A stretch of DNA of 64,000 nt, taken from the NCBI GenBank assembly GCA_019753175.1, contig JAIELK010000030.1:1-64000 (forward strand), written 5' to 3'. A program made the translations under genes and the position numbers. Shown piece by piece: positions 1 to 64,000 of this stretch. Origin of the DNA: Hyphomonadaceae bacterium (GTDB lineage Bacteria; Pseudomonadota; Alphaproteobacteria; Caulobacterales; Aquidulcibacteraceae). Numbering within the stretch: the first letter of the stretch is position 1; each line of letters starts with the position of its first letter. The notes beneath the pieces were generated by a model, which made no database searches, was not told the origin of the DNA, and saw only the letters and a list, made by a program, of their open reading frames with translations.

Positions 1-123
1 TGGATCCCGGAGCCTCCCGTGCTGGAGATGCGAACATCATACGACGGCTTTGCAGGTGTGGGATTGATGGCGGCGCGGGCGTTGAAACGACGCGAGAAAC
101 GGCGCTGTGCGTGCAGGATAGAT

Positions 124-308
124 CGTCATCCCGGCCGAGCGCTGCGCGCTCGACCGGGATGACGGTGCGGCGGAGGGACGCGCTCTACCTGTACAACATC
201 CGTGCCGCCCCCTCACCCTGCCCTCTCCCCCTCGCGGGGGAGAGGGGCGCTCAAGAAAGCCACCGCTGGTCGTCATCCCGGACGCGACGCAGTCGCGATC
301 CGGGACCC
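124..308. repeat. cluster of intergenic palindromic (REP-like) repeats
   Basis: Three hairpins: CGTCATCCCGG...CCGGGATGACG (124-164), CCCTCTCCCCC...GGGGGAGAGGG (221-246), CGTCATCCCGGACGCGACGCAGTCGCGATCCGGGA (271-308); no convincing ORF. Confidence 0.6.
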
Positions 309-430
309 AGGGAAAACCGACTCAACATCGGACCCTGGGTGCCGGCACGCGCTCGCGGCTAGGGTCGATGGCAGGTGACGTTGACGCCATCTGCCGCTAG
401 GAGGAGCGCAGCACAAAGGGGAGCGACCGC

Positions 431-892
431 ATGAGCCGCGTCGAAGCAAAGCTGCAAGAACTGAACATCACGTTGCCGACGCCGCCGGCGCCGGTGGCGT
501 CCTACGTGCCGTACGTGATCGTCGGCAAGCTGGTGCATGTGTCGGGGCAGGTGTCGGTGGACGCCTCAGGCGGCATCAAGGGCAAGCTCGGCGATGCGAT
601 CGAGGTCGAGCAGGGCCAGGCCGCCGCGCGCCTGTGCGGGCTCAATCTCCTGGCGCAGGTGAAGGCCGCGTGCGGCGGCGACCTCGACAAGGTCAAGCGC
701 GTGGTCAAGCTCAACGGCTTCGTCAATGTGACGCCCGATTTTGACCCGATCCCGCAGGTGATGAATGGCTGCTCCGACCTCATGGTGTCGGTGTTCGGCG
801 ACGCCGGCCGCCACGCCCGCTCTGCTGTGGGCACGGCCAACCTGCCCTTGAACTACGCTGTGGAAGTCGACGGCGTGTTCGAGGTCGAGTGA
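431..892 (+). CDS. RidA/YjgF family protein
   Basis: 153 aa; LVHVSGQVSVDASGGIKGKLG...VKRVVKLNGFVNVTPDF...GRHARSAVGTANLPLNYAVEVDGVFEVE is RidA-like. Confidence 0.9.
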   Translation: MSRVEAKLQELNITLPTPPAPVASYVPYVIVGKLVHVSGQVSVDASGGIKGKLGDAIEVEQGQAAARLCGLNLLAQVKAACGGDLDKVKRVVKLNGFVNVTPDFDPIPQVMNGCSDLMVSVFGDAGRHARSAVGTANLPLNYAVEVDGVFEVE

Positions 893-2088
893 GACCCTCG
901 CGGGCAAGGCCGCGAGCGGCTACATCTGGCGCGATGGACGGCGCTGGTGCTTTGACGATCACGGTGGCGGGCGAACTCGCGGGCGTTGCGCGCGAGGGCT
1001 GGGACGCGCTCGCCAATCCCGCGCACGAACCGTACGACCCGTTCGTCTCATGGGATTTTCTGCAGGCGCTGGAAGAAAGCGGTTGCGTGGGTGCGGGCAG
1101 CGGCTGGAAGCCCGCGCATCTGGTTGCGCGCGAAGCGGGCGGCGCGATGGTCGGCGCGATGCCGCTCTACGCCAAGGATCATTCCTATGGCGAGTATGTG
1201 TTCGATCACGCCTGGGCCGACGCGCTGCATCGGGCGCGCGAACGCTATTACCCCAAGCTGCAGTGCGCCGTGCCGTTCACGCCCGTGCCGGGGCGGCGCA
1301 TCTTGGCGCGTGACGGAGAGGTCGAGCGGGCGCTGGCGTCGGCGGCGATCGAGCTTGCGCGGCGCGCGGGTGCTTCATCGGTGCATGCGACGTTCGCCAG
1401 CGAGGCGCTCTGCGCGCGGCTCGGGCCGCTTGGCTATTTGACGCGCGTCGGCCTGCAATACCATTGGTTCAACCGGGGCTACGGCTGTTTCGAGGATTTC
1501 CTCGCCGCGCTGTCGTCGCAAAAACGCAAGACCATTCGCAAGGAGCGCGCCCGCGCCAATCAAGGCGTGACCATCCATCGGTTGCGCGGCGACGACATCA
1601 CGCCGGCGGATTGGGACTTCTTCTTCCGCTGCTACATGGACACCGGCGCGCGCAAATGGGGCTCGCCCTATCTCAATCGCGACTTCTTCGCGTTGCTGGG
1701 AGAGCGCATGGCCGACGCTTGCGTGCTGTTCATCGCCGAAGCCGATGGCGCGCCGGTTGCGTCGGCGCTCAACCTGGTTGGCGGCGAGGCGCTCTATGGG
1801 CGCTATTGGGGCCGCATTGCCGACATCCCGTTCCTGCATTTCGAGCTCTGCTACTATCAGGCGATCGAACTGGCGATCGAACTTGGACTGCCGCGCGTCG
1901 AAGCCGGCGCGCAAGGCGAACACAAGCTGGCGCGCGGCTATGTGCCGGCGCCGACCTATTCCGCGCACTGGATCGCGCATGAGGGCCTACGCAGCGCGGT
2001 GGCGCGCTATCTCGAAGCGGAGACGCCGGCGGTGGTCGACGAGGCGGAGGCGCTGGCTGAGCACGCGCCGTTTAAGCGAGACGGCTAA
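889..2088 (+). CDS. GNAT-fold/peptidogalycan biosynthesis-like protein (COG3146 type)
   Basis: PYDPFVSWDFLQALEESGCVG...FLAALSSQKRKTIRKERA...GRYWG...FELCYYQAIE...GAQGEHKLARGYVP; true start may be ATG near 934. Confidence 0.85.
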   Translation: MRPSRARPRAATSGAMDGAGALTITVAGELAGVAREGWDALANPAHEPYDPFVSWDFLQALEESGCVGAGSGWKPAHLVAREAGGAMVGAMPLYAKDHSYGEYVFDHAWADALHRARERYYPKLQCAVPFTPVPGRRILARDGEVERALASAAIELARRAGASSVHATFASEALCARLGPLGYLTRVGLQYHWFNRGYGCFEDFLAALSSQKRKTIRKERARANQGVTIHRLRGDDITPADWDFFFRCYMDTGARKWGSPYLNRDFFALLGERMADACVLFIAEADGAPVASALNLVGGEALYGRYWGRIADIPFLHFELCYYQAIELAIELGLPRVEAGAQGEHKLARGYVPAPTYSAHWIAHEGLRSAVARYLEAETPAVVDEAEALAEHAPFKRDG

Positions 2089-2092
2089 CGCC

Positions 2093-4372
2093 TCAACCCC
2101 GCCGCTTGCCGCGACGGTGATCGCGCTCGCGGCCGCGGGGTTGGCCGCTGCGCCGCGCTTTCTTCCAGCCTGGCGCCGGCGGTTCGGGGTCGGTGAGCAC
2201 GGAGAACAGGAGCCCGCCCGAAATCGGCGTGGCTTCGTCCAGCCGCACTTCGACGCGCATGCCGAGGGGAAAGCGCACGCCAGATTGCTCCCCGACCAAA
2301 GCGTGCGCGGCTTCGTCGTGATGCCAGCGTTCGTCGCCGAGCGAGCGGATCGGCGCCAAGCCGTCGGCTTGGGTTTCATCGAGGCGCACGAACAGGCCGA
2401 AGCGGGTGACGCCAGTGACGCGGCCGGTAAAGGTCGCGCCGATGCGGTCGGCGAGGAAGGCGGCGATGAAGCGCGAGGTGGCGTCGCGTTCGGCGGCCAT
2501 GCTCTTGCGCTCGGTTTCGGAAATGTGCTTGGCGGTCTCCTCGTAGCGCGCTTCGTCTTTTTCGGTGGCGCCGTCGTCGCCGAGGCCGAGCGCGCGGATG
2601 AGCGCGCGGTGAATGGTGACGTCCGCATAGCGGCGGATCGGCGAGGTGAAGTGCGAATAGCGCGCGAGATTGAGGCCGAAATGGCCGATATTGTCGGGCG
2701 CATACACGGCTTGCGATTGCGTGCGCAGCACCACTTCGTTGATGATGTCCTTGTTGGGCGAGGCTTGCGCCAGCTGCAGGATGCGATTGAAGCGAGCTGC
2801 AGTGACGCTCTGGCCCTTGGCCCAGCTCATATCCACGGTCGGCAGAAAATCGGTGAGCGCGGCGATCTTCTCGTCGCTCGGCCGGTCGTGGATGCGATAG
2901 ATTTGCGGACGGCCCTTCAGCTCCAGCGTTTCCGCCGCGCAGACATTGGCCTGGATCATAAACTCTTCGATCAGCTTGTGGGCATCGAAGCGCTCGCGCC
3001 GGGTGACGCCGACGATGCGCCCGTCCTTGAACAGGATCTTGTGCTCGGGCGCATCGATCTCGAGCGGCTGACGTTTCTCGCGGCCCGCCCACACGCACGC
3101 ATAAGCGGCCCAGAGCGGCTTCAGGATCGGCTCCAAGAGCGGCTTGGTTTTCTCGTTCGGCTCGCCATCGATCGCCGCTTGCGCGGCTTCATACGAAAGC
3201 TTCGCCGCCGAGCGCATCAGCCCGCGCACGAATTGGTGGCGGCGCTTTTGGCCCGCTTTATCGAACACCATCTCCACCGCGAGGCAGGCGCGCTCTTCGC
3301 CTTCGCGCAGCGAACATAAATCGGCAGACAGCGTCTCCGGCAGCATCGGCGCGACGCGGTCGGGGAAATAGGTGGAATTGCCGCGCCGGAACGCGCCGCG
3401 ATCCAAGGCCGAGCCCGGCGTCACGTAATGCGAAACATCGGCGATCGCCACCCACACGCGCCAGCCCCCCGGATTCTTCGCATCGCCATCGGGCTGAGCG
3501 AACACCGCGTCGTCATGGTCGCGCGCGTCTTCGGGGTCGATGGTGATCAGCGGCACTTGCCTCAGATCGACGCGCCCTTTCAGCGGCGCGGGTTTCGCCG
3601 CATTGGCTTGCGCGTCTTCGTCGGGCGTGAAGCCCGGCATGATGCCGTGCGTGTGCATGGCCAGGATCGAAGCCGCGCGCGGATCGCTTTCGTTGCCGAC
3701 GATCTCCTTGATCAAGCCACGCTTTGGGCCATGCGCGCGTTCAGCCTGGCGCGCATCGATCTCGACCAGCACCAGATCGCCATGCTTGGCCTCGCCAACA
3801 TTTTGCGCCTCAATGACGATATCGAAGCGCGCTTTGCGGTCAGCGGGCTCGACGCGGCCGCCGCCAAACTTGCGCCCGCGCTCGTCCTTCATGGCGCGGA
3901 ACACGCCGAGGATGCGGTGCGCGCTTTGGCCGAGCCGTTTGACCACGCGCGCTTCGAGGCCGTCATCGGTGCGGGCGATGCGCGCCAGCACGCGGTCGCC
4001 GACGCCGATAGCCGCTTCGCCCTTTGTCCCGCGCGCATCGCCGGGGGCGAGCCGCACGACGGGGCCGAACAAGCCCTCCGGCCCGCGCATGCGCGCAAGC
4101 AATTCGCCGTCGGCGTCGCGATCGACAATATCCATCACGCCGGACGCAGGCAGCGCATGCGTGTCGGCGTAAGTCTTGCGTCCAGTACGCCCGAGCGCGC
4201 CTTCTTCCTCCAGCGCGCGCAAAATTTGGCGCAGCTCTTTCTTCTGATCGGGGCCAATGCCCAGCGCCCGCGCCAGATCGCCCTTCCGCGCCGCGCCGCC
4301 GGATTTCTGCAGCGCGGCCAGCACAAGCTCGCGGGTGAGCGGGGCGGGGGTGGGCGAAGAGCGCTTAGTCAT
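2093..4372 (-). CDS. rnr: ribonuclease R
   Basis: 759 aa; ITIDPEDARDHDDAVFA, DRVAPMLPETLSADLCSL, HFTSPIRRYADVTIHRAL, C-terminal S1 domain. Confidence 0.97.
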   Translation of the reverse strand: MTKRSSPTPAPLTRELVLAALQKSGGAARKGDLARALGIGPDQKKELRQILRALEEEGALGRTGRKTYADTHALPASGVMDIVDRDADGELLARMRGPEGLFGPVVRLAPGDARGTKGEAAIGVGDRVLARIARTDDGLEARVVKRLGQSAHRILGVFRAMKDERGRKFGGGRVEPADRKARFDIVIEAQNVGEAKHGDLVLVEIDARQAERAHGPKRGLIKEIVGNESDPRAASILAMHTHGIMPGFTPDEDAQANAAKPAPLKGRVDLRQVPLITIDPEDARDHDDAVFAQPDGDAKNPGGWRVWVAIADVSHYVTPGSALDRGAFRRGNSTYFPDRVAPMLPETLSADLCSLREGEERACLAVEMVFDKAGQKRRHQFVRGLMRSAAKLSYEAAQAAIDGEPNEKTKPLLEPILKPLWAAYACVWAGREKRQPLEIDAPEHKILFKDGRIVGVTRRERFDAHKLIEEFMIQANVCAAETLELKGRPQIYRIHDRPSDEKIAALTDFLPTVDMSWAKGQSVTAARFNRILQLAQASPNKDIINEVVLRTQSQAVYAPDNIGHFGLNLARYSHFTSPIRRYADVTIHRALIRALGLGDDGATEKDEARYEETAKHISETERKSMAAERDATSRFIAAFLADRIGATFTGRVTGVTRFGLFVRLDETQADGLAPIRSLGDERWHHDEAAHALVGEQSGVRFPLGMRVEVRLDEATPISGGLLFSVLTDPEPPAPGWKKARRSGQPRGRERDHRRGKRRG

Positions 4373-4389
4373 CGAAATCTAGCACCAGC

Positions 4390-4439
4390 CCTTCTCCCCG
4401 TGCGCGGGGAGAAGGTGGCCCGAAGGGCCGGTTGAGGGG
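4390..4439. repeat. REP-like palindromic element
   Basis: CCTTCTCCCCGTGCGCGGGGAGAAGG hairpin (4390-4415) followed by GGCCCGAAGGGCC; abuts the DUF559 stop codon. Confidence 0.7.
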
Positions 4440-4443
4440 AGCG

Positions 4444-4794
4444 TTACGGCTCAAGGACGGACCAAATCGCGGCTTCGACTTCGCCTGGCGACTGGTAGAC
4501 GTGATCGTTCGGCACGCGCATCACGCGCCAACCGGCTTGCTGATGGTACTCGGTGCGCGCTTCATCGAAAACGCGCTGGGCTTCAGCATCGTGGCTTGGG
4601 CCATCAACTTCGATCACGAGTTGGATAGCTGGACAGGCGAAATCGACGACATACTTTCCGATCGGATGCTGGCGACGGAATTTGTAGCGTAAACGCCGGT
4701 CGCGCAGCAGAGACCACATACGCCCTTCGGCGTTGGTCGGATTGCGCCTACTGACTCTGGCGCGCTGAATAGTGGTGGGCGTCTGGTCGGTCAT
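4444..4794 (-). CDS. DUF559 domain-containing protein (endonuclease-like fold)
   Basis: MTDQTPTTIQRARVSRRNPTNAEGRMWSLLRDRRLRYKFRRQHPIGKYVVDFACPAIQLVIEVDGPSH; start moved from 4848 to the internal ATG. Confidence 0.85.
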   Translation of the reverse strand: MTDQTPTTIQRARVSRRNPTNAEGRMWSLLRDRRLRYKFRRQHPIGKYVVDFACPAIQLVIEVDGPSHDAEAQRVFDEARTEYHQQAGWRVMRVPNDHVYQSPGEVEAAIWSVLEP

Positions 4795-4893
4795 TGCGAT
4801 TGCGTCTGCCTTCGCCTCCTCATCCGGCCCGCCAGTATCGCGACCCAAAGGCTAGGGTAGTCGAAACGGTTCCATCGCGATACAGGCGGGCCA

Positions 4894-4918
4894 CCTTCTC
4901 CTCCGCAGGAGGAGAAGG
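4894..4918. repeat. REP-like palindromic element, inverted relative to 4390-4439
   Basis: CCTTCTCCTCCGCAGGAGGAGAAGG hairpin preceded by GCGGGCCA. Confidence 0.65.
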
Positions 4919-4928
4919 GACGCTTGAC

Positions 4929-7544
4929 TCACGCGGTTGCTTTCTTTTTCGCAGCAGCCTTCGGTGCGACCTTCTTCGCAGCTTTTTTTGCGGCCGTTCT
5001 AGGCTTGGTGTCGACGTTGGCTGCCTTCTTCGCTGGCGCTTTGCGTCCGCGTTTCTTTCCCCCGCCAGCCTCCGCGCGTGCCGCCAACAGTGAGAGCGCT
5101 TCGTCCAGCGTCACGTCTTCCGGCTTCTTCTCCTTCGGCACGTTGGCGTTGGTGTCGCCGTCATTGATGTAGGGGCCGTAGCGGCCGGAGAGCACGCGCA
5201 CGGGCTTGCCAGTGACCGGGCTTTCGCCGAGTTCCTTGAGCGCCGTGGGCGCGGCGCGGCCGAAGCGGCCTTTGCCGCCGCCGGCTTTCTTTTCGTCGAT
5301 CACCGCCACCGCGCGGTTCATCTGAATTTCGAACACGTCTTCGATGCTCTGCAAGTTGGCGTACATCTTGCCCATTTTCAGATACGGTCCGTACTGGCCG
5401 AGACCGGCGAGGATCATCTCGTTTTCGCTGGGATGCATGCCGACTTCGCGCGGCAGCGAGAGCAAAGCCAGCGCGCGTTCGAGCGTGATGCTGTCGGGCG
5501 ACCAGGTTTTCGGCAAGCTGGCGCGCTTGGGTTTGTCGGCGTCGCCGTTGGGCGTTTCAACGTACACGCCAAACCGCCCGCTCTTCAGCGTCACCGGCCC
5601 ACTCGGGCCGTCGCCCAGCAAGACGCCTTCGGCGGGGATCGCGCTCTCTTCGGCTTCGCCATTGCCGGCGAGCTGGCGGGTGAACTTGCACTCGGGATAG
5701 TTCGAGCAGCCGACAAAAGCCCCGAACTTGCCGAGCCTGAGTGAAAGCCTGCCCGCACCGCAGACCTGGCACGTGCGCGGATCGCCGCCGTCTTCGCGCG
5801 CGGGGAAGATGTGATCGCCCAAAACATCGTTCAGCGTTTCAATCACATCGCCGATGCGCAAGTCCGCGATCTCGCCGATGGCGCCGTTGAAGTCGTTCCA
5901 GAACTCACGCATCAGCTTCTTCCAGTCGAGATCGCCGGCCGACACTTCGTCGAGCTTGCCCTCAAGATCGGCGGTGAAATCGTACTCGACATATTTGCGG
6001 AAGAAGTTCTCGAGGAACGCGGTCAAGATCCGGCCGCGGTCGTCGGCGATGAAGCGGTTCTTGTCCATGCGCACATAATTGCGCTCGCGCAGCTTCTCCA
6101 GGATCGCGGCGTACGTGGAAGGCCGGCCGATGCCGAGTTCTTCAAGCTTCTTGACCAAGCTCGCTTCCGAGTAACGCGGCGGCGGCTCGGTAAAATGCTG
6201 ATCGGCCTTGACGTCCTGCACCGAGGCCGGCTCGCCTTGTTTGAGCTGCGGCAGGCGGCGGTTCTCTTCGTCCTCCTCGTCGTCGCGGCCCTCCGAATAG
6301 AGCTTCAGAAAGCCGTCGAAGAGAATGACCTGACCATTGGCGCGCAGCTCCACCTTGCCGGTCGGTTCGACCAGATCGACCGTGGTGCGTTCGATCGAGG
6401 CGGCTTCCATCTGGCTGGCGATGGCGCGCTTCCAGATCAGTTCGTAAAGCCGCGCCTGATCGCCATCGAGATGCAACGACCGTGGTGTGTTCGTTGGATC
6501 GGTCGGCCGGATCGCTTCGTGCGCTTCCTGCGCGTTCTTGATCTTCGAGGCGTAGCGGCGCGGCTCGGCCGGCGTGTATTGCGTGCCGAACTGCGCATCG
6601 ATGGCGCGGCGCAGCTCGCGGATGGCGCCTTCGTCCATGGAGACGCCGTCGGTCCGCATATAGGTGATGTGGCCGGCCTCGTAGAGACGCTGCGCCGTCT
6701 GCATCGTGCGCGTCGCGGAGAAGCCGAGCTTGCGCGCCGCTTCCTGCTGCATGGTCGAGGTGGTGAACGGCGGAGGCGGATTACGCTTGGTCGGCTTGGC
6801 CTCGACCGCGGCAACCTTGAAGCCGCCGCGCTTTGCGGCGTCGCGCGCGGCGAACGCCATCGCCTGGTTGCGGATGTCGAGGCGTTTCAGCTTCTTGCCC
6901 TCGAAGGCCGACAGCCGCGCCAGGAATTGTTCACCGCGCGCGCTCAGCATCTGTGCATCGACCGACCAGTATTCCTGTGGGCGGAAGCGCTCGATCTCGA
7001 CTTCGCGATCAACGATGAGTCTGAGCGCCACCGATTGCACGCGCCCCGCCGAGCGCGCGCCCGGCAGCTTGCGCCACAGCACCGGCGAGAGCGTGAAGCC
7101 GACGAGATAATCGAGCGCGCGGCGCGCCAGATAGGCGTCGACCAACTCCATGTCGATGTCGCGGGGCGCCGCCATCGCCGCCTGCACCGCCGGCTTGGTG
7201 ATGGCGTTGAACGTGACGCGCTTGACCGACTTGCCCTTGAGCGCCTTGCGCGCCTTCAGCGTCTCCAGCACGTGCCAGGAAATCGCCTCGCCTTCGCGAT
7301 CGGGGTCGGTGGCAAGGATAAGGCCGTCAGCGTCCTTGAGCGCATCAGCAATGGCTTTGACGTGCTTGGAGGACTTGGCGTCGAGTTCCCAGTCCATGGC
7401 GAAGTCCTCGCCCGGCTTCACCGAACCGTCCTTGGCGGGCAGGTCGCGGATATGACCGTACGAGGCCAAAACCTTGTAGCCGGCGCCTAAATATTTGTTG
7501 ATTGTCTTGGCCTTAGCCGGAGATTCGACGACGACGACGTGCAT
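4929..7544 (-). CDS. topA: DNA topoisomerase I
   Basis: 871 aa; VVESPAKAKTINKYLG, TDPDREGEAISWH, TYMRTDGVSMDEGA, zinc ribbon CQVCGAGRLSLRLGKFGAFVGCSNYPEC, Lys/Ala-rich tail. Confidence 0.98.
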   Translation of the reverse strand: MHVVVVESPAKAKTINKYLGAGYKVLASYGHIRDLPAKDGSVKPGEDFAMDWELDAKSSKHVKAIADALKDADGLILATDPDREGEAISWHVLETLKARKALKGKSVKRVTFNAITKPAVQAAMAAPRDIDMELVDAYLARRALDYLVGFTLSPVLWRKLPGARSAGRVQSVALRLIVDREVEIERFRPQEYWSVDAQMLSARGEQFLARLSAFEGKKLKRLDIRNQAMAFAARDAAKRGGFKVAAVEAKPTKRNPPPPFTTSTMQQEAARKLGFSATRTMQTAQRLYEAGHITYMRTDGVSMDEGAIRELRRAIDAQFGTQYTPAEPRRYASKIKNAQEAHEAIRPTDPTNTPRSLHLDGDQARLYELIWKRAIASQMEAASIERTTVDLVEPTGKVELRANGQVILFDGFLKLYSEGRDDEEDEENRRLPQLKQGEPASVQDVKADQHFTEPPPRYSEASLVKKLEELGIGRPSTYAAILEKLRERNYVRMDKNRFIADDRGRILTAFLENFFRKYVEYDFTADLEGKLDEVSAGDLDWKKLMREFWNDFNGAIGEIADLRIGDVIETLNDVLGDHIFPAREDGGDPRTCQVCGAGRLSLRLGKFGAFVGCSNYPECKFTRQLAGNGEAEESAIPAEGVLLGDGPSGPVTLKSGRFGVYVETPNGDADKPKRASLPKTWSPDSITLERALALLSLPREVGMHPSENEMILAGLGQYGPYLKMGKMYANLQSIEDVFEIQMNRAVAVIDEKKAGGGKGRFGRAAPTALKELGESPVTGKPVRVLSGRYGPYINDGDTNANVPKEKKPEDVTLDEALSLLAARAEAGGGKKRGRKAPAKKAANVDTKPRTAAKKAAKKVAPKAAAKKKATA

Positions 7545-7734
7545 GTGCGGGAGCGCTATCTGGGACGGCCGCTGGGGCCCGAAGCGCGCGGAAACTGGGG
7601 GCGGCGATGACGGGTGTCAACGCGCATGGTTTCACCGGAGTTGCGATACTGGCCAATTATCCATGTTAAATCAGCGACTTAGGTGATCAATACAACGCAG
7701 TTGCGATACAACCCAAAGCTGCATACAACAACCT

Positions 7735-7965
7735 ATGAACGAAAATCATCCCGACTCAGGCGACCCCGGCGTCAGCGCATTCGACACCGCAGCCTACATT
7801 TTCGACGTTGCTGGCCAGTTGGCGTCCATGGCTGACGCCCATCGCTTCATACGGCTTGCGGCGGCGCTAGAGCTGGCGCGCGGCGCGGCCGCCGAAGCGC
7901 TGGCGTCGCTGGCTGTGGAATCTCAGTCGGGCGCACGAAAGGCGGCGACCGAAGACGCGGCGTAG
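7735..7965 (+). CDS. small hypothetical protein
   Basis: 76 aa ORF in the topA-dprA gap; 3' end overlaps dprA antisense. Confidence 0.55.
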   Translation: MNENHPDSGDPGVSAFDTAAYIFDVAGQLASMADAHRFIRLAAALELARGAAAEALASLAVESQSGARKAATEDAA

Positions 7966-9029
7966 CCGCCGGGCAGGGACGCGGCGCGGCCGTCCAACTC
8001 AAGTTCGGTGAGCGCTGCAGCGACGAGTCCACTCGGCGCAGCGAGCAGCCGCGCGAGGTCGTTTACATGCACCGGCGTCGGTGACAACAGGCCGGCAATC
8101 CGCTCCGCGAGGGCGGAGGTTTGCTTCGCGCTCACGGGCGCATCGTCGAACAGCGGTCCGGTGGAGAGCGGTCGGAGCGGCGCTTCAACGTTGCCCAGCG
8201 CCGCGATCACGTCCTCGGCGCTCTCGACCAATGTCGCGCCCTGTTTGATCAGCGCATTCGAGCCGCGGGCGCGCGGGTCGAGCGGTGAGCCGGGCGTAGC
8301 CATCACGTCGCGGCCCTGATCGGCGGCCGCGCGGGCGGTGATCAGCGAGCCGGAGCGCAGCGCCGCCTCGACAACAATCACCGCGCGCGACAAGCCGGAG
8401 ATGATGCTGTTGCGCCGTGGGAAATCGCGCCCGCGTGCAACCGCGCCGAGCGGCGCTTCGCTGACGACGCAGCCATGTGCGCAGATCGCGTCATGCAGTT
8501 GCAGGTTTTGCGGCGGATAAGGATGATCGAGCCCGCCCGCGAGCACGGCTACGGTGCCGGTTTTCAACGCGCCGCGGTGCGCGGCGGCATCCACGCCGCG
8601 TGCAAGTCCAGAAACGACGGTGAAGCCGCTTGCGCCGAGATCAGCCGCAAGCCGCTCGGCGAACAGCAGCGCTGCCGCCGAGCCTTCGCGCGACCCGACA
8701 AGAGCGATGGCTTTGGTCTTCAGATGCGCGGCATCGCCGCGCACGGCGAGCGCCGGCGGCGGCGCGTCCAACTGCGCCAGCAGCGCGGGATAAGCCGGCT
8801 CGCAGCTTGCGAGCAGTACGGCGCCCATGTCGTCGAGCGCCTCGAGTTCGGCGTAGATACGCTCTCTGGGCGGCGGATTGTGATCACCGAGGCGCGGGAG
8901 CGCTTCGAGTGCGGCGGCCGCGCCGCCAAAGCGCGCGACCAAGCGGTGAAAGGTCAGCGGGCCGATGCGCGGCGTGCGCGCAAGCTGCAGCCAAGCGACG
9001 CGCTCCGGCTGCGAGAGCGTCCGGTTCAT
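7923..9029 (-). CDS. dprA: DNA-processing protein DprA
   Basis: [61 protein letters not shown]-terminal winged helix. Confidence 0.95.
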
Positions 9030-9694
9030 GCCTCGTCAGCGGGGGCGGGCGTCTGCTCGGGCGACGTGTCCTGGGCGGCCTCGTCCTTCTTGGCGCCGAT
9101 CCGAGGTTCCGTGCCCGCGCGCAAGCGTTCGATGTTGGCGCGGTGGCGCCAGAAGATCAGCACCGCAAGCGCGGTCGTGAACAGCACCTGCGACCAGCTG
9201 AAATTGGCAACGAGGCTGGCGATGGGTGTGATCGCCGCTGCGCACAACGCTGCGAGCGAGGAATAGCGAAAGATGGTGGCGACCGCGAGCCAGGTGACGC
9301 CCGCGAGCACGCCCAACGGCCAGATGCCGGCGAACAGCACGCCGAAGAAGGTTGCAACGCCTTTGCCGCCTTTGAAGCCGAGCCACACCGGATAGCAATG
9401 TCCGACAAAGGCAAAGCCGCCCGCCACCAGCTCGATCTCGGTGCGGTTCGGCGCATCGCCGGCAAGCCAGCGCGCGATCAGCAGCGCCGCGCCGGCCTTG
9501 GCGGCGTCGAGCACGAGTGTCGCGAGCGCTAGGTCCTTGCGGCCGGTGCGGAGCACATTGGTCGCGCCAATATTGCCCGAGCCGATGTTGCGTACGTCAC
9601 CCAGCCCCGCCGCTTGGGTCAGCACGAGACCGAAAGGAATCGAGCCGAGCAGGTAACCGCCCACGGCGGCGAGCAAGAAGGGTAAGGCGTCCAC
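9026..9694 (-). CDS. plsY: glycerol-3-phosphate acyltransferase PlsY
   Basis: [51 protein letters not shown]. Confidence 0.96.
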
Positions 9695-9768
9695 CGGCGG
9701 CTCTCTAACAGGAGCGCGGCGCGCTGTGGAGGGGAGACTTCGGCCGTGCGACCGCTAAAGTCGGGCGC

Positions 9769-11199
9769 ATGACCGGCAACATCACCAGACGGGGAGCGGT
9801 GGTCGGCGCAGCGAGCGCCGCTCTCGCATCCTGCGCGCCTGAGGGCGCTTCATCGTTCGCACCCCCGCAATCGCGGCAGTTTGCGGCTGACTTCCTGTGG
9901 GGCGTCGCCACCGCCGCTTTCCAGACCGAGGGTTCGCTCAGCGCCGACGGGCGTGGTCGGAGCATATGGGATGCGTTCCCGCGTGAGCGCATTGCCGACC
10001 GATCCGATGCGAGCCTCGCCTGCGACTCGTACCGGCGCTTTGCCGAAGATGCGGCGCTGATCGCCGACGCAGGCCTCAAGGCGCACCGTTTCTCGATCGC
10101 CTGGCCGCGCATCCTCCCCGATGGCGCCGGCGCTGTGAACGACGCGAGCGTCGATCATTACGCGCGCGTGATTGATGCGCTGTTGGCGCGTGGCGTTGTC
10201 CCGTATGCGACCCTCTTTCACTGGGACCTGCCATTGGCGCTGCAAGAGCAGGGCGGCTGGAAGTCGCGCGACACCGCGCTTCGCTTCGCCGACTATGCGC
10301 GCGTTGTCGTGGAGCGGTTGGGAGACCGCTTAAGACATATCGTTGTGCTGAATGAAGCGGCGGTGCACGCGGTATTGGGGCACGTGCTTGGCGTGCACGC
10401 GCCCGGTCTGACCGACGCCACCCAGCTCGGGGCTGTGATCCACCATCAGAATCTAGCGCAAGGTCTGGCGATCCAAGGCATGCGCGGCGCGCGCAGCGAT
10501 CTTACCATCGGCACCACCATGGCGCTGATGCCGTCGCGCGCCGCGGGTGGACTGTTCGCGCCGCTGCACCGCATCGCCGCCGACGGCTTCGATGAGTTGT
10601 GGAATGGCGGTTTTCTCGATCCGGTGTTCCGCGGCGCCTATCCGAAGACCGCGCTCGGCATGGTCGAACCCCTCCTGCAAGACGGCGATCTTGCGGTCAC
10701 GCGCCAGCCGCTCGATTTCCTCGGCGTGAACTATTACGCACCCTCCTACATGCGTTTCGATGCAAGTTCGACCAGCCGCATTGGGCCAGCCGAGCCGCCG
10801 GCTGGCGTCGAACGCGACGCCTTCAATCGCCACGTCGATCCGTCGGGGCTCTACGAAGTGTTGGCGCGCTTACGCGAACAGTACGGCAATCCGCGCGTGC
10901 TGATCACCGAAAACGGCTGCTCGGATCCGTTCAGCGAAGGGGCGGCCATCATCGACGATCAATTCCGCATCGACTATGTGCGCCGTCACCTCGAAGCGGT
11001 GAAGAGCGCGATGGAAGCCGGGAGCAACATCGGCGGCTATTTCCACTGGACGCTGATCGACAATTGGGAGTGGGCCGAGGGGTATCGCTCGAAGTTTGGA
11101 CTGGTCGCAATGGACCGCGTTACCGGTGTGCGCACGCCGAAGGCGTCTTACGCGTGGTTCAAGGCGCTCGCGGAAAACGGGCTTTTGGCGGCAGCTTAA
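9769..11199 (+). CDS. GH1 beta-glucosidase with Tat/lipoprotein-like signal
   Basis: FLWGVATAAFQTEG...FHWDLPLALQEQGGW...VLNEAAVHA...VLITENGCSD; N-term ITRRGAVVGAASAALASCAP. Confidence 0.93.
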   Translation: MTGNITRRGAVVGAASAALASCAPEGASSFAPPQSRQFAADFLWGVATAAFQTEGSLSADGRGRSIWDAFPRERIADRSDASLACDSYRRFAEDAALIADAGLKAHRFSIAWPRILPDGAGAVNDASVDHYARVIDALLARGVVPYATLFHWDLPLALQEQGGWKSRDTALRFADYARVVVERLGDRLRHIVVLNEAAVHAVLGHVLGVHAPGLTDATQLGAVIHHQNLAQGLAIQGMRGARSDLTIGTTMALMPSRAAGGLFAPLHRIAADGFDELWNGGFLDPVFRGAYPKTALGMVEPLLQDGDLAVTRQPLDFLGVNYYAPSYMRFDASSTSRIGPAEPPAGVERDAFNRHVDPSGLYEVLARLREQYGNPRVLITENGCSDPFSEGAAIIDDQFRIDYVRRHLEAVKSAMEAGSNIGGYFHWTLIDNWEWAEGYRSKFGLVAMDRVTGVRTPKASYAWFKALAENGLLAAA

Positions 11200-12386
11200 G
11201 CCGCCGCCAGTTCCAGCTGCGGCTTCTGACGCGCCGCGCGGATGCCCGGGAACAAGCCGCCGAACAAGCCAATGACGATAGCGACGATGATCGCCGTGAT
11301 GACGAGGCCGGGCGAGAGTTCGAACTTGAACACCAGCTGCGTGAAGCCGGCGCCCAAGGTCGATGTGGTCTGGCCGTTGAAGGCGAAGAACGCGATCAGC
11401 ACGCCCAGCACGCCGCCAATCGCGGAGAGCGCCAAGGCTTCTACCATGGTGCCGAAGAACGCGGCCCAACCCGAGAAGCCGATGATGCGCAAGGTCGCGA
11501 TTTCAGAGGCGCGTGCGGCGACCGATGAGTACATCGTGTTGAGTGCGCCGGCGAGCGCGCCGATCGCCATCATAATCCCGAGGATCCAGGCGATGGCCAT
11601 AAACCCTTGGGTCGATTGCGAGGCTTGGCGGGCGTAATAGGCGCGCTCGCTCAGGATTTCGAGCCCCTCAAGGCGTGCGTCGCCTTGCGCCCATTGGGTG
11701 TAGTCCTCCATCGCCGCAGCAGAGGTCAGCTGCACGCGCATCGTCTGATAGACATTGGGGCGATTAAACAAGCTTTGGGTCACGGCGATGTCAGCCCAGA
11801 GTTCGCTTTCGAACACGGTGCCCGGAGCTTCGAATACGCCGACAACCTGCCACTCGCCGCCGCGGATGCGGATGGTTTGCCCGAACTCGAAGCCTGAGAA
11901 CTCGCGGAGCAGTCCTGCGCCGACAACGATTTCGTTGGTGCCCGGCGTGAACATGCGGCCCTGGGTGATGGTGACGCCGCGACGCAGCGCCAGACCCTCC
12001 GGGCCGATGCCGCGAAACGGCATGTTGGCGTTGGTGCCGGTCGAGCGCTTGACGCCGTCGACAATGACCAGGAGTTCGCCTGACGCGAGCGGCGCGCCAT
12101 TGCGCTGCGCAACGTTAGGGCCGGTGGAGAGGATCGCCAGCTGGTCGCGCGTGACGACGCTGTTGAGTTCGGCGTTCGACCCTTCCCGGATCACGATCGC
12201 GACGTCCTCGGAGCCGGAGCCGGCGACTGTTGCGCGCAAACCGTTCGCCAGCGCCAGGAAGAACAGCAGCACGGTGATTGTCAGCGCCACCGCGACGATG
12301 CTCGCCGCCGACATCCAGCCGCGCTGGGGAATGGACCGGACGTTGAGCGCCGTCACCGCGCCGATCTGATCGAGAAGCGTAGCCAT
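11196..12386 (-). CDS. ABC transporter permease (FtsX/MacB type)
   Basis: MATLLDQIGAVTALNVRSIPQRGWMSAASIVAVALTITVLLFF...; C-terminal FtsX domain. Confidence 0.88.
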   Translation of the reverse strand: MATLLDQIGAVTALNVRSIPQRGWMSAASIVAVALTITVLLFFLALANGLRATVAGSGSEDVAIVIREGSNAELNSVVTRDQLAILSTGPNVAQRNGAPLASGELLVIVDGVKRSTGTNANMPFRGIGPEGLALRRGVTITQGRMFTPGTNEIVVGAGLLREFSGFEFGQTIRIRGGEWQVVGVFEAPGTVFESELWADIAVTQSLFNRPNVYQTMRVQLTSAAAMEDYTQWAQGDARLEGLEILSERAYYARQASQSTQGFMAIAWILGIMMAIGALAGALNTMYSSVAARASEIATLRIIGFSGWAAFFGTMVEALALSAIGGVLGVLIAFFAFNGQTTSTLGAGFTQLVFKFELSPGLVITAIIVAIVIGLFGGLFPGIRAARQKPQLELAAA

Positions 12387-12399
12387 GAACGAAACTCCT

Positions 12400-13557
12400 T
12401 CAACGGCGCGCGAAGGCGTCGACGATGCGCATGCGATAGGCCTGAAGCGCCGGCGGCAAGCCGGTGACAAGGCCCAACGCGAGCGCGATCAGGGCGGCCC
12501 ACAACGTCACAATGGGCGCGAAACTGATCTGCGGACCGCCGCCCCCGCCGGCGGCCAAGAGCGCCAGCAGACCAACGGCGGCGGCAACCCCGAGTGCGGC
12601 GCCAAGCAGCGAAAGCAACAGCGACTCACCCAACACCATGCGCAGCACGCGTGTCGAAGAAAAACCGAGCGTCTTCATCACGCCGACTTCCTTGGTGCGT
12701 TCCCGGACCGCGAGCGCCATGGTGGTGCCGACGATCAGCAGGATGGCGATGAACGCCGCGCCGACCACAAGCGTGATCACCAAGCCGATATTGCCGAGCT
12801 GCGCGGCAAACGACTTGTTGAACGCCTCTTCATCCTGGGTCGAGGTCTCGTCCTGCGAGTTGGCGAACATTTGGTCGATGCGGTTGGCCACCTGGTCGTT
12901 GATCGCGGCCGAGGTGGTGAGGAACGGGATCCAGCCGATCTGATCGCGACCGAACGTCACCGTTTCGTTGTAGTAGTCGTAGTGGATCAACACCGAGCCG
13001 GCCTGCGAGCTGCCGGCTGGAGTCGGGATCGTGCCGACCAGGGTGAACTGCCAGGTCGAGTCGCCGGTGGTCGCGTTGGTGAAGATGTTGCTCTTCAGCG
13101 GAATGCGTTGGCCGACGCGCCAGCCGAAGCGTTCCGCCACCGGCTCGGCCGCCAGCATCGCTGTGCGGTCGTTGAAGAAGGCGTCGCGCTGTTCGGCGGG
13201 GATGTCGAGATCTTCGGCATAGACCTGGAAGTACGTCTCTGGGTCCACCGCAAACACCGGCAGGAAGCCGCGCGGCATCTCCTGATAATAGCCGCCGAAC
13301 CAGTTCATGTGCGTGGCCACCGCCACGCCCTCCATGCGCGCAACGCGGTCGTAATAGGCGCGCGGCAGCGACTCTGTAAAATTGATTTTCGACAGCGTGA
13401 TCATGCGCGTCGGCAGCGTGTTCACGTTGTTGAGCGCGTGATTGAAGCTAAGCATCAGGCTCAGGATCAGAAACGCGATCATGATCGAAACAATAAGCAG
13501 AACCGTGCGCACCGGCTTGCGCCACAGGTTCTTGTTCATGAGCGTGAGGTCGTTCAT
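12400..13557 (-). CDS. ABC transporter permease (FtsX/MacB type)
   Basis: MNDLTLMNKNLWRKPVRTVLLIVSIMIAFLILSLML...VRERTKEVGVMKTLGFSSTRVLRMVLGES. Confidence 0.9.
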   Translation of the reverse strand: MNDLTLMNKNLWRKPVRTVLLIVSIMIAFLILSLMLSFNHALNNVNTLPTRMITLSKINFTESLPRAYYDRVARMEGVAVATHMNWFGGYYQEMPRGFLPVFAVDPETYFQVYAEDLDIPAEQRDAFFNDRTAMLAAEPVAERFGWRVGQRIPLKSNIFTNATTGDSTWQFTLVGTIPTPAGSSQAGSVLIHYDYYNETVTFGRDQIGWIPFLTTSAAINDQVANRIDQMFANSQDETSTQDEEAFNKSFAAQLGNIGLVITLVVGAAFIAILLIVGTTMALAVRERTKEVGVMKTLGFSSTRVLRMVLGESLLLSLLGAALGVAAAVGLLALLAAGGGGGPQISFAPIVTLWAALIALALGLVTGLPPALQAYRMRIVDAFARR

Positions 13558-14243
13558 GCCGCCAGCTCCCGCTCGTCGAAACGGCCCTTGTCGAGGTGCA
13601 GCACGCGCTTGGCGAACTTGGCCGCCTCGGCGTCGTGGGTGACCATGATGATGGTCTTGCCCAGTTCGCGGTTGAGCGTCTGCAGCGTGCCGAGGATTTC
13701 GTCGGCGGTGGTGCGGTCGAGGTCGCCGGTCGGTTCGTCGGCGAGCAGCAGCTTAGGGTCCGAGACGATCGCTCGCGCGATGGCGACACGCTGTTGCTGG
13801 CCGCCGGAAAGCTCGCGCGGCCGGTGCTTGGCGCGATCCTCCAGGCCGACGATCTTCAGCGCCGTTGCGACATTGTCGCGGCGCTGCTTCGGCGAGAGGC
13901 GCGTCAGCAGCAGGGGCAGCTCGACATTCTGCGCTGCCGTCAGGATCGGCATCAGATTGTAGAACTGAAAGATGAAGCCGACATTGGCCGAGCGCCAGGC
14001 GGTGAGTTGGCCTTCGCTCAGCTTCTCGATGTGCTTGCCGTCGAATTCCAGCGAGCCGCCATCGGGCTTGTCGGTGCCGCCGAGCAGGTTGAGCAGGGTG
14101 GTCTTGCCCGACCCCGACGGGCCCATGATGGCGACGAAATCGCCTTGCTCGATGCGCATGGTCAGCTTGTCGAAGATGGTGATCTTTTCCTTTCCACGCT
14201 TGTAGCTTTTTTCGACGTCGGTGAGACGGATGAGGTCGGGCAT
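13554..14243 (-). CDS. ABC transporter ATP-binding protein (MacB/LolD type)
   Basis: Walker A GPSGSGKTTLLNLLGG, signature LSGGQQQRVAIARA, Walker B LLLADEPTGDLD. Confidence 0.96.
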   Translation of the reverse strand: MPDLIRLTDVEKSYKRGKEKITIFDKLTMRIEQGDFVAIMGPSGSGKTTLLNLLGGTDKPDGGSLEFDGKHIEKLSEGQLTAWRSANVGFIFQFYNLMPILTAAQNVELPLLLTRLSPKQRRDNVATALKIVGLEDRAKHRPRELSGGQQQRVAIARAIVSDPKLLLADEPTGDLDRTTADEILGTLQTLNRELGKTIIMVTHDAEAAKFAKRVLHLDKGRFDERELAA

Positions 14244-14318
14244 TCTATCAATCTCCGAGACCGTGCAGAAAGAATCTTTGCTGAGCCGCCGCCGGCGCCG
14301 CGTTTGGATGCAGGGAGC

Positions 14319-15284
14319 TTACGTCGCTTCGTCGAGGAAGCGGACGCTGATCGCCATTTCCGGCAGAATGCGCGGGTCGAGTTGGTCGAAACCGATCCGC
14401 ACGCGGACCGTGGCGCGGCTGCGGTCAGCTGCGGGAATCGTGGCGATGACGCGCGCCGGGAACGTCTCGCCCGGGTAAGCGTCGAGCGTCGCCTCAACGC
14501 GTTGGCCTTCGGCGACCCTCGCGATGTAGGCTTCGCTCACGTCCACCTCGATTTCGAGGCTCGACATATCGACGATGGTGCAGATGCCGGTGCGGGTGAA
14601 GCCGCCGCCCGCCGATACCGGCGAGATGATTTCGCCGGGCTGCGCCGACTTGTTGACCACAACGCCGGAGAACGGCGCGCGGATTTCGTAACGCGCCAGC
14701 TGCGCCGAGGCGCGCTGGGCGTCGCTGCGGGCGGCGTTGCGCTGCGCCAATGCTGCGTCATGGCGCGCCTGCGCCGTGGTCATGGCGGCGTCGCTGGCAA
14801 AGCCCTGGTCGGCGAGTGTCCGCGTGCGAACGAGCACGCGCTGCGCTTCGGCGTAGTCCGCTTCGGCGGCGGCGGCGCGAGCGCTTGCAGCGCCGGAATC
14901 GGCGCGCGCCAGCGTCGGTTCGAGCACGGCGATAATCTCGCCGCGGCGCACGCGCTGCCCTTCCTCAATGCGCACTTCCAGCAAGCGCCCTGTGACCTCA
15001 GCGGCGACAGTGGCCTGGCGGCGCGCCACCACATAGCCGGACGCCACGAGACCGCCGCGCGCAACCGACGCGCCGCTTCCTGTCTGTGCGGTCTCAACCG
15101 GCGGGGCGGGCGGCGCTGGCGGCGCCGGCTTCAGGAACCATCCGGCGGCCACGCCGACAACAAGCGCCAAGGCGCCAACGCCTGCGGGCGCGACCCATCC
15201 TGGGAATCGCGCCTCCTGCTCGTCGCTCGCCGTGCGCTCAATCTTGAGCGATTTGAGGAGGTCGGTCTTGTCGTTCACGTGCAT
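14319..15284 (-). CDS. efflux transporter periplasmic adaptor (HlyD/RND MFP)
   Basis: GRLLEVRIEEGQRVRRGEIIAVLEP...YEIRAPFSGVVVNKSAQPGEIISP. Confidence 0.92.
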   Translation of the reverse strand: MHVNDKTDLLKSLKIERTASDEQEARFPGWVAPAGVGALALVVGVAAGWFLKPAPPAPPAPPVETAQTGSGASVARGGLVASGYVVARRQATVAAEVTGRLLEVRIEEGQRVRRGEIIAVLEPTLARADSGAASARAAAAEADYAEAQRVLVRTRTLADQGFASDAAMTTAQARHDAALAQRNAARSDAQRASAQLARYEIRAPFSGVVVNKSAQPGEIISPVSAGGGFTRTGICTIVDMSSLEIEVDVSEAYIARVAEGQRVEATLDAYPGETFPARVIATIPAADRSRATVRVRIGFDQLDPRILPEMAISVRFLDEAT

Positions 15285-15366
15285 CGTCCATTTCGCCGGA
15301 ACCTAGTGAGCCGGACCGCGCCATGCAACGCGGTTCGCCTGGGTACGGGTTAGAGCGGCAAACGGG

Positions 15367-15900
15367 TCACATCTGTCTTAATGGGACGTAGCCCACCTTG
15401 ATCGCGATGCGATCTGCGGTCCCAGGGGCGGGTTCGAAGCGCAAGCCGTAGCGCTGCGTCGCCAAAGCGTCATCGATGCAGACCACGTCGTCGATGGGAT
15501 CGAGGTTGTCCTGATGCAGCAGGCCCATGCCCCCGGCCCGCGCCTTGGCTGCGGACCAAACCGCGCGCTTGTCGGTCCCGATATGGAACGAATAGGCGTG
15601 GAACTCCTGAAACACCCCGAGCTGATAACCGCCGGTGTTGACGAAGTAGAGCGACAGATCGCCGGCGCCGGCTTCGTCCGCAGGTACGGGCGTGACCCGA
15701 TAGCCGTCGACGGCCTCGATCTGTGCGAAGGCGTCGATGTGCAGCGAGTCCGCGTTCCCCCACCAACGCTGCTGCAGGAGCGGAAACGTCTCTTCAACGG
15801 AACGCGCAACGACAAACTGAATGTCGTGCAATTCGATCGTCGCGCGCGGATGCGAACCGCCAACCAGGAAGGCGAAGAGTCGGAGCGGCGCGCCGGACAC
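15367..15900 (-). CDS. DUF1543-like protein
   Basis: RLFAFLVGGSHPRATIELHDIQFVVARSVEETFPLLQQRWWGNADSLHIDAF; GTG start at 15900 adjacent to the upstream stop. Confidence 0.75.
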   Translation of the reverse strand: MSGAPLRLFAFLVGGSHPRATIELHDIQFVVARSVEETFPLLQQRWWGNADSLHIDAFAQIEAVDGYRVTPVPADEAGAGDLSLYFVNTGGYQLGVFQEFHAYSFHIGTDKRAVWSAAKARAGGMGLLHQDNLDPIDDVVCIDDALATQRYGLRFEPAPGTADRIAIKVGYVPLRQM

Positions 15901-15901
15901 T

Positions 15902-16243
15902 TCAGCTGCCGCGGCAGGCGACGGGCGCGGCGCGGCCGACCTCCCACTGCGCTGCTTCGCCGCCGCCGCGGAAACCGTAGCGGCCGTTGCTGTAATAGCC
16001 GTCGCCCGCACGCGGCAGCACCATCGACGGACCGCCAATGATAGCGACGCGCGCCGATTGCGCGTCGACGTCGACCATCAATTGCGCTCCATTGGCGCAG
16101 CGATAGGCGATCGGGCCGTCGATCGGGATCGGCGGCGGGGCGCCGCCGGGTCCGGGATCGCCCGGGCCGGGCGGCGGCGAAACGCACGCCGACACCGCCA
16201 ACAGCGTCGCTAACGCCGTCAATGCTAAGACGCGCATGTTCAC
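15902..16243 (-). CDS. MliC family (C-type lysozyme inhibitor-like) lipoprotein
   Basis: Signal with lipobox (LLAVSAC); IAYRCANGAQLMVDV...AGDGYYSNGRYGFRGGGEAAQWEVG. Confidence 0.78.
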   Translation of the reverse strand: MNMRVLALTALATLLAVSACVSPPPGPGDPGPGGAPPPIPIDGPIAYRCANGAQLMVDVDAQSARVAIIGGPSMVLPRAGDGYYSNGRYGFRGGGEAAQWEVGRAAPVACRGS

Positions 16244-16249
16244 CTCCGT

Positions 16250-17530
16250 CTAGGTCGGATACACTTGCTTACCGCCGACGAATGTCCGTTTCACGGCGCC
16301 CTGCAGGACTTTTTCGTCGAACGGCGAATTGTTTGACTTTGACTTCAGCGTGTCGGAGTCAAGCTTGAATGGCGCGCCGATATCGATCAGCGCCAGATCA
16401 GCCGGCGCCCCCTTGATCAAGCGTCCTTGCGGCACCTTCAGGATTTCCGCTGGCCGCAGCGTGAGCGCGCGAAACAGCTGGTTGAGGCCGATCTCGCCTT
16501 TGTGATGAAGTGTGAGCGCGCCTGGCAGCAACGTCTCCAGGCCGACCGCACCGAAAGCGGCCTCTTCGAACGGCAGTCGCTTGTCTTCAGCGGGCCGCGG
16601 ATCGTGCCCCGAGACGATGACGTCGATGAGGCCGGTGCGCACAGCGTCTGCGAGCGCGACGCGGTCGTCTTCGCTCCGCAGCGGCGGCGATAGTTTTGCA
16701 AACGTGCGATAGCCGTCGACGTCGTTCTCGTTGAGCACGAGGTGATGAACATTGACGCTAGCGACCGCGTTGACGCCGCGCGCCTTGGCGCGCTGCAGCG
16801 CCGGCAGGGTTTGCGCCGACGACACCATGTCCATGAACAGCCGCCCGCCCGTGAGCTCCGCGAGCGTCAGGTCACGCTCGGCCATAATCAGCTCGGCGGC
16901 GGCGGGAATGCCGGGCAAGCCGAGGCGCGCGGCAAGTTCGCCTTCGTGCATGACCCCGCCTTCGGCCAGGAACGGATCTTCCGGGCGATGCGCGACCAGT
17001 GCATCGAACGCGGTGGCGTAGGAGAGCGCGCGGCGCAGCACGCGCGAGTCGGCGATCGGCCGGTCGCCATTGGTGAACATCACCGCGCCGGCCTCGGCGA
17101 GCAGGCCGATCTCGGTCATGAGCGCGCCGTCGAGGCCCTTGGTCAGCGCCGCTGCGGGCAGGATGCGTACGCCGCCTGCGCGCACGGGCGCGCGGCGCAG
17201 CACGAAGTCGACCAAGCTCTGATCGTCGATCACAGGCGCGGTGTTGGGCATCATCACCAAAGTGGTGACGCCGCCCGCCGCCGCTGCACGGCCAGCAGAC
17301 TTGAACGTTTCCTTATGCTCGGCGCCCGGTTCGCCAATGACGACGCGCATGTCGATCAGCCCGGGCGCGACATGGGCGCCGTCGGCGTCGATGATCTCAG
17401 CGCCGTCCGGTGCACTCTTCACTGCGCCGATGTCGAGGATGGTTTCGGTGAACAGAATGGCGCCGTCTTCGACCTTGCCCTTGGCGGGGTCGATCAGCTT
17501 GGCGTTGATGATGAGGGTGGGGCGGGTCAT
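16250..17530 (-). CDS. pyrC: dihydroorotase
   Basis: GAHVAPGLIDMRVVIGEPGAEHKETFKSAGRAAAAGGVTTLVMMPNTAPVID; follows pyrB. Usual metal-ligand HxH appears degraded, so it may be a PyrC-like paralog. Confidence 0.88.
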   Translation of the reverse strand: MTRPTLIINAKLIDPAKGKVEDGAILFTETILDIGAVKSAPDGAEIIDADGAHVAPGLIDMRVVIGEPGAEHKETFKSAGRAAAAGGVTTLVMMPNTAPVIDDQSLVDFVLRRAPVRAGGVRILPAAALTKGLDGALMTEIGLLAEAGAVMFTNGDRPIADSRVLRRALSYATAFDALVAHRPEDPFLAEGGVMHEGELAARLGLPGIPAAAELIMAERDLTLAELTGGRLFMDMVSSAQTLPALQRAKARGVNAVASVNVHHLVLNENDVDGYRTFAKLSPPLRSEDDRVALADAVRTGLIDVIVSGHDPRPAEDKRLPFEEAAFGAVGLETLLPGALTLHHKGEIGLNQLFRALTLRPAEILKVPQGRLIKGAPADLALIDIGAPFKLDSDTLKSKSNNSPFDEKVLQGAVKRTFVGGKQVYPT

Positions 17531-17676
17531 TTCTGCTTCATCGCGACGTTGAGCGTCGTCGAAAACGCAATCGCAATGATGAACGGCACCCAGATCGGCA
17601 GCGTGCCGAGGCCCGGCGTTTCAAGTGCTGCGGCGAGGTGATCGTCGACGCACCACCAAAGCAGGAACATCCACAT
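17527..17676 (-). CDS. 49-aa putative membrane protein between pyrB and pyrC (absent from ORF track)
   Basis: [49 protein letters not shown]; start overlaps pyrB stop (TGATG), stop overlaps pyrC start (ATGA). Confidence 0.7.
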   Translation of the reverse strand: MWMFLLWWCVDDHLAAALETPGLGTLPIWVPFIIAIAFSTTLNVAMKQK

Positions 17677-18668
17677 CAGGCGCTCTCCTGGTTGGCGCCG
17701 GTTTCGGCCAAGGCTTCCAGCACCGCCATGCGCACAGCTACGCCCATGCGCACCTGTGTTTCGATCAGCGAGACCCTGGGATCGTCGGCGATGGCGCTGT
17801 CGATCTCAACCCCGCGATTCATGGGGCCTGGGTGCATGACCAGCGCACCGGGCTTGGCGCAACGGAGCTTGTCTTCGTCCAGGCCGTAGAACCAGAAATA
17901 TTCCCGTGCTGACGGAAAATAGCCGCCATCCATGCGCTCGCGCTGCACGCGCAGCATCATCACGACGTCAGCGTTCTTCAGCCCCGCGCGCATGTCGTGA
18001 AACACGTCCGCGCCCCAGCGCTCGGCGCCGGCAGGCATGAGCGTCGGCGGGCCGATCAATCGTACGCGCGCGCCCAACATGTTGAGCAGCGCCACGTTCG
18101 AACGCGCCACGCGCGAGTGCATGACATCGCCGCAGATGGCGATCGTGAGACCTTCGACGCCGCCGAGGCGATCGCGGATGGTGAAGGCGTCGAGCAGAGC
18201 CTGCGTCGGATGTTCGTGCTTGCCATCGCCGGCGTTGATGACGGCGCAATCGACTTTGCGCGCCAGCAATTCGGCGGCGCCTGACGATCCATGTCGCACC
18301 ACCAACAGATCGGGCCGCATCGCGTTCAAGGTCGCCGCCGTGTCGATCAGCGTTTCGCCCTTGGCGACGCTGGAGGATTTCACCGACATGTTGACGACGT
18401 CGGCGCCCATACGTTTGCCGGCAAGCTCGAATGAGGATTGCGTACGCGTCGAACTCTCAAAGAAGAGGTTGATCAGCGTGCGCCCGCGCAGCGTGTCGAG
18501 TTTCTTGACCTTCAGTTCCAAGAGCGGCGCGAACGCTTCGGCGCGGTCGAGCAGGCCCTCGACTTCAAAGCGGTTGAGATCGGCGATGGAGAGCAGGTGT
18601 TTGTGTCGAAACCGAACCGGAGTTGCTTTTGCGTCGGATTTCTTCGCGCCTGACGGTCGCTGTGCCAT
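17676..18668 (-). CDS. pyrB: aspartate carbamoyltransferase catalytic subunit
   Basis: [67 protein letters not shown]. Confidence 0.97.
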
Positions 18669-18844
18669 GCCTGCTTGTTAAGCCCTGTGTCGGAACCGCC
18701 GCAAGCGCGGCGCAAGCATGCACAGAAAATTTGTTTCCGCCGTATTGCCGCCGCCGACTCGGTGCTGTACTTGGTTTGTTCCAAGAGTGGTTAATTTGGT
18801 TAACGGCGCTTGGGATCGGGGGGCTTCGGGTAGTGGAGGCCAAG

Positions 18845-19087
18845 ATGAGAGACGCAAAGCGCGAAGAGCAGCCGCTGAAACCAGTGGGGTTCGCTCTGGC
18901 CGCCGTGGTCGCCGGTCTCGGCGCCGGCAAGGCGCAGGCGGTGGAGACGCGCGTGCATGCGCCGATCGAGCCGAGCACGCACGAGAAGACCTTCGTCGTC
19001 GATCCGACCAATCATCCTGGGTTTGAGGAGGATCCAAGCTTGGTGGTTGGGGCGAGTGCGCCGGTGGCGCCGTTCAGCAAGCGCTGA
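18845..19087 (+). CDS. small hypothetical protein with signal-like N-terminus
   Basis: MRDAKREEQPLKPVGFALAAVVAGLGAGKAQAVETRVHAP...; start trimmed from track ORF 18623. Confidence 0.5.
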   Translation: MRDAKREEQPLKPVGFALAAVVAGLGAGKAQAVETRVHAPIEPSTHEKTFVVDPTNHPGFEEDPSLVVGASAPVAPFSKR

Positions 19088-19092
19088 CGGCT

Positions 19093-20034
19093 TCAATGTA
19101 ACGCCAAGCCGATGGCGAACGGCATCGTGAACATCGAAAGGATGGTCGTGGCGGTGATGATCGCCGCCATCAGGCGCGCATCGCCGCCCATCTCGCGCGC
19201 CAAGGTATAGCCGGCCGCTGCGGTGGGCGTCGCGCCGATGCCAGCGGCGACGGCCGCCGCGAGCGGGCTCGCACCGAGCGAGGTCGCGGCGAACCAGAGC
19301 ACGGCTGGCGCAATCGCGAGTTTGATCGCACACGCGGCCGCCACCTTGGCGCCGTCGGCGCGCAACGCGCTGAAGTCGAGCCCGGCGCCGACGGTGATCA
19401 GCGCAACCGGCATCGCCGCTTGTCCCAGCAGGCGCAACGCTTCGCTGATCGGGCCGAACTGGGTGACGCCGACCGCTTGCGCCAGCATTCCAGCGCCGCA
19501 GGCGAGGATCAAAGGATTGACGATGATCTGGTCCAGCACGGCGCGCCAGCTCGCGGCGCGCGTGGCGCCCCAACGCGACAGTACGATCACGCTGGCGATA
19601 TTCACCGCGAACACCAGCGGCCCGAACACGATGCCGATGAGTTCCTGTCCCATCGGCCCGTAGAGCGCTGTCGCCGCCGCCAACAGCGGAAAGCCATTCC
19701 AGCGCAAAGCGCCCTGAAACACGCTGGTGTAAGCGGGTCCATCGCCGCGGAACAGCAGACGCAGGCCAAGCGCGAGCAACATGATCGCGCCAAAGCCCAG
19801 CAACACGGCGATCACAAACGGGCCGGCGTCGGCGTTGGAGAAGTCGGCGCCGGTGACGATAGTGAACAGGAAGGCCGGGTAGAGGATGAAGTACCCGAAA
19901 CGGTTGACGACGCCGAACTGTTCGGCGGTGGCGATGCGCCGGTTGCGCGCCAGCCAGCCCAGCGCGATGAGGATGAAGACCGGCGCAAGCGCTGCATAGA
20001 CGCTAGCCACGGAGGATGCGCTCCTGCAGCGCAT
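19093..20034 (-). CDS. AEC family (auxin efflux carrier-type) transporter
   Basis: Multi-TM; VFILIALGWLARNRR...LPVALITVGAGLDFSALR; start probably downstream of 20034. Confidence 0.88.
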   Translation of the reverse strand: MRCRSASSVASVYAALAPVFILIALGWLARNRRIATAEQFGVVNRFGYFILYPAFLFTIVTGADFSNADAGPFVIAVLLGFGAIMLLALGLRLLFRGDGPAYTSVFQGALRWNGFPLLAAATALYGPMGQELIGIVFGPLVFAVNIASVIVLSRWGATRAASWRAVLDQIIVNPLILACGAGMLAQAVGVTQFGPISEALRLLGQAAMPVALITVGAGLDFSALRADGAKVAAACAIKLAIAPAVLWFAATSLGASPLAAAVAAGIGATPTAAAGYTLAREMGGDARLMAAIITATTILSMFTMPFAIGLALH

Positions 20035-20479
20035 CGAGCGCGCCTTGCAGCATGTAGGCGGCGGCCATTTTATCCACGACCTCGCCGCGGCGCTTGCGCG
20101 TGGCGTCGGCGCCGATCAGCATGCGCGTCACAGCGGACGTGGACATGCGCTCGTCCCAGAGCAACAAGGGGACGTCGCGAAGGCTGACCAGGTTGCGCGC
20201 GAAGGCGCGCGCCGACTGCGCCGCTGGCCCTGAGGAGCCATCCATGTTGAGCGGCAGGCCGATCACGAATCCCACGCACTGACGCGCGTCGAAGAGTTTC
20301 AGGATCGCTTCGGCGTCGGCGGCGAATTTGCTGCGTGTGACGGTGTCGAGCGCGGAGGCGATCAGGCGGGTCGTATCGCTGATGGCGATGCCGATGCGTT
20401 TCTCGCCGGGGTCAAGGCCCATGACCGCGCCGGCCGCGGGCAGTGCGGCGGCGAATTGGGGAAGATCGAGGAGGGCCAT
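20003..20479 (-). CDS. ruvX: Holliday junction resolvase-like YqgF/RuvX
   Basis: VMGLDPGEKRIGIAISD...VGFVIGLPLNMDGSSGPAAQSARAFA...LLLWDERMST. Confidence 0.95.
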   Translation of the reverse strand: MALLDLPQFAAALPAAGAVMGLDPGEKRIGIAISDTTRLIASALDTVTRSKFAADAEAILKLFDARQCVGFVIGLPLNMDGSSGPAAQSARAFARNLVSLRDVPLLLWDERMSTSAVTRMLIGADATRKRRGEVVDKMAAAYMLQGALDALQERILRG

Positions 20480-20505
20480 GAACGCGGCATCAGTCGCAGA
20501 CGCCC

Positions 20506-20937
20506 TTGCGGCAGGTCAAGGATGGGTCTTGGATGCGGGCCATGCGCCAGACCGTTCTCGCCGTTTGCGTTGCAGCCCTTTCCGCCTGCGCTTCGCCGGC
20601 GGGCGACCCACCCGCGCCACTTGGCGTTGCCCTCGTCTGTTCGGCCGGCAAGTTTGTTCGGGGAGGTGGCGCCGCGCCTGTGCCGTTGCCGATCTCGCTG
20701 ACTGTGCCGGCGACAAGCGCCGCCGGCAATTTCTGCATGGCGACAGGGTGCGAAGACGCGCGGATCGAGCCTACGCAGACGCGCGCGCTCGGCTGGACGG
20801 CGCTGGTCAGCACCAACGATCGCTCGACGATGCGCATGGAACTGGAAATCTCGCGCGATCGGCGCAGCTTCCGGCTTCGCGACACAGCCGAGGATGGCGG
20901 CGAATGGTCCGGCGTCTGCATGGTCGCGGGCTCTTGA
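20506..20937 (+). CDS. hypothetical secreted/lipoprotein
   Basis: Signal with lipobox-like LSACASPAG; start likely the internal Met. Confidence 0.6.
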   Translation: MRQVKDGSWMRAMRQTVLAVCVAALSACASPAGDPPAPLGVALVCSAGKFVRGGGAAPVPLPISLTVPATSAAGNFCMATGCEDARIEPTQTRALGWTALVSTNDRSTMRMELEISRDRRSFRLRDTAEDGGEWSGVCMVAGS

Positions 20938-20970
20938 ACGCGTGATGCGGCGCCTATAAGCCCGCTCCCC

Positions 20971-21261
20971 ATGTCGATTGATGAAAACACCGTGCGCAAG
21001 GTCGCCCGCCTGGCGCGGTTGGCGCTGCCTGAAGAGCGGGTCGCGCCGATGGCGGCCGAACTCAACGGCATCATGGCTTGGATCGAGCAGTTGAACGAGG
21101 TCGACGTCGAAGGCGTCGAGCCGATGACGAGCGCGGTTGAAGGCGCTGGTTTGGCGATGCGCGAGGACGTGGTGACGGATGGGAACGATCCCGAGCGCGT
21201 GCTGGCTAACGCGCCGAAAGCGGAGGACGGCTTCTTCGTGGTGCCGAAGGTGGTGGAGTGA
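20971..21261 (+). CDS. gatC: Asp-tRNA(Asn)/Glu-tRNA(Gln) amidotransferase subunit C
   Basis: MSIDENTVRKVARLARLALPEERVAPMAAELNGIMAWIEQLNEVDVEGVEPM. Confidence 0.96.
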   Translation: MSIDENTVRKVARLARLALPEERVAPMAAELNGIMAWIEQLNEVDVEGVEPMTSAVEGAGLAMREDVVTDGNDPERVLANAPKAEDGFFVVPKVVE

Positions 21262-21719
21262 GCTTCACCATCGCCGCCGAAACCCCGCTGCAGGACGATG
21301 TGCGCGCGCTGGTGCAAGCGCTCAACGAATACACCTACGCGCTGACGCCGGCTGAGTATCGCCATCACATGACGGTCGAGCAAATGGCGCAGGCGGATAC
21401 GACCGTCTTCGTCGCACGGAATGCGGGCGGCGCTCCGCTCGGCATGGGGGCGTTGCGCCGCCACGGCGATCTTGTCGGCGAGGTGAAGCGCATGTTCGTG
21501 AAACCAGAGGCGCGCGGCCTTGGTCTTGGCGGAGCGATCCTGTCGTGCATCGAAACGCGTGCGCGCGAAGAAGGATGCGCGCGGCTCGTGCTCGAAACCG
21601 GATCGAATTTCGACGCCGCCAAGCGCGTCTATGAGCGCGGCGGATTCGACCCCTGCGCACCGATTTTGGATTATCCGCCGAGCGCCTGGACGGCGTTCTA
21701 TGCGAAGGCGCTTCAATGA
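21258..21719 (+). CDS. GNAT family N-acetyltransferase
   Basis: [55 protein letters not shown]; 4-nt overlaps with gatC and gatA. Confidence 0.93.
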
Positions 21720-23194
21720 CCGACCTCACCGCCCTGACACTTGCGTCCGCGCTCGACGGCATGGAGAAGAAGCGCTTCTCCAGCGCCGAAATCACCGACG
21801 CGTTCCTCGCCGCGATCGAGAAAGCCAATCCGCACCTCAACGCCTACGTTGTGGTCACGGCGGAGCAGGCGCGCGCGGCGGCTAAGGCGAGCGATGCGCG
21901 TCGGGCCAAGGGACAAGCCGGCCCACTTGAAGGCGCCCCGCTCGGCATCAAGGATTTGTTCTGCACCGAGGGTGTGCGCGCCACCGCCTGCTCCAACATC
22001 CTGGGCGAATTCACGCCGACCTACGAGAGCACGGTGACCGCCAATCTTTGGCGTGATGGCGCGCTGATGCTGGGTAAACTTAACATGGACGAATTCGCCA
22101 TGGGTTCGTCCAACGAGACCTCGCGCTTCGGCCCAGTGGTCAGCCCGTGGCGGCGCGGCAACGAAGACGCCAAGCTGACCCCCGGCGGCTCGTCGGGCGG
22201 CTCGGCTTCGGCGGTTGCCGCCGATCTCTGTCTTGGCGCCACCGCGACCGACACCGGCGGCTCGATCCGCCAGCCGGCGGCCTTCACCGGCACAGTCGGG
22301 ATCAAGCCGACCTATGGCCGCTGCTCGCGTTGGGGGATCGTCGCGTTTGCATCGTCGCTGGATCAGGCTGGGCCGATCACCAAGACGGTCGAAGACGCAG
22401 CCATGCTGCTGCAATCCATGGCTGGCCACGATCCCAAGGACTCGACCTCTCTTCCGGATGGGCTGCCGGATTTCCGCACCGCCTGCGCCAAGCCGATCAA
22501 AGGCATGACCATCGGCATTCCCGAGGAGTACCGGGTCGACGGCATGCCCGCCGAGATCGAGGCGCTCTGGGCGCAAGGCATCGAATGGGCGAAAGAGGCC
22601 GGCGCCAAGATCAAGAAGATCAGCCTGAAACACACCAAGTACGCGCTGCCGACTTATTACATCGTCGCCCCGGCCGAGGCGTCGTCCAACCTCGCCCGCT
22701 ATGACGGTATGCGGTACGGCGCGCGCGTTGCCGGCAAGGATCTGGTGGCGACCTATGAGCAATCGCGGGCGCGGGGCTTTGGCGCCGAGGTGCAGCGGCG
22801 CATCTTGATCGGCACCTATGTTTTGAGCGCAGGCTATTACGACGCCTATTACTTGCGCGCGCAGAAGGTTCGCCAGCGCATCGCCGAGGACTTCCGTGAG
22901 GCTTTTAAGGACGTGGACGCCATCCTGACGCCGGCGACACCTTCGGCGGCGTTCGCGCTCGGCGAACGCTCGGGCGATCCGGTGCAGATGTATTTGAACG
23001 ACATCTTTACGGTGACGGCGAACCTCGCCGGGCTTCCGGGGCTGGCGCTGCCGGTGGCGGTCGACGCGCAGGGCTTGCCGCTGGGGCTTCAGGTCATCGG
23101 CCGGGCGCTTGACGAAGAAACTGTGTTCGCGGTCTCCGCCGCTCTGGAAAAAGCCGCAAAATTCTCTACTAAACCCGCCAGGTGGTGGACGTGA
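21716..23194 (+). CDS. gatA: Asp-tRNA(Asn)/Glu-tRNA(Gln) amidotransferase subunit A
   Basis: [52 protein letters not shown]. Confidence 0.98.
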
Positions 23195-23204
23195 GGTCAC
23201 GCGA

Positions 23205-23603
23205 ATGCACGAATTGCTGGAACGCCTGGGTCGTGGCGATACGCGCCTGATCGAAATGTGCCGCGAGGCCAATCGGGCGTGGACCGAGTTCCTCGACGAG
23301 CTGCGCCCCGCCGACACGGGCACGATTTCTGCGCGGTTGGGGTTCTTCGAGCCGCGCTTCAAGAAGATCTTCGAGAGCGACACGCTCGGCCAAACCATGA
23401 TGCCGTGGACCGGGTTTGCGTCTCTGTTCGACACCAAGAATGGCTGGGGCGACAACCTCCCGCGCGCGCGCCAGCTCGCCGAAGCGTTCCAGCGCAGCAA
23501 TTGCAGCGCCGAAGTACGCTCGGAAGCGCGGAGCTGCGTGATTTCCTACGAACTGGAGGGGCCCAACACCGGCATGGCGCCCGTTCCGCAAACGAGACGA
23601 TAA
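23205..23603 (+). CDS. hypothetical protein
   Basis: MHELLERLGRGDTRLIEMCREANRAWTEFLDELRP...; start trimmed from 23109. Confidence 0.55.
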   Translation: MHELLERLGRGDTRLIEMCREANRAWTEFLDELRPADTGTISARLGFFEPRFKKIFESDTLGQTMMPWTGFASLFDTKNGWGDNLPRARQLAEAFQRSNCSAEVRSEARSCVISYELEGPNTGMAPVPQTRR

Positions 23604-23649
23604 TCGCCGAAAGCAGCGCGCGCCGGCGAATCTTCGTAGGCTGGCGCTC

Positions 23650-23937
23650 ATGTCGAAACGCAAGTCTGAGCCCTCGCGCGCCAAGCCTGAACGTCGCTCT
23701 CGCGGCGAGATCGATCGCAACTACTTTTTCGGCGACGTGCTGATCAAGACTGGCGCTGCCGTCGGCGCAGCGTTGCTCTTGGTTGCGCTCTACACGCCGT
23801 TCACGCTGCGCAGCGCCATCGAGGACGGCATGTATGGCTATCTCATGGTGGTCGGCGCGTTCGCACTGTGCGGGCTGTTGGCGTTCGCCCTTGGGCGCCA
23901 TCTCCGGCGCGAGGCGACCCACTGGGACTTCGATTAG
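23650..23937 (+). CDS. hypothetical membrane protein
   Basis: 95 aa with two predicted TM stretches. Confidence 0.55.
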   Translation: MSKRKSEPSRAKPERRSRGEIDRNYFFGDVLIKTGAAVGAALLLVALYTPFTLRSAIEDGMYGYLMVVGAFALCGLLAFALGRHLRREATHWDFD

Positions 23938-23955
23938 CGCCTTGACCTCGGCGCC

Positions 23956-24417
23956 TTGAGCGGGAACGGTACCGCCACAAGGAGCCCGCTCGTGGACGCC
24001 ACCGAATGCACGCGCCTAGGCGCTTATCTCAGCAAATTGCTCGGCTCGCCGACCGTGTCGATTGTGTCACGTGGACAGGACGAGGGCGCGCTGCTCGTCG
24101 ACGGCAAAGCCATCGCTGAAGTCTTCCGCGACGATGATGAGGGCGAACTCAGCTACGCGATCAGCCTGATCGTGCCGCGCGCCGCCGGCGCGAAGAAGAA
24201 CGCGCCGATCGATGATGCAGAGCGTGCCCGGCTGCAAACGGCGTTGAGACAGGTTTTGCACGCGGCCGAACTGGACGTTCGCGCGCGCCCGAGGAAAACG
24301 GACTCGGCCGAGGTCTATGTTCATGACGAATTCGTCGGCACGGTTTCGGTCGATGAAGACGAGGGCCAAGTGCTCACCATGAGCATTCTCGACATCGATC
24401 TCGACGGCGAAGGCTGA
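23956..24417 (+). CDS. DUF3126-like protein with internal duplication
   Basis: Both halves resemble DUF3126: CTRLGAYLSKLLGSPTVSIV...VFRDDDEGELSYAISLIV and RLQTALRQVLHAAELDVRARPRKTDSAEVYVHDEFVGTVSVDEDEGQVLTMSILDIDLD. Confidence 0.75.
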   Translation: MSGNGTATRSPLVDATECTRLGAYLSKLLGSPTVSIVSRGQDEGALLVDGKAIAEVFRDDDEGELSYAISLIVPRAAGAKKNAPIDDAERARLQTALRQVLHAAELDVRARPRKTDSAEVYVHDEFVGTVSVDEDEGQVLTMSILDIDLDGEG

Positions 24418-24476
24418 ATCGGCAGGCGACTGTCTTCCCCCGCATTGTTCGTCAGCTGCGGTTCTTCCGCCTGCCC

Positions 24477-24508
24477 GGCAAAAGAAAGCCCCGGCGCAGA
24501 GCCGGGGC
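24477..24508 (-). terminator. intrinsic terminator downstream of phoH-like gene
   Basis: Minus strand: GCCCCGGCTCTGCGCCGGGGCTTTCTTTT. Confidence 0.75.
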
Positions 24509-24568
24509 GAAGTCGATGTTCGAAATCCAACCCAAGCGTTTACAATCGGAGGAAACGCGATGCCCGCG

Positions 24569-25333
24569 CTACAAGACACCCAACATGGATGCGACCAGCG
24601 GATGGCGGACGATGTCTTGCTCGCCGAGGCGCACGACGGCGATGTTACTGACGCGTTCAAGCTTCTCCGCGACGACGCCAAGTCCGGAGAGATCGGGCAG
24701 CAGATCGGTCTGCGCGGGGTCGCCGGTGACGACCATGGTCGAGTGCCAGCCAAGCCGGGTCAGCAGCATTTTGATCTGCCCATAGGTGCAGTTCTGAGCC
24801 TCGTCGATGACCACGAACGCGTTGTTCAACGTGCGCCCGCGCATGAAGCCGACAGGCGCGATCTCGATCAGCCCCTCTGCAATGAGCGCTTTCAGGCGTT
24901 TCGCTGAGAGTCTGTCGGTCAGTGCGTCGTAGAGGGGTCTGAGATAAGGTGCGAGCTTGTCTTCCATGGCGCCGGGCAGGAAGCCGAGGGATTCGCCCGC
25001 TTCGACCGCGGGCCGTGACAGCACGATGCGCCCAACCTTGCCTGCTTCCAGCGCTTCGACAGCCTTGGCGATGGCTAGGTAGGTCTTGCCGGTGCCCGCA
25101 GGCCCCAGCGCCAGCACCAGCGCATGCGAGTCGATGGCCTCCATCAATTGGCTTTGGCCCTCGGATTTGGGGCGCACGGTCTTGACGAAGCTGCTTTCGC
25201 GGGGGCCGTCGTTGGCGGGGTGCCAACCGCCCTCAAGCACTTGAAGATTGCGCTGTCGGCGATCCTCCCTGTGAAATTCCTGAACGTCGGCGCCGCTTTG
25301 TGCGTGCCGGCGCTTGACGCTGCGCTTCGCCAT
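24569..25333 (-). CDS. PhoH family protein
   Basis: LALGPAGTGKTYLAIAKAVEAL, LSRPAVEAGESLGFLPG, FMRGRTLNNAFVVIDEAQNCTYGQIKMLLTRLG. Confidence 0.94.
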   Translation of the reverse strand: MAKRSVKRRHAQSGADVQEFHREDRRQRNLQVLEGGWHPANDGPRESSFVKTVRPKSEGQSQLMEAIDSHALVLALGPAGTGKTYLAIAKAVEALEAGKVGRIVLSRPAVEAGESLGFLPGAMEDKLAPYLRPLYDALTDRLSAKRLKALIAEGLIEIAPVGFMRGRTLNNAFVVIDEAQNCTYGQIKMLLTRLGWHSTMVVTGDPAQTDLLPDLSGLGVVAEKLERVSNIAVVRLGEQDIVRHPLVASMLGVL

Positions 25334-25647
25334 GAACGTCTCCTTGCTGGAGTGGCTGTGAAGATGGGATCGGCCTTTGCGGGCCGGCGTCGGAGGATCG
25401 AAGAACAGTGTGGAGTCGGTAGAGTCGGCGTTAGAAGCGCCGGAGGGCGGTTTGCAGAATGCGCGTCGCGTGCGCAGTGCGCCCAAGCTCTCCCCCACTA
25501 GCGGGCTTGCGCCCTGGAGATGGGCGGGCCGAAACATCTCCGGCCCGATGGTTCACATCAAACGTCGAACCGGTTAACGACGCATTGAAAAGCCGTAACG
25601 CCGGGCGATTTTTCCATGGCGCGTGAAAACGGCTGTGGAGACGCACG

Positions 25648-26184
25648 ATGCCGATCTACGCACTGGCCGACGCCGACCTCGAGGTCGAGGACGAGAACGC
25701 CTTCTGGGTTGCGCCGACAGCCGTGCTGATCGGGCGGGTCGTCCTCAAGCGCAACGCTTCGATATGGTTCGGCGCGGTGCTGCGCGGCGACAACGAAGCC
25801 ATCGTAATCGGCGAGAACTCGAACATACAGGACGGCGCGGTGCTGCACACCGACATGGGTGCGCCGCTCACCATCGGCCGAGACGTAACCGTAGGCCACC
25901 AGGCCGTGCTGCACGGGTGCAGCGTCGCCGACACTGCGCTCGTCGGCATCAAGGCGACGGTGCTGAACCATGCGGCTATCGCGCGTTACAGTCTTGTCGG
26001 CGCGCACGCACTGGTCACCGAGCGCAAGAGCTTTGCGGAGGGTTCGCTGATCACGGGCGCGCCGGCGCGTGTCGCGCGCGCACTGGAAGAGCCTCAAAAG
26101 CAGCTGATCGCGCTGTCGGCGGCGCACTACGTCGAAAACTGGAAGCGCTACAAGGCAGGTCTGCGCCCGAGCCGTTACGGCTGA
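25648..26184 (+). CDS. gamma-carbonic anhydrase-like hexapeptide protein
   Basis: SIWFGAVLRGDNEAIVIGENSNIQDGAVLHTDMGAPLTIGRDVTVGHQAVLHGC. Confidence 0.95.
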   Translation: MPIYALADADLEVEDENAFWVAPTAVLIGRVVLKRNASIWFGAVLRGDNEAIVIGENSNIQDGAVLHTDMGAPLTIGRDVTVGHQAVLHGCSVADTALVGIKATVLNHAAIARYSLVGAHALVTERKSFAEGSLITGAPARVARALEEPQKQLIALSAAHYVENWKRYKAGLRPSRYG

Positions 26185-26711
26185 TTGGCCGCTTCGAGCG
26201 GCACGGGCCCGTTCCACACCTGGGCAATGCGGACATCGACTTCAGGACCGAGGTTGAACCACGCCAATCGATCGCGTGTGGCGTCAACAACGACGAAGCG
26301 GTCACCCGGCTTCAGCAATTGCGACATCGCATTGCGGATCGTGCTTGCCGAACGCCGCGTGCGGACAAGCCACAGAGTGCTGCTGAGTTCGCAGACAAAG
26401 CCCAAGGCCTCGAGTGTCGCCATCACGTTTGGGTAGGCGCCCGAGCCAAGCTCGGCGTGAACCAGGATGTTGGCCGCGTCGCCAGCCGCGTCCTTGGCGA
26501 ATGAGGGCTGTCTGAGCCCGCGAAGCGCCGGCATGCGATAGGCCTCGGCCCATTCGCCGTTTTCTCGATCGCGGACAAAGCTGGTCTGCCGTACGCGGCC
26601 TTCTGCAAAGAATCGCGCCATCTGTTCGAGCGTGTACGGCCCGTACGGCTGGCCACGCACCTGCACCCACCATCGGGCGGCGCCATTCGATGCTGCGGGT
26701 GCTTCGCTCAC
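26175..26711 (-). CDS. GYF_2 (DUF4339)-like domain protein
   Basis: RWWVQVRGQPYGPYTLEQMARFFAEGRVRQTSFVRDRENGEW; GTG start proposed. Confidence 0.7.
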   Translation of the reverse strand: MSEAPAASNGAARWWVQVRGQPYGPYTLEQMARFFAEGRVRQTSFVRDRENGEWAEAYRMPALRGLRQPSFAKDAAGDAANILVHAELGSGAYPNVMATLEALGFVCELSSTLWLVRTRRSASTIRNAMSQLLKPGDRFVVVDATRDRLAWFNLGPEVDVRIAQVWNGPVPLEAANQP

Positions 26712-26779
26712 GCCGTTTGCTCCGTTTCGGGACAGACGCCGAGCTGCGGCGCCTTGTCCGAAACAGGCCGGTGCAACGG

Positions 26780-27406
26780 CTATGCCGGGGGCGGCTGCCG
26801 AGGCTTGAGCTCGAAGTCGATGGCGAAGCCGTTTTCGATCAGCCGCGCCACTCGGCCATAGATATTGCCGACGCGCACCCAAACGCCCAGGAGCGGCGGC
26901 GGACGCTTGGATCGGATCGTCATGCCAGCGAGCGAGAAGTCGAGCACTTCCCCCTCATAGGTCTCGCCGGTCTCGAACTGCAGCTGGACCATCTGCGATC
27001 CGATCGTGGCGTTCGAGGCCGCGGGCGCTTCGATGCCGAGGTCCTTGTTAATGGCTAACGTCAGTTGCTCGGTGAGCTTCTCGCGCTTGTGGGCGCTGAA
27101 GTCGAAGATGATTGCCGCGCCGTCCTCGCCCCGGCGGGCGATGTTGCCGGTGATGCGGCCGAAGCCCTCCAGGTAGATGACCACCCGCTCACCAACATCG
27201 GGCAGCACCGGCGCGAGGATACGCGCATCCCCGGGGGACATGTCTGCGGTGCGGCAATCGCGCTCGCGTCCGAGCGAGTCCAACATGCGGCCATTGATGG
27301 TCAACGGCAGGCGGCGAAAGCGGCGGCGCTCGCGCAGGCCGACTTGCGCGGCGGCAAGGCGGCGGGCGGCGGCGGCGAAGTCGAGCTTCTCGGCGGTGTT
27401 GCTCAT
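26780..27406 (-). CDS. PilZ domain-containing protein (two PilZ-like segments)
   Basis: RERRRFRRLPLTINGRMLDSLGRERDCRTADMSPGDARI...GEVLDFSLAGMTIRSKRPP. Confidence 0.8.
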   Translation of the reverse strand: MSNTAEKLDFAAAARRLAAAQVGLRERRRFRRLPLTINGRMLDSLGRERDCRTADMSPGDARILAPVLPDVGERVVIYLEGFGRITGNIARRGEDGAAIIFDFSAHKREKLTEQLTLAINKDLGIEAPAASNATIGSQMVQLQFETGETYEGEVLDFSLAGMTIRSKRPPPLLGVWVRVGNIYGRVARLIENGFAIDFELKPRQPPPA

Positions 27407-27528
27407 CCTGCGTAAATGCGCTGTTCACCGTAAAGGTTTGCTTAAGCTTTGACGGTGGGGCAGGGGTTGGCTTGGCGGCGCGGCCAGCGCAAGGTCTGGC
27501 GCACGGGTGCAAGGGAAGAAGCGCAAAG

Positions 27529-29190
27529 ATGAGTTCAGGCGAGCGGTTTGACTACGTGATAGTGGGCGCCGGCAGCGCCGGCTGTGTGTTGGCCGGCCGG
27601 CTGACCGAAGACCCGAAGGTGACGGTCGCGCTGCTGGAGGCGGGCGGAAAGAACGAGTCGATCCTCGTGCGCATGCCTGCCGGGGTCGGCAATCTCATCG
27701 CCAACAAGGGTGAGTCGAACTGGGGATTCGAAACGGTCCCGCAGAAGCACCTGGACGGACGGCGCCTCTATCAACCGCGCGGCCGAGGCTGGGGCGGCTC
27801 GTCAGCCATTAACGGCATGATCTACATCCGTGGGCACGCACGCGACTACGATCAGTGGCGGCAGACCGGCTTGACCGGGTGGGGCTACGCCGACGTGCTT
27901 CCCTACTTCAAGCGCTCGCAACATCATGAAGACGGCGCCGACGTTTGGAACGGCGCGGGCGGGCCGCTCTGGGTTTCGCGTGGTCCCCCAGGCGATCCCG
28001 TCTACAAAGCGTTCATCCAGGCTGGGGCGCAGGCCGGGTTCCCGGTGACGCGCGACTTCAATGGCCTTCAACAAGAAGGTGTCGGGCCCTATCACCTGAC
28101 GATCCGCGACGGCGAGCGATGGAGCGCCGCCCCCGCCTATCTGCGCCCGGCGATGCTGCGTCCTAACCTCAAGATCATCACCGGCGCTCACGCCACGCGC
28201 GTCTTGTTCGAGGGCAAGCGCGCGACGGGTGTTGAGTATGCGGCTTCGCGCGGTGCGGTGCGGCAGAGCGTGCAAGCGGCGCGCGAAGTGTTGTTGTGCG
28301 GCGGGGCGTTCCAGTCGCCGCAATTGCTGATGCTCTCGGGCGTCGGCCCCGGCGGCGAACTGCAAAAACACGGCGTCGCGGTGTTACACGATGCGCCTGA
28401 TATTGGCGGCAATTTGCAGGACCACCTCGACGTGTCGATCATCTACGAGATGACCAAACCGATCTCGATGTATTCGAAGACCAAGGGCCTGCGTCAGCCG
28501 ATGATCGGCCTGCAATACATGCTGAACAAGCAGGGCCATGGGCGCACCAATCATCTCCACGCCGGCGCATTTCTGAAGACGCGCGGAGAACTAGACCGGC
28601 CCGACATCCAGCTCCACGTTGTCAACGCCGTCATGATCGACCACGCGCGCGTGAAGGCCGACCGTGACGGCTTCACCGTGCACGCCTGCCAATTGCGGCC
28701 GGAGAGCCGCGGCGATGTGCGCCTGGCGTCAACCGACCCGTTCGATCACCCCGCAATTGACCCTAACTACCTCGATGCTGAGAACGACCGGCGCACGATG
28801 CGCGACGCGGTGCGTGTGGTGCGCACAATCGCGGCGCAGTCTGCCCTCGACTTTTATCGTGGGCCGGAAATGCGTCCTGGAGCGCAAGTGCGCACCGACA
28901 CCGAGATCGACGCCTGGATCCGACAGACGGCGGAAACCATCTACCATCCGGTCGGCACGGTGCGCATGGGCGCCGATGACAAAGCGCCGGTGGATGGCGA
29001 CTTGCGGGTGCGCGGCGTCGACGGGCTGCGCGTCATCGATGCGAGCGTGATGCCGACGTTGATCGGCGGCAACACCAATGCGCCGACGATCATGATCGCG
29101 GAGAAGCTGTCGGACATCCTGCGCGGCAAGCCGGCGCTGCCGCGCGAAGAAGCGCCGATCGCCGAAGACGCGCGCAGCAGCGCTGCCTGA
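27529..29190 (+). CDS. GMC family oxidoreductase (choline dehydrogenase-like)
   Basis: FDYVIVGAGSAGCVLAGRL, PRGRGWGGSSAINGMIYIRGHARDYD, VRGVDGLRVIDASVMPTLIGGNTNAPTIMIAEK. Confidence 0.95.
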   Translation: MSSGERFDYVIVGAGSAGCVLAGRLTEDPKVTVALLEAGGKNESILVRMPAGVGNLIANKGESNWGFETVPQKHLDGRRLYQPRGRGWGGSSAINGMIYIRGHARDYDQWRQTGLTGWGYADVLPYFKRSQHHEDGADVWNGAGGPLWVSRGPPGDPVYKAFIQAGAQAGFPVTRDFNGLQQEGVGPYHLTIRDGERWSAAPAYLRPAMLRPNLKIITGAHATRVLFEGKRATGVEYAASRGAVRQSVQAAREVLLCGGAFQSPQLLMLSGVGPGGELQKHGVAVLHDAPDIGGNLQDHLDVSIIYEMTKPISMYSKTKGLRQPMIGLQYMLNKQGHGRTNHLHAGAFLKTRGELDRPDIQLHVVNAVMIDHARVKADRDGFTVHACQLRPESRGDVRLASTDPFDHPAIDPNYLDAENDRRTMRDAVRVVRTIAAQSALDFYRGPEMRPGAQVRTDTEIDAWIRQTAETIYHPVGTVRMGADDKAPVDGDLRVRGVDGLRVIDASVMPTLIGGNTNAPTIMIAEKLSDILRGKPALPREEAPIAEDARSSAA

Positions 29191-29193
29191 GGT

Positions 29194-29832
29194 ATGCCGG
29201 TGCTTGTGTTAAGGGCGCTGGCGGCGGCGGCTGCGCCGGTCATTCTAGCGTCGGTCGTTTCGCAGGGCTGGATTTCGACCCAGGACATGATCCGCAGCGG
29301 CGGTGACGTCGCCGACGGCGTCTGGCGCTATCTGGGCTATTTCACCGTGCTCACCAATCTCCTTGTCGTCGGCGTACTGGCCGGGGCGGCGTTGGCGCCC
29401 GACAATAGAAAAGGGCTCAACGCGCCGCACATCGAACTCATGACTCTGACGTCGATTCTGTTCGTTGGCGTCGTCTATCACCTGCTGCTGGCCTCGCAAT
29501 GGAATCCGCAGGGCCTGCAGAAGCTCAATGACGACGTGCTGCACACATGGTCGCCGCTTGCGTTCGCAGCATTCTGGCTGCTGCGTCCGCGCGGCGCGGC
29601 GAGGTGGAGCGACGCTCTGTTCGCCGCCGTTTGGCCGACGGCGTACTCGGCCTACAGCCTCACCCGCGGCGCTTTCGACGGACACTACCCGTACTACTTC
29701 ATCGACCCATCGAGCATGCCTTGGCTGATTGTGGCGCGCAACATGGCGGGGCTGGTGCTGGCGTTCGTCGCCGGCGCCTTGGCGCTCGCCGCACTCGATC
29801 AAGGATTGCGCAAGCTTGGGCCGCAGAATTGA
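29194..29832 (+). CDS. Pr6Pr-like family membrane protein
   Basis: WRYLGYFTVLTNLLVVGV...YSAYSLTRGAFDGHYPYYFIDPSSMPW. Confidence 0.8.
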   Translation: MPVLVLRALAAAAAPVILASVVSQGWISTQDMIRSGGDVADGVWRYLGYFTVLTNLLVVGVLAGAALAPDNRKGLNAPHIELMTLTSILFVGVVYHLLLASQWNPQGLQKLNDDVLHTWSPLAFAAFWLLRPRGAARWSDALFAAVWPTAYSAYSLTRGAFDGHYPYYFIDPSSMPWLIVARNMAGLVLAFVAGALALAALDQGLRKLGPQN

Positions 29833-29869
29833 CATACGCCCGGCGCACGGGGGGCGCCGGGAGGAAATC

Positions 29870-30364
29870 ATGCGCTCAATCGTGATTGCGATGGCGCTCT
29901 TTGCCGTGGCGAGCCCGGCTTTGGCGCAGAACCCTGAAATGGACGCCGCCGAACAGGAGATGCGTTCGACGATGGCGCCGGCGGGCGCGACGGTGGAGCG
30001 TGTCGCCCCCGACGAAGTGCGCTTGATCATGCCATCGGACATCACGTTCGACTTCAACCGCGCTGAGGTCCGCCACGAATTCAGCCCTTATCTTCGCGAT
30101 TTGGCGCGCACATTGGCGCGTTATCCCGGCATGTCCGTCAACGTGGTCGGGCACGCGGACGCCATCGGTTCCGACAGCTACAACCAGCGTCTGTCCGAGC
30201 GCCGTGCGTTTTCGGTGAGCGACGTGCTGCGCCGCTATGGCGTCGACTATCGCCGCATTAGCTCCAGCGGCCGTGGCGAGTGGGAGCCGGTGGCGACCAA
30301 CGCCGAGGAATGGGGCCGCGCCCGCAATCGGCGGGTTGAGATCAGCGTCAAATCGGCGAAGTAA
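29870..30364 (+). CDS. OmpA family protein
   Basis: Signal peptide; MSVNVVGHADAIGSDSYNQRLSERRAFSVSDVLRRYGVDYRRISSSGRGEWEPV...RNRRVEI. Confidence 0.94.
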   Translation: MRSIVIAMALFAVASPALAQNPEMDAAEQEMRSTMAPAGATVERVAPDEVRLIMPSDITFDFNRAEVRHEFSPYLRDLARTLARYPGMSVNVVGHADAIGSDSYNQRLSERRAFSVSDVLRRYGVDYRRISSSGRGEWEPVATNAEEWGRARNRRVEISVKSAK

Positions 30365-30366
30365 GC

Positions 30367-30903
30367 TCAGTCGTTGACAACGACCAATCTCGCCCGCGGC
30401 GGCAGCTTCGCCGCCGGCGGGTGTAGCGAACCCACGCGCATGTATTGAATCGGCCGGCCGTCGAGGAAAGGCTCGCCGCCTAGCGGCTGAAACATGCCCA
30501 GCATGCGTTTGCCGAGCAGCGGCAGGTCGACCTTCAGCGGCGCGAGCAAGAGTTCGGCGCCCAGCGCCTTGCCGCAGACCGTGTGCGCGGTCACCCGCAC
30601 GATGCCCGGTTCGGCGGCGTCTTCGCAGGCGTCGATCATTGCGGTGACGAGGGCCAGATCGGGCGCGAGAAAGAAGCGCGCGAAATCATGCTCGCGCATG
30701 TCGCGCCCGAACAGGGCGACGAGTTCGCGGCCAAAGCTGCGGATCGGCATGCGGCCGTCGCGCGTGCGTTCGATCACGAACAGGCGCTCGATGACGTGAT
30801 CGGCGCCGCCTTTCTTGGCGCGCCCGTCCGGCGCGCCGGCCAGCGCGCGGCCATACGCGAGCAAGGCCCGCGTGTCGGGGTGGAAGGTCTCTTCGCCGTT
30901 CAT
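30367..30903 (-). CDS. PAS domain protein (PAS_5-like)
   Basis: RDGRMPIRSFGRELVALFGRDMREHDFARFFLAPDLALVTAMIDAC. Confidence 0.72.
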   Translation of the reverse strand: MNGEETFHPDTRALLAYGRALAGAPDGRAKKGGADHVIERLFVIERTRDGRMPIRSFGRELVALFGRDMREHDFARFFLAPDLALVTAMIDACEDAAEPGIVRVTAHTVCGKALGAELLLAPLKVDLPLLGKRMLGMFQPLGGEPFLDGRPIQYMRVGSLHPPAAKLPPRARLVVVND

Positions 30904-31038
30904 GTCAGCGAGTGGTGAGCAAGGTCGGCGCCCTGGACTTGGGGGTCTCCCGCCCCGTTTCGGGCGCGCTTTCCCGCCTCAAGCTAATCCTGGTTCGGCT
31001 CTTGCTGTGCGTGGTGCAAGTTTGACCAGAGTTCCGCC

Positions 31039-31128
31039 ATGAACGAGCCAATTCGGGACAGGGTGCTGCGATTGGGCTTGGCCGTCCTGGCCTTCGGCGT
31101 CGCGGCCTTGGGGTTGGCGTTGCTCTGA
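31039..31128 (+). CDS. 29-aa putative single-TM small protein
   Basis: MNEPIRDRVLRLGLAVLAFGVAALGLALL*; not in ORF track; upstream of gatB. Confidence 0.35.
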   Translation: MNEPIRDRVLRLGLAVLAFGVAALGLALL

Positions 31129-31180
31129 GGCGACGCGCCGCCGCTGGACAAAGCGCCAAGCGCTCCCCTAATCCAGCGCC

Positions 31181-32665
31181 ATGACTGAGCTCGACGTCCG
31201 TTCCGCGCGCGCTGACCAGCTGGTGGCGGGGCAAAAATCCCAATGGGAGATCATTGTCGGCCTGGAAGTGCACGCGCAGGTGACGTCGCAAGCCAAGCTC
31301 TTTTCCGGCGCCAGCGCGGCCTATGGCGGCGCGCCGAATGCGCATGTCTCGCTGGTGGATGCGGCGATGCCGGGCATGCTGCCGGTGATCAACAAGTATT
31401 GCGTCGAGCAGGCGATCCGCACCGGGCTTGGGCTCAACGCGGAAATCCAGCGCGTGTCGCGCTTTGATCGAAAGAATTATTTCTATCCCGATCTGCCGCA
31501 AGGCTATCAGATCAGCCAGTACAAATCCCCGATCGTCGGCGAGGGCGAGGTCGAGGTGGAGCCCGACGGCGAAGACGCCATCATCGTGCGCATCGAGCGG
31601 CTGCATCTGGAGCAGGACGCCGGCAAGTCGATCCACGATCTGTCGCCGAACGAAACCTTTGTCGATCTGAACCGCGCTGGCGTTGCGCTGATGGAGATCG
31701 TGTCGCGCCCGGACATGCGCTCGGCCAAGGAGGCCGCCGCCTATTTCAACAAGCTGCGCGGCATTCTGCGCGCGCTCGGAACCTGCGACGGCAACATGGA
31801 GGAAGGCTCCATGCGCGCCGATGTCAACGTCTCGGTGCGCCGCGCCGGCACCCGGGAATGGGGCACGCGCTGCGAGATCAAGAACGTGAACTCGACGCGG
31901 TTCATGATGCAGGCGATCGAGTACGAAGCGCGCCGGCAGATCGAGATTCTGGAGAGTGGCGGCGCGATCGATCAGGAGACGCGGCTGTTCGATCCCGACA
32001 AGGGCGAAACCCGCACCATGCGCTCCAAGGAAGACGCGCACGATTATCGCTACTTCCCCGATCCCGATTTGCTGCCGCTGGTGCTGGACGAGGCTTGGAT
32101 CGAGCAAATCCGCGCCTCGCTCCCCGAACTGCCGGATGCGAAGAAAAAGCGATTTGTCAGAGAATACGGGCTCTCGGCTTACGACGCCGGTGTGCTCTCG
32201 GGCGACAGCGACGCGGCTACGTACTTTGAGACCGTCGCCAAGGGTCGCGACGGCAAGGCGGCGGCGAATTGGGTGAGCCAAGAACTGTTCGGCGCGCTCA
32301 ACAAGAAAGGCTTGGAGCTCTCTGCGTCACCGGTGAAAGCCGAGGCGCTCGGCGCGCTGCTGGACTTGATCAAGGACGGCACCATCAATGGCAAGATCGC
32401 CAAGGACGTGTTCGCCAAGATGATGGAAACGGGCGATGCGCCCGGCGTGATCGTTGAGCGCGAAGGCTTGCGCCAGGTCACCGATACGGGCGCGATCGAG
32501 CGGGCCATCGATGCGCTAATCGCCGCCAACCCGGACAAGGTCGACGACGTCAAGAAAAACCCGAAAGCATTCGGCTGGTGGGTCGGCCAAGCCATGAAAG
32601 CCACCGGCGGCAAAGCCAACCCGGCGGTGGTCAACGAGATTCTGAAGAAGAAGTTGGGAGTCTAG
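31181..32665 (+). CDS. gatB: Asp-tRNA(Asn)/Glu-tRNA(Gln) amidotransferase subunit B
   Basis: [71 protein letters not shown]. Confidence 0.98.
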
Positions 32666-32977
32666 ATCGCCCGCGCCGCCAGCGGCGTGTAGCGTGCGAC
32701 GTGTCCGGCGGCGCCGACAAGGTTTGGCGAGTCGATCGCAGAACGCAGGTGGGCTTCATAGGCGCCGGCGCTCAGCGAGGCCAAGCGATCACCGCCCGGC
32801 ATGAACGCCTGCGTCATCACGCACATCCAGATGTAGAGCAGCATCGGCGCACTCCCCCGCTCGAGCGATGGCGCGCAGAGTGCGGCGTCAGGGTTGATCA
32901 GCCGTTAACGCAGAACGCCGCCCGCAGTTGAGGGGGCTGCGGACGGCGCGTCTGGCGCGAGCCTGGCTGGCGGCGGG

Positions 32978-33466
32978 TTAGTGGCCCGACAGGATCACGC
33001 CGAGAATGACGCCAGTGGCGATGCCCACCAGCAGATATTCTTCGCGGTCGTCGTCATAGACGTAGTGATAACCGCGCGGCGGGGGGCGCAGGCGGTGATA
33101 GCGCCAATCCACCGCGTGGTAGTGGCTGCGATAATAAGGCGGCAGCACCTCGCCGCGCCGCCACGGCCGATAGTCGTAGCGGTAATGCTGCGCGTAATGG
33201 CGCGGCGGGCCGTAATACCAGCGGCCGTCGTCCCAATAGCCATTGTGACGGCGAGCGTCCCAGCGCTCATGCCGGCGCCCGTCGCGATAGCCTTCGCGGT
33301 AGGCGCGCCGCGCCTCGCGGCGATCCCAGCGGTCATCGTCGTCGTCGTGGTATCCATGGCGCCAGCCGCGATCATCACGATCGTCGTCTGCCGACGCCGC
33401 GCTCGCATATGCCAGCGGCGCCGCGAACATCACCGCCGCAAGCGCGGCGGTCGCTAGCCGTTTCAT
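32978..33466 (-). CDS. RcnB-like periplasmic protein
   Basis: Signal peptide, Asp/Arg/His/Tyr-rich region, YRPWRRGEVLPPYYRSHYHAVDWRYHRLRPPPRGYHYVYDDDREEYLLVGIATGVI. Confidence 0.78.
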   Translation of the reverse strand: MKRLATAALAAVMFAAPLAYASAASADDDRDDRGWRHGYHDDDDDRWDRREARRAYREGYRDGRRHERWDARRHNGYWDDGRWYYGPPRHYAQHYRYDYRPWRRGEVLPPYYRSHYHAVDWRYHRLRPPPRGYHYVYDDDREEYLLVGIATGVILGVILSGH

Positions 33467-33673
33467 CTCAACGCTCCCTGTTGCGTTCCAACCGGCTCTG
33501 CCGGATGTACGTGCAATGTCGGCGAGGCTGACGCGGCGAGGCTGAATCGACCCTGAACGCCGCCCCTTGATGGGTTAAGCTTCGCTTAGGTGTGGGTTTA
33601 GCGGGACGGCGCTTTGCGGCCGCTTGTTGGCTCCGGCCGCCTGCGCCATGTTGGCGGCTGAAGGAACGCGCCC

Positions 33674-34423
33674 ATGACCACCCCCATCGAACTCTTCTTC
33701 TGGCCCACGCCGAACGGCTGGAAGATCAGCGTTGCGCTCGAGGAAATGGGGCTGCCTTACGTGATCCGACCGGTGAACATCGGTGCGGGCGAACAATTCG
33801 CGGCGGGTTTCCTGAAAATCAGCCCGAACAACCGGATGCCAGCGATTGCCGATCCCGACGGCCCAAACGGCGAACCGATCTCCGTCTTCGAGTCCGGCGC
33901 CATTCTGCAGTATCTGGGTCGCAAGACGGGGCAGTTCTATCCGAAGGATGAACGGGCGCGCGTCACCGTTGACGAGTGGTTGTTCTGGCAGATGGCCGGT
34001 GTCGGCCCGATGTTCGGGCAGGCCAGCCACTTCCGCAATTATGCGCCCAAGCTGGTGGATGACCCCGCGAAGATCGAATACGCGGTGACCCGGTACAACA
34101 ATGAAGTGAACCGGCTCATCGGCGTCCTTAATCGCCGCTTAAGCGACCGCGCTTTCGTCGCCGACGACTATTCCATCGCCGACATGGCGCTTTATCCGTG
34201 GGTGAAGCTGGCCGGCATCTTCGGCCAGGACATGAGCACGTTTGCGCACGTGACGGCGTGGCTGGATCGCGTCGCCGCCCGGCCCGGCGTTCAGCGCGGT
34301 ATGGCCGCGGGCGCCGAACTGCGCCGCCCCCCGCCCAGCGAGGAAGAAGTCAAGCGTGTGGCGCAATCGCTGTTCGGGCAGACGGCGGCCTCGACGGCCG
34401 AGGCGGCCTCGAAACAAGGCTGA
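33674..34423 (+). CDS. glutathione S-transferase family protein
   Basis: IELFFWPTPNGWKISVALEEMGLPYVI...NNRMPAIADPDGPNGEPISVFESGAILQYLGRKTGQFYP. Confidence 0.94.
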   Translation: MTTPIELFFWPTPNGWKISVALEEMGLPYVIRPVNIGAGEQFAAGFLKISPNNRMPAIADPDGPNGEPISVFESGAILQYLGRKTGQFYPKDERARVTVDEWLFWQMAGVGPMFGQASHFRNYAPKLVDDPAKIEYAVTRYNNEVNRLIGVLNRRLSDRAFVADDYSIADMALYPWVKLAGIFGQDMSTFAHVTAWLDRVAARPGVQRGMAAGAELRRPPPSEEEVKRVAQSLFGQTAASTAEAASKQG

Positions 34424-34559
34424 CGCCGCTTAAGCTTATCGCAATTTATGCATGGCATTGCTCTCCCACGCCGTCGTCAAAACGACGGCGGTGTGGGGTG
34501 GAACGGATGACGTCATAAGGCGCAGCGTTCCTGGACTTGAGACCAAGGGAGCGGCCAAA

Positions 34560-34829
34560 ATGGCGTTCACAGATCACGAAATCGCCGAGGCGCATGAAGC
34601 GGCGCGCATCGGCGGTGATTGCGACAATCTTTACAAGCTGGGTCTGATCTATTCGATCGGCGACACGGTCGACCTGATCCAGGCGCACATGTGGTTCAAT
34701 CTGGCCGCCGCGCGCGGCTCGGATGCGGCCAAGGAGTGCCGCCGCGAGCTGGCTGACCAGATGTCGAAGGACGACATCGCGACCGCGCAGAAGCGCGCCC
34801 GCGAGTGGCTATCGATTAAGCACCATTGA
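34560..34829 (+). CDS. Sel1-like repeat protein
   Basis: LYKLGLIYSIGDTVDLIQAHMWFNLAAARGSDAAKECRRELADQMS; internal ATG start. Confidence 0.75.
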   Translation: MAFTDHEIAEAHEAARIGGDCDNLYKLGLIYSIGDTVDLIQAHMWFNLAAARGSDAAKECRRELADQMSKDDIATAQKRAREWLSIKHH

Positions 34830-34837
34830 ACCGGCGA

Positions 34838-34857
34838 GGGCGGGCGTACGCCCGCCC
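34838..34857. terminator. GC-rich perfect palindrome, possible terminator
   Basis: GGGCGGGCGTACGCCCGCCC just after the Sel1 stop; no clear U-tract. Confidence 0.4.
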
Positions 34858-34957
34858 AGACAGGGGTCCCGTCGTCGCGCTGGGCTCTCGCGAGCCCCGC
34901 CGTTGCCTGCGTCACGCTTGCGAGGCGCGGCCAGTCCGTTTAAGCGGGTGACCCGCT

Positions 34958-35048
34958 GGAGACGTGGCCGAGTGGCTGAAGGCGGCGCCTTGCTAAGGCG
35001 TTATACTCGAACAGGGTATCCAGGGTTCGAATCCCTGCGTCTCCGCCA
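34958..35048 (+). tRNA. tRNA-Ser (GCT)
   Basis: GGAGACG...CGTCTCC acceptor stem, CTTGCTAAG anticodon loop, GGTTCGAATCC T-arm, long variable arm, encoded CCA. Confidence 0.97.
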
Positions 35049-35076
35049 GCCCGCGCAGCGCGGCGCGTTGCGCCAT

Positions 35077-35673
35077 TCACGCAGTAGGCGGGCAGTCGAC
35101 CCCGCCGAACTCATCTTCCCAGTGCTTGCGGCACAGCGAGACATAGACGTCTTTCTGAAGCTCAACCTGCTCCCCAGCGGTGGCCGCGCGGCCGGAGGCG
35201 TCGCGGCGCAGCACCATGGTCGCTTTCGCGCCGCAATGGCAAATGGTGCGCACCTCGCGCAGGCTGTCGGCGATGGCGAGCAGTTCCGCAGAGCCCTCGA
35301 ACAGTTCGCCGCGGAAGTCAGTGCGAAGCCCATAGCAGAGCACCGGGATTTTCAGCCGGTCCGCGACGCGCGCGAGTTGCCAGACCTGCGCGCGCGTGAG
35401 GAATTGCGCCTCGTCGACGAAGACGCAGTCGACCTTCGCCGCTTCATGCTCGCGCGCCACCCACGCATAGAGATCGTCGTTGGCGTCGAACAGCTCCGCC
35501 TCGGCGCGAACGCCGATCCGTGAGCAAATCTGGCCACTCTCCAACTCGGCGTAGAGTGCGGAAGTGAACAAGAGGGTGCGCATGCCGCGCTCGCGATAAT
35601 TGTACGACGCTTGGAGCAGGATCGTGGACTTGCCGGCGTTCATCGCCGCATAGGAGAAATAGAGTTTCGCCAT
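35077..35673 (-). CDS. tdk: thymidine kinase
   Basis: KLYFSYAAMNAGKSTILLQASYNYRERGM, VDCVFVDEAQFLTRAQV, CHCGAKATMVLR. Confidence 0.96.
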   Translation of the reverse strand: MAKLYFSYAAMNAGKSTILLQASYNYRERGMRTLLFTSALYAELESGQICSRIGVRAEAELFDANDDLYAWVAREHEAAKVDCVFVDEAQFLTRAQVWQLARVADRLKIPVLCYGLRTDFRGELFEGSAELLAIADSLREVRTICHCGAKATMVLRRDASGRAATAGEQVELQKDVYVSLCRKHWEDEFGGVDCPPTA

Positions 35674-35676
35674 GCG

Positions 35677-36603
35677 TCAGGCCTTCAGGCCAATTTCTTT
35701 GAGCCGCTCGGCGAGGAAGGCGCCCGCCGTGATCGGCGGATAGAGCGCGCCATCGCCGATGCAGGAAGGCAATGCGGCCAGAGAGGTGTCGGCGGTGGGG
35801 TGCATGAAGAACGGCATCGAGTAGCGGCTCAAATGCGAGTCCGCGGAGTTGACGACACGGTGCGTGGTGGCCGGAATGACGTTGTTGGTGAGCCGGGCCA
35901 TCATGTCGCCGCTGTCCACCACGAGCGCGTTCGCTTCGGTGACGATCGGCAGCCACGCGCCGTCGCGATCCAGCAGTTCAAGTCCCGCGCCGCGCGCGGC
36001 GACCAGGATCGTGATCAGATTGATGTCTTCGTGCGCGGCTGAGCGCACGGCCCCGGGATCGGCGCCCTTGCCGATCGGCGGATAGTGCAGCACTCGCAGA
36101 ACCGAGTCGCCGCGCCGCACCAACGGTTCGAAATAGTCAGGCGCGAGCCCCAATGTCGGCGCGAGCGCTTCAAGCAGCACACACCCCGTGTCGTTCAGAG
36201 CGACGAACAGTCGCTCGAACACGGAGCGGAAGCCAGCTGGCCGGGTAGGCCAGACATTCGGCGCGGAGAACGGATTGGGCGGCGCGCCCGGTTCGGGTTC
36301 GTGGCCGATCTGCCAGAACTCCTTCAGGTCCGGCGTTGGGTTGTTTTTGGCGTGCTCTGTTCCAAACGGCGTGTAGCCGCGCAGCCCGCCCACGTAATCA
36401 CGCTTCTCCGCTTCGGGCAGACCAAAGACCTCGACCGCGTGGGCGTAGGCGTCGTCCAGCAGACTCACGGGCACATTGTGGTCGACGAGGACGACAAAGC
36501 CATAGTCGCGCAGTCCCGCCGACAGCGCTTGCGAGAAAGCGGCGCGCGCGCTTGGATCGCCGTGCGTGAACTGGCGCAGCGAGAGTTCGGGCACTTTGCG
36601 CAT
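35677..36603 (-). CDS. isopenicillin N synthase family 2OG-Fe(II) dioxygenase
   Basis: YGFVVLVDHNVPVSLLDDAYA...AAHEDINLITILVAARGAGLELLDRDGAWLPI...GDMMARLTNNVIPATTHRVVN...SRYSMPFF; HxD...H and RxS present. Confidence 0.92.
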   Translation of the reverse strand: MRKVPELSLRQFTHGDPSARAAFSQALSAGLRDYGFVVLVDHNVPVSLLDDAYAHAVEVFGLPEAEKRDYVGGLRGYTPFGTEHAKNNPTPDLKEFWQIGHEPEPGAPPNPFSAPNVWPTRPAGFRSVFERLFVALNDTGCVLLEALAPTLGLAPDYFEPLVRRGDSVLRVLHYPPIGKGADPGAVRSAAHEDINLITILVAARGAGLELLDRDGAWLPIVTEANALVVDSGDMMARLTNNVIPATTHRVVNSADSHLSRYSMPFFMHPTADTSLAALPSCIGDGALYPPITAGAFLAERLKEIGLKA

Positions 36604-36620
36604 ATCGCAGACCTCCGGTT

Positions 36621-37478
36621 TCAACAGCGCGCGAGCAGCGTGTCGACGGCGCCGCGACGCGGCATTGCCGGTTGAGCGCCGTCCTGTGTTGTGGCGAGCG
36701 CGCCGGCCACGCAAGCGAACACTAGAGCGGCGTCAGGCGGCTGTCCCTCAACCAGGGCGAGGGCCAAGGCCGCACTGAACGTGTCGCCCGCGCCCGTCGT
36801 ATCGCGCGCCGTCACTTGGGGCGGACGCGCGCGAGCGACCTCTAAGCCGCCGCGCAGCAGCGCTGCACCGTCAGCGCCATAGGTAATCGCGACCCACCCT
36901 GTCGTGCGCTGCAGCGCGTCGCCATAGAAAGCCGCCTCGCCTTCATTGACGATGAGCAAGTCGGCGCGCGCGAGCAAGGCTTCAGGCGTCTCGATGGCGG
37001 GCGCGAGGTTGATCGCGGCAAACCCCTGGAATTGAAGCACCGCCGCCAGCGTGGTTGGAACCGGAACTTCGAGCTGGCACAGCAGAGCGTCAGCGGTGAT
37101 GACGCCGAGATCGCCGGGGCTGAGGCGTTCATTGGCGCCTGGCGCCACCACGATCTGGTTCTCGCCGCCGTCGGAAACAACAATCAGCGCGACTCCGGTC
37201 GGCGCGTCGTCGAGCGAGCGGCAATGGCGAAGATCGACGCCTTCTGCGCGCAGCAGTGCGAGCGCCTCGTCCGCGAACGCATCCGAGCCGACGCAGCCCC
37301 AAAGCGCCACGTCAGCGCCAAGCCGTTTCGCCGCCAGGGCTTGGTTTGCGCCTTTGCCGCCCGGATAACGCGCGAACGCAGCGCCGCCCACTGTCTCCCC
37401 GGGCGCGGGCAGATGCGATGCGCGCGCGACCAGGTCGAGATTGACGGAGCCGACGACGGCGATGCGGGGCGGGCTCAT
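36621..37478 (-). CDS. ribokinase (PfkB family)
   Basis: VGSVNLDLVARASHLPAPGETVGGAAFARYPGGKGANQALAAKRLGADVALWG...DTTGAGDTFSAALALAL. Confidence 0.93.
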   Translation of the reverse strand: MSPPRIAVVGSVNLDLVARASHLPAPGETVGGAAFARYPGGKGANQALAAKRLGADVALWGCVGSDAFADEALALLRAEGVDLRHCRSLDDAPTGVALIVVSDGGENQIVVAPGANERLSPGDLGVITADALLCQLEVPVPTTLAAVLQFQGFAAINLAPAIETPEALLARADLLIVNEGEAAFYGDALQRTTGWVAITYGADGAALLRGGLEVARARPPQVTARDTTGAGDTFSAALALALVEGQPPDAALVFACVAGALATTQDGAQPAMPRRGAVDTLLARC

Positions 37479-38404
37479 GCCAGTCTCCGCGTCAGGAGCT
37501 CGAACACGCCCTCTGCGTCGACGCCCGTTGTCCAACGCGTTGCACTGGCGGCCTGCACACGAAACTCGACCGCGGTGTGGCCGCGGGTGAGCGGCGATGT
37601 CGTTTCGACATCGATCCTGGCCGGCACGGTCTCGAACAAACTTGGCGCCAGACAGTAAGCGACAATGGCCGGATCATGCAGAGGCGCGCCCTCGCAATGC
37701 GCCAGCGTGCGTTCGACGTGTTCCCCGAAGCGCAGCAAGCGCGACGCCGCACGCGCTCTGGCTGAGTCCAGGGCTTCAAGCCGCGCCATGCGCGCGGGCG
37801 TGGTGCGCACTTGATGCGTGGCGTCGAGCCCGATCGCGATGATCGGCAGACCCGCCCCATACACGGCCGCCGCCGCATGCGGGTCGGCGTAGATGTTGAA
37901 CTCGGCGGACGCGGTGATGTTGCCGCCCTCTCGGCGCGCTCCTCCCATAATGACGAGTTCGCGTATGCCTTGCGCGCAGGCCGGCGCCGCGCGAAGCGCC
38001 AGCGCGATGTTGGTGAGCGGTCCAAGCACGGCGACGCTGATGGATCGTGGCTCGGCGTGGCTCAAGGCGTCGATCAGGAAATCGACCGCCCCCGTGCTTT
38101 CGGGATCTTTGCCGGGCGGAGGGAAGGTCAAATCGCCGAGCCCGTTGCCGCCGTGAAAATGGCCGGCCTCGACTGGCGCGACCTCGAGCGGGTGCGTGGC
38201 GCCGGCAAAAACAGGAACGTCCTCGCGGCCGGCTATCGAGCGGATGATGCATGCATTCTTCGCGGTCAACGTGGCGTTCACGTTGCCGGCCACAGTGGTG
38301 ACGCCGCGCAGATCGAGTTCATCCGCCGCCGAAAAAGCGAGCAGCAGGGCCACCGCGTCGTCGACGCCAGGGTCACAATCGATGATCAACGGGCGAGGCG
38401 CCAT
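37475..38404 (-). CDS. nucleoside hydrolase (IunH/Rih family)
   Basis: LIIDCDPGVDDAVALLLAFSA...VTTVAGNVNATLTAKNA...VLGPLTNIALAL...EFNIYADPHAAAAVY. Confidence 0.96.
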   Translation of the reverse strand: MAPRPLIIDCDPGVDDAVALLLAFSAADELDLRGVTTVAGNVNATLTAKNACIIRSIAGREDVPVFAGATHPLEVAPVEAGHFHGGNGLGDLTFPPPGKDPESTGAVDFLIDALSHAEPRSISVAVLGPLTNIALALRAAPACAQGIRELVIMGGARREGGNITASAEFNIYADPHAAAAVYGAGLPIIAIGLDATHQVRTTPARMARLEALDSARARAASRLLRFGEHVERTLAHCEGAPLHDPAIVAYCLAPSLFETVPARIDVETTSPLTRGHTAVEFRVQAASATRWTTGVDAEGVFELLTRRLA

Positions 38405-38413
38405 GGCTCTAAG

Positions 38414-39661
38414 TTAGACCGGAAGAAAGAGGCTCGCCAAGGCAGCGCTCATGAGGTTCGAGAGCGAGCCGGCGGCGACGACGTGCAAGCCGTATCGCGC
38501 CATTTCCGGGGCGCGTGCGGGCGCGAGGGTGTTGAGCGCCGCCATCAAGATCCCGATCGAGCTTAGATTGGCGAAGCCGCAAAGCGCGAATGTCGTTATC
38601 GCAGCCGTGCGTGGAGACAGCGAGTCGCTCATCTGACCCAGATGCATGAACGCCACGAACTCATTGAGGATGAGCTTTTCGCCGAATAGGCCGCCCGCTT
38701 GTTGCGCTTCAGACCAGGGTATGTTGAGCAACCACATCACGGGGGCGAACACGTAGCCAAGCAGGCTTTGCAGCGTCAGGCTCTCCAAACCAGCCAGATT
38801 GGCGAGTGCGCCGAGGCCGCCATTGATCAGGGCGATCAGAGAAACGAACGCAATCAGCATGCCGGCGATCGAAGCCGCCAGGATCAGGCCGTCCTGCGCG
38901 CCGGAGGCTGCGGCCATGATGATGTTGGCGTGGCGTGGGTCTTTGGCTGCGCCCTCTGCATCGTCGATGATTGGCGCCGCTTTCTCGCTGGCGTCGGCGG
39001 CGGCGCTTGGCTTGTCGTCCGGCATGATGATCTTCGCCATCAGCAAGCCGCCTGGCGCTGACATGAAGCACGCGGCCAGCAGATAATTGATGTCGACCCC
39101 CATCTGGGCGTAGGCGGCAAGCACGCTTCCCGAAACCGACGCCATGCCCGTGGTCATGATCGCGAACAATTGCGGACGACTGACGTGCGGCAGGTACGGG
39201 CGCACGACCAGCGGCGCTTCGGTTTGTCCAACAAACACGTTTGCGGCGGCGGTGAGCGACTCCACGCGGCCAGCACCCAACAGCAGCCGCAGGCCGCCGC
39301 CGACCCACTTCACCACCAGCTGCATGACGCCGATATGGTAGAGCACCGACATCAGCGCCGAGAAGAAGATGATAATCGGCAGAACGTTGATCGCGAAACT
39401 GAAGCCGACATCGTTCGCGAGCGGGCCGAACACCATGTCGATTCCGGCTCTGGAAAAATTGATCAGCGCCTGCACGCCATCCGACATCGCCGCCAGCGCC
39501 GCGCGTCCGGCGGGAACGTAGAGCGAGAGCGCCGCCAGCGCCGCCTGCAGCGCCAGCGCCGCGGCCACGATCCGCAGGCGAATGGCGCTTCGATTTGTGG
39601 AGAGCAATAGCGCCAGCGCCAGAATGGCGGCGACGCCAAGTAATCCTTGCCAGTGCTGCAC
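38414..39661 (-). CDS. concentrative nucleoside transporter (NupC/CNT)
   Basis: NVLPIIIFFSALMSVLYHIGVMQLVVKWVGGGLRLLLG...ANVFVGQTEAPLVVRPYL...ALCGFANLSSIGI. Confidence 0.95.
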   Translation of the reverse strand: MQHWQGLLGVAAILALALLLSTNRSAIRLRIVAAALALQAALAALSLYVPAGRAALAAMSDGVQALINFSRAGIDMVFGPLANDVGFSFAINVLPIIIFFSALMSVLYHIGVMQLVVKWVGGGLRLLLGAGRVESLTAAANVFVGQTEAPLVVRPYLPHVSRPQLFAIMTTGMASVSGSVLAAYAQMGVDINYLLAACFMSAPGGLLMAKIIMPDDKPSAAADASEKAAPIIDDAEGAAKDPRHANIIMAAASGAQDGLILAASIAGMLIAFVSLIALINGGLGALANLAGLESLTLQSLLGYVFAPVMWLLNIPWSEAQQAGGLFGEKLILNEFVAFMHLGQMSDSLSPRTAAITTFALCGFANLSSIGILMAALNTLAPARAPEMARYGLHVVAAGSLSNLMSAALASLFLPV

Positions 39662-39757
39662 CTGCGCCCCCGAACTCCCTATCGGTTAGGGGTTAGACGG
39701 GTCCGGGGTCGCGTTCAATGTCCGCGCGCCCATGATGGCCAAAGCGCTGGGCTGCGC

Positions 39758-40288
39758 TCAGTTTTCCCGCCGGACGCGATGCGACCGGCCGGCCTCATCC
39801 GGGCTCAAGATGTAGCTGGACAGGGCCCCGCGCCGGATCGTCACTGCATCGCCGGGATCAATGCCGCCGATGCGTTGTGGCTCGGTTTGGGTCCAGCGCT
39901 GGCCATCGTCCATGACGAAGGAGTGCCGGCCGTCGCCGTGGCGAATGATGCGCGCAACCCGCGTCTCCACGCTGGCGATCGGTTCGCGCTCGCCGCCGGC
40001 GCCGAGAAGTAAGCGCGAAAGGTTCGGTACGCTCAAGCCGAAGGCCTCGCGTTCTAGCGCGTCGACCCGCGTTTGATCCACGATGATCGAGCGCGCATTC
40101 GATGAGGTGCTGGCGACATCGGCGCCAAGCCGATCGTAGCACGCCAAGCGCGGCTCGGCGGCCTCCACCGAGGCGCACGCGCGAACGCGGCTCAGGAGGT
40201 CGCGGTCGCCGCCATCCTGTGCGTGGGCGAAACCAATCGAGAGCGCCCAACACAAACCTGCAAGCGCGTAAGGTCGAGGTCCGATCAT
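39758..40288 (-). CDS. secreted hypothetical protein
   Basis: Signal peptide; RACASVEAAEPRLACYDRLGADV...VARIIRHGDGRHSFVMDDGQRWTQTEP. Confidence 0.65.
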   Translation of the reverse strand: MIGPRPYALAGLCWALSIGFAHAQDGGDRDLLSRVRACASVEAAEPRLACYDRLGADVASTSSNARSIIVDQTRVDALEREAFGLSVPNLSRLLLGAGGEREPIASVETRVARIIRHGDGRHSFVMDDGQRWTQTEPQRIGGIDPGDAVTIRRGALSSYILSPDEAGRSHRVRREN

Positions 40289-40573
40289 GGGTGGCGGTTA
40301 GCAGTCTTTCTCAGGCTGCTCAATCGGCGAACCGAGAAATGCAGTGAAAACGCGCATCTTTCGTCGCGACAGAAAGATCACACCTCGCTGAAAGCCTCTC
40401 ATTGTGCAGCTTTGCGCGCGTTAGCCGCCGACGCGATGCAAGACGGCGTTCGCGACCGCCTCCCTTATACGGCATCCGGCTATTCGCATGCATCGCATGG
40501 CGTTGACGCGGGGATGCGACGCTCGCGCGATGGTCGCGCTGTCTGGTCGTTTGAGTTGCGAGGGATGAGAGAC

Positions 40574-43489
40574 ATGTCTTCTAAGACGGTGCGGAAGTCA
40601 TTGCTGACTGGAGCTTCGTTATTCGCCGCCGCGGCGGTGACGCTGGCGGCGACGCCCGCGGTCGCCCAGGACGACACTGCTGCTGTAGAAGATGAGGAAA
40701 TCGTCGTCACGGGGTCGCGTATCGCGCGCCCGGGCTTCACCTCAACCAGCCCCATCGCCACCATCGGCGGCGCCGAGCTGGCGCTACAGCAGCCGCTGAA
40801 TGTTGAGGAATTGCTGCGAAATCAGCCCCAGTTTGGTGCAGGCGACGGAACGCAGACGAACAACGGGTCGCGCGGCGCCGCCACGCTAAACCTGCGGGGA
40901 TTGTCGCCTACGCGCACGCTGCCGCTGATCGATGGCAAGCGTATTGTCGGTTTCGATCCATCGGGATTGTTCGACACCAGCGCTGTGCCGCTGGCCCTGC
41001 TCGAACGGATTGACGTGGTGACCGGTGGCGCTTCGGCCGTGTACGGGTCCGACGCTATTGCTGGGGTTGTGAACTTTGTTCTCAACGATGATTTCCGCGG
41101 CGTGGAGGGGCGTTGGGAGCATACGCTGAACGATCTTCACGATACCGGCGACGCCGACAGCGCGTCGCTGACGATCGGATCGAGCTTCGACGACGGGCGC
41201 GGTAACGTTGCACTGAGTGTCGGCTGGCTCGATCGGGAGGCTGTTTATCAGGTCGAAGGTCCGGCGGCCCTCGCTCCGGGCGCCAGCTCCACCACGGTCC
41301 CGGCAGCGGTCGACTCCGCCGTCGGCGGCCGCACCCAGTTCAACAATGCCGGTTCGCTGGTTCCGTTCTTTCAAGCCTTCGACTTCAACGGACAGAACCT
41401 CTACCAAGCGCCGCAGCAGCGTTGGAACGCGACAGCGATCGGGCGCTATGAGATCTCCGACGCGCTCGAGGCGTACTCGCGCTTCATCTACAACAGCTCA
41501 ACGAGCGCGCCGCAGCTTGCGTCTTCGGGAACGTTCGGGCTGACCTTCGCGGTGCCGCTGAACAGCCCGTTCCTTTCGGTGCAGGCGGCAAATTATTTGG
41601 CGGCTAACAACACAGTGAGCGACTGCGCCGTGCTTTCTACAACCAACGTGGCGATCAACGCCTACGGCGTTTCCGCGCCTGCGGGGGTTAATTGCGTGCC
41701 GGTTGGACTGCGCTGGCGAGGCGTGGCGGTGGGTCCGCGGCAATATCAGTTCGAGTACGACACCTTTCAGACTCTCGTCGGCCTGCGCGGGGACATTGGC
41801 GAAAGCGGATGGGAATGGGACGTTGCGTACGCCTACGGTGAAACAAGCCTGAAGCGGCAACAGAACAACGACATTGACGCTACGCGCGTGCAGCAGGCCT
41901 TGTTCGCCACCGGGCCGGCGACATGCTTCGATCCGTCGAACCTCTGTGCGCCGCTCAACATCTTCAACGGCAGCACCTCCCCATCGGACGCGGCGCTGGA
42001 CTTCATTCGCCTGAATCTTCAGGTGCAGTCGTTGACGACGCAAGAGTACGTCATCGGTTCTGTGTCAGGAGACACCGGCGAGATTCATAGCCCGTTCGCA
42101 TCGTCGCCGATTGGCGCTTCGTTCGGTATCGAGTGGCGTCGCGAAAGTTCTGACTACCGGCCGGACGCCGCCTCGCAAGCGGGCATTTCGCCGGGCTTCG
42201 GACAGACACTCCCCGTTGCCGGCAGCTTTGACGTGTTCGAGGCGTTTGGCGAAGCCTTGGTGCCGATCGTTGAAGACGCGCCGTTCGCGGACTCGATCAA
42301 CCTCGAGCTCGGCTTCAGAACCTCAGAGTACTCGTCTACCGGCCGCGCCGAAAGCTACAAGTACGGCGCCGACTGGACGCCGTTCGAGGGGCTCCGCTTG
42401 CGTGGGATGTTCCAGCAGGCGGTGCGCGCGCCGAACATCAGCGATCTGTTCACGCCATTCACACCGGGAACGGGCGACCTCTTCGTTGATCCCTGTGCGC
42501 AACAGGTGCTGACGTCGGGCTCGCTGTTCACGTTGTGCGCGGGAACTGGCGTGCCGGTGGCCGTTTTGAACGCCGGCACACTGGCGCAACCAACGTCGGG
42601 ACAGGTGAACAATTTCATTTCCGGCAACACAGACCTCAATCCCGAGGTGGCGGAAACGTTCACCGCTGGCTTCGTCTGGCAGCCGCCTCAACTCGGCGGG
42701 CTGTCGGTCACGGTCGACTATTTCAACATCGAGATAGCCGATGCGATCTCGGTGCGCCCGGCTCGCGATATCGTAGACGGGTGCTACAACATCGCGCGTA
42801 ACACGACCGTCAATCCAAACGCCGCCGATTGCCAACGCATCTTGCGCAATACCAATGGAAGCCTTGAAGGCGACACCATCTATGGCGTCGATCAAACAAC
42901 CGAGAACATCGGCGACGTTCGGGTCGAAGGCATCGACTATGGGATTTCATACACATGGGACTTGGGCGCCTGGGGCGAACTCGACACGGCGCTCGACGGC
43001 ACGCACTTGCTGACCACCAGCTATGTGCCAAGCCCGGGCGGCGCCGAGATCGATTGCCTCGGCTACTACGGAAAGAGTTGCGGTCTCCCGGAGACGGTGA
43101 ACGCTTCGGTTGGCGGCCCTGTCTCGCAAGACCGGTTCGTGCAGCGCACGACGTGGTCAATCGCAGACTGGGAGCTGTCGTATCGTTGGCGCTACCTCAG
43201 CGCCACTGAGGTGACGCCAGAGGACTTGGCGGACTCCACCACCGCCGGCGGCCTGCTCGACCCGAACTCGCTGTCGATTGACTCCTTCAACTACATCGAC
43301 CTGGCGGCCACTTGGGAGCCGATGGACTTTTTGCGTCTGACGGCGAGCATCACCAACGCCACCAACGAGGACGCGCCGTTCGTGTTCACGACGACAGGCT
43401 CGACTGCGTACAACAGCGGCAACACCTATCCGAGCAGCTATGACGTTCTGGGACGTGTATTCACGCTCGGTGTGCGCGCCAAGTTCTAA
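40574..43489 (+). CDS. TonB-dependent receptor
   Basis: Signal peptide; EEIVVTGSRIARPGF TonB box/plug; ASAVYGSDAIAGVVNFVL; C-terminal aromatic strand GRVFTLGVRAKF. Confidence 0.95.
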   Translation: MSSKTVRKSLLTGASLFAAAAVTLAATPAVAQDDTAAVEDEEIVVTGSRIARPGFTSTSPIATIGGAELALQQPLNVEELLRNQPQFGAGDGTQTNNGSRGAATLNLRGLSPTRTLPLIDGKRIVGFDPSGLFDTSAVPLALLERIDVVTGGASAVYGSDAIAGVVNFVLNDDFRGVEGRWEHTLNDLHDTGDADSASLTIGSSFDDGRGNVALSVGWLDREAVYQVEGPAALAPGASSTTVPAAVDSAVGGRTQFNNAGSLVPFFQAFDFNGQNLYQAPQQRWNATAIGRYEISDALEAYSRFIYNSSTSAPQLASSGTFGLTFAVPLNSPFLSVQAANYLAANNTVSDCAVLSTTNVAINAYGVSAPAGVNCVPVGLRWRGVAVGPRQYQFEYDTFQTLVGLRGDIGESGWEWDVAYAYGETSLKRQQNNDIDATRVQQALFATGPATCFDPSNLCAPLNIFNGSTSPSDAALDFIRLNLQVQSLTTQEYVIGSVSGDTGEIHSPFASSPIGASFGIEWRRESSDYRPDAASQAGISPGFGQTLPVAGSFDVFEAFGEALVPIVEDAPFADSINLELGFRTSEYSSTGRAESYKYGADWTPFEGLRLRGMFQQAVRAPNISDLFTPFTPGTGDLFVDPCAQQVLTSGSLFTLCAGTGVPVAVLNAGTLAQPTSGQVNNFISGNTDLNPEVAETFTAGFVWQPPQLGGLSVTVDYFNIEIADAISVRPARDIVDGCYNIARNTTVNPNAADCQRILRNTNGSLEGDTIYGVDQTTENIGDVRVEGIDYGISYTWDLGAWGELDTALDGTHLLTTSYVPSPGGAEIDCLGYYGKSCGLPETVNASVGGPVSQDRFVQRTTWSIADWELSYRWRYLSATEVTPEDLADSTTAGGLLDPNSLSIDSFNYIDLAATWEPMDFLRLTASITNATNEDAPFVFTTTGSTAYNSGNTYPSSYDVLGRVFTLGVRAKF

Positions 43490-43501
43490 CTGAGCGGCCT
43501 T

Positions 43502-43531
43502 AGACGGCAGGAGCAAATCCTCCTGCCGTCT
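43502..43531 (+). terminator. terminator-like hairpin after TonB-dependent receptor
   Basis: AGACGGCAGGA-GCAAATCC-TCCTGCCGTCT. Confidence 0.6.
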
Positions 43532-43586
43532 GACTTCGTTTCCGAGCGCGAGGCACCGGCGCCCTTGTTCACAGTCGGGCGTATTC

Positions 43587-44936
43587 ATGCAGGACGTGGA
43601 AGCAACCGCCCAGATCGACGCGATCATAAGCGCGGCGCGCGCCGCAGCCAATCGCGGCGACTGGCTCACGGCGGAGCGTCTGTGGAAAGAGCTTCGCGCG
43701 CTTGAGCCTGGCAATGCGCAGGCGGCTTTCGGACTTGCCATCCATGCCATGCGACGCGGCGAGTTCAAGACGGCGCTGCCGTTGATCGAACAGGCGTGTG
43801 CGGCGTCGCCCAACGATCTGCTGGCGCGCCTGACGCTGGGTATTGCCTGGCGTGAGCTAGGCGAGCCTGAGCGCGAACTCGACGCGATCGACGCGGCGCT
43901 GGCCATCGATCCCTATTTCCTGCCTGCCATCTTGGCCAAGGCCTCGTGGTTTGAACGCAAGAGCGCGGAAGCGGCCGCCGCGCTCTTCTATCAGACCGCG
44001 CTGAAGTTCGCGCCGGACGAACCCGCGTGGCCGCCTGCGCTGCGTGCGCAGCTTCTGCACGCGCGCGCGATCGCTGATCGGTTCGCCGAGACGATGGAAC
44101 GGCAAATGTGGGAGCTGCTGGCCCCGCATCTTTCGAATGCACCGGCGCTCGAACAGGAGCGCTGGAAGGAAGCGGCGTCGATCATCGCGGGCCGGACCAA
44201 GCCCTTTCCGTCGCAATGCAACCAATTGCACGTGCCGAGGCTTCCGGCCGTGCCGTTCTTTGACACGGCGCAGTTTCCGTGGTTCGACGCCATTGAAGCC
44301 GCAACCGACGCGATCCGCGCTGAGCTGATGGCCGCGCTCAAGCAAGATCGGCGGCAGTTCACGCCTTATGTCGCCTACAAGCCCGGCGCCCCCGTGAATC
44401 AATGGAAGGAGCTGAACCACTCCGAGCGTTGGAGCGCGTATCACTTCTGGCGCAGCGGCGTCGCCATTGACGAACACCTCGCCGCCTGTCCGAGAACCGC
44501 GGAGGCGCTGCGGCGGGTGGACATGGCTACAATTGGCGGGCTTTGCCCGAACGCGATGTTCTCCGCCTTGGCTCCCCATACCCATATTCCGCCCCACACG
44601 GGTGAAACCAACGCCAGGGTCGTCGCCCACCTGCCGCTGATCGTGCCGGACGGGTGCAGCTATCGCGTTGGCTATGAGCGTAGGCGGTGGGAAGTCGGCA
44701 AGGTGCTTGTGTTCGATGACACCATTGAACACGAGGCCCGCAACGATAGCGACGAGCTGCGCGTGGTCTTGATCTTTGACGTGTGGAATCCACACCTCTC
44801 GCCAACAGAGCGAGAGGTCGCACGCGTCACCATGGAAGCCGTGCGTCGCCTGACTGGCGTAACCGGTGAGAGTGATTCGGTTGGCGCCGCGCAGTCCACT
44901 CAAGCGCACGCCGCAGTTCATCGACGTTCTCTGTGA
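43587..44936 (+). CDS. TPR plus aspartyl/asparaginyl beta-hydroxylase domain protein
   Basis: N-terminal TPR-like repeats; C-term FSALAPHTHIPPHTGETNARVVAHLPLIVPDGCSYRVGYERRRWEVGKVLVFDDTIEHEARNDSDELRVVLIFDVWNP. Confidence 0.92.
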   Translation: MQDVEATAQIDAIISAARAAANRGDWLTAERLWKELRALEPGNAQAAFGLAIHAMRRGEFKTALPLIEQACAASPNDLLARLTLGIAWRELGEPERELDAIDAALAIDPYFLPAILAKASWFERKSAEAAAALFYQTALKFAPDEPAWPPALRAQLLHARAIADRFAETMERQMWELLAPHLSNAPALEQERWKEAASIIAGRTKPFPSQCNQLHVPRLPAVPFFDTAQFPWFDAIEAATDAIRAELMAALKQDRRQFTPYVAYKPGAPVNQWKELNHSERWSAYHFWRSGVAIDEHLAACPRTAEALRRVDMATIGGLCPNAMFSALAPHTHIPPHTGETNARVVAHLPLIVPDGCSYRVGYERRRWEVGKVLVFDDTIEHEARNDSDELRVVLIFDVWNPHLSPTEREVARVTMEAVRRLTGVTGESDSVGAAQSTQAHAAVHRRSL

Positions 44937-45191
44937 CTTGGTCGCAGCTCCGAAAAAAGCGCACGCAGGGCAAGAAACGGGTTCGTCTACGCTTTATGTG
45001 CGCTCGTCGTGCGCGCTGAAAAACGAACCTTTCACTTCACCTTAAGCCAGCATGAAAAACCGCACAAACACGCCAGAGTTCGCTGAGTTTGCGCCAATCA
45101 GCGCCATCTTCTCTCAGCGGAAGTGCGGTTCGCGAGTACACTGGTTGTGCGGGAGTCAGACCGACGCCCGATAACAAGGAGAGAGAGCGCC

Positions 45192-45962
45192 ATGGTGGGC
45201 CTGGGTTTGTCGATCGCATCTGGCGTGCAGACGACCCGTCTCATCGGCGCCGGCGTGGCGTCGCTTCACTCGTTGCTGGACCAGCTGCCGACGGTTCCGT
45301 TCTACGCCAAGGACAGGATGCTGCACTTCACCAACGTGAACGCCGCCATGGTCGCCCTGTGCGGCGTGCCGCGTGCGTCGCTCAAAGGCAGGGGGGCGAG
45401 CGAGTTCTTTGCCGAGGAAAGCAGCGACGCGATGACGGCGGTCGAACTCGAGGTGATGTCCACGGGGCGCGCCGCAAGGAGCCGCATGGTGCATGTCGCG
45501 CCGCTGCATGCCGCCCCTGTCTGGCTCCTGCTCAATTGCTGGCCGATCGTGGAAGACGATGGCGAAGTGGCCGGGGTCGCTGCCGTCGGGCATGCTTTGC
45601 CCAACAGCAACCGCAAGGATCACGGTTACCGGCGCGTCGCCGAGGCGGCCGCATTCGTCACGCAGAAGCTCTCATCGCCCATCCGGGTGAGGGATCTGGC
45701 GCAAAGGGCGGGCGTGTCGATTTCGCGCTTCGAACGAGACTTCATCGGCGTCTTCGGCGTGCCGCCGAATAAGTACGTAGCGATGGTTCGGCTGGAAGCG
45801 GCCATGGACATGCTTCGCGGCACCGGTGATCCGATAGCCGAGATCGCGCACGCCTGCGGCTACGCCGATCAGAGCGCGTTCACGCGGCGCTTTCAGGCGG
45901 CCACCGCCATGACGCCGAGCGAGTACCGGCGCAGCAGCATACGCGAAGCGGCGCGCCGCTGA
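45192..45962 (+). CDS. AraC family regulator with PAS-like N-terminal domain
   Basis: LLDQLPTVPFYAKDRMLHFTNVNAAMVALCGV (PAS-like) then IRVRDLAQRAGVSISRFERDFIGVFGVPPNKYVAMVRLEAA...IAHACGYADQSAFTRRFQ. Confidence 0.88.
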   Translation: MVGLGLSIASGVQTTRLIGAGVASLHSLLDQLPTVPFYAKDRMLHFTNVNAAMVALCGVPRASLKGRGASEFFAEESSDAMTAVELEVMSTGRAARSRMVHVAPLHAAPVWLLLNCWPIVEDDGEVAGVAAVGHALPNSNRKDHGYRRVAEAAAFVTQKLSSPIRVRDLAQRAGVSISRFERDFIGVFGVPPNKYVAMVRLEAAMDMLRGTGDPIAEIAHACGYADQSAFTRRFQAATAMTPSEYRRSSIREAARR

Positions 45963-46157
45963 ACTCCATTTTGAATGCGAGATCGTCGGCAGCCGTGGCT
46001 TGGCAGCGACACAAATCACACATGCGTTCATGAAGACGTTGCTTGTGCCGAAATCGGCGCGAACCGTCGAGCGACTGCACAAGACGGCGCAATTGCGACC
46101 CCCGCAGAATGACAGTCTAGCCAGCGTGGTTGGCGCAGGCGATCGTAGGGGGTCAAG

Positions 46158-49100
46158 GTGAAGTTTACTCGCGAACGAGCAAGCGTTTTGGGTGCATCGA
46201 TGCTGGCGCTGGGCGCCATGCTCGCGCCGAGCCAAGCGGTGGCGCAGACAGAGCCAGCGCAGACCGAAGAAACGCAGGAAGACGAGATTGTCGTTGTCGG
46301 TTCTCGCATCCGACGCGACAACTTCAACTCAAGTTCGCCGATACAGGTCGTAACGCGCGAGGAGTCAGTGCGGGCCGGCCTGGCGTCGACGACAGAGACG
46401 CTGCAGAGCACGTCGGTGACCGCAGGGAGCGCCCAAATCAACAATTTGTTCGGCGGCTTCGTCGTGAACGGCGGCCAGGGCGTCAACACGCTCGGCCTGC
46501 GCGGCTTCGGGCCGACGCAAACGCTTGTTCTGTTGAACGGTCGCAGACTCACGCCGGCGGGGACGCGTGGGGCGGTTGGCGCGGCGGATCTCAACACCAT
46601 CCCGTCGGCGCTGGTCGATCGCATTGACATCCTGAAAGACGGCGCCTCATCGGTGTACGGTTCGGACGCGGTGGCTGGTGTTGTGAACATCATCACCACC
46701 GAGCAGCTCGATGATTTCGTGCTCGAAGGGCAGCTCAACATTCCGGAGCAAGAAGGCGGCGGGCAGACCCGCATCTCGCTTTCCGGCGGCGGCAGCTTCG
46801 GCAATCTGACCGTGACGGGGTCAGCCGAGTACTATGAGCGGGACACACTGACCTATGGCCAAAGGGAGTTCTCGCGCTGCCCAGTGGACGGGATTCGCGA
46901 TCCAGCGACGGGGCAGAGTCTTGAGGACATCGACCCGCTGACCGGCGAGGTGAAGTGCTGGGGTATCACGTTCGGCAACTCGCCCGGCACCACAATGAAC
47001 ACGATCGGCACCGCGAGCCGCGCCGGGTTCGGCGGTCCGGGCGCCGCGGTGTTAGGCAATTTCACGCGCTGGCGGCCAAACTCTGGCGTCGGCGACGGGG
47101 TTGGCGGGAGGCTTGATGGCTTTGAAGGCGTGAACGGCGGCGGCTTTGGCTTCGCGAACCGAGATACGTTCGACCCAGACATGCTGGATCAAGAACTGAT
47201 CACGCCCACCCAAACTAACAATTTGTTCCTGCAAGCGCAGTACGACTTGGGCGCACACGAGCTCTATGGCGAGCTGCTTTATTCAAACCGCACGTCGTCC
47301 GGCCTGGGTTATGTGCAGCTGACCTTGGATTACCCAAATAACGGGCTGCTTCTGCCGGCGGAATTGCGCACCGGGTCTCCTTTCGCAGTGCTGTCGACGT
47401 TCCCGGCGACGTTGCCGACGAATGTGCCGATGCCCGCACCGTATGCGACGCAAGTGCGCGCCTTCACCGGCTTCGGCAATACGTCCGCGACTCAAGACGT
47501 CACTTACACGCGTTATGTCGCGGGCTTGCGCGGCGACCTCGGATTCGCTGACGAGTGGCGCTATGACTTCAACGTGTATCACGGCAAGAACGAAGCCGAT
47601 AACGTGCAGGAAAACTTCCTCGTTGACCGCGTGTTCAACTCACTTGTCGTCGTGGAAGCGCCCGGTGGCACGCCGGCACACCTCACACGGACTGTGCCCT
47701 GGGATCCGGATGGCGCCGGCCCACTGGCGCCGGGCGCACGATACATGTGCGCCATTACCGCGACCAACCCGGGTTATGGCTGCATTCCCGCGCCGCCGGT
47801 CACGTCTTCCACCGTCGGCGGCAAATATCCCAGCGACTGGGTGAATTGGATCCAGCAGTCCTTGCTTGAGCGAAATCTCTACGAGGAAACCGCGCTCCAG
47901 CTGATCGTTGACGGTCCGCTCTTCAGTGTGCCCGCAGGTGAAATTCAGGCGGTGTTCGGCGTCGAGTACCGGACGGCGGAACTCGACAACGTGCCTGACT
48001 TCAACAACATCAACGGAAACATCTACAACTTCTCCTCATCGGGAATAACGCGCGGCGAAGACAGCGTGCGTGAGCTGTTCACGGAAGTGGAAGTGCCGTT
48101 GCTTCGAGATCAAGCGTTTGCTCAGTCGCTGACGCTGAATGTGTCGGGCCGATACACCGACTATGACTCCTACGGCAGCGATACGACCCACAAACTGGGC
48201 CTCACGTGGGAACCTGTAGACACGCTTCTCGTCCGGTACGGGCGTGGCACGTCGTTCCGGGCGCCGGCGCTGTTCGAACAGTTTCTTGGGTTCCAGAGCG
48301 GCTTCTTGGCCAACACTGCCGATCCATGTGACGGCTATGGCGCGCGCGCGCCGACCGATCCCATCCGCATCAATTGCCACGCGGAGATTGGCAATCTGGC
48401 GTTCTTGCAGACCTCCGGCGTGACAGTCTTTGGCGCGGGCGGGGCGGTCTTCGATCTCGCTGCTGAAACCTCTGAGAACGAAACCTATGGCTTCAGCTGG
48501 CGGCCGTTGCAGGACGTGGAGGGCTTCGGCGAATTCTCGCTCGCCATTGACCACTTCTCGATCGAGCTGAACGACGCCGTCGCACAGCCGGGCGCCCGCA
48601 ACATCTTGAACATCTGCTACGGTAGCGCGAACCCAGCCACGGAGCCTTATTGTTCATTCGTGTCACGTGATCCGAGTTTTCGCCTGACGGTCACAAACCG
48701 CTACTTGAACATCGCGAGCCAGGTGGCGGAAGGATATGACTTCGGCGCGCGTTATGTGCATACGTTGTGGGACGGCGAAATCACGCTCGTGGCCAATCTG
48801 ACGAACTACACCACGCAGCAGTTTCAGCTGCTCGACATCTTCAGCCCGACTGACACGAACGGGAGGATCGGCGCACCGGAACTCACGGGCGACTTTAGCA
48901 TGAACTACGGGAGAGGTCCGTGGAACTTCCGCTATGGGTTCAGTTGGATCGACGGCATGAGCGATTACAACGCGCTCGGCCAGGATCCGGAGACCTCGAT
49001 CTTCATTCTGTCGACGCCGGACTATTATCTGCACGACGCCTCGGTTGAGTATGAGGCCGACTCATGGCGGGTGATCTTTGGTGTTCGAAACATGTTCGAC

Positions 49101-49223
49101 GAGCAACCGCCGGTGGTGTCCTCCGTCAATCCGCTGATCAATGGTCTCGGCTCGATGCCGATCTACAGCGGGCTCGACTACGTGGGCCGCCAGTTCTTCG
49201 TGAACGTGTCCACGCGGTTCTAA
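46158..49223 (+). CDS. TonB-dependent receptor
   Basis: Signal peptide; DEIVVVGSRIRRDNFNSSSPIQVVTREE; LVDRIDILKDGASSVYGSDAVAGVVNIIT; C-term VGRQFFVNVSTRF. Confidence 0.95.
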   Translation: MKFTRERASVLGASMLALGAMLAPSQAVAQTEPAQTEETQEDEIVVVGSRIRRDNFNSSSPIQVVTREESVRAGLASTTETLQSTSVTAGSAQINNLFGGFVVNGGQGVNTLGLRGFGPTQTLVLLNGRRLTPAGTRGAVGAADLNTIPSALVDRIDILKDGASSVYGSDAVAGVVNIITTEQLDDFVLEGQLNIPEQEGGGQTRISLSGGGSFGNLTVTGSAEYYERDTLTYGQREFSRCPVDGIRDPATGQSLEDIDPLTGEVKCWGITFGNSPGTTMNTIGTASRAGFGGPGAAVLGNFTRWRPNSGVGDGVGGRLDGFEGVNGGGFGFANRDTFDPDMLDQELITPTQTNNLFLQAQYDLGAHELYGELLYSNRTSSGLGYVQLTLDYPNNGLLLPAELRTGSPFAVLSTFPATLPTNVPMPAPYATQVRAFTGFGNTSATQDVTYTRYVAGLRGDLGFADEWRYDFNVYHGKNEADNVQENFLVDRVFNSLVVVEAPGGTPAHLTRTVPWDPDGAGPLAPGARYMCAITATNPGYGCIPAPPVTSSTVGGKYPSDWVNWIQQSLLERNLYEETALQLIVDGPLFSVPAGEIQAVFGVEYRTAELDNVPDFNNINGNIYNFSSSGITRGEDSVRELFTEVEVPLLRDQAFAQSLTLNVSGRYTDYDSYGSDTTHKLGLTWEPVDTLLVRYGRGTSFRAPALFEQFLGFQSGFLANTADPCDGYGARAPTDPIRINCHAEIGNLAFLQTSGVTVFGAGGAVFDLAAETSENETYGFSWRPLQDVEGFGEFSLAIDHFSIELNDAVAQPGARNILNICYGSANPATEPYCSFVSRDPSFRLTVTNRYLNIASQVAEGYDFGARYVHTLWDGEITLVANLTNYTTQQFQLLDIFSPTDTNGRIGAPELTGDFSMNYGRGPWNFRYGFSWIDGMSDYNALGQDPETSIFILSTPDYYLHDASVEYEADSWRVIFGVRNMFDEQPPVVSSVNPLINGLGSMPIYSGLDYVGRQFFVNVSTRF

Positions 49224-49241
49224 GGACTTGACGCTGCGGAG

Positions 49242-49269
49242 CGGCGCGCTCGTTCATGCGAGCGCGCCG
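49242..49269 (+). terminator. terminator-like hairpin after second TonB-dependent receptor
   Basis: CGGCGCGCTCG-TTCATG-CGAGCGCGCCG. Confidence 0.5.
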
Positions 49270-49290
49270 TTGCCTGTGGAAGTGGCCCGC

Positions 49291-50304
49291 CTATTCGGAA
49301 AGCCCGCGGCTTCTCTTGTTGCGTTTGCGGTACTTTGACGGCGAAGCGCCGAGCAGCCGCACGAATGCGCCATGCATCACCGAAGCAGAGCCGAAGCCGG
49401 AGGCAACGGCGATGGCGTCCAGCTTGTGTTCGGTTGTGAGCAGCAGGCACCGCGCCGCCTCGACGCGCGCGCGTTCGACGAAGCGAGCCGGGGTTTCGCC
49501 TGTCTCGGCGACGAAGTGGCGGTGGAAGCTGCGCAAACTCAGATGAGCGCGGCTCGCCAACGCTGCGGTGGAGAGGTCGGCCGCTGGGTTAGCCACGATC
49601 CATTGCATGAGCGCTCGGATGCGACTCTGATCGACCTGCGCTTCAGCGCGAGCGCTCAACTGTGGCTCTCCGAGCCGGCGGCGCGTATCGGCGACGAGGT
49701 GGCGCGCAATCCGGGTGGCGATGGCTTCGCCGTGGTCATGCTCGACCATCGCCAGAGCAAGATCGGTGGCCGAGAGCAGCCCGCCTGAGGTCCAGAATTT
49801 CCCGTCGACCGCATAGGCATCCACGACAAAGTCGATGTCGCTGTAATTGAGGAACAGGTCTGTGTCGGTCCAGTGCGCCGCAACGCGCCTGCCGCTCAGA
49901 AGTCCGGCGCGGGCAAGGACGAACGCGCCAGGTCCCATAGCGCCGACGCGCCGCGCGACGGTCGCCTGGGCGCGCACGGCGTCGACAAGACCAGACACTT
50001 TGCAGGCGCGATCCACCGCGACGTTGGTGGCTCCTGGGATGAGAAACGTGTCGATCGGTTGGACCGAGAACGCATCGGTATCGATGGCGGCCCCCAGCTC
50101 TGTTGTGATCGCGCCGCCGCTAAGGCTCTCGACCCGTACATCGTATGGCGGCGGGAGCCCGTCCTCTGCGCTCAGCGAACACGCTGTGCGGAACACCTGC
50201 AGCGGCGCTGCAATGTCAAGCAGCACCGCATCGGGGTAGGTCAAGAGCTTCACAATGCGCACGCGCAATCGCCTTCCATGACTTGGGGGGACGTGCTTCG
50301 ACAC
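49291..50304 (-). CDS. GlxA family AraC-type regulator (DJ-1/PfpI N-terminus)
   Basis: PDAVLLDIAAPLQVFRTA...GPGAFVLARAGLLSGRRVAAHWTDTDLF...ALASRAHLSLRSFHRHFVAETGETPARFVERARVEAARCLL. Confidence 0.94.
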   Translation of the reverse strand: MSKHVPPSHGRRLRVRIVKLLTYPDAVLLDIAAPLQVFRTACSLSAEDGLPPPYDVRVESLSGGAITTELGAAIDTDAFSVQPIDTFLIPGATNVAVDRACKVSGLVDAVRAQATVARRVGAMGPGAFVLARAGLLSGRRVAAHWTDTDLFLNYSDIDFVVDAYAVDGKFWTSGGLLSATDLALAMVEHDHGEAIATRIARHLVADTRRRLGEPQLSARAEAQVDQSRIRALMQWIVANPAADLSTAALASRAHLSLRSFHRHFVAETGETPARFVERARVEAARCLLLTTEHKLDAIAVASGFGSASVMHGAFVRLLGASPSKYRKRNKRSRGLSE

Positions 50305-50630
50305 GACTGAACGCTTGTACGCTCCCGTCTGCAGCGGTTGTTGCGAGGACGCGTACCAGAATCATCGGCCTTCGGCGTACAGCTTTGCGATTGCTCAGGC
50401 TCACAAGGGTAAGGGCGACGCACCTGGACGCCTAGGCAGCTCATCGCATCGCTAGCGCAAGTCATCGAAATGTAGGGGGCAACGGCGCCGTTAACTCCGT
50501 TCCACGCCAAAGCGCGTCTGTGCCGAATTCTGCGCAACCAGGGCCTTGCCCATGCAAGACAGCGCTCTGGCGCGAATGCACCCTCGTTGGAGTCTCACGG
50601 GAATCCGGGCGAAACGAAAGAACAGTTTGC

Positions 50631-51563
50631 ATGCGCTTGCTTGACCAGGTCGCGCAAAGCGCCGAGCCAATATCCGTGGTTCAGCAGGATGGAAGAACCG
50701 TGCTGTTGCCAGGCGTCGACACAATCGCTGCGAAGCTCCGCGCGTGTCCCCTGCGCTTCGTGCTGAGCGATGAGGTGGCCGCCGTGTGCGCTGATCTCGC
50801 GTTCGCCGCCGATGGTCTTTTGGGCTCATGCGTCGACATTGTGCGGGCGCCATCGCCGATGCTGTGGATTGAATATGCGCAGGGCGCGCGAAGCGGCGCC
50901 GGCGGCGCCCCGAACCAGCGGATTGGCATGCTGCTTGAGTGCAAGGACGCCGCGATGCGGGCAGGCGCCGCTCACATTGTATGGGAATCGCTAGCCGACC
51001 TTGGCCCGGAGCTTTGTCCGATCGTTGTCGAGTTCGACTTTGACGATCCAGCTTTCGCGGACGGATCAGGCCTGGATGCTCGGCGTTTGCCCATGACGCA
51101 GCACGTCGGCGGCTTGTTCGATCGCGTTCGGTTGCAGTGTAATCCGCAATGGATGGACTATTACCGCGCGGAGTGCGCCGATGAACCGCAGGTGCAAGCA
51201 GCGATCCAGCGCAACGTTTCCATGGTGCTGGGGGATTTTCCATTCGCGGCGGCGTTCTGTTTGCTGACGATGGCGGGAAGAGCGTTTGAGCGGCGCATGA
51301 TTGATCACAGCCGCCTGAATGCAGCGCGCGCGAAGAAACGGCGGCCCGCCTTGCTCAGTCACGTCGAACTCGAGATGGCTGTTCTTGACAGCGGCGCCGA
51401 GGCTCAGCGCGGAAACGGTGGCGCGCGGCATGCGCCTCGCTTGCATTTTGTGCGCGGTCACCTGGTCCGGCGGCGCAACGCGGTCTTCTGGCGGTCGCCG
51501 CATTTGCGCGGCGATCCCGCGCAGGGTGTGATCGAGTCACGTACGATCTCGGTCCGTCTCTAG
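50631..51563 (+). CDS. hypothetical protein
   Basis: MRLLDQVAQSAEPISVVQQDGRTVLLPG...; C-terminal RLHFVRGHLVRRRNAVFWRSPHLRGDP. Confidence 0.7.
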   Translation: MRLLDQVAQSAEPISVVQQDGRTVLLPGVDTIAAKLRACPLRFVLSDEVAAVCADLAFAADGLLGSCVDIVRAPSPMLWIEYAQGARSGAGGAPNQRIGMLLECKDAAMRAGAAHIVWESLADLGPELCPIVVEFDFDDPAFADGSGLDARRLPMTQHVGGLFDRVRLQCNPQWMDYYRAECADEPQVQAAIQRNVSMVLGDFPFAAAFCLLTMAGRAFERRMIDHSRLNAARAKKRRPALLSHVELEMAVLDSGAEAQRGNGGARHAPRLHFVRGHLVRRRNAVFWRSPHLRGDPAQGVIESRTISVRL

Positions 51564-51684
51564 GGTTGTGCGGGCGCACGGTGGCTCATCGAGGCGGCGC
51601 GGGCGCCATCATGCCGATGCACCCGCGGCGCGTAGGACGAAATTCGCGAACTCCAGGGGGCGCCCTGGTATGGCGCGCGCCTGC

Positions 51685-52833
51685 TCAGCGCACGAGCTTG
51701 ATATCTTCCTTGGCGGCCCAGGCGTGGACGTCCTGGCGCTTTAGGGCGGTCGCCATCAGGTCAGGGAATTGGTCCGGCGTGCAGGCGAAAACTGGCGCGC
51801 CGAGCGCGGCCACGCGCGCGGAGAGCTGGGGATCATAGGCGGCGTGACCTTGATCGCTCAGCGCCAACAGCACGATGACGTTCACGCCCATGCCGATGAG
51901 GCGCGCCAGGCGCGTCAGCATTTCCTCGGCGTTGCCCCCTTCGTAGAGGTCGGTGATCAAGATCAGGTGCGCCTTGCTCGGCCGCTCGATCTTGTCGGCG
52001 CAATAAGCGACCGCCTGGTTGATGTCGGTGCCGCCGCCCAATTGCACGCCGAACAGAACCTCCACCGGGTCCGCCAATTCCTCGGTCAGGTCCAATATGA
52101 CGGTGTCGAAGCACACGAGCTTGGTTTTCACCACCGGCAGCGACGCCATCACCGCCGCGAAGATGGAGGCGTAAACGACCGAACTTGCCATTGAGCCGGA
52201 TTGATCGACGCAGAGCACGACCTCATCGAGGTCGACCAGGCGCCGCTGTTGGCGCATGAAGCCAATCAGGCGCTCCGGCACGACGGTGTGGTGCTCGGCT
52301 TGATAATGCTGGAGATTGGCGCGGATGGTGCGTGGCCAGTCGATATCGGCAAAGCGCGGGCGATTGGTGCGCCTGGATTTGTCGACCGCGCCGCGCAAGG
52401 CTTCGGCGGTTTTTCGCTCCAGCCGTTCCATCAATTCGGCCACGACCTTGGCGATGACGATGCGCGCGGTGTCTTTAGTTTTCTCCGGCATCACATTGCG
52501 CAGCGAGATCAGGTTCGCGACGAGGTTGATGTCGGCTTCGAGCGCGGCGAGGAATTCGGGCTCCAGCATCATGCGCTGCAGGCCGAGGCGTTCGAAGGCG
52601 TCCTTCTGCACGATCTGGACGACCGGCGATGGGAAGTACTCACGGATATCGCCCATCCAGCGCGCTACATTGGGGGCTGAACTGCCGAGGCCCCCGCGCC
52701 GCTTCTTCTCGTCAGCATCGCCTTCGCCGTAAAGCGCGGTAAGCGCGCCTGAAAGGCGCTGATCCCCCGTGCTGAGTGCATCATCCTCACCGCCCAGAGC
52801 CAGGCGCCAGCGGCGTTCGCGATCTTCACTCAT
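51685..52833 (-). CDS. VWA domain-containing protein (CoxE-like)
   Basis: MIDAS-like motifs: VVLCVDQSGSMASS, LGGGTDINQAV, LILITDLYEGG. Confidence 0.92.
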   Translation of the reverse strand: MSEDRERRWRLALGGEDDALSTGDQRLSGALTALYGEGDADEKKRRGGLGSSAPNVARWMGDIREYFPSPVVQIVQKDAFERLGLQRMMLEPEFLAALEADINLVANLISLRNVMPEKTKDTARIVIAKVVAELMERLERKTAEALRGAVDKSRRTNRPRFADIDWPRTIRANLQHYQAEHHTVVPERLIGFMRQQRRLVDLDEVVLCVDQSGSMASSVVYASIFAAVMASLPVVKTKLVCFDTVILDLTEELADPVEVLFGVQLGGGTDINQAVAYCADKIERPSKAHLILITDLYEGGNAEEMLTRLARLIGMGVNVIVLLALSDQGHAAYDPQLSARVAALGAPVFACTPDQFPDLMATALKRQDVHAWAAKEDIKLVR

Positions 52834-55078
52834 CGGCGGGCCTTGCGGTGAGAATTTGTGAGAGGCGCGCAAAGTGCGCGGGCCAAATCGCGGCGGCGTC
52901 GGGCAACAGCGCGCGGCGAGCGAGACTGGTCTCTACTCGGCCTAACAGAGCATCGAGCAAACGCTTGCGCTGCATGCGATCGAGATTGGAGAGGGATCGC
53001 CGGAACAACGGCAGATATTCCACGAATTGATCGCCGTCGAGCGTCTGCATCCAGCAATCGACCGCCTCGCGCAGAGCGGCATCATGGATCAATTGCTCGC
53101 CGGCGCCTTCGAAGAAGCCTTCGAAAAATCCGGCCGCGTCGATCACGGCTCTGCCCGGCGAGAGCGCGCGCCCGAGCAAGATCGCCGCCGCATCTGGCGC
53201 CAGCGCTCCCGCTTCGTAGAGCAGGCGCGCCGCCGCGCCCGCGACCAGGGGCGTTGCCTGGCCGTCGTGAACCAGCGTTTCCAAAGCCTCGCGCCAGGGC
53301 GCGCGCTCGACCTCTGACAGATCAATGAGCGCGACTGCGCCATCGGCGGCGCGTATAATCGCGCATAGGGTTTTGGCCGCGTCCTGATCGAGGCCGCGCG
53401 CGGCGTAAGGTAGCGCCAGCGCGCCCTGGATGAGCAGGCGCGTCAGCAAACCGTTCAGTTGCGCCGAGTCAGTCTCGCGCGCCTGGCCGTAGCGCAAAAT
53501 GGCGGCCAGCGGTGGCGCCGCCGCGAGCAGCTCGGCGCAATCGCTGGTCTGCGCGGCGCGTTTTTCGATCAGCGCGATGCCGCGTTCGGTCGCTGCGGGC
53601 AGCTGCGCGACCAGCGCGGCGTGAACCAGATCGGCCAGTTGCTTGAGATCGCTGGCCTGGTCGAGCTTGGCGCCGACGCGACCAGCCGCCGCCTGCGCGA
53701 TGGTTGGTCCGTAGACCAAATTCTCCACCAATTGCACGGCGAATTCCGGTTCCCAGCGCAGCACCCAGCGCTCGCGAAAGGTGCCGCGGGTGCGCCCGGT
53801 TTCAGCGAGCTTGCCCCAGGCGACGCCCAGGAGCGTGAGGCGATGCAGCAAGGTGGAGCGGTCGAGCCCGCTTTCGCTGCGCAAATCGATGGCGAGTTCA
53901 CGGTCCAGCGCCTCGGGTTTGAGGCGCGTGCGCTTCTGTTCGCGCTGCAGATCCTCGAGCAACGGCGCGAGCGGCACGTTGTGGGGAATGGCGCCAACCT
54001 CGGCGCCGATCAGCAGGCGCGCAGAGATGGTCGACCAAAGCAGCGCATCGCCGAAGCAGAGGCACGCGATCGCTGCTTCGCGCAATTCCTCGAAGCCCGG
54101 CGAAGGGCGCCCGCGCATGGCCGCAAGCGTCATCGCAAGGCGTTCGGCTTCGATCAGCGAAGCGGTTGAGACCATGTGGCCGTCGCCGCGCAGCGACGCA
54201 GCGATGCGCGTGAGCCAACGCGTGGCGATTTGCGCACGCGCCGTTGTCCAAATGTGTACGCACCAGCCAGGCGCGGCGACGCCCGCGCCGTAGCCGCTGG
54301 CGAAAGCAAGGCGCGGCGATGTCCACGGCGCCCAGGTCGCCGCGATTTTCTGTTTCGGCGCGCCCTTCAGCAGCGCCTTGTCCGCGGCCGCGGAGACCTT
54401 CTGACTGAGTGCGGGTGCATGCCAAGCGCCGCACACGACGGCGACGCCGCCGTCGGTTTCCTTCACGGCCTTGGCGATTTCCAGGCGCATGTGCGCTTCG
54501 CGCGCTGCCTCGCGCCCCTCGGCAACGGCGCCTTCGCGCAGCGCGCTCATGGCGTCGGCAATGGCGGCAAAGACCGGGCCCGGCGCGGGATTCTCCTCGA
54601 TGACATCGCGCCACCAGCTTTCGCTGTCCTCATAGCCGGCCGCTTGTGCAAGCGCGCCGATGGGGTCGCGCTCGAGCGGGTTGGCTTCTTGTGAGGGACG
54701 TTCTTCGGCCGATTGTTCCGCGCCTTCTTTGGAGTCACTTTCCGGCGCCTCGGGTGGGGCCAGGCGCCAAGCAGCGGGCAGGTCGATGAAACGCACCGTC
54801 GCGCCGTTGCGCATGGCCCAGCAGGCTGCCTGGTATTCGGGAGAATAGGTCGCGAACGGCCAGAAAATCGCGCGCGCTGGATCGTCGGCGGCGTAGGTGA
54901 GCAACGCCACCGGCGGGACCATCGCCGGGTCGGCCAGCATGGGCAACAGGTCCGAGGCGTCCGTTGGCCCTTCAATCAGCACTATGGTCGGGCTCAATTC
55001 GTCGAGCGCCTCGACCAGCCTGCGCGCGGAGCCGGGCCCGTGGTGACGAATGCCGAGGATGTGAACGGCCGACGCCAC
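52826..55078 (-). CDS. DUF5682-like family protein
   Basis: VHILGIRHHGPGSARRLVEALDELSPTIVLIEGPTDASDLLPML...VALLTYAADDP...VAVVCGAWHAPAL; between MoxR and VWA genes. Confidence 0.85.
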   Translation of the reverse strand: MASAVHILGIRHHGPGSARRLVEALDELSPTIVLIEGPTDASDLLPMLADPAMVPPVALLTYAADDPARAIFWPFATYSPEYQAACWAMRNGATVRFIDLPAAWRLAPPEAPESDSKEGAEQSAEERPSQEANPLERDPIGALAQAAGYEDSESWWRDVIEENPAPGPVFAAIADAMSALREGAVAEGREAAREAHMRLEIAKAVKETDGGVAVVCGAWHAPALSQKVSAAADKALLKGAPKQKIAATWAPWTSPRLAFASGYGAGVAAPGWCVHIWTTARAQIATRWLTRIAASLRGDGHMVSTASLIEAERLAMTLAAMRGRPSPGFEELREAAIACLCFGDALLWSTISARLLIGAEVGAIPHNVPLAPLLEDLQREQKRTRLKPEALDRELAIDLRSESGLDRSTLLHRLTLLGVAWGKLAETGRTRGTFRERWVLRWEPEFAVQLVENLVYGPTIAQAAAGRVGAKLDQASDLKQLADLVHAALVAQLPAATERGIALIEKRAAQTSDCAELLAAAPPLAAILRYGQARETDSAQLNGLLTRLLIQGALALPYAARGLDQDAAKTLCAIIRAADGAVALIDLSEVERAPWREALETLVHDGQATPLVAGAAARLLYEAGALAPDAAAILLGRALSPGRAVIDAAGFFEGFFEGAGEQLIHDAALREAVDCWMQTLDGDQFVEYLPLFRRSLSNLDRMQRKRLLDALLGRVETSLARRALLPDAAAIWPAHFARLSQILTARPADE

Positions 55079-55083
55079 CGCGC

Positions 55084-56163
55084 TCAGACCAGATCGACCA
55101 GCATGCGATAATATTCCGCGTAATCGGCGCGCTTCTTGAGCACCGCTTCGAGATATTCTTCCAGCACCGCTTTGTCCTGCACCGGGTCCTTGACGATGGC
55201 GCCGATCATGTTGGGGGCGATGCCTTCGGCCGAGAGCTTGCCATTGTTGAAGAAGGCCGCTTGGCTCAAACCGCCGACCATGACGGCGATGGCTTCGGCG
55301 GTGGAGAGCGAGCCGGACGGCGTCTTCAGTGTCGTCTTGCCGTCAAGCGTCGCGCCACCGCGCAGTTCGCGGAAGATGGCCACAACCCGAGCAACTTCTT
55401 CGGCGACGTTTTTCGGCGCCGGCAAGTCGAGGCTCAGAGCCATCTCGCCGACGCGCTTGGTGACGATGGCGATCTCCTCGTCCATGTCGCTGGGAAGCGG
55501 CAGCACCACCACGTTGAAACGCCGCTTCAGCGCGGAGGAAAGTTCGTTGACGCCCTTGTCGCGATTGTTCGCGGTGGCGATCACGTTGAAGCCGCGCACG
55601 GCGTAGACGGCGCTGTTCAGTTCCGCGATCGGCATCATCTTCTCGGAGAGCACGGTGATCAGCGTGTCCTGCACGTCCGAGCCCATGCGGGTCAGCTCTT
55701 CGAGGCGGCAGAGCTTTCCCGCTTCCATGGCGCGAAACAGCGGCGTCGGCACCAGCGCCTGGCGCGACGGGCCGTGCGCCAGCAATTGCGCGTAATTCCA
55801 GCCGTAGCGGATCTGGTTCTCGTCGGTGCCTGCGGTGCATTGGACTATCATGGTCGAGTCGCCGCTGATGGCGGCGGCGAGATGTTCGGACACCCAGGAC
55901 TTCGCCGTACCCGGCACGCCAAGCAGAAGCAGCGCACGGTCGGTGGCGAGCGTGGCGATGGCGGTCTCGATCAGGCGCTTGTCGCCGACATATTTGGCGC
56001 TGATCGGGGCTCCGTTCTTGGCCTTGCCGCCCATGAGATAGGTGACGGTCGCGCGCGGCGAAAGCGCCCAGCCTTGCGGCTTGTTCTCATCATCGCCGCC
56101 GCGCAGCGCTTCGAGTTCTGAGGCGAAGGTCTGTTCCGCGGGAAGGCGCAGCGTGTCGCTCAC
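55084..56163 (-). CDS. MoxR-type AAA ATPase
   Basis: Walker A LLLGVPGTAKSWVSEHL; AMEAGKLCRLEELTRMGSDVQDTLITVLSEKMMPIAELN; ATANNRDKGVNELSSALKRRF. Confidence 0.94.
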   Translation of the reverse strand: MSDTLRLPAEQTFASELEALRGGDDENKPQGWALSPRATVTYLMGGKAKNGAPISAKYVGDKRLIETAIATLATDRALLLLGVPGTAKSWVSEHLAAAISGDSTMIVQCTAGTDENQIRYGWNYAQLLAHGPSRQALVPTPLFRAMEAGKLCRLEELTRMGSDVQDTLITVLSEKMMPIAELNSAVYAVRGFNVIATANNRDKGVNELSSALKRRFNVVVLPLPSDMDEEIAIVTKRVGEMALSLDLPAPKNVAEEVARVVAIFRELRGGATLDGKTTLKTPSGSLSTAEAIAVMVGGLSQAAFFNNGKLSAEGIAPNMIGAIVKDPVQDKAVLEEYLEAVLKKRADYAEYYRMLVDLV

Positions 56164-57578
56164 GATTGGGGCTCCGTGGTTAGGGCGGCGTTCAGATACA
56201 GCACGTCAAGCTTAGGGTCGGCGGGCGAGAGGCCGCGCTCGGCGAGCTTTGCAACAAGGTCGCGGGCGCCGCGCGCATCGAGAATGAGGCCCAGATGATT
56301 GAGATGGGTGGCGAGAAGAGCGTTGCCGTGCGCTGGCTGAGCGTTGTCAGTCTTGCTTAGCGCGGTGTCGAGGCAGTGGGTGACCTGCGCAAAAGCAGGC
56401 GACGCAAGCACCGCGTCGAGCGCTGCCACGCCAAGGTCGCGTCCCATGAACGCCAGCGTTACCGACAATCCACCCGCGTCGTGCGCGAGGATTCGCTCCA
56501 GCAGCGTGCGTCGTTCTTCAAGCGAGAGGCGCTGCGCCAACACGGGCGCGCAGCGAAGCAGGTCGGCGCTCTCAACAACATGGCCCGCGAGCGTACGCAC
56601 CACTTCGTCGCTGCCGCTGAGCGCGACCTGGTTCACAAAGGCCTGTATCGCACCCCACTCACCGGCAGGCGGAGCTTCAACAAGCTGCATTTCGCTCGCC
56701 TTGAGCGCGCGCGCCAGTCCAGCCAGGCTCACAAGGTTCAGCAATTCCAAGCGCCGCGCGTTCTGCGGCCCGGTCTTAAGCGGCTTGAAGGCAATGTGCG
56801 TACGCCGATTGATCAAGCCGGTCTTCCCAAGCTCGACCATGTCGGCGAGTTCGGCCTCAGGCGCTTCTGCGTTGTCGCCCTTGCCCAGGCGCGCCAGAAA
56901 AGCGCGCGCCAGCCCCGCGACGCGATCGGAGCGATCCTTGAGCAAGGTTTCGATAAAGGAGGCGTCGGTCTCGCTAAGCTTGTGCGCCAGGATCTCGATA
57001 AGCCGCAGGCGCCGCTCGGCCGGCTCGGTTGCGGCTTTCGCCTCAATGATCGCAAGCGCCGCGGACGGGTTGCTTTCGCGCATGCGAACCAGGGCGAGCC
57101 GGCGTTCGCCCCATGACCAGGTTTCATAGGTGTCGGCGGTGAGTTCTTCTTCGTGTGGCGCCGTGGCCTCCGCGCGAACCCAATCAAGCCAAGGCGAATA
57201 GAGATCTGGCGCCCAATCGTCGCGTGGACCAGGCATCCAATCGCCAGGATGAACACAAAAGCCGCGCGCGGCGATCAGATGCAGGAGTTCTTGTTCAATC
57301 GGCGCACTGCTCTTCTGTGTAGCTCTAATGCGGCGGAAGCGGGCGCGCGTTTCCTCGGGAAGCGTGGGCGCAGCAAGCGGCGGAAGCAAAGGACGCGGTT
57401 CGAGCGGTTTGGCGGGGGCGGCGCGATAGAGCGTTTCATGCGCGACGCCCGCCAACGCGGCGAGTGCGGCCTCGCTGTCCGCCAGCGCGCGCCACGCTTC
57501 AGGGCAGCAGGCGCGCGCAGATTGGCCGGCCATCCAGGCGTCGCGCATGCGCGAGAGCGAACCATCGATGTCATGCAT
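56160..57578 (-). CDS. DUF5691-like helical-repeat protein
   Basis: 472 aa, helix-rich (FIETLLKDRSDRVAGLARAFLARLGK); position in MoxR/VWA/SWIM cluster. Confidence 0.75.
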   Translation of the reverse strand: MHDIDGSLSRMRDAWMAGQSARACCPEAWRALADSEAALAALAGVAHETLYRAAPAKPLEPRPLLPPLAAPTLPEETRARFRRIRATQKSSAPIEQELLHLIAARGFCVHPGDWMPGPRDDWAPDLYSPWLDWVRAEATAPHEEELTADTYETWSWGERRLALVRMRESNPSAALAIIEAKAATEPAERRLRLIEILAHKLSETDASFIETLLKDRSDRVAGLARAFLARLGKGDNAEAPEAELADMVELGKTGLINRRTHIAFKPLKTGPQNARRLELLNLVSLAGLARALKASEMQLVEAPPAGEWGAIQAFVNQVALSGSDEVVRTLAGHVVESADLLRCAPVLAQRLSLEERRTLLERILAHDAGGLSVTLAFMGRDLGVAALDAVLASPAFAQVTHCLDTALSKTDNAQPAHGNALLATHLNHLGLILDARGARDLVAKLAERGLSPADPKLDVLYLNAALTTEPQS

Positions 57579-58935
57579 CGAAAGCGAGCCTCCCCCAATT
57601 GGTGCGCGCGGCCACGAGTGAGAGCCGCGCGCCATCCCAGAGGCCAAACGCGTTGTCGATCGCTGCGCCCATGCCGAGTAGCGGCGGAGCGGTACGCAGC
57701 GGCGCTACAATTCCAGTGTCCGAGCGCCACCAATGCAGCTTGCCCTCTGGGACTAGCCGTCCCGCCGACAACAGCACGGGGGTTTCCACGCGCCACGGCG
57801 CGGCCATGAGCTGAGCCGCGTGAGCCGTTATCGGATCGGCATCGGCCGCGGGCCAAGCGCCATCGCCGGGCTCTGCATCTTGGCGCGCGGCAATGACAGC
57901 GCGCAATGGCGCGCACGCGGGATAGAACGCAAGCTCCGCATCGATGCTCTCGCCGGCGACAAACGCGCCGCCGCGCCGCCCGGCGGAGGCTGGGAAGAAA
58001 TCCAGCAGCAGAGCGAAACGCTGTGGCCCGCCGTTTGTGTTCAGAAGCCAAGTCGATTGACTGATGAGGCCGTCCCGCCGCGTTGTGATTTGCTCGCCGA
58101 GCACTTCCCAGGTTGAGCGGACGCGCGGCGCGTCGGCATTGTTCAACACGTCATCGCGTGACTCGGAATTGATCACCTCGCGGCGCAATTCGGGATCGTC
58201 CGGTTGCGCGCGCCATGCGCGCGTCAGCAGCGCGAGTTTGCCCAGTTCACGAATAGCGGCGTCGATGCGCCCATCGTTGGGTAGGGTCAGCAGGCGGGAC
58301 GGCATTTCGTCGACGCGGCTCGCGAGTGCCGCGGCCTTGGCGTCCACCAGACGCGCGGCGATGCGGCGGCAGCGTTCGCTGAGTTCTCCCAAGAAGCCAG
58401 CAAGGCCAGTGCGGAACTGATCTTCGATCCAGAGATCGAGATCTTCAGTGGCGCTTCGAACTGAGCGGCGTGTTTCGAGAGCGCGTTTGCCGGAAGCGGC
58501 CTTGCGTCGCGCTTCGGCTAGGGGGTCGAGCGGTCTTGCTTCGAGCGTCGCTGCGGCGACGTCGAGGCTTTTGGCGTCGTTTGAAGTGGAAACGGGCGCC
58601 GCCGCGCCCTTTCGTCTGCGCCCCATCCAATCATTGACCCAGTCAGGAATGGATCCTGGCTGGAACGCCGCTGCGTTATCGACATACATCCACATCAGCG
58701 CGAGCGCGTGTTTGCAGGGGAATTTGCGTGAGGGACATGTGCATTTCGAACCGTGATCGGCCGTATCAGCGACAACGCGATACGGGTTGGCGCCCGAACC
58801 TTGGCACTCGCCCCAAATCAAGCTGTCCGCCCGCGCCCGCACCGGCCATTTCGCGGGCTTGAGCAAAGCAGACGCGGCGCTGAGCGCGCTTTGGTCGGGC
58901 GCCATCGCCTCGATCAAGCTGCGCGTGAGTCCCAT
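57571..58935 (-). CDS. SWIM zinc finger protein
   Basis: DHGSKCTCPSRKFPCKHALALMWMYVDN matches the SWIM CxCx(n)CxH pattern; internal ATG start. Confidence 0.92.
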   Translation of the reverse strand: MGLTRSLIEAMAPDQSALSAASALLKPAKWPVRARADSLIWGECQGSGANPYRVVADTADHGSKCTCPSRKFPCKHALALMWMYVDNAAAFQPGSIPDWVNDWMGRRRKGAAAPVSTSNDAKSLDVAAATLEARPLDPLAEARRKAASGKRALETRRSVRSATEDLDLWIEDQFRTGLAGFLGELSERCRRIAARLVDAKAAALASRVDEMPSRLLTLPNDGRIDAAIRELGKLALLTRAWRAQPDDPELRREVINSESRDDVLNNADAPRVRSTWEVLGEQITTRRDGLISQSTWLLNTNGGPQRFALLLDFFPASAGRRGGAFVAGESIDAELAFYPACAPLRAVIAARQDAEPGDGAWPAADADPITAHAAQLMAAPWRVETPVLLSAGRLVPEGKLHWWRSDTGIVAPLRTAPPLLGMGAAIDNAFGLWDGARLSLVAARTNWGRLAFDA

Positions 58936-59075
58936 GTACGGGCGCCTCCTCGATGTTGGTTTGGTATCGCAATAAAGATATCTCAGGGCAATGGCGATGC
59001 TCGCGGGTTGCACCGCGTCTTGAATCTGAGCCGCCGCGATGTTATGTGCGCCGCTCCGAGTTCGAGGTGAGAGCT

Positions 59076-59159
59076 ATGTGCAGAGTTGAATTCAGCAAGA
59101 ACGCGATCCGCGGGACGGCCCCAGCCGTCGCGCTGGAATCGTATCGGTTCAACGCATAG
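59076..59159 (+). CDS. 27-aa candidate small ORF upstream of an orphan terminator
   Basis: [27 protein letters not shown]; weak on its own. Confidence 0.25.
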
Positions 59160-59221
59160 CGTCTCTCGCGTTTCGGGGAGGCGTTTGGCCTCTCCGCAAA
59201 GTTCAGAACTGAAAGTTCACG

Positions 59222-59256
59222 AACCCCGGATGGCCAGCGCCTCCGGGGTTTGTTTT
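59222..59256 (+). terminator. orphan intrinsic terminator
   Basis: AACCCCGGA-TGGCCAGCGCC-TCCGGGGTTTGTTTT on + strand, without an obvious long upstream + strand gene. Confidence 0.7.
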
Positions 59257-59367
59257 GGGCCGGCGTCCCCCGCGTCCCACCGAATTGGCGCGCCAATGCC
59301 AATGGCCGCTTGGATCTGGGCTGATCATCCGGGCTCAGGCGGCGTCTTCTGGAGTCAGTGTGATGCA

Positions 59368-59712
59368 ATGAGCAAAGTACACGTGAATGTCGGCACCATC
59401 GGCCATGTCGATCATGGCAAGACGACCCTGACCTCCGCGATCACGCAGGTGCAGGCGGCGCATCTTGGCGGGAAAGGCTTGTCGTTCGATCAGATCGACA
59501 AGGCGCCCGAGGAAAAGGCGCGCGGCATCACGATCAATGTGGCGCATGTGGAATACGAATCCGAGACCCGGCACTACGCCCACATGGATTGCCCCGGCCA
59601 CGCCGATTACGTGAAGAACATGATCACCGGCGCGGCAGACAAATCCAAGTGCGAACACATCCTGCATGCGCGTCGTCTCCTTCAGCGCATGAGGATGACG
59701 GGCGTCATATGA
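59368..59712 (+). pseudogene. truncated EF-Tu (tuf) N-terminal fragment
   Basis: [28 protein letters not shown]...[42 protein letters not shown] then EHILHARR; no NKxD motif, no domains II/III. Confidence 0.85.
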
Positions 59713-59933
59713 AGGTTCGAGGCGGCAAGATCGGGTGGGGCATTAAGGGCGCATGAAGATTGGGCCTGAACGGGCTCGACCCGCCATTACTGCGTCCAAT
59801 GCAAAGTCGTGTGCGCTTACGTGTGCACCGACACCGCACGCAACCGCTCGCACAATGCACAGTATCCGCTAAATCAGTGTTCAATCCTCAGTATGTCCTG
59901 CTCCGCGGAGGACACACTCGAAAAATCAATGAA

Positions 59934-60011
59934 ATGAAACAATTAGATCGCCGTTTCTGCATAGCGCCCATGATGGATTGGAAGAGAAGCTGTAGAAAAA
60001 CATGCGCTTAG
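59934..60011 (+). pseudogene. truncated 5' dusA fragment (tRNA-dihydrouridine synthase A)
   Basis: MKQLDRRFCIAPMMDW matches the DusA N-terminus, then diverges (KRSCRKTCA*). Confidence 0.72.
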
Positions 60012-60017
60012 ACGCGC

Positions 60018-60039
60018 GCGGGCACACAGCGGGCACACG
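60018..60039. repeat. two perfect tandem 11-bp direct repeats
   Basis: GCGGGCACACA / GCGGGCACACG, 37 bp past the end of dusA homology. Confidence 0.6.
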
Positions 60040-60292
60040 CAGGAAAATGAAAAATTGGACGGATGGACGAGGCGTGGTGGGCGGCCTCGCGCAGGCGCTC
60101 TGATCCTTGAAAGCGCGCGCAATGCGTTAACGTCCCCACGTCGCAGAAAGACAGAAGGGTGGCGAATGGAACGGCAGGCTTGTGCACGTTCCCAGCCCAA
60201 GCGACACATTGTTGCGATTTGGCGTCTTTGGCCCAAGTTTGTCGTTCGGCACGTTGTTGGTTTTCGTCAACTTCGCACCGATGTCCCGCGGA

Positions 60293-60306
60293 TTGACGTC
60301 TATCAA
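60293..60306. promoter_or_regulatory. FNR/DNR-type box upstream of moaA
   Basis: TTGACGTCTATCAA (TTGA-N6-TCAA). Confidence 0.6.
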
Positions 60307-60408
60307 GCGCTGGGGGTCAGCCGGTCAATGTCAACGCCGTGGGCATGACGGAAGATGAATGCGCTCCGAGCCCTGGCGCCTAAGGCTCTCCCTTGATGCG
60401 ATGGCGCT

Positions 60409-61488
60409 ATGGCCGAGCGCGGCGGGCTGATGAATGGGTCAAAAGCCCGCTGCGCTAAGGGAGATGCGTGGAAACGCCGTCTCCTCCCAGGTTTGGAAAG
60501 GGGCGGCGGCGTGCAGCGACTTGAGGACGGCTTTGGCCGTCGTTTTCCATACTTGCGCCTATCGGTCACCGAGGCATGCAATTTTCGCTGTACCTATTGC
60601 TTGCCCAACGGGTACCGAAAGTCCGCCCCCAATGATTTCCTCTCGGTCGACGAAGTATCTCGCCTTGTCCGCGCCTTTCATGCGCTTGGCGTCCAGAAGG
60701 TCCGACTCACGGGCGGGGAGCCCAGCGTGCGCGGCGATCTGGTGGCGCTCATCGCGGCTGTGACCGAGGCGGGCGTCGAGAAGGTGGCGCTAACGACGAA
60801 CGGGTGGCGCTTGGCGCGCGGCCTTAAGGATTGGGTGCGGGCAGGGCTCACGCACCTCAATGTGAGCGCCGATAGCCTCGATCCGTCTGTATTTGCGCGG
60901 GTGACCGGTCATGACAGGCTGTCCGAGGTTTTGGCAGGCGTCGATGCCGCGTTGACGCATCCGCGCCTAACGGTGAAGCTGAACGCCGTTCTTCTGCGCG
61001 ACACGCTGTCGGAGGGGTTCAGCGCTTACGCATCGTACCTGAAGAAGCGGAAAGTCAGCGTCCGCTTCATCGAGTTGATGCGCACCGGCGATAATGCGGC
61101 GTTCTTCGCAGGTCAGCACGTGCCCGGTAGCGAATTGCGGAACTGGCTTCGCGACCAGGGGTGGTCGCCAGTGGAGCGCGGCTATGACGATGGGCCAGCG
61201 ACTGAATTTTCTCATCCCGAATATGAGGGCCGCTTTGGCCTCATTGCGCCCTATGCGCCTAGCTTCTGTGACAGCTGCAATCGGTTGCGTGTGACTGGGA
61301 GAGGAAAACTGCGCCTTTGCTTGTTCGGTGATGGCGGCGTTGACTTGCGCGATGTACTGCAGACGGACGAAGACCGAGATGCGCTCATGGCGCGAATCAC
61401 AGACGCGCTCTTCTTCAAGCCCCGTCGGCATGCCTTGCTCACGGGAAATCCCGGCGATACCAAGCATCTCGCCGAGTTAGGCGGTTGA
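60409..61488 (+). CDS. moaA: GTP 3',8-cyclase (radical SAM molybdenum cofactor synthesis)
   Basis: LRLSVTEACNFRCTYCLPNGY; VQKVRLTGGEPSVRGDLV; C-term CDSCNRLRVTGRGKLRLCLFGDGGVDLRD. Start uncertain. Confidence 0.95.
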   Translation: MAERGGLMNGSKARCAKGDAWKRRLLPGLERGGGVQRLEDGFGRRFPYLRLSVTEACNFRCTYCLPNGYRKSAPNDFLSVDEVSRLVRAFHALGVQKVRLTGGEPSVRGDLVALIAAVTEAGVEKVALTTNGWRLARGLKDWVRAGLTHLNVSADSLDPSVFARVTGHDRLSEVLAGVDAALTHPRLTVKLNAVLLRDTLSEGFSAYASYLKKRKVSVRFIELMRTGDNAAFFAGQHVPGSELRNWLRDQGWSPVERGYDDGPATEFSHPEYEGRFGLIAPYAPSFCDSCNRLRVTGRGKLRLCLFGDGGVDLRDVLQTDEDRDALMARITDALFFKPRRHALLTGNPGDTKHLAELGG

Positions 61489-61499
61489 GGAGTTCGAGG

Positions 61500-61871
61500 G
61501 TGAGCTTAAAGAACGAGGCGGTGATCCGCGACTTCGTCAAAGCATGGTCGCGGCTGAATCCCGAGGAGATAGCGGGCTATTTCACGGAAGAGGGCGTCTA
61601 CCACAACATGCCGGCGGGACCGGTGCACGGACGAGAACGCATCCGCGCCTTTATCGCAGGTTTCATCAAGGACTGGACCGCTACGGAGTGGGATCTGTTG
61701 ACCATGGTGAGTTCGGGGGACGTTGTGGTCGCCGAGCGCTTGGATCGGACTCGTTCGAAAAAAGGAGAGGTCGACCTGCCCTGCTGCGGGGTCTTCGAGA
61801 TGCGTAACGGCAAGATCGCTGTCTGGCGCGACTATTTTGATCTTGCGACCTACACGCGCGCGACGAGTTAA
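61500..61871 (+). CDS. limonene-1,2-epoxide hydrolase-like / NTF2-fold protein
   Basis: NEAVIRDFVKAWSRLNPEEIAGYFTEEGVYHNMPAGPVHGRERIRAFIAGF...GKIAVWRDYFDLATY. Confidence 0.85.
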   Translation: MSLKNEAVIRDFVKAWSRLNPEEIAGYFTEEGVYHNMPAGPVHGRERIRAFIAGFIKDWTATEWDLLTMVSSGDVVVAERLDRTRSKKGEVDLPCCGVFEMRNGKIAVWRDYFDLATYTRATS

Positions 61872-62635
61872 GCAGCGCCCGCACGCTGGTGTTCGGTGGA
61901 CCAGATCTCGGCGTCGGCTTCCGCGAGCAGGGGCGCCCGCGGCGCATAATTGTCGATAAGCGGGTCGGGGCGCGCGAGCCGCTCAAGGTCGCGAAGCTTC
62001 CCTAAACGTACGTCGGCGCCGTTCACTTCAACACCATAGCCGCCGAGAGTCGCGAAGGCGCGGGAGAGGTTTTCCGGCGTCATTCCAAGGAGGGCGGCCA
62101 GCACGCGTTTCTCGTGCGGCAGGTGGATGTTCTCGCCGCCGCCGGACTTGGCGCGCAGGGTGAGGAGATAATTGGCTAGGCGTTCGACGCCGCCGCGTAG
62201 CTTTTGATTCTTGATTGTGCGCACAAGCCCTCGGTAGCAGCCCGAGAGTTCGCGAGAGATAGCGACCGCGAACGCGGCGTCCTCGGCCATGTTCTGACGG
62301 ATGGCGTCGCCCGAGATCATCAGGATTTCGCAGCGTTCCAGTGTACGCGCCGACATCAGCGCATCCGCGTCAAGAACGACTGCTGCCAGGATGAAGGTTG
62401 AAACGGGGCGCAGGATCGTCAGAGTCGTTTCCTTGTCTTTCCAGGTGCCCTGAAGCTCGACCTGCCCCTCAAGCAATACATAAAGAAAATCCACCGGGTC
62501 GCCTTCCAGCAAGAGCGTAGTGTTTGCCGGAAAGCGCTGAAGGTAAGCAGTGCCTGTGACACGGTTGGAAGTGTCGTCGCTGACGCTCGCGAACATCGGT
62601 AGTGCACGAACCTTCGGAGTATCGGTGGGCCGCAT
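61868..62635 (-). CDS. Crp/Fnr family transcriptional regulator
   Basis: cNMP-like FPANTTLLLEGDPVDFLYVLLEGQVELQG; C-terminal HTH LAALLGMTPENLSRAFATLGGYGVEVNG. Confidence 0.92.
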   Translation of the reverse strand: MRPTDTPKVRALPMFASVSDDTSNRVTGTAYLQRFPANTTLLLEGDPVDFLYVLLEGQVELQGTWKDKETTLTILRPVSTFILAAVVLDADALMSARTLERCEILMISGDAIRQNMAEDAAFAVAISRELSGCYRGLVRTIKNQKLRGGVERLANYLLTLRAKSGGGENIHLPHEKRVLAALLGMTPENLSRAFATLGGYGVEVNGADVRLGKLRDLERLARPDPLIDNYAPRAPLLAEADAEIWSTEHQRAGAA

Positions 62636-62687
62636 CAGGACTCTCCCTCTTTGAGTTGCCTGATACGCTACGGTCCGGTCCGCATCT

Positions 62688-62701
62688 TGATCTCCATCAA
62701 T
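62688..62701. promoter_or_regulatory. consensus FNR-type box
   Basis: TTGATCTCCATCAA matches TTGAT-N4-ATCAA exactly; 53 bp upstream of the crp/fnr gene start. Confidence 0.75.
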
Positions 62702-62738
62702 TGGCAGCCCTGTTTCCCTCGAAATGGCGCGCGTGAGT

Positions 62739-62752
62739 TGACTAAAATCAAG
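62739..62752. promoter_or_regulatory. FNR/FixK-type box
   Basis: TTGACTAAAATCAA (TTGA-N6-TCAA). Confidence 0.6.
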
Positions 62753-62852
62753 AGACGCAGTCGACGAACGCAAATGGCTGCCAGAAATCTGCATTGGTGC
62801 GACCTCGCGCACTTGCTGCGGTCAATTATTTCTCCCGGGCGGCGCGCCTCGC

Positions 62853-62866
62853 TTAACGCACATCAA
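62853..62866. promoter_or_regulatory. FNR-type box upstream of narK-like gene
   Basis: TTAACGCACATCAA (one half-site mismatch); centre about 87 bp upstream of the ATG. Confidence 0.5.
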
Positions 62867-62946
62867 GCGCTGCCGCGCGCACGCAGGCCATTGTGCAGCC
62901 GTAAGTGAAGCGTCGGCCTTCACGGCCAAAAGAGGGGCGGAGATTC

Positions 62947-64000
62947 ATGGTCACTGCGGCTGAACGACCAGCGCCTGGGGCGGGCGGCGCGCTTTGGATG
63001 AGCACAGTGGCGTTCACGACATGCTTTGCTGTCTGGACGATCTTTTCGATCCTTGGCGTGCAGATCAAGAACGACTTGGGGCTGACAGAAACCCAGTTTG
63101 GCCTGCTGATCGGCACACCCATTCTCACGGGCTCCCTCATTCGCTTGTTTCTTGGCGTATGGACCGATCAGATCGGCGGCCGCATCGTCTACGCAGGCGT
63201 CATGCTCGCGGCGGCGGCGGCGACATTCTTGCTGTCATACGCCGAGACCTACCCGCAATTCCTGCTGGCTGCGCTTGGCGTTGGCATTGCGGGTGGCTCG
63301 TTCGCCGTCGGCATCACATATGTTTCCAAATTCTACCCTCAGAAAAGCCAAGGCACGGCGCTCGGCATTTTCGGCGCCGGCAATGTCGGCGCGGCCGTGA
63401 CAAAATTCGCCGCGCCCGTCGTGCTTGCGGCGATGGGCTGGGAGCGCGTCGCGCAAATTTGGGCGGCCGGGCTAGTTGTCATGGCGGTGGTGTTCTTCGT
63501 CACCACGAAGGACGATCCCGAGCTTGAGGCGCGCCGCAAGGCCGGTGTGAAGCCCCGCTCGCTCGCGGAGCAATTCGAGCCGCTGAAAAACGTGCAGGTC
63601 TGGCGCTTCTCGCTCTATTACTTCTTCGTGTTCGGCGCCTTCGTGGCGCTTTCGCTGTGGCTGCCTCGCTACCTGATCGGCGTCTACGGCTTCGACTTGC
63701 GCACGGCCGGCATGATCGCGGCGGCGTACTCGATCCCGGCTTCTCTCTTCCGCATCTATGGGGGATTTCTCTCCGACAAGGTCGGTGCGCGCAAGGTGAT
63801 GTACTGGACGTTTCTCGTCTCAATGGCGGCGACGTTTGTGCTCTCGTACCCAGCAACGACGTATATCGTCGATGGAATCGAAGGGCCTATCCAGTTTCGC
63901 TTCGAACTCGGGCCGGTCGGCTTCATCGTTGTCGCCTTTGTGCTCGGGTTCTTCATGAGTCTGGGCAAGGCGGCCGTCTTCAAACACATCCCGATCTACT
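62947..64000 (+). CDS. MFS nitrate/nitrite transporter (NarK/NasA type), truncated by window end
   Basis: MVTAAERPAPGAGGALWMSTVAFTTCFAVWTIFSILGVQIKNDLGLTETQFGLLIGTPILTGSLIRLFLGVWTDQIGGR...GNVGAAVTKFAAP; frame open to 64000. Confidence 0.92.
   Translation, partial: MVTAAERPAPGAGGALWMSTVAFTTCFAVWTIFSILGVQIKNDLGLTETQFGLLIGTPILTGSLIRLFLGVWTDQIGGRIVYAGVMLAAAAATFLLSYAETYPQFLLAALGVGIAGGSFAVGITYVSKFYPQKSQGTALGIFGAGNVGAAVTKFAAPVVLAAMGWERVAQIWAAGLVVMAVVFFVTTKDDPELEARRKAGVKPRSLAEQFEPLKNVQVWRFSLYYFFVFGAFVALSLWLPRYLIGVYGFDLRTAGMIAAAYSIPASLFRIYGGFLSDKVGARKVMYWTFLVSMAATFVLSYPATTYIVDGIEGPIQFRFELGPVGFIVVAFVLGFFMSLGKAAVFKHIPIY

Follow-up and report, generated by a model that had tools for sequence, protein, structure and literature searches.

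The five genes at positions 51685 to 58935 of the window (i.e., the whole 64,000-nucleotide stretch of Hyphomonadaceae DNA analysed here) form an operon that varies on the YehL-type MoxR-VWA system known from the Escherichia coli genome, and the N-terminal ~290 residues of its DUF5682 protein are quite probably homologous to the TraB/TIKI superfamily. This TraB/TIKI-like assignment is a new result of this study and was missed by the first-pass annotation of this DNA. We give roughly even chances to the full mechanism considered here, in which the operon would encode a YehL-type AAA+-gated hydrolase complex with DUF5682 as the client and with adaptor roles for SWIM and DUF5691. The features of the operon are as follows:

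57571..58935, minus strand: SWIM zinc-finger protein, 454 aa (Pfam SWIM PF04434, E 6e-7)
56160..57578, minus strand: DUF5691 protein, 472 aa (Pfam PF18944, E 4e-18)
55084..56163, minus strand: MoxR-family AAA+ ATPase of the YehL subfamily, 359 aa (AAA_5, E 4e-36)
52826..55078, minus strand: DUF5682 protein (YehM homologue), 750 aa (PF18934, E 6e-218)
54185..55078, minus strand: predicted TraB/TIKI-like hydrolase domain, DUF5682 residues 1-298 (model and profile match)
51685..52833, minus strand: CoxE-type VWA protein, 382 aa (VWA_CoxE PF05762, E 1e-52)

All five genes are on the minus strand in the 5′ to 3′ order SWIM, DUF5691, MoxR, DUF5682, and VWA_CoxE, and translation at these coordinates revealed no internal stops. 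The successive junctions are an 8-nt overlap, a 4-nt overlap, a 5-nt gap, and an 8-nt overlap, and a good ribosome-binding site (GAGGAGG) precedes the ATG of the SWIM gene at 58935; the overlaps fit co-translation, suggesting, as far as sequence can tell, that the five genes are translationally coupled. ORFs, junctions, and Pfam families all matched the five-gene minus-strand operon, with its overlaps, that the first-pass annotation had described. The same annotation had placed the operon next to an apparent integration hotspot, a claim that found no support: no integrase was identified among the operon neighbours scanned, and the only feature of this kind is a truncated N-terminal EF-Tu-like fragment just upstream of the operon (59377-59637, plus strand; GTP_EFTU positions 2-91, E 5e-29). 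Full-length translation-factor GTPases are encoded elsewhere in the window genome, and the fragment is possibly a pseudogene or a recombination scar. A gene encoding a MoaA-like radical SAM molybdenum-cofactor protein (60409-61488, plus strand) is also located next to the operon; among 30 genomes of the genus searched, two others presented a close copy of this gene (69-78% identity) and the rest presented at most 41% identity. An empty-site comparison within the genus found that close copies of the flanking genes were mostly lacking. On the other side, two large genes encoding TonB-dependent receptors flank an aspartyl/asparaginyl beta-hydroxylase gene with TPR repeats (40223-49223, plus strand).

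DUF5682 relatives were found to be encoded in at least 592 stretches from many phyla in a scan of GTDB representative (one-per-species) genomes. The loci compared here are the best 80 of these at least 592 stretches, i.e., the closest relatives, so that the figure that follows describes the branch of the window rather than the whole family. The exact order SWIM-DUF5691-MoxR-DUF5682-VWA was present in 65 of the 80 loci, with contig ends explaining most exceptions; as the loci were fetched separately, this arrangement is far beyond chance. The 80 loci represent Proteobacteria, Cyanobacteria, Chloroflexi, Bacteroidota, Actinobacteria, Acidobacteria, Verrucomicrobia, and Planctomycetes. The first-pass annotation had asked for neighbourhood conservation to be scored, and the five families do co-occur; its view of a fixed, widely conserved unit around the MoxR-VWA pair is upheld by this count and by the invariant or nearly invariant motifs described below. 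In one case (Phytohabitans maris, L063), SWIM and DUF5691 are fused into a single 949-aa ORF, with DUF5691 behind SWIM. In both branches, almost all loci with DUF5682 also encode MoxR and VWA alongside it; four loci presented DUF5682 without the other operon genes, including one at a contig edge (L049) and three (L056, L066, and L090) for which a contig edge beside MoxR is no explanation for the missing MoxR and VWA genes, suggesting that DUF5682 is not always dependent on MoxR-VWA. Two of the latter three loci are cyanobacterial.

The E. coli K-12 sister operon, yehL-yehM-yehP-yehQ, encodes MoxR, DUF5682, VWA, and SWIM proteins, with yehI located upstream; identities between window and E. coli proteins are 42% for MoxR/YehL, 28% for DUF5682/YehM, and 33% for VWA/YehP. 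A survey of 5426 complete E. coli genomes gave matches to this operon in 5329, making it a near-universal core locus in this species. The MoxR family comprises seven subfamilies, among them YehL, which PMC3893208 names with reference to earlier work. In a MoxR tree, the window MoxR and YehL fell into one group, outside which lay the only two outgroup rows, RavA and a further MoxR-like protein encoded by the window genome; the two layouts, SWIM-DUF5691-MoxR-DUF5682-VWA and DUF4132-MoxR-DUF5682-VWA-SWIM, form one group far from RavA in this tree, and RavA gave no match to the MoxR profile of the window family. A DUF4132/YehI-like gene is located directly beside MoxR, away from DUF5682, in six of eight sister-branch loci (L100, L101, L102, L103, L105, and L107). 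The other two were L106 (same genome as L017, of the window's class), with YehI-like (WGR/DUF4132-like) genes after DUF5682 in place of VWA, and L104 (same genome as L015, of the window's class), with a WGR-like start after DUF5682 followed by the contig end. DUF4132 is absent from the window genome, with DUF5691 in its place; DUF5691 was considered as a relative of DUF4132 and rejected, as the only match was marginal and in a HEAT-like region (E 0.008). At least two genomes, Massilia and Delftia (L068/G416 and L088/G428), carry both DUF5682 branches, suggesting that one layout probably cannot stand in for the other. The literature found on MoxR subfamilies gives no function for YehL, searches found no work on what the yehL/yehM/yehP/yehQ operon does, and the literature searched holds no mention of DUF5682, in agreement with the first-pass statement that no assigned function was known. 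Its description of the five genes as a cluster of unknown function is thus right as to function, but the gene set itself is known, and both the homologous E. coli operon and the YehL subfamily had been overlooked.

The catalytic and ligand-binding motifs of the motor and its neighbours are well preserved. The alignments of the three proteins span 61-69 sequences. Walker A, Walker B, sensor, and arginine motifs of MoxR are invariant or nearly so; the MIDAS of the VWA protein is intact (DQSGSM / GGGTD / TDLYEGG), its residues varying little or not at all among 63 sequences; and every zinc ligand of the SWIM motif, C-x-C-x(6)-C-x-H at residues 65-76, is invariant in 69 sequences. This conservation suggests that the MoxR, VWA, and SWIM parts are probably all active.

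The full-length AlphaFold2 model of the DUF5682 protein (mean pLDDT 88.7, from 60 sequences) presented an alpha/beta domain over the first ~290 residues and a mostly helical remainder (~450 residues). Because helical repeats swamped a fold search with the full-length protein, which was uninformative, the N-terminal domain was modelled apart (pLDDT 88.4). A Foldseek search of this domain against the PDB placed solved structures of the erythromycin esterase EreC at ranks 1 and 2 (E 0.011 and 0.018; probability 0.84 and 0.72), HopBA1 at rank 6, and BcR135 at rank 7; all scores (E 0.011 or worse) are weak on their own, and TM-scores were low over the full length. HopBA1 and BcR135 are TIKI-superfamily folds (PMC6254334). 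A profile built from both DUF5682 branches aligned with TraB_PrgY_gumN from one end to the other (global E 3.5e-6, local E 4.1e-5), while controls with unrelated profiles and a reversed alignment gave E ≥ 0.012; the best local block aligned REAxMRxxI...VVCGAWHxPAL of DUF5682 with RNxxWAxRI...VGAGHLxG of TraB. The Pfam TraB model did not recognise the window DUF5682 and matched one member of alignment A1 at E 0.26. Ere and ChaN profiles presented no sequence-level match to DUF5682, and the sole matches from a PDB sequence-profile search with DUF5682 were helical ones in its C-terminal half, which were taken as chance.

Four residues are candidates for the active site: H12, E36, R193, and H220. 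They line up with conserved blocks of TraB and show no variation in alignment A3 (60 rows) or in the covered part of A1, two rows of which stop short of H12; the first motif reads P-V-R-H, not G-I-R-H, in five sister-branch DUF5682 members. The spacings from H to E (24) and from R to H (27) resemble those of a solved TIKI peptidase (28 and 29), in which two His, two Glu, and an Arg are needed in the active site (PMC6254334). A TIKI fold may also lack catalytic residues, as described for the PMT protein (PMC6254334). The TraB/TIKI-like domain of DUF5682 may be catalytic, as a putative peptidase or esterase.

Known MoxR-VWA pairs are chaperones or insertases that act on dedicated client complexes (PMC3893208, PMC7159879); such pairs are proposed to bind a client peptide through the VWA protein and to spend ATP on altering the conformation of the client (PMC7159879, PMC3893208). 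In the window operon, the MoxR ring and its CoxE-type VWA partner would thus represent the chaperone or switch, and DUF5682, being the constant third gene in both layouts, would most likely be their client. As this client carries a TraB/TIKI-like domain, DUF5682 may most simply be seen as a hydrolase, with peptidase or esterase activity predicted, on a helical scaffold, which ATP-driven remodelling by the motor would load, assemble, or activate. The single SWIM-DUF5691 fusion suggests that these two proteins are most likely an adaptor pair, which may jointly recruit a substrate or signal. By analogy with RavA-ViaA, which acts on Nuo, i.e., outside its own operon, the client of MoxR-VWA could instead be a protein encoded elsewhere. 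More broadly, and only tentatively, the operon may represent a widespread and hitherto unrecognised bacterial machine class in which MoxR-VWA gates a cytoplasmic TraB/TIKI-type peptidase or esterase and a SWIM-DUF5691 adaptor picks the substrate.

Three other roles were weighed against this gated-hydrolase reading. It seems unlikely that MoxR-VWA serves to insert a metal or cofactor, whether in DUF5682 itself or in an enzyme from outside the operon (e.g., a molybdenum enzyme). CoxD-CoxE, NorQ-NorD, and chelatase I/D are MoxR-VWA-type systems for metal or cofactor insertion, the window VWA is of the CoxE family, and the MoaA-like gene lies just upstream of the operon; in addition, the activity or structure of some TIKI enzymes depends on a metal (PMC6254334), and in the sister branch the DUF4132 partner has been annotated as MolR-like (PMC8533742). 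However, no common metalloenzyme or molybdenum genes stand out in the flanks of the 80 loci, and the link between MolR and molybdate was not borne out in Deinococcus (PMC8533742). We regard as more doubtful still a DNA-damage or stress maintenance system, in which the substrate would be nucleic-acid-linked and SWIM would be the DNA- or RNA-binding part. SWIM domains are often nucleic-acid linked, and the sister branch carries DUF4132/WGR-type proteins; depleting DdrO in Deinococcus radiodurans strongly induced a DUF4132 gene (PMC8533742), but the Deinococcus DUF4132 genes are not known to adjoin MoxR and the window genome lacks DUF4132. LexA-type boxes upstream of the operon were no more than expected by chance, and SOS control of the operon was rejected on this ground.

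A conflict or defence module, in which a MoxR-VWA switch would free a TIKI-type effector on infection, is the least probable of the three and in our judgement improbable. MoxR-vWA ternary systems have been predicted to be conflict systems (PMC7159879), and the spread of the family is sparse and patchy (in genome samples drawn without regard to it, 4 of 120 for the order and 13 of 299 for the phylum); among the 80 loci, no common flanking genes were found beyond close relatives, and flanks differed even inside Mesorhizobium. A few neighbours are defence proteins, and those matching Zorya, restriction, and TIR-pAgo type models appear to be genuine ones. PADLOC hits nonetheless numbered 27 families among 109 neighbours and 18 among 109 control genes, the latter from regions ~90-140 kb away on the same contigs, in gene sets that are imperfectly matched and with per-protein hits not resolved; there is thus no clear excess of flanking defence genes over control regions, and a weak enrichment is possible. 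This comparison supplies the test of defence-island enrichment that the first-pass annotation had called for, and reveals no clear enrichment. Among the five proteins, PADLOC gave no convincing component, the only match being a weak one of mad8 to MoxR (E 0.001), and a single search of viral contigs, for which the DUF5682 protein served as query, found no relative. Conflict systems typically vary in their effectors, whereas the gene content here does not change, and in E. coli the sister operon belongs to the core genome. The first-pass annotation had proposed that the MoxR-VWA pair acts on DUF5682 and/or SWIM in a nucleic-acid-linked or defence/stress process; action on these proteins is plausible, since the unit is conserved and its motifs are invariant or nearly so, but the leaning towards defence is unsupported. 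Phage defence is a less likely role for the operon than housekeeping or maintenance under stress.

The TraB/TIKI-like active site predicted in DUF5682 provides a first concrete biochemical lead for a widespread gene set, as it allows the operon to be viewed as an enzyme plus chaperone, a hypothesis that can be tested at named residues. E. coli K-12 is a tractable model and, if the hypothesis is true, yehL-yehM-yehP-yehQ would be a laboratory model of the machine class. DUF5682 is encoded in at least 592 stretches across many phyla, and nearly every E. coli carries the sister operon.

Compared with known systems, the operon shares with CoxD-CoxE, RavA-ViaA, and NorQ-NorD a MoxR ATPase and a VWA partner, the latter of the CoxE family, whereas the clients and gene neighbours of those systems are other ones. 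The ternary systems with VMAP, iSTAND, or beta-propeller components (PMC7159879) likewise combine MoxR-vWA with a third component; in the window, however, this component is DUF5682, the VWA protein lacks C-terminal effector domains, and the gene content is constant. None of the five proteins presented a VMAP, iSTAND, or beta-propeller Pfam match, and bpMoxR matched the window MoxR only at the cut-off (27.3 vs 27 bits), with AAA_5 at 124.5 bits. With the TraB/PrgY/GumN and TIKI/Ere superfamily, DUF5682 shares two GxxH-type motifs, a Glu, an Arg, and profile similarity, with fold similarity at weak scores, but it adds the mostly helical C-terminal region of ~450 residues and the MoxR-VWA pair. 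The E. coli operon also carries MoxR, DUF5682, VWA, and SWIM in one cluster and conserves the DUF5682 active-site candidates, but in it the SWIM gene is last, longer, and alike only marginally outside the zinc finger, and DUF4132 (YehI) is found where the window has DUF5691; the window MoxR groups with the YehL subfamily but represents a separate sub-branch with its own gene set.
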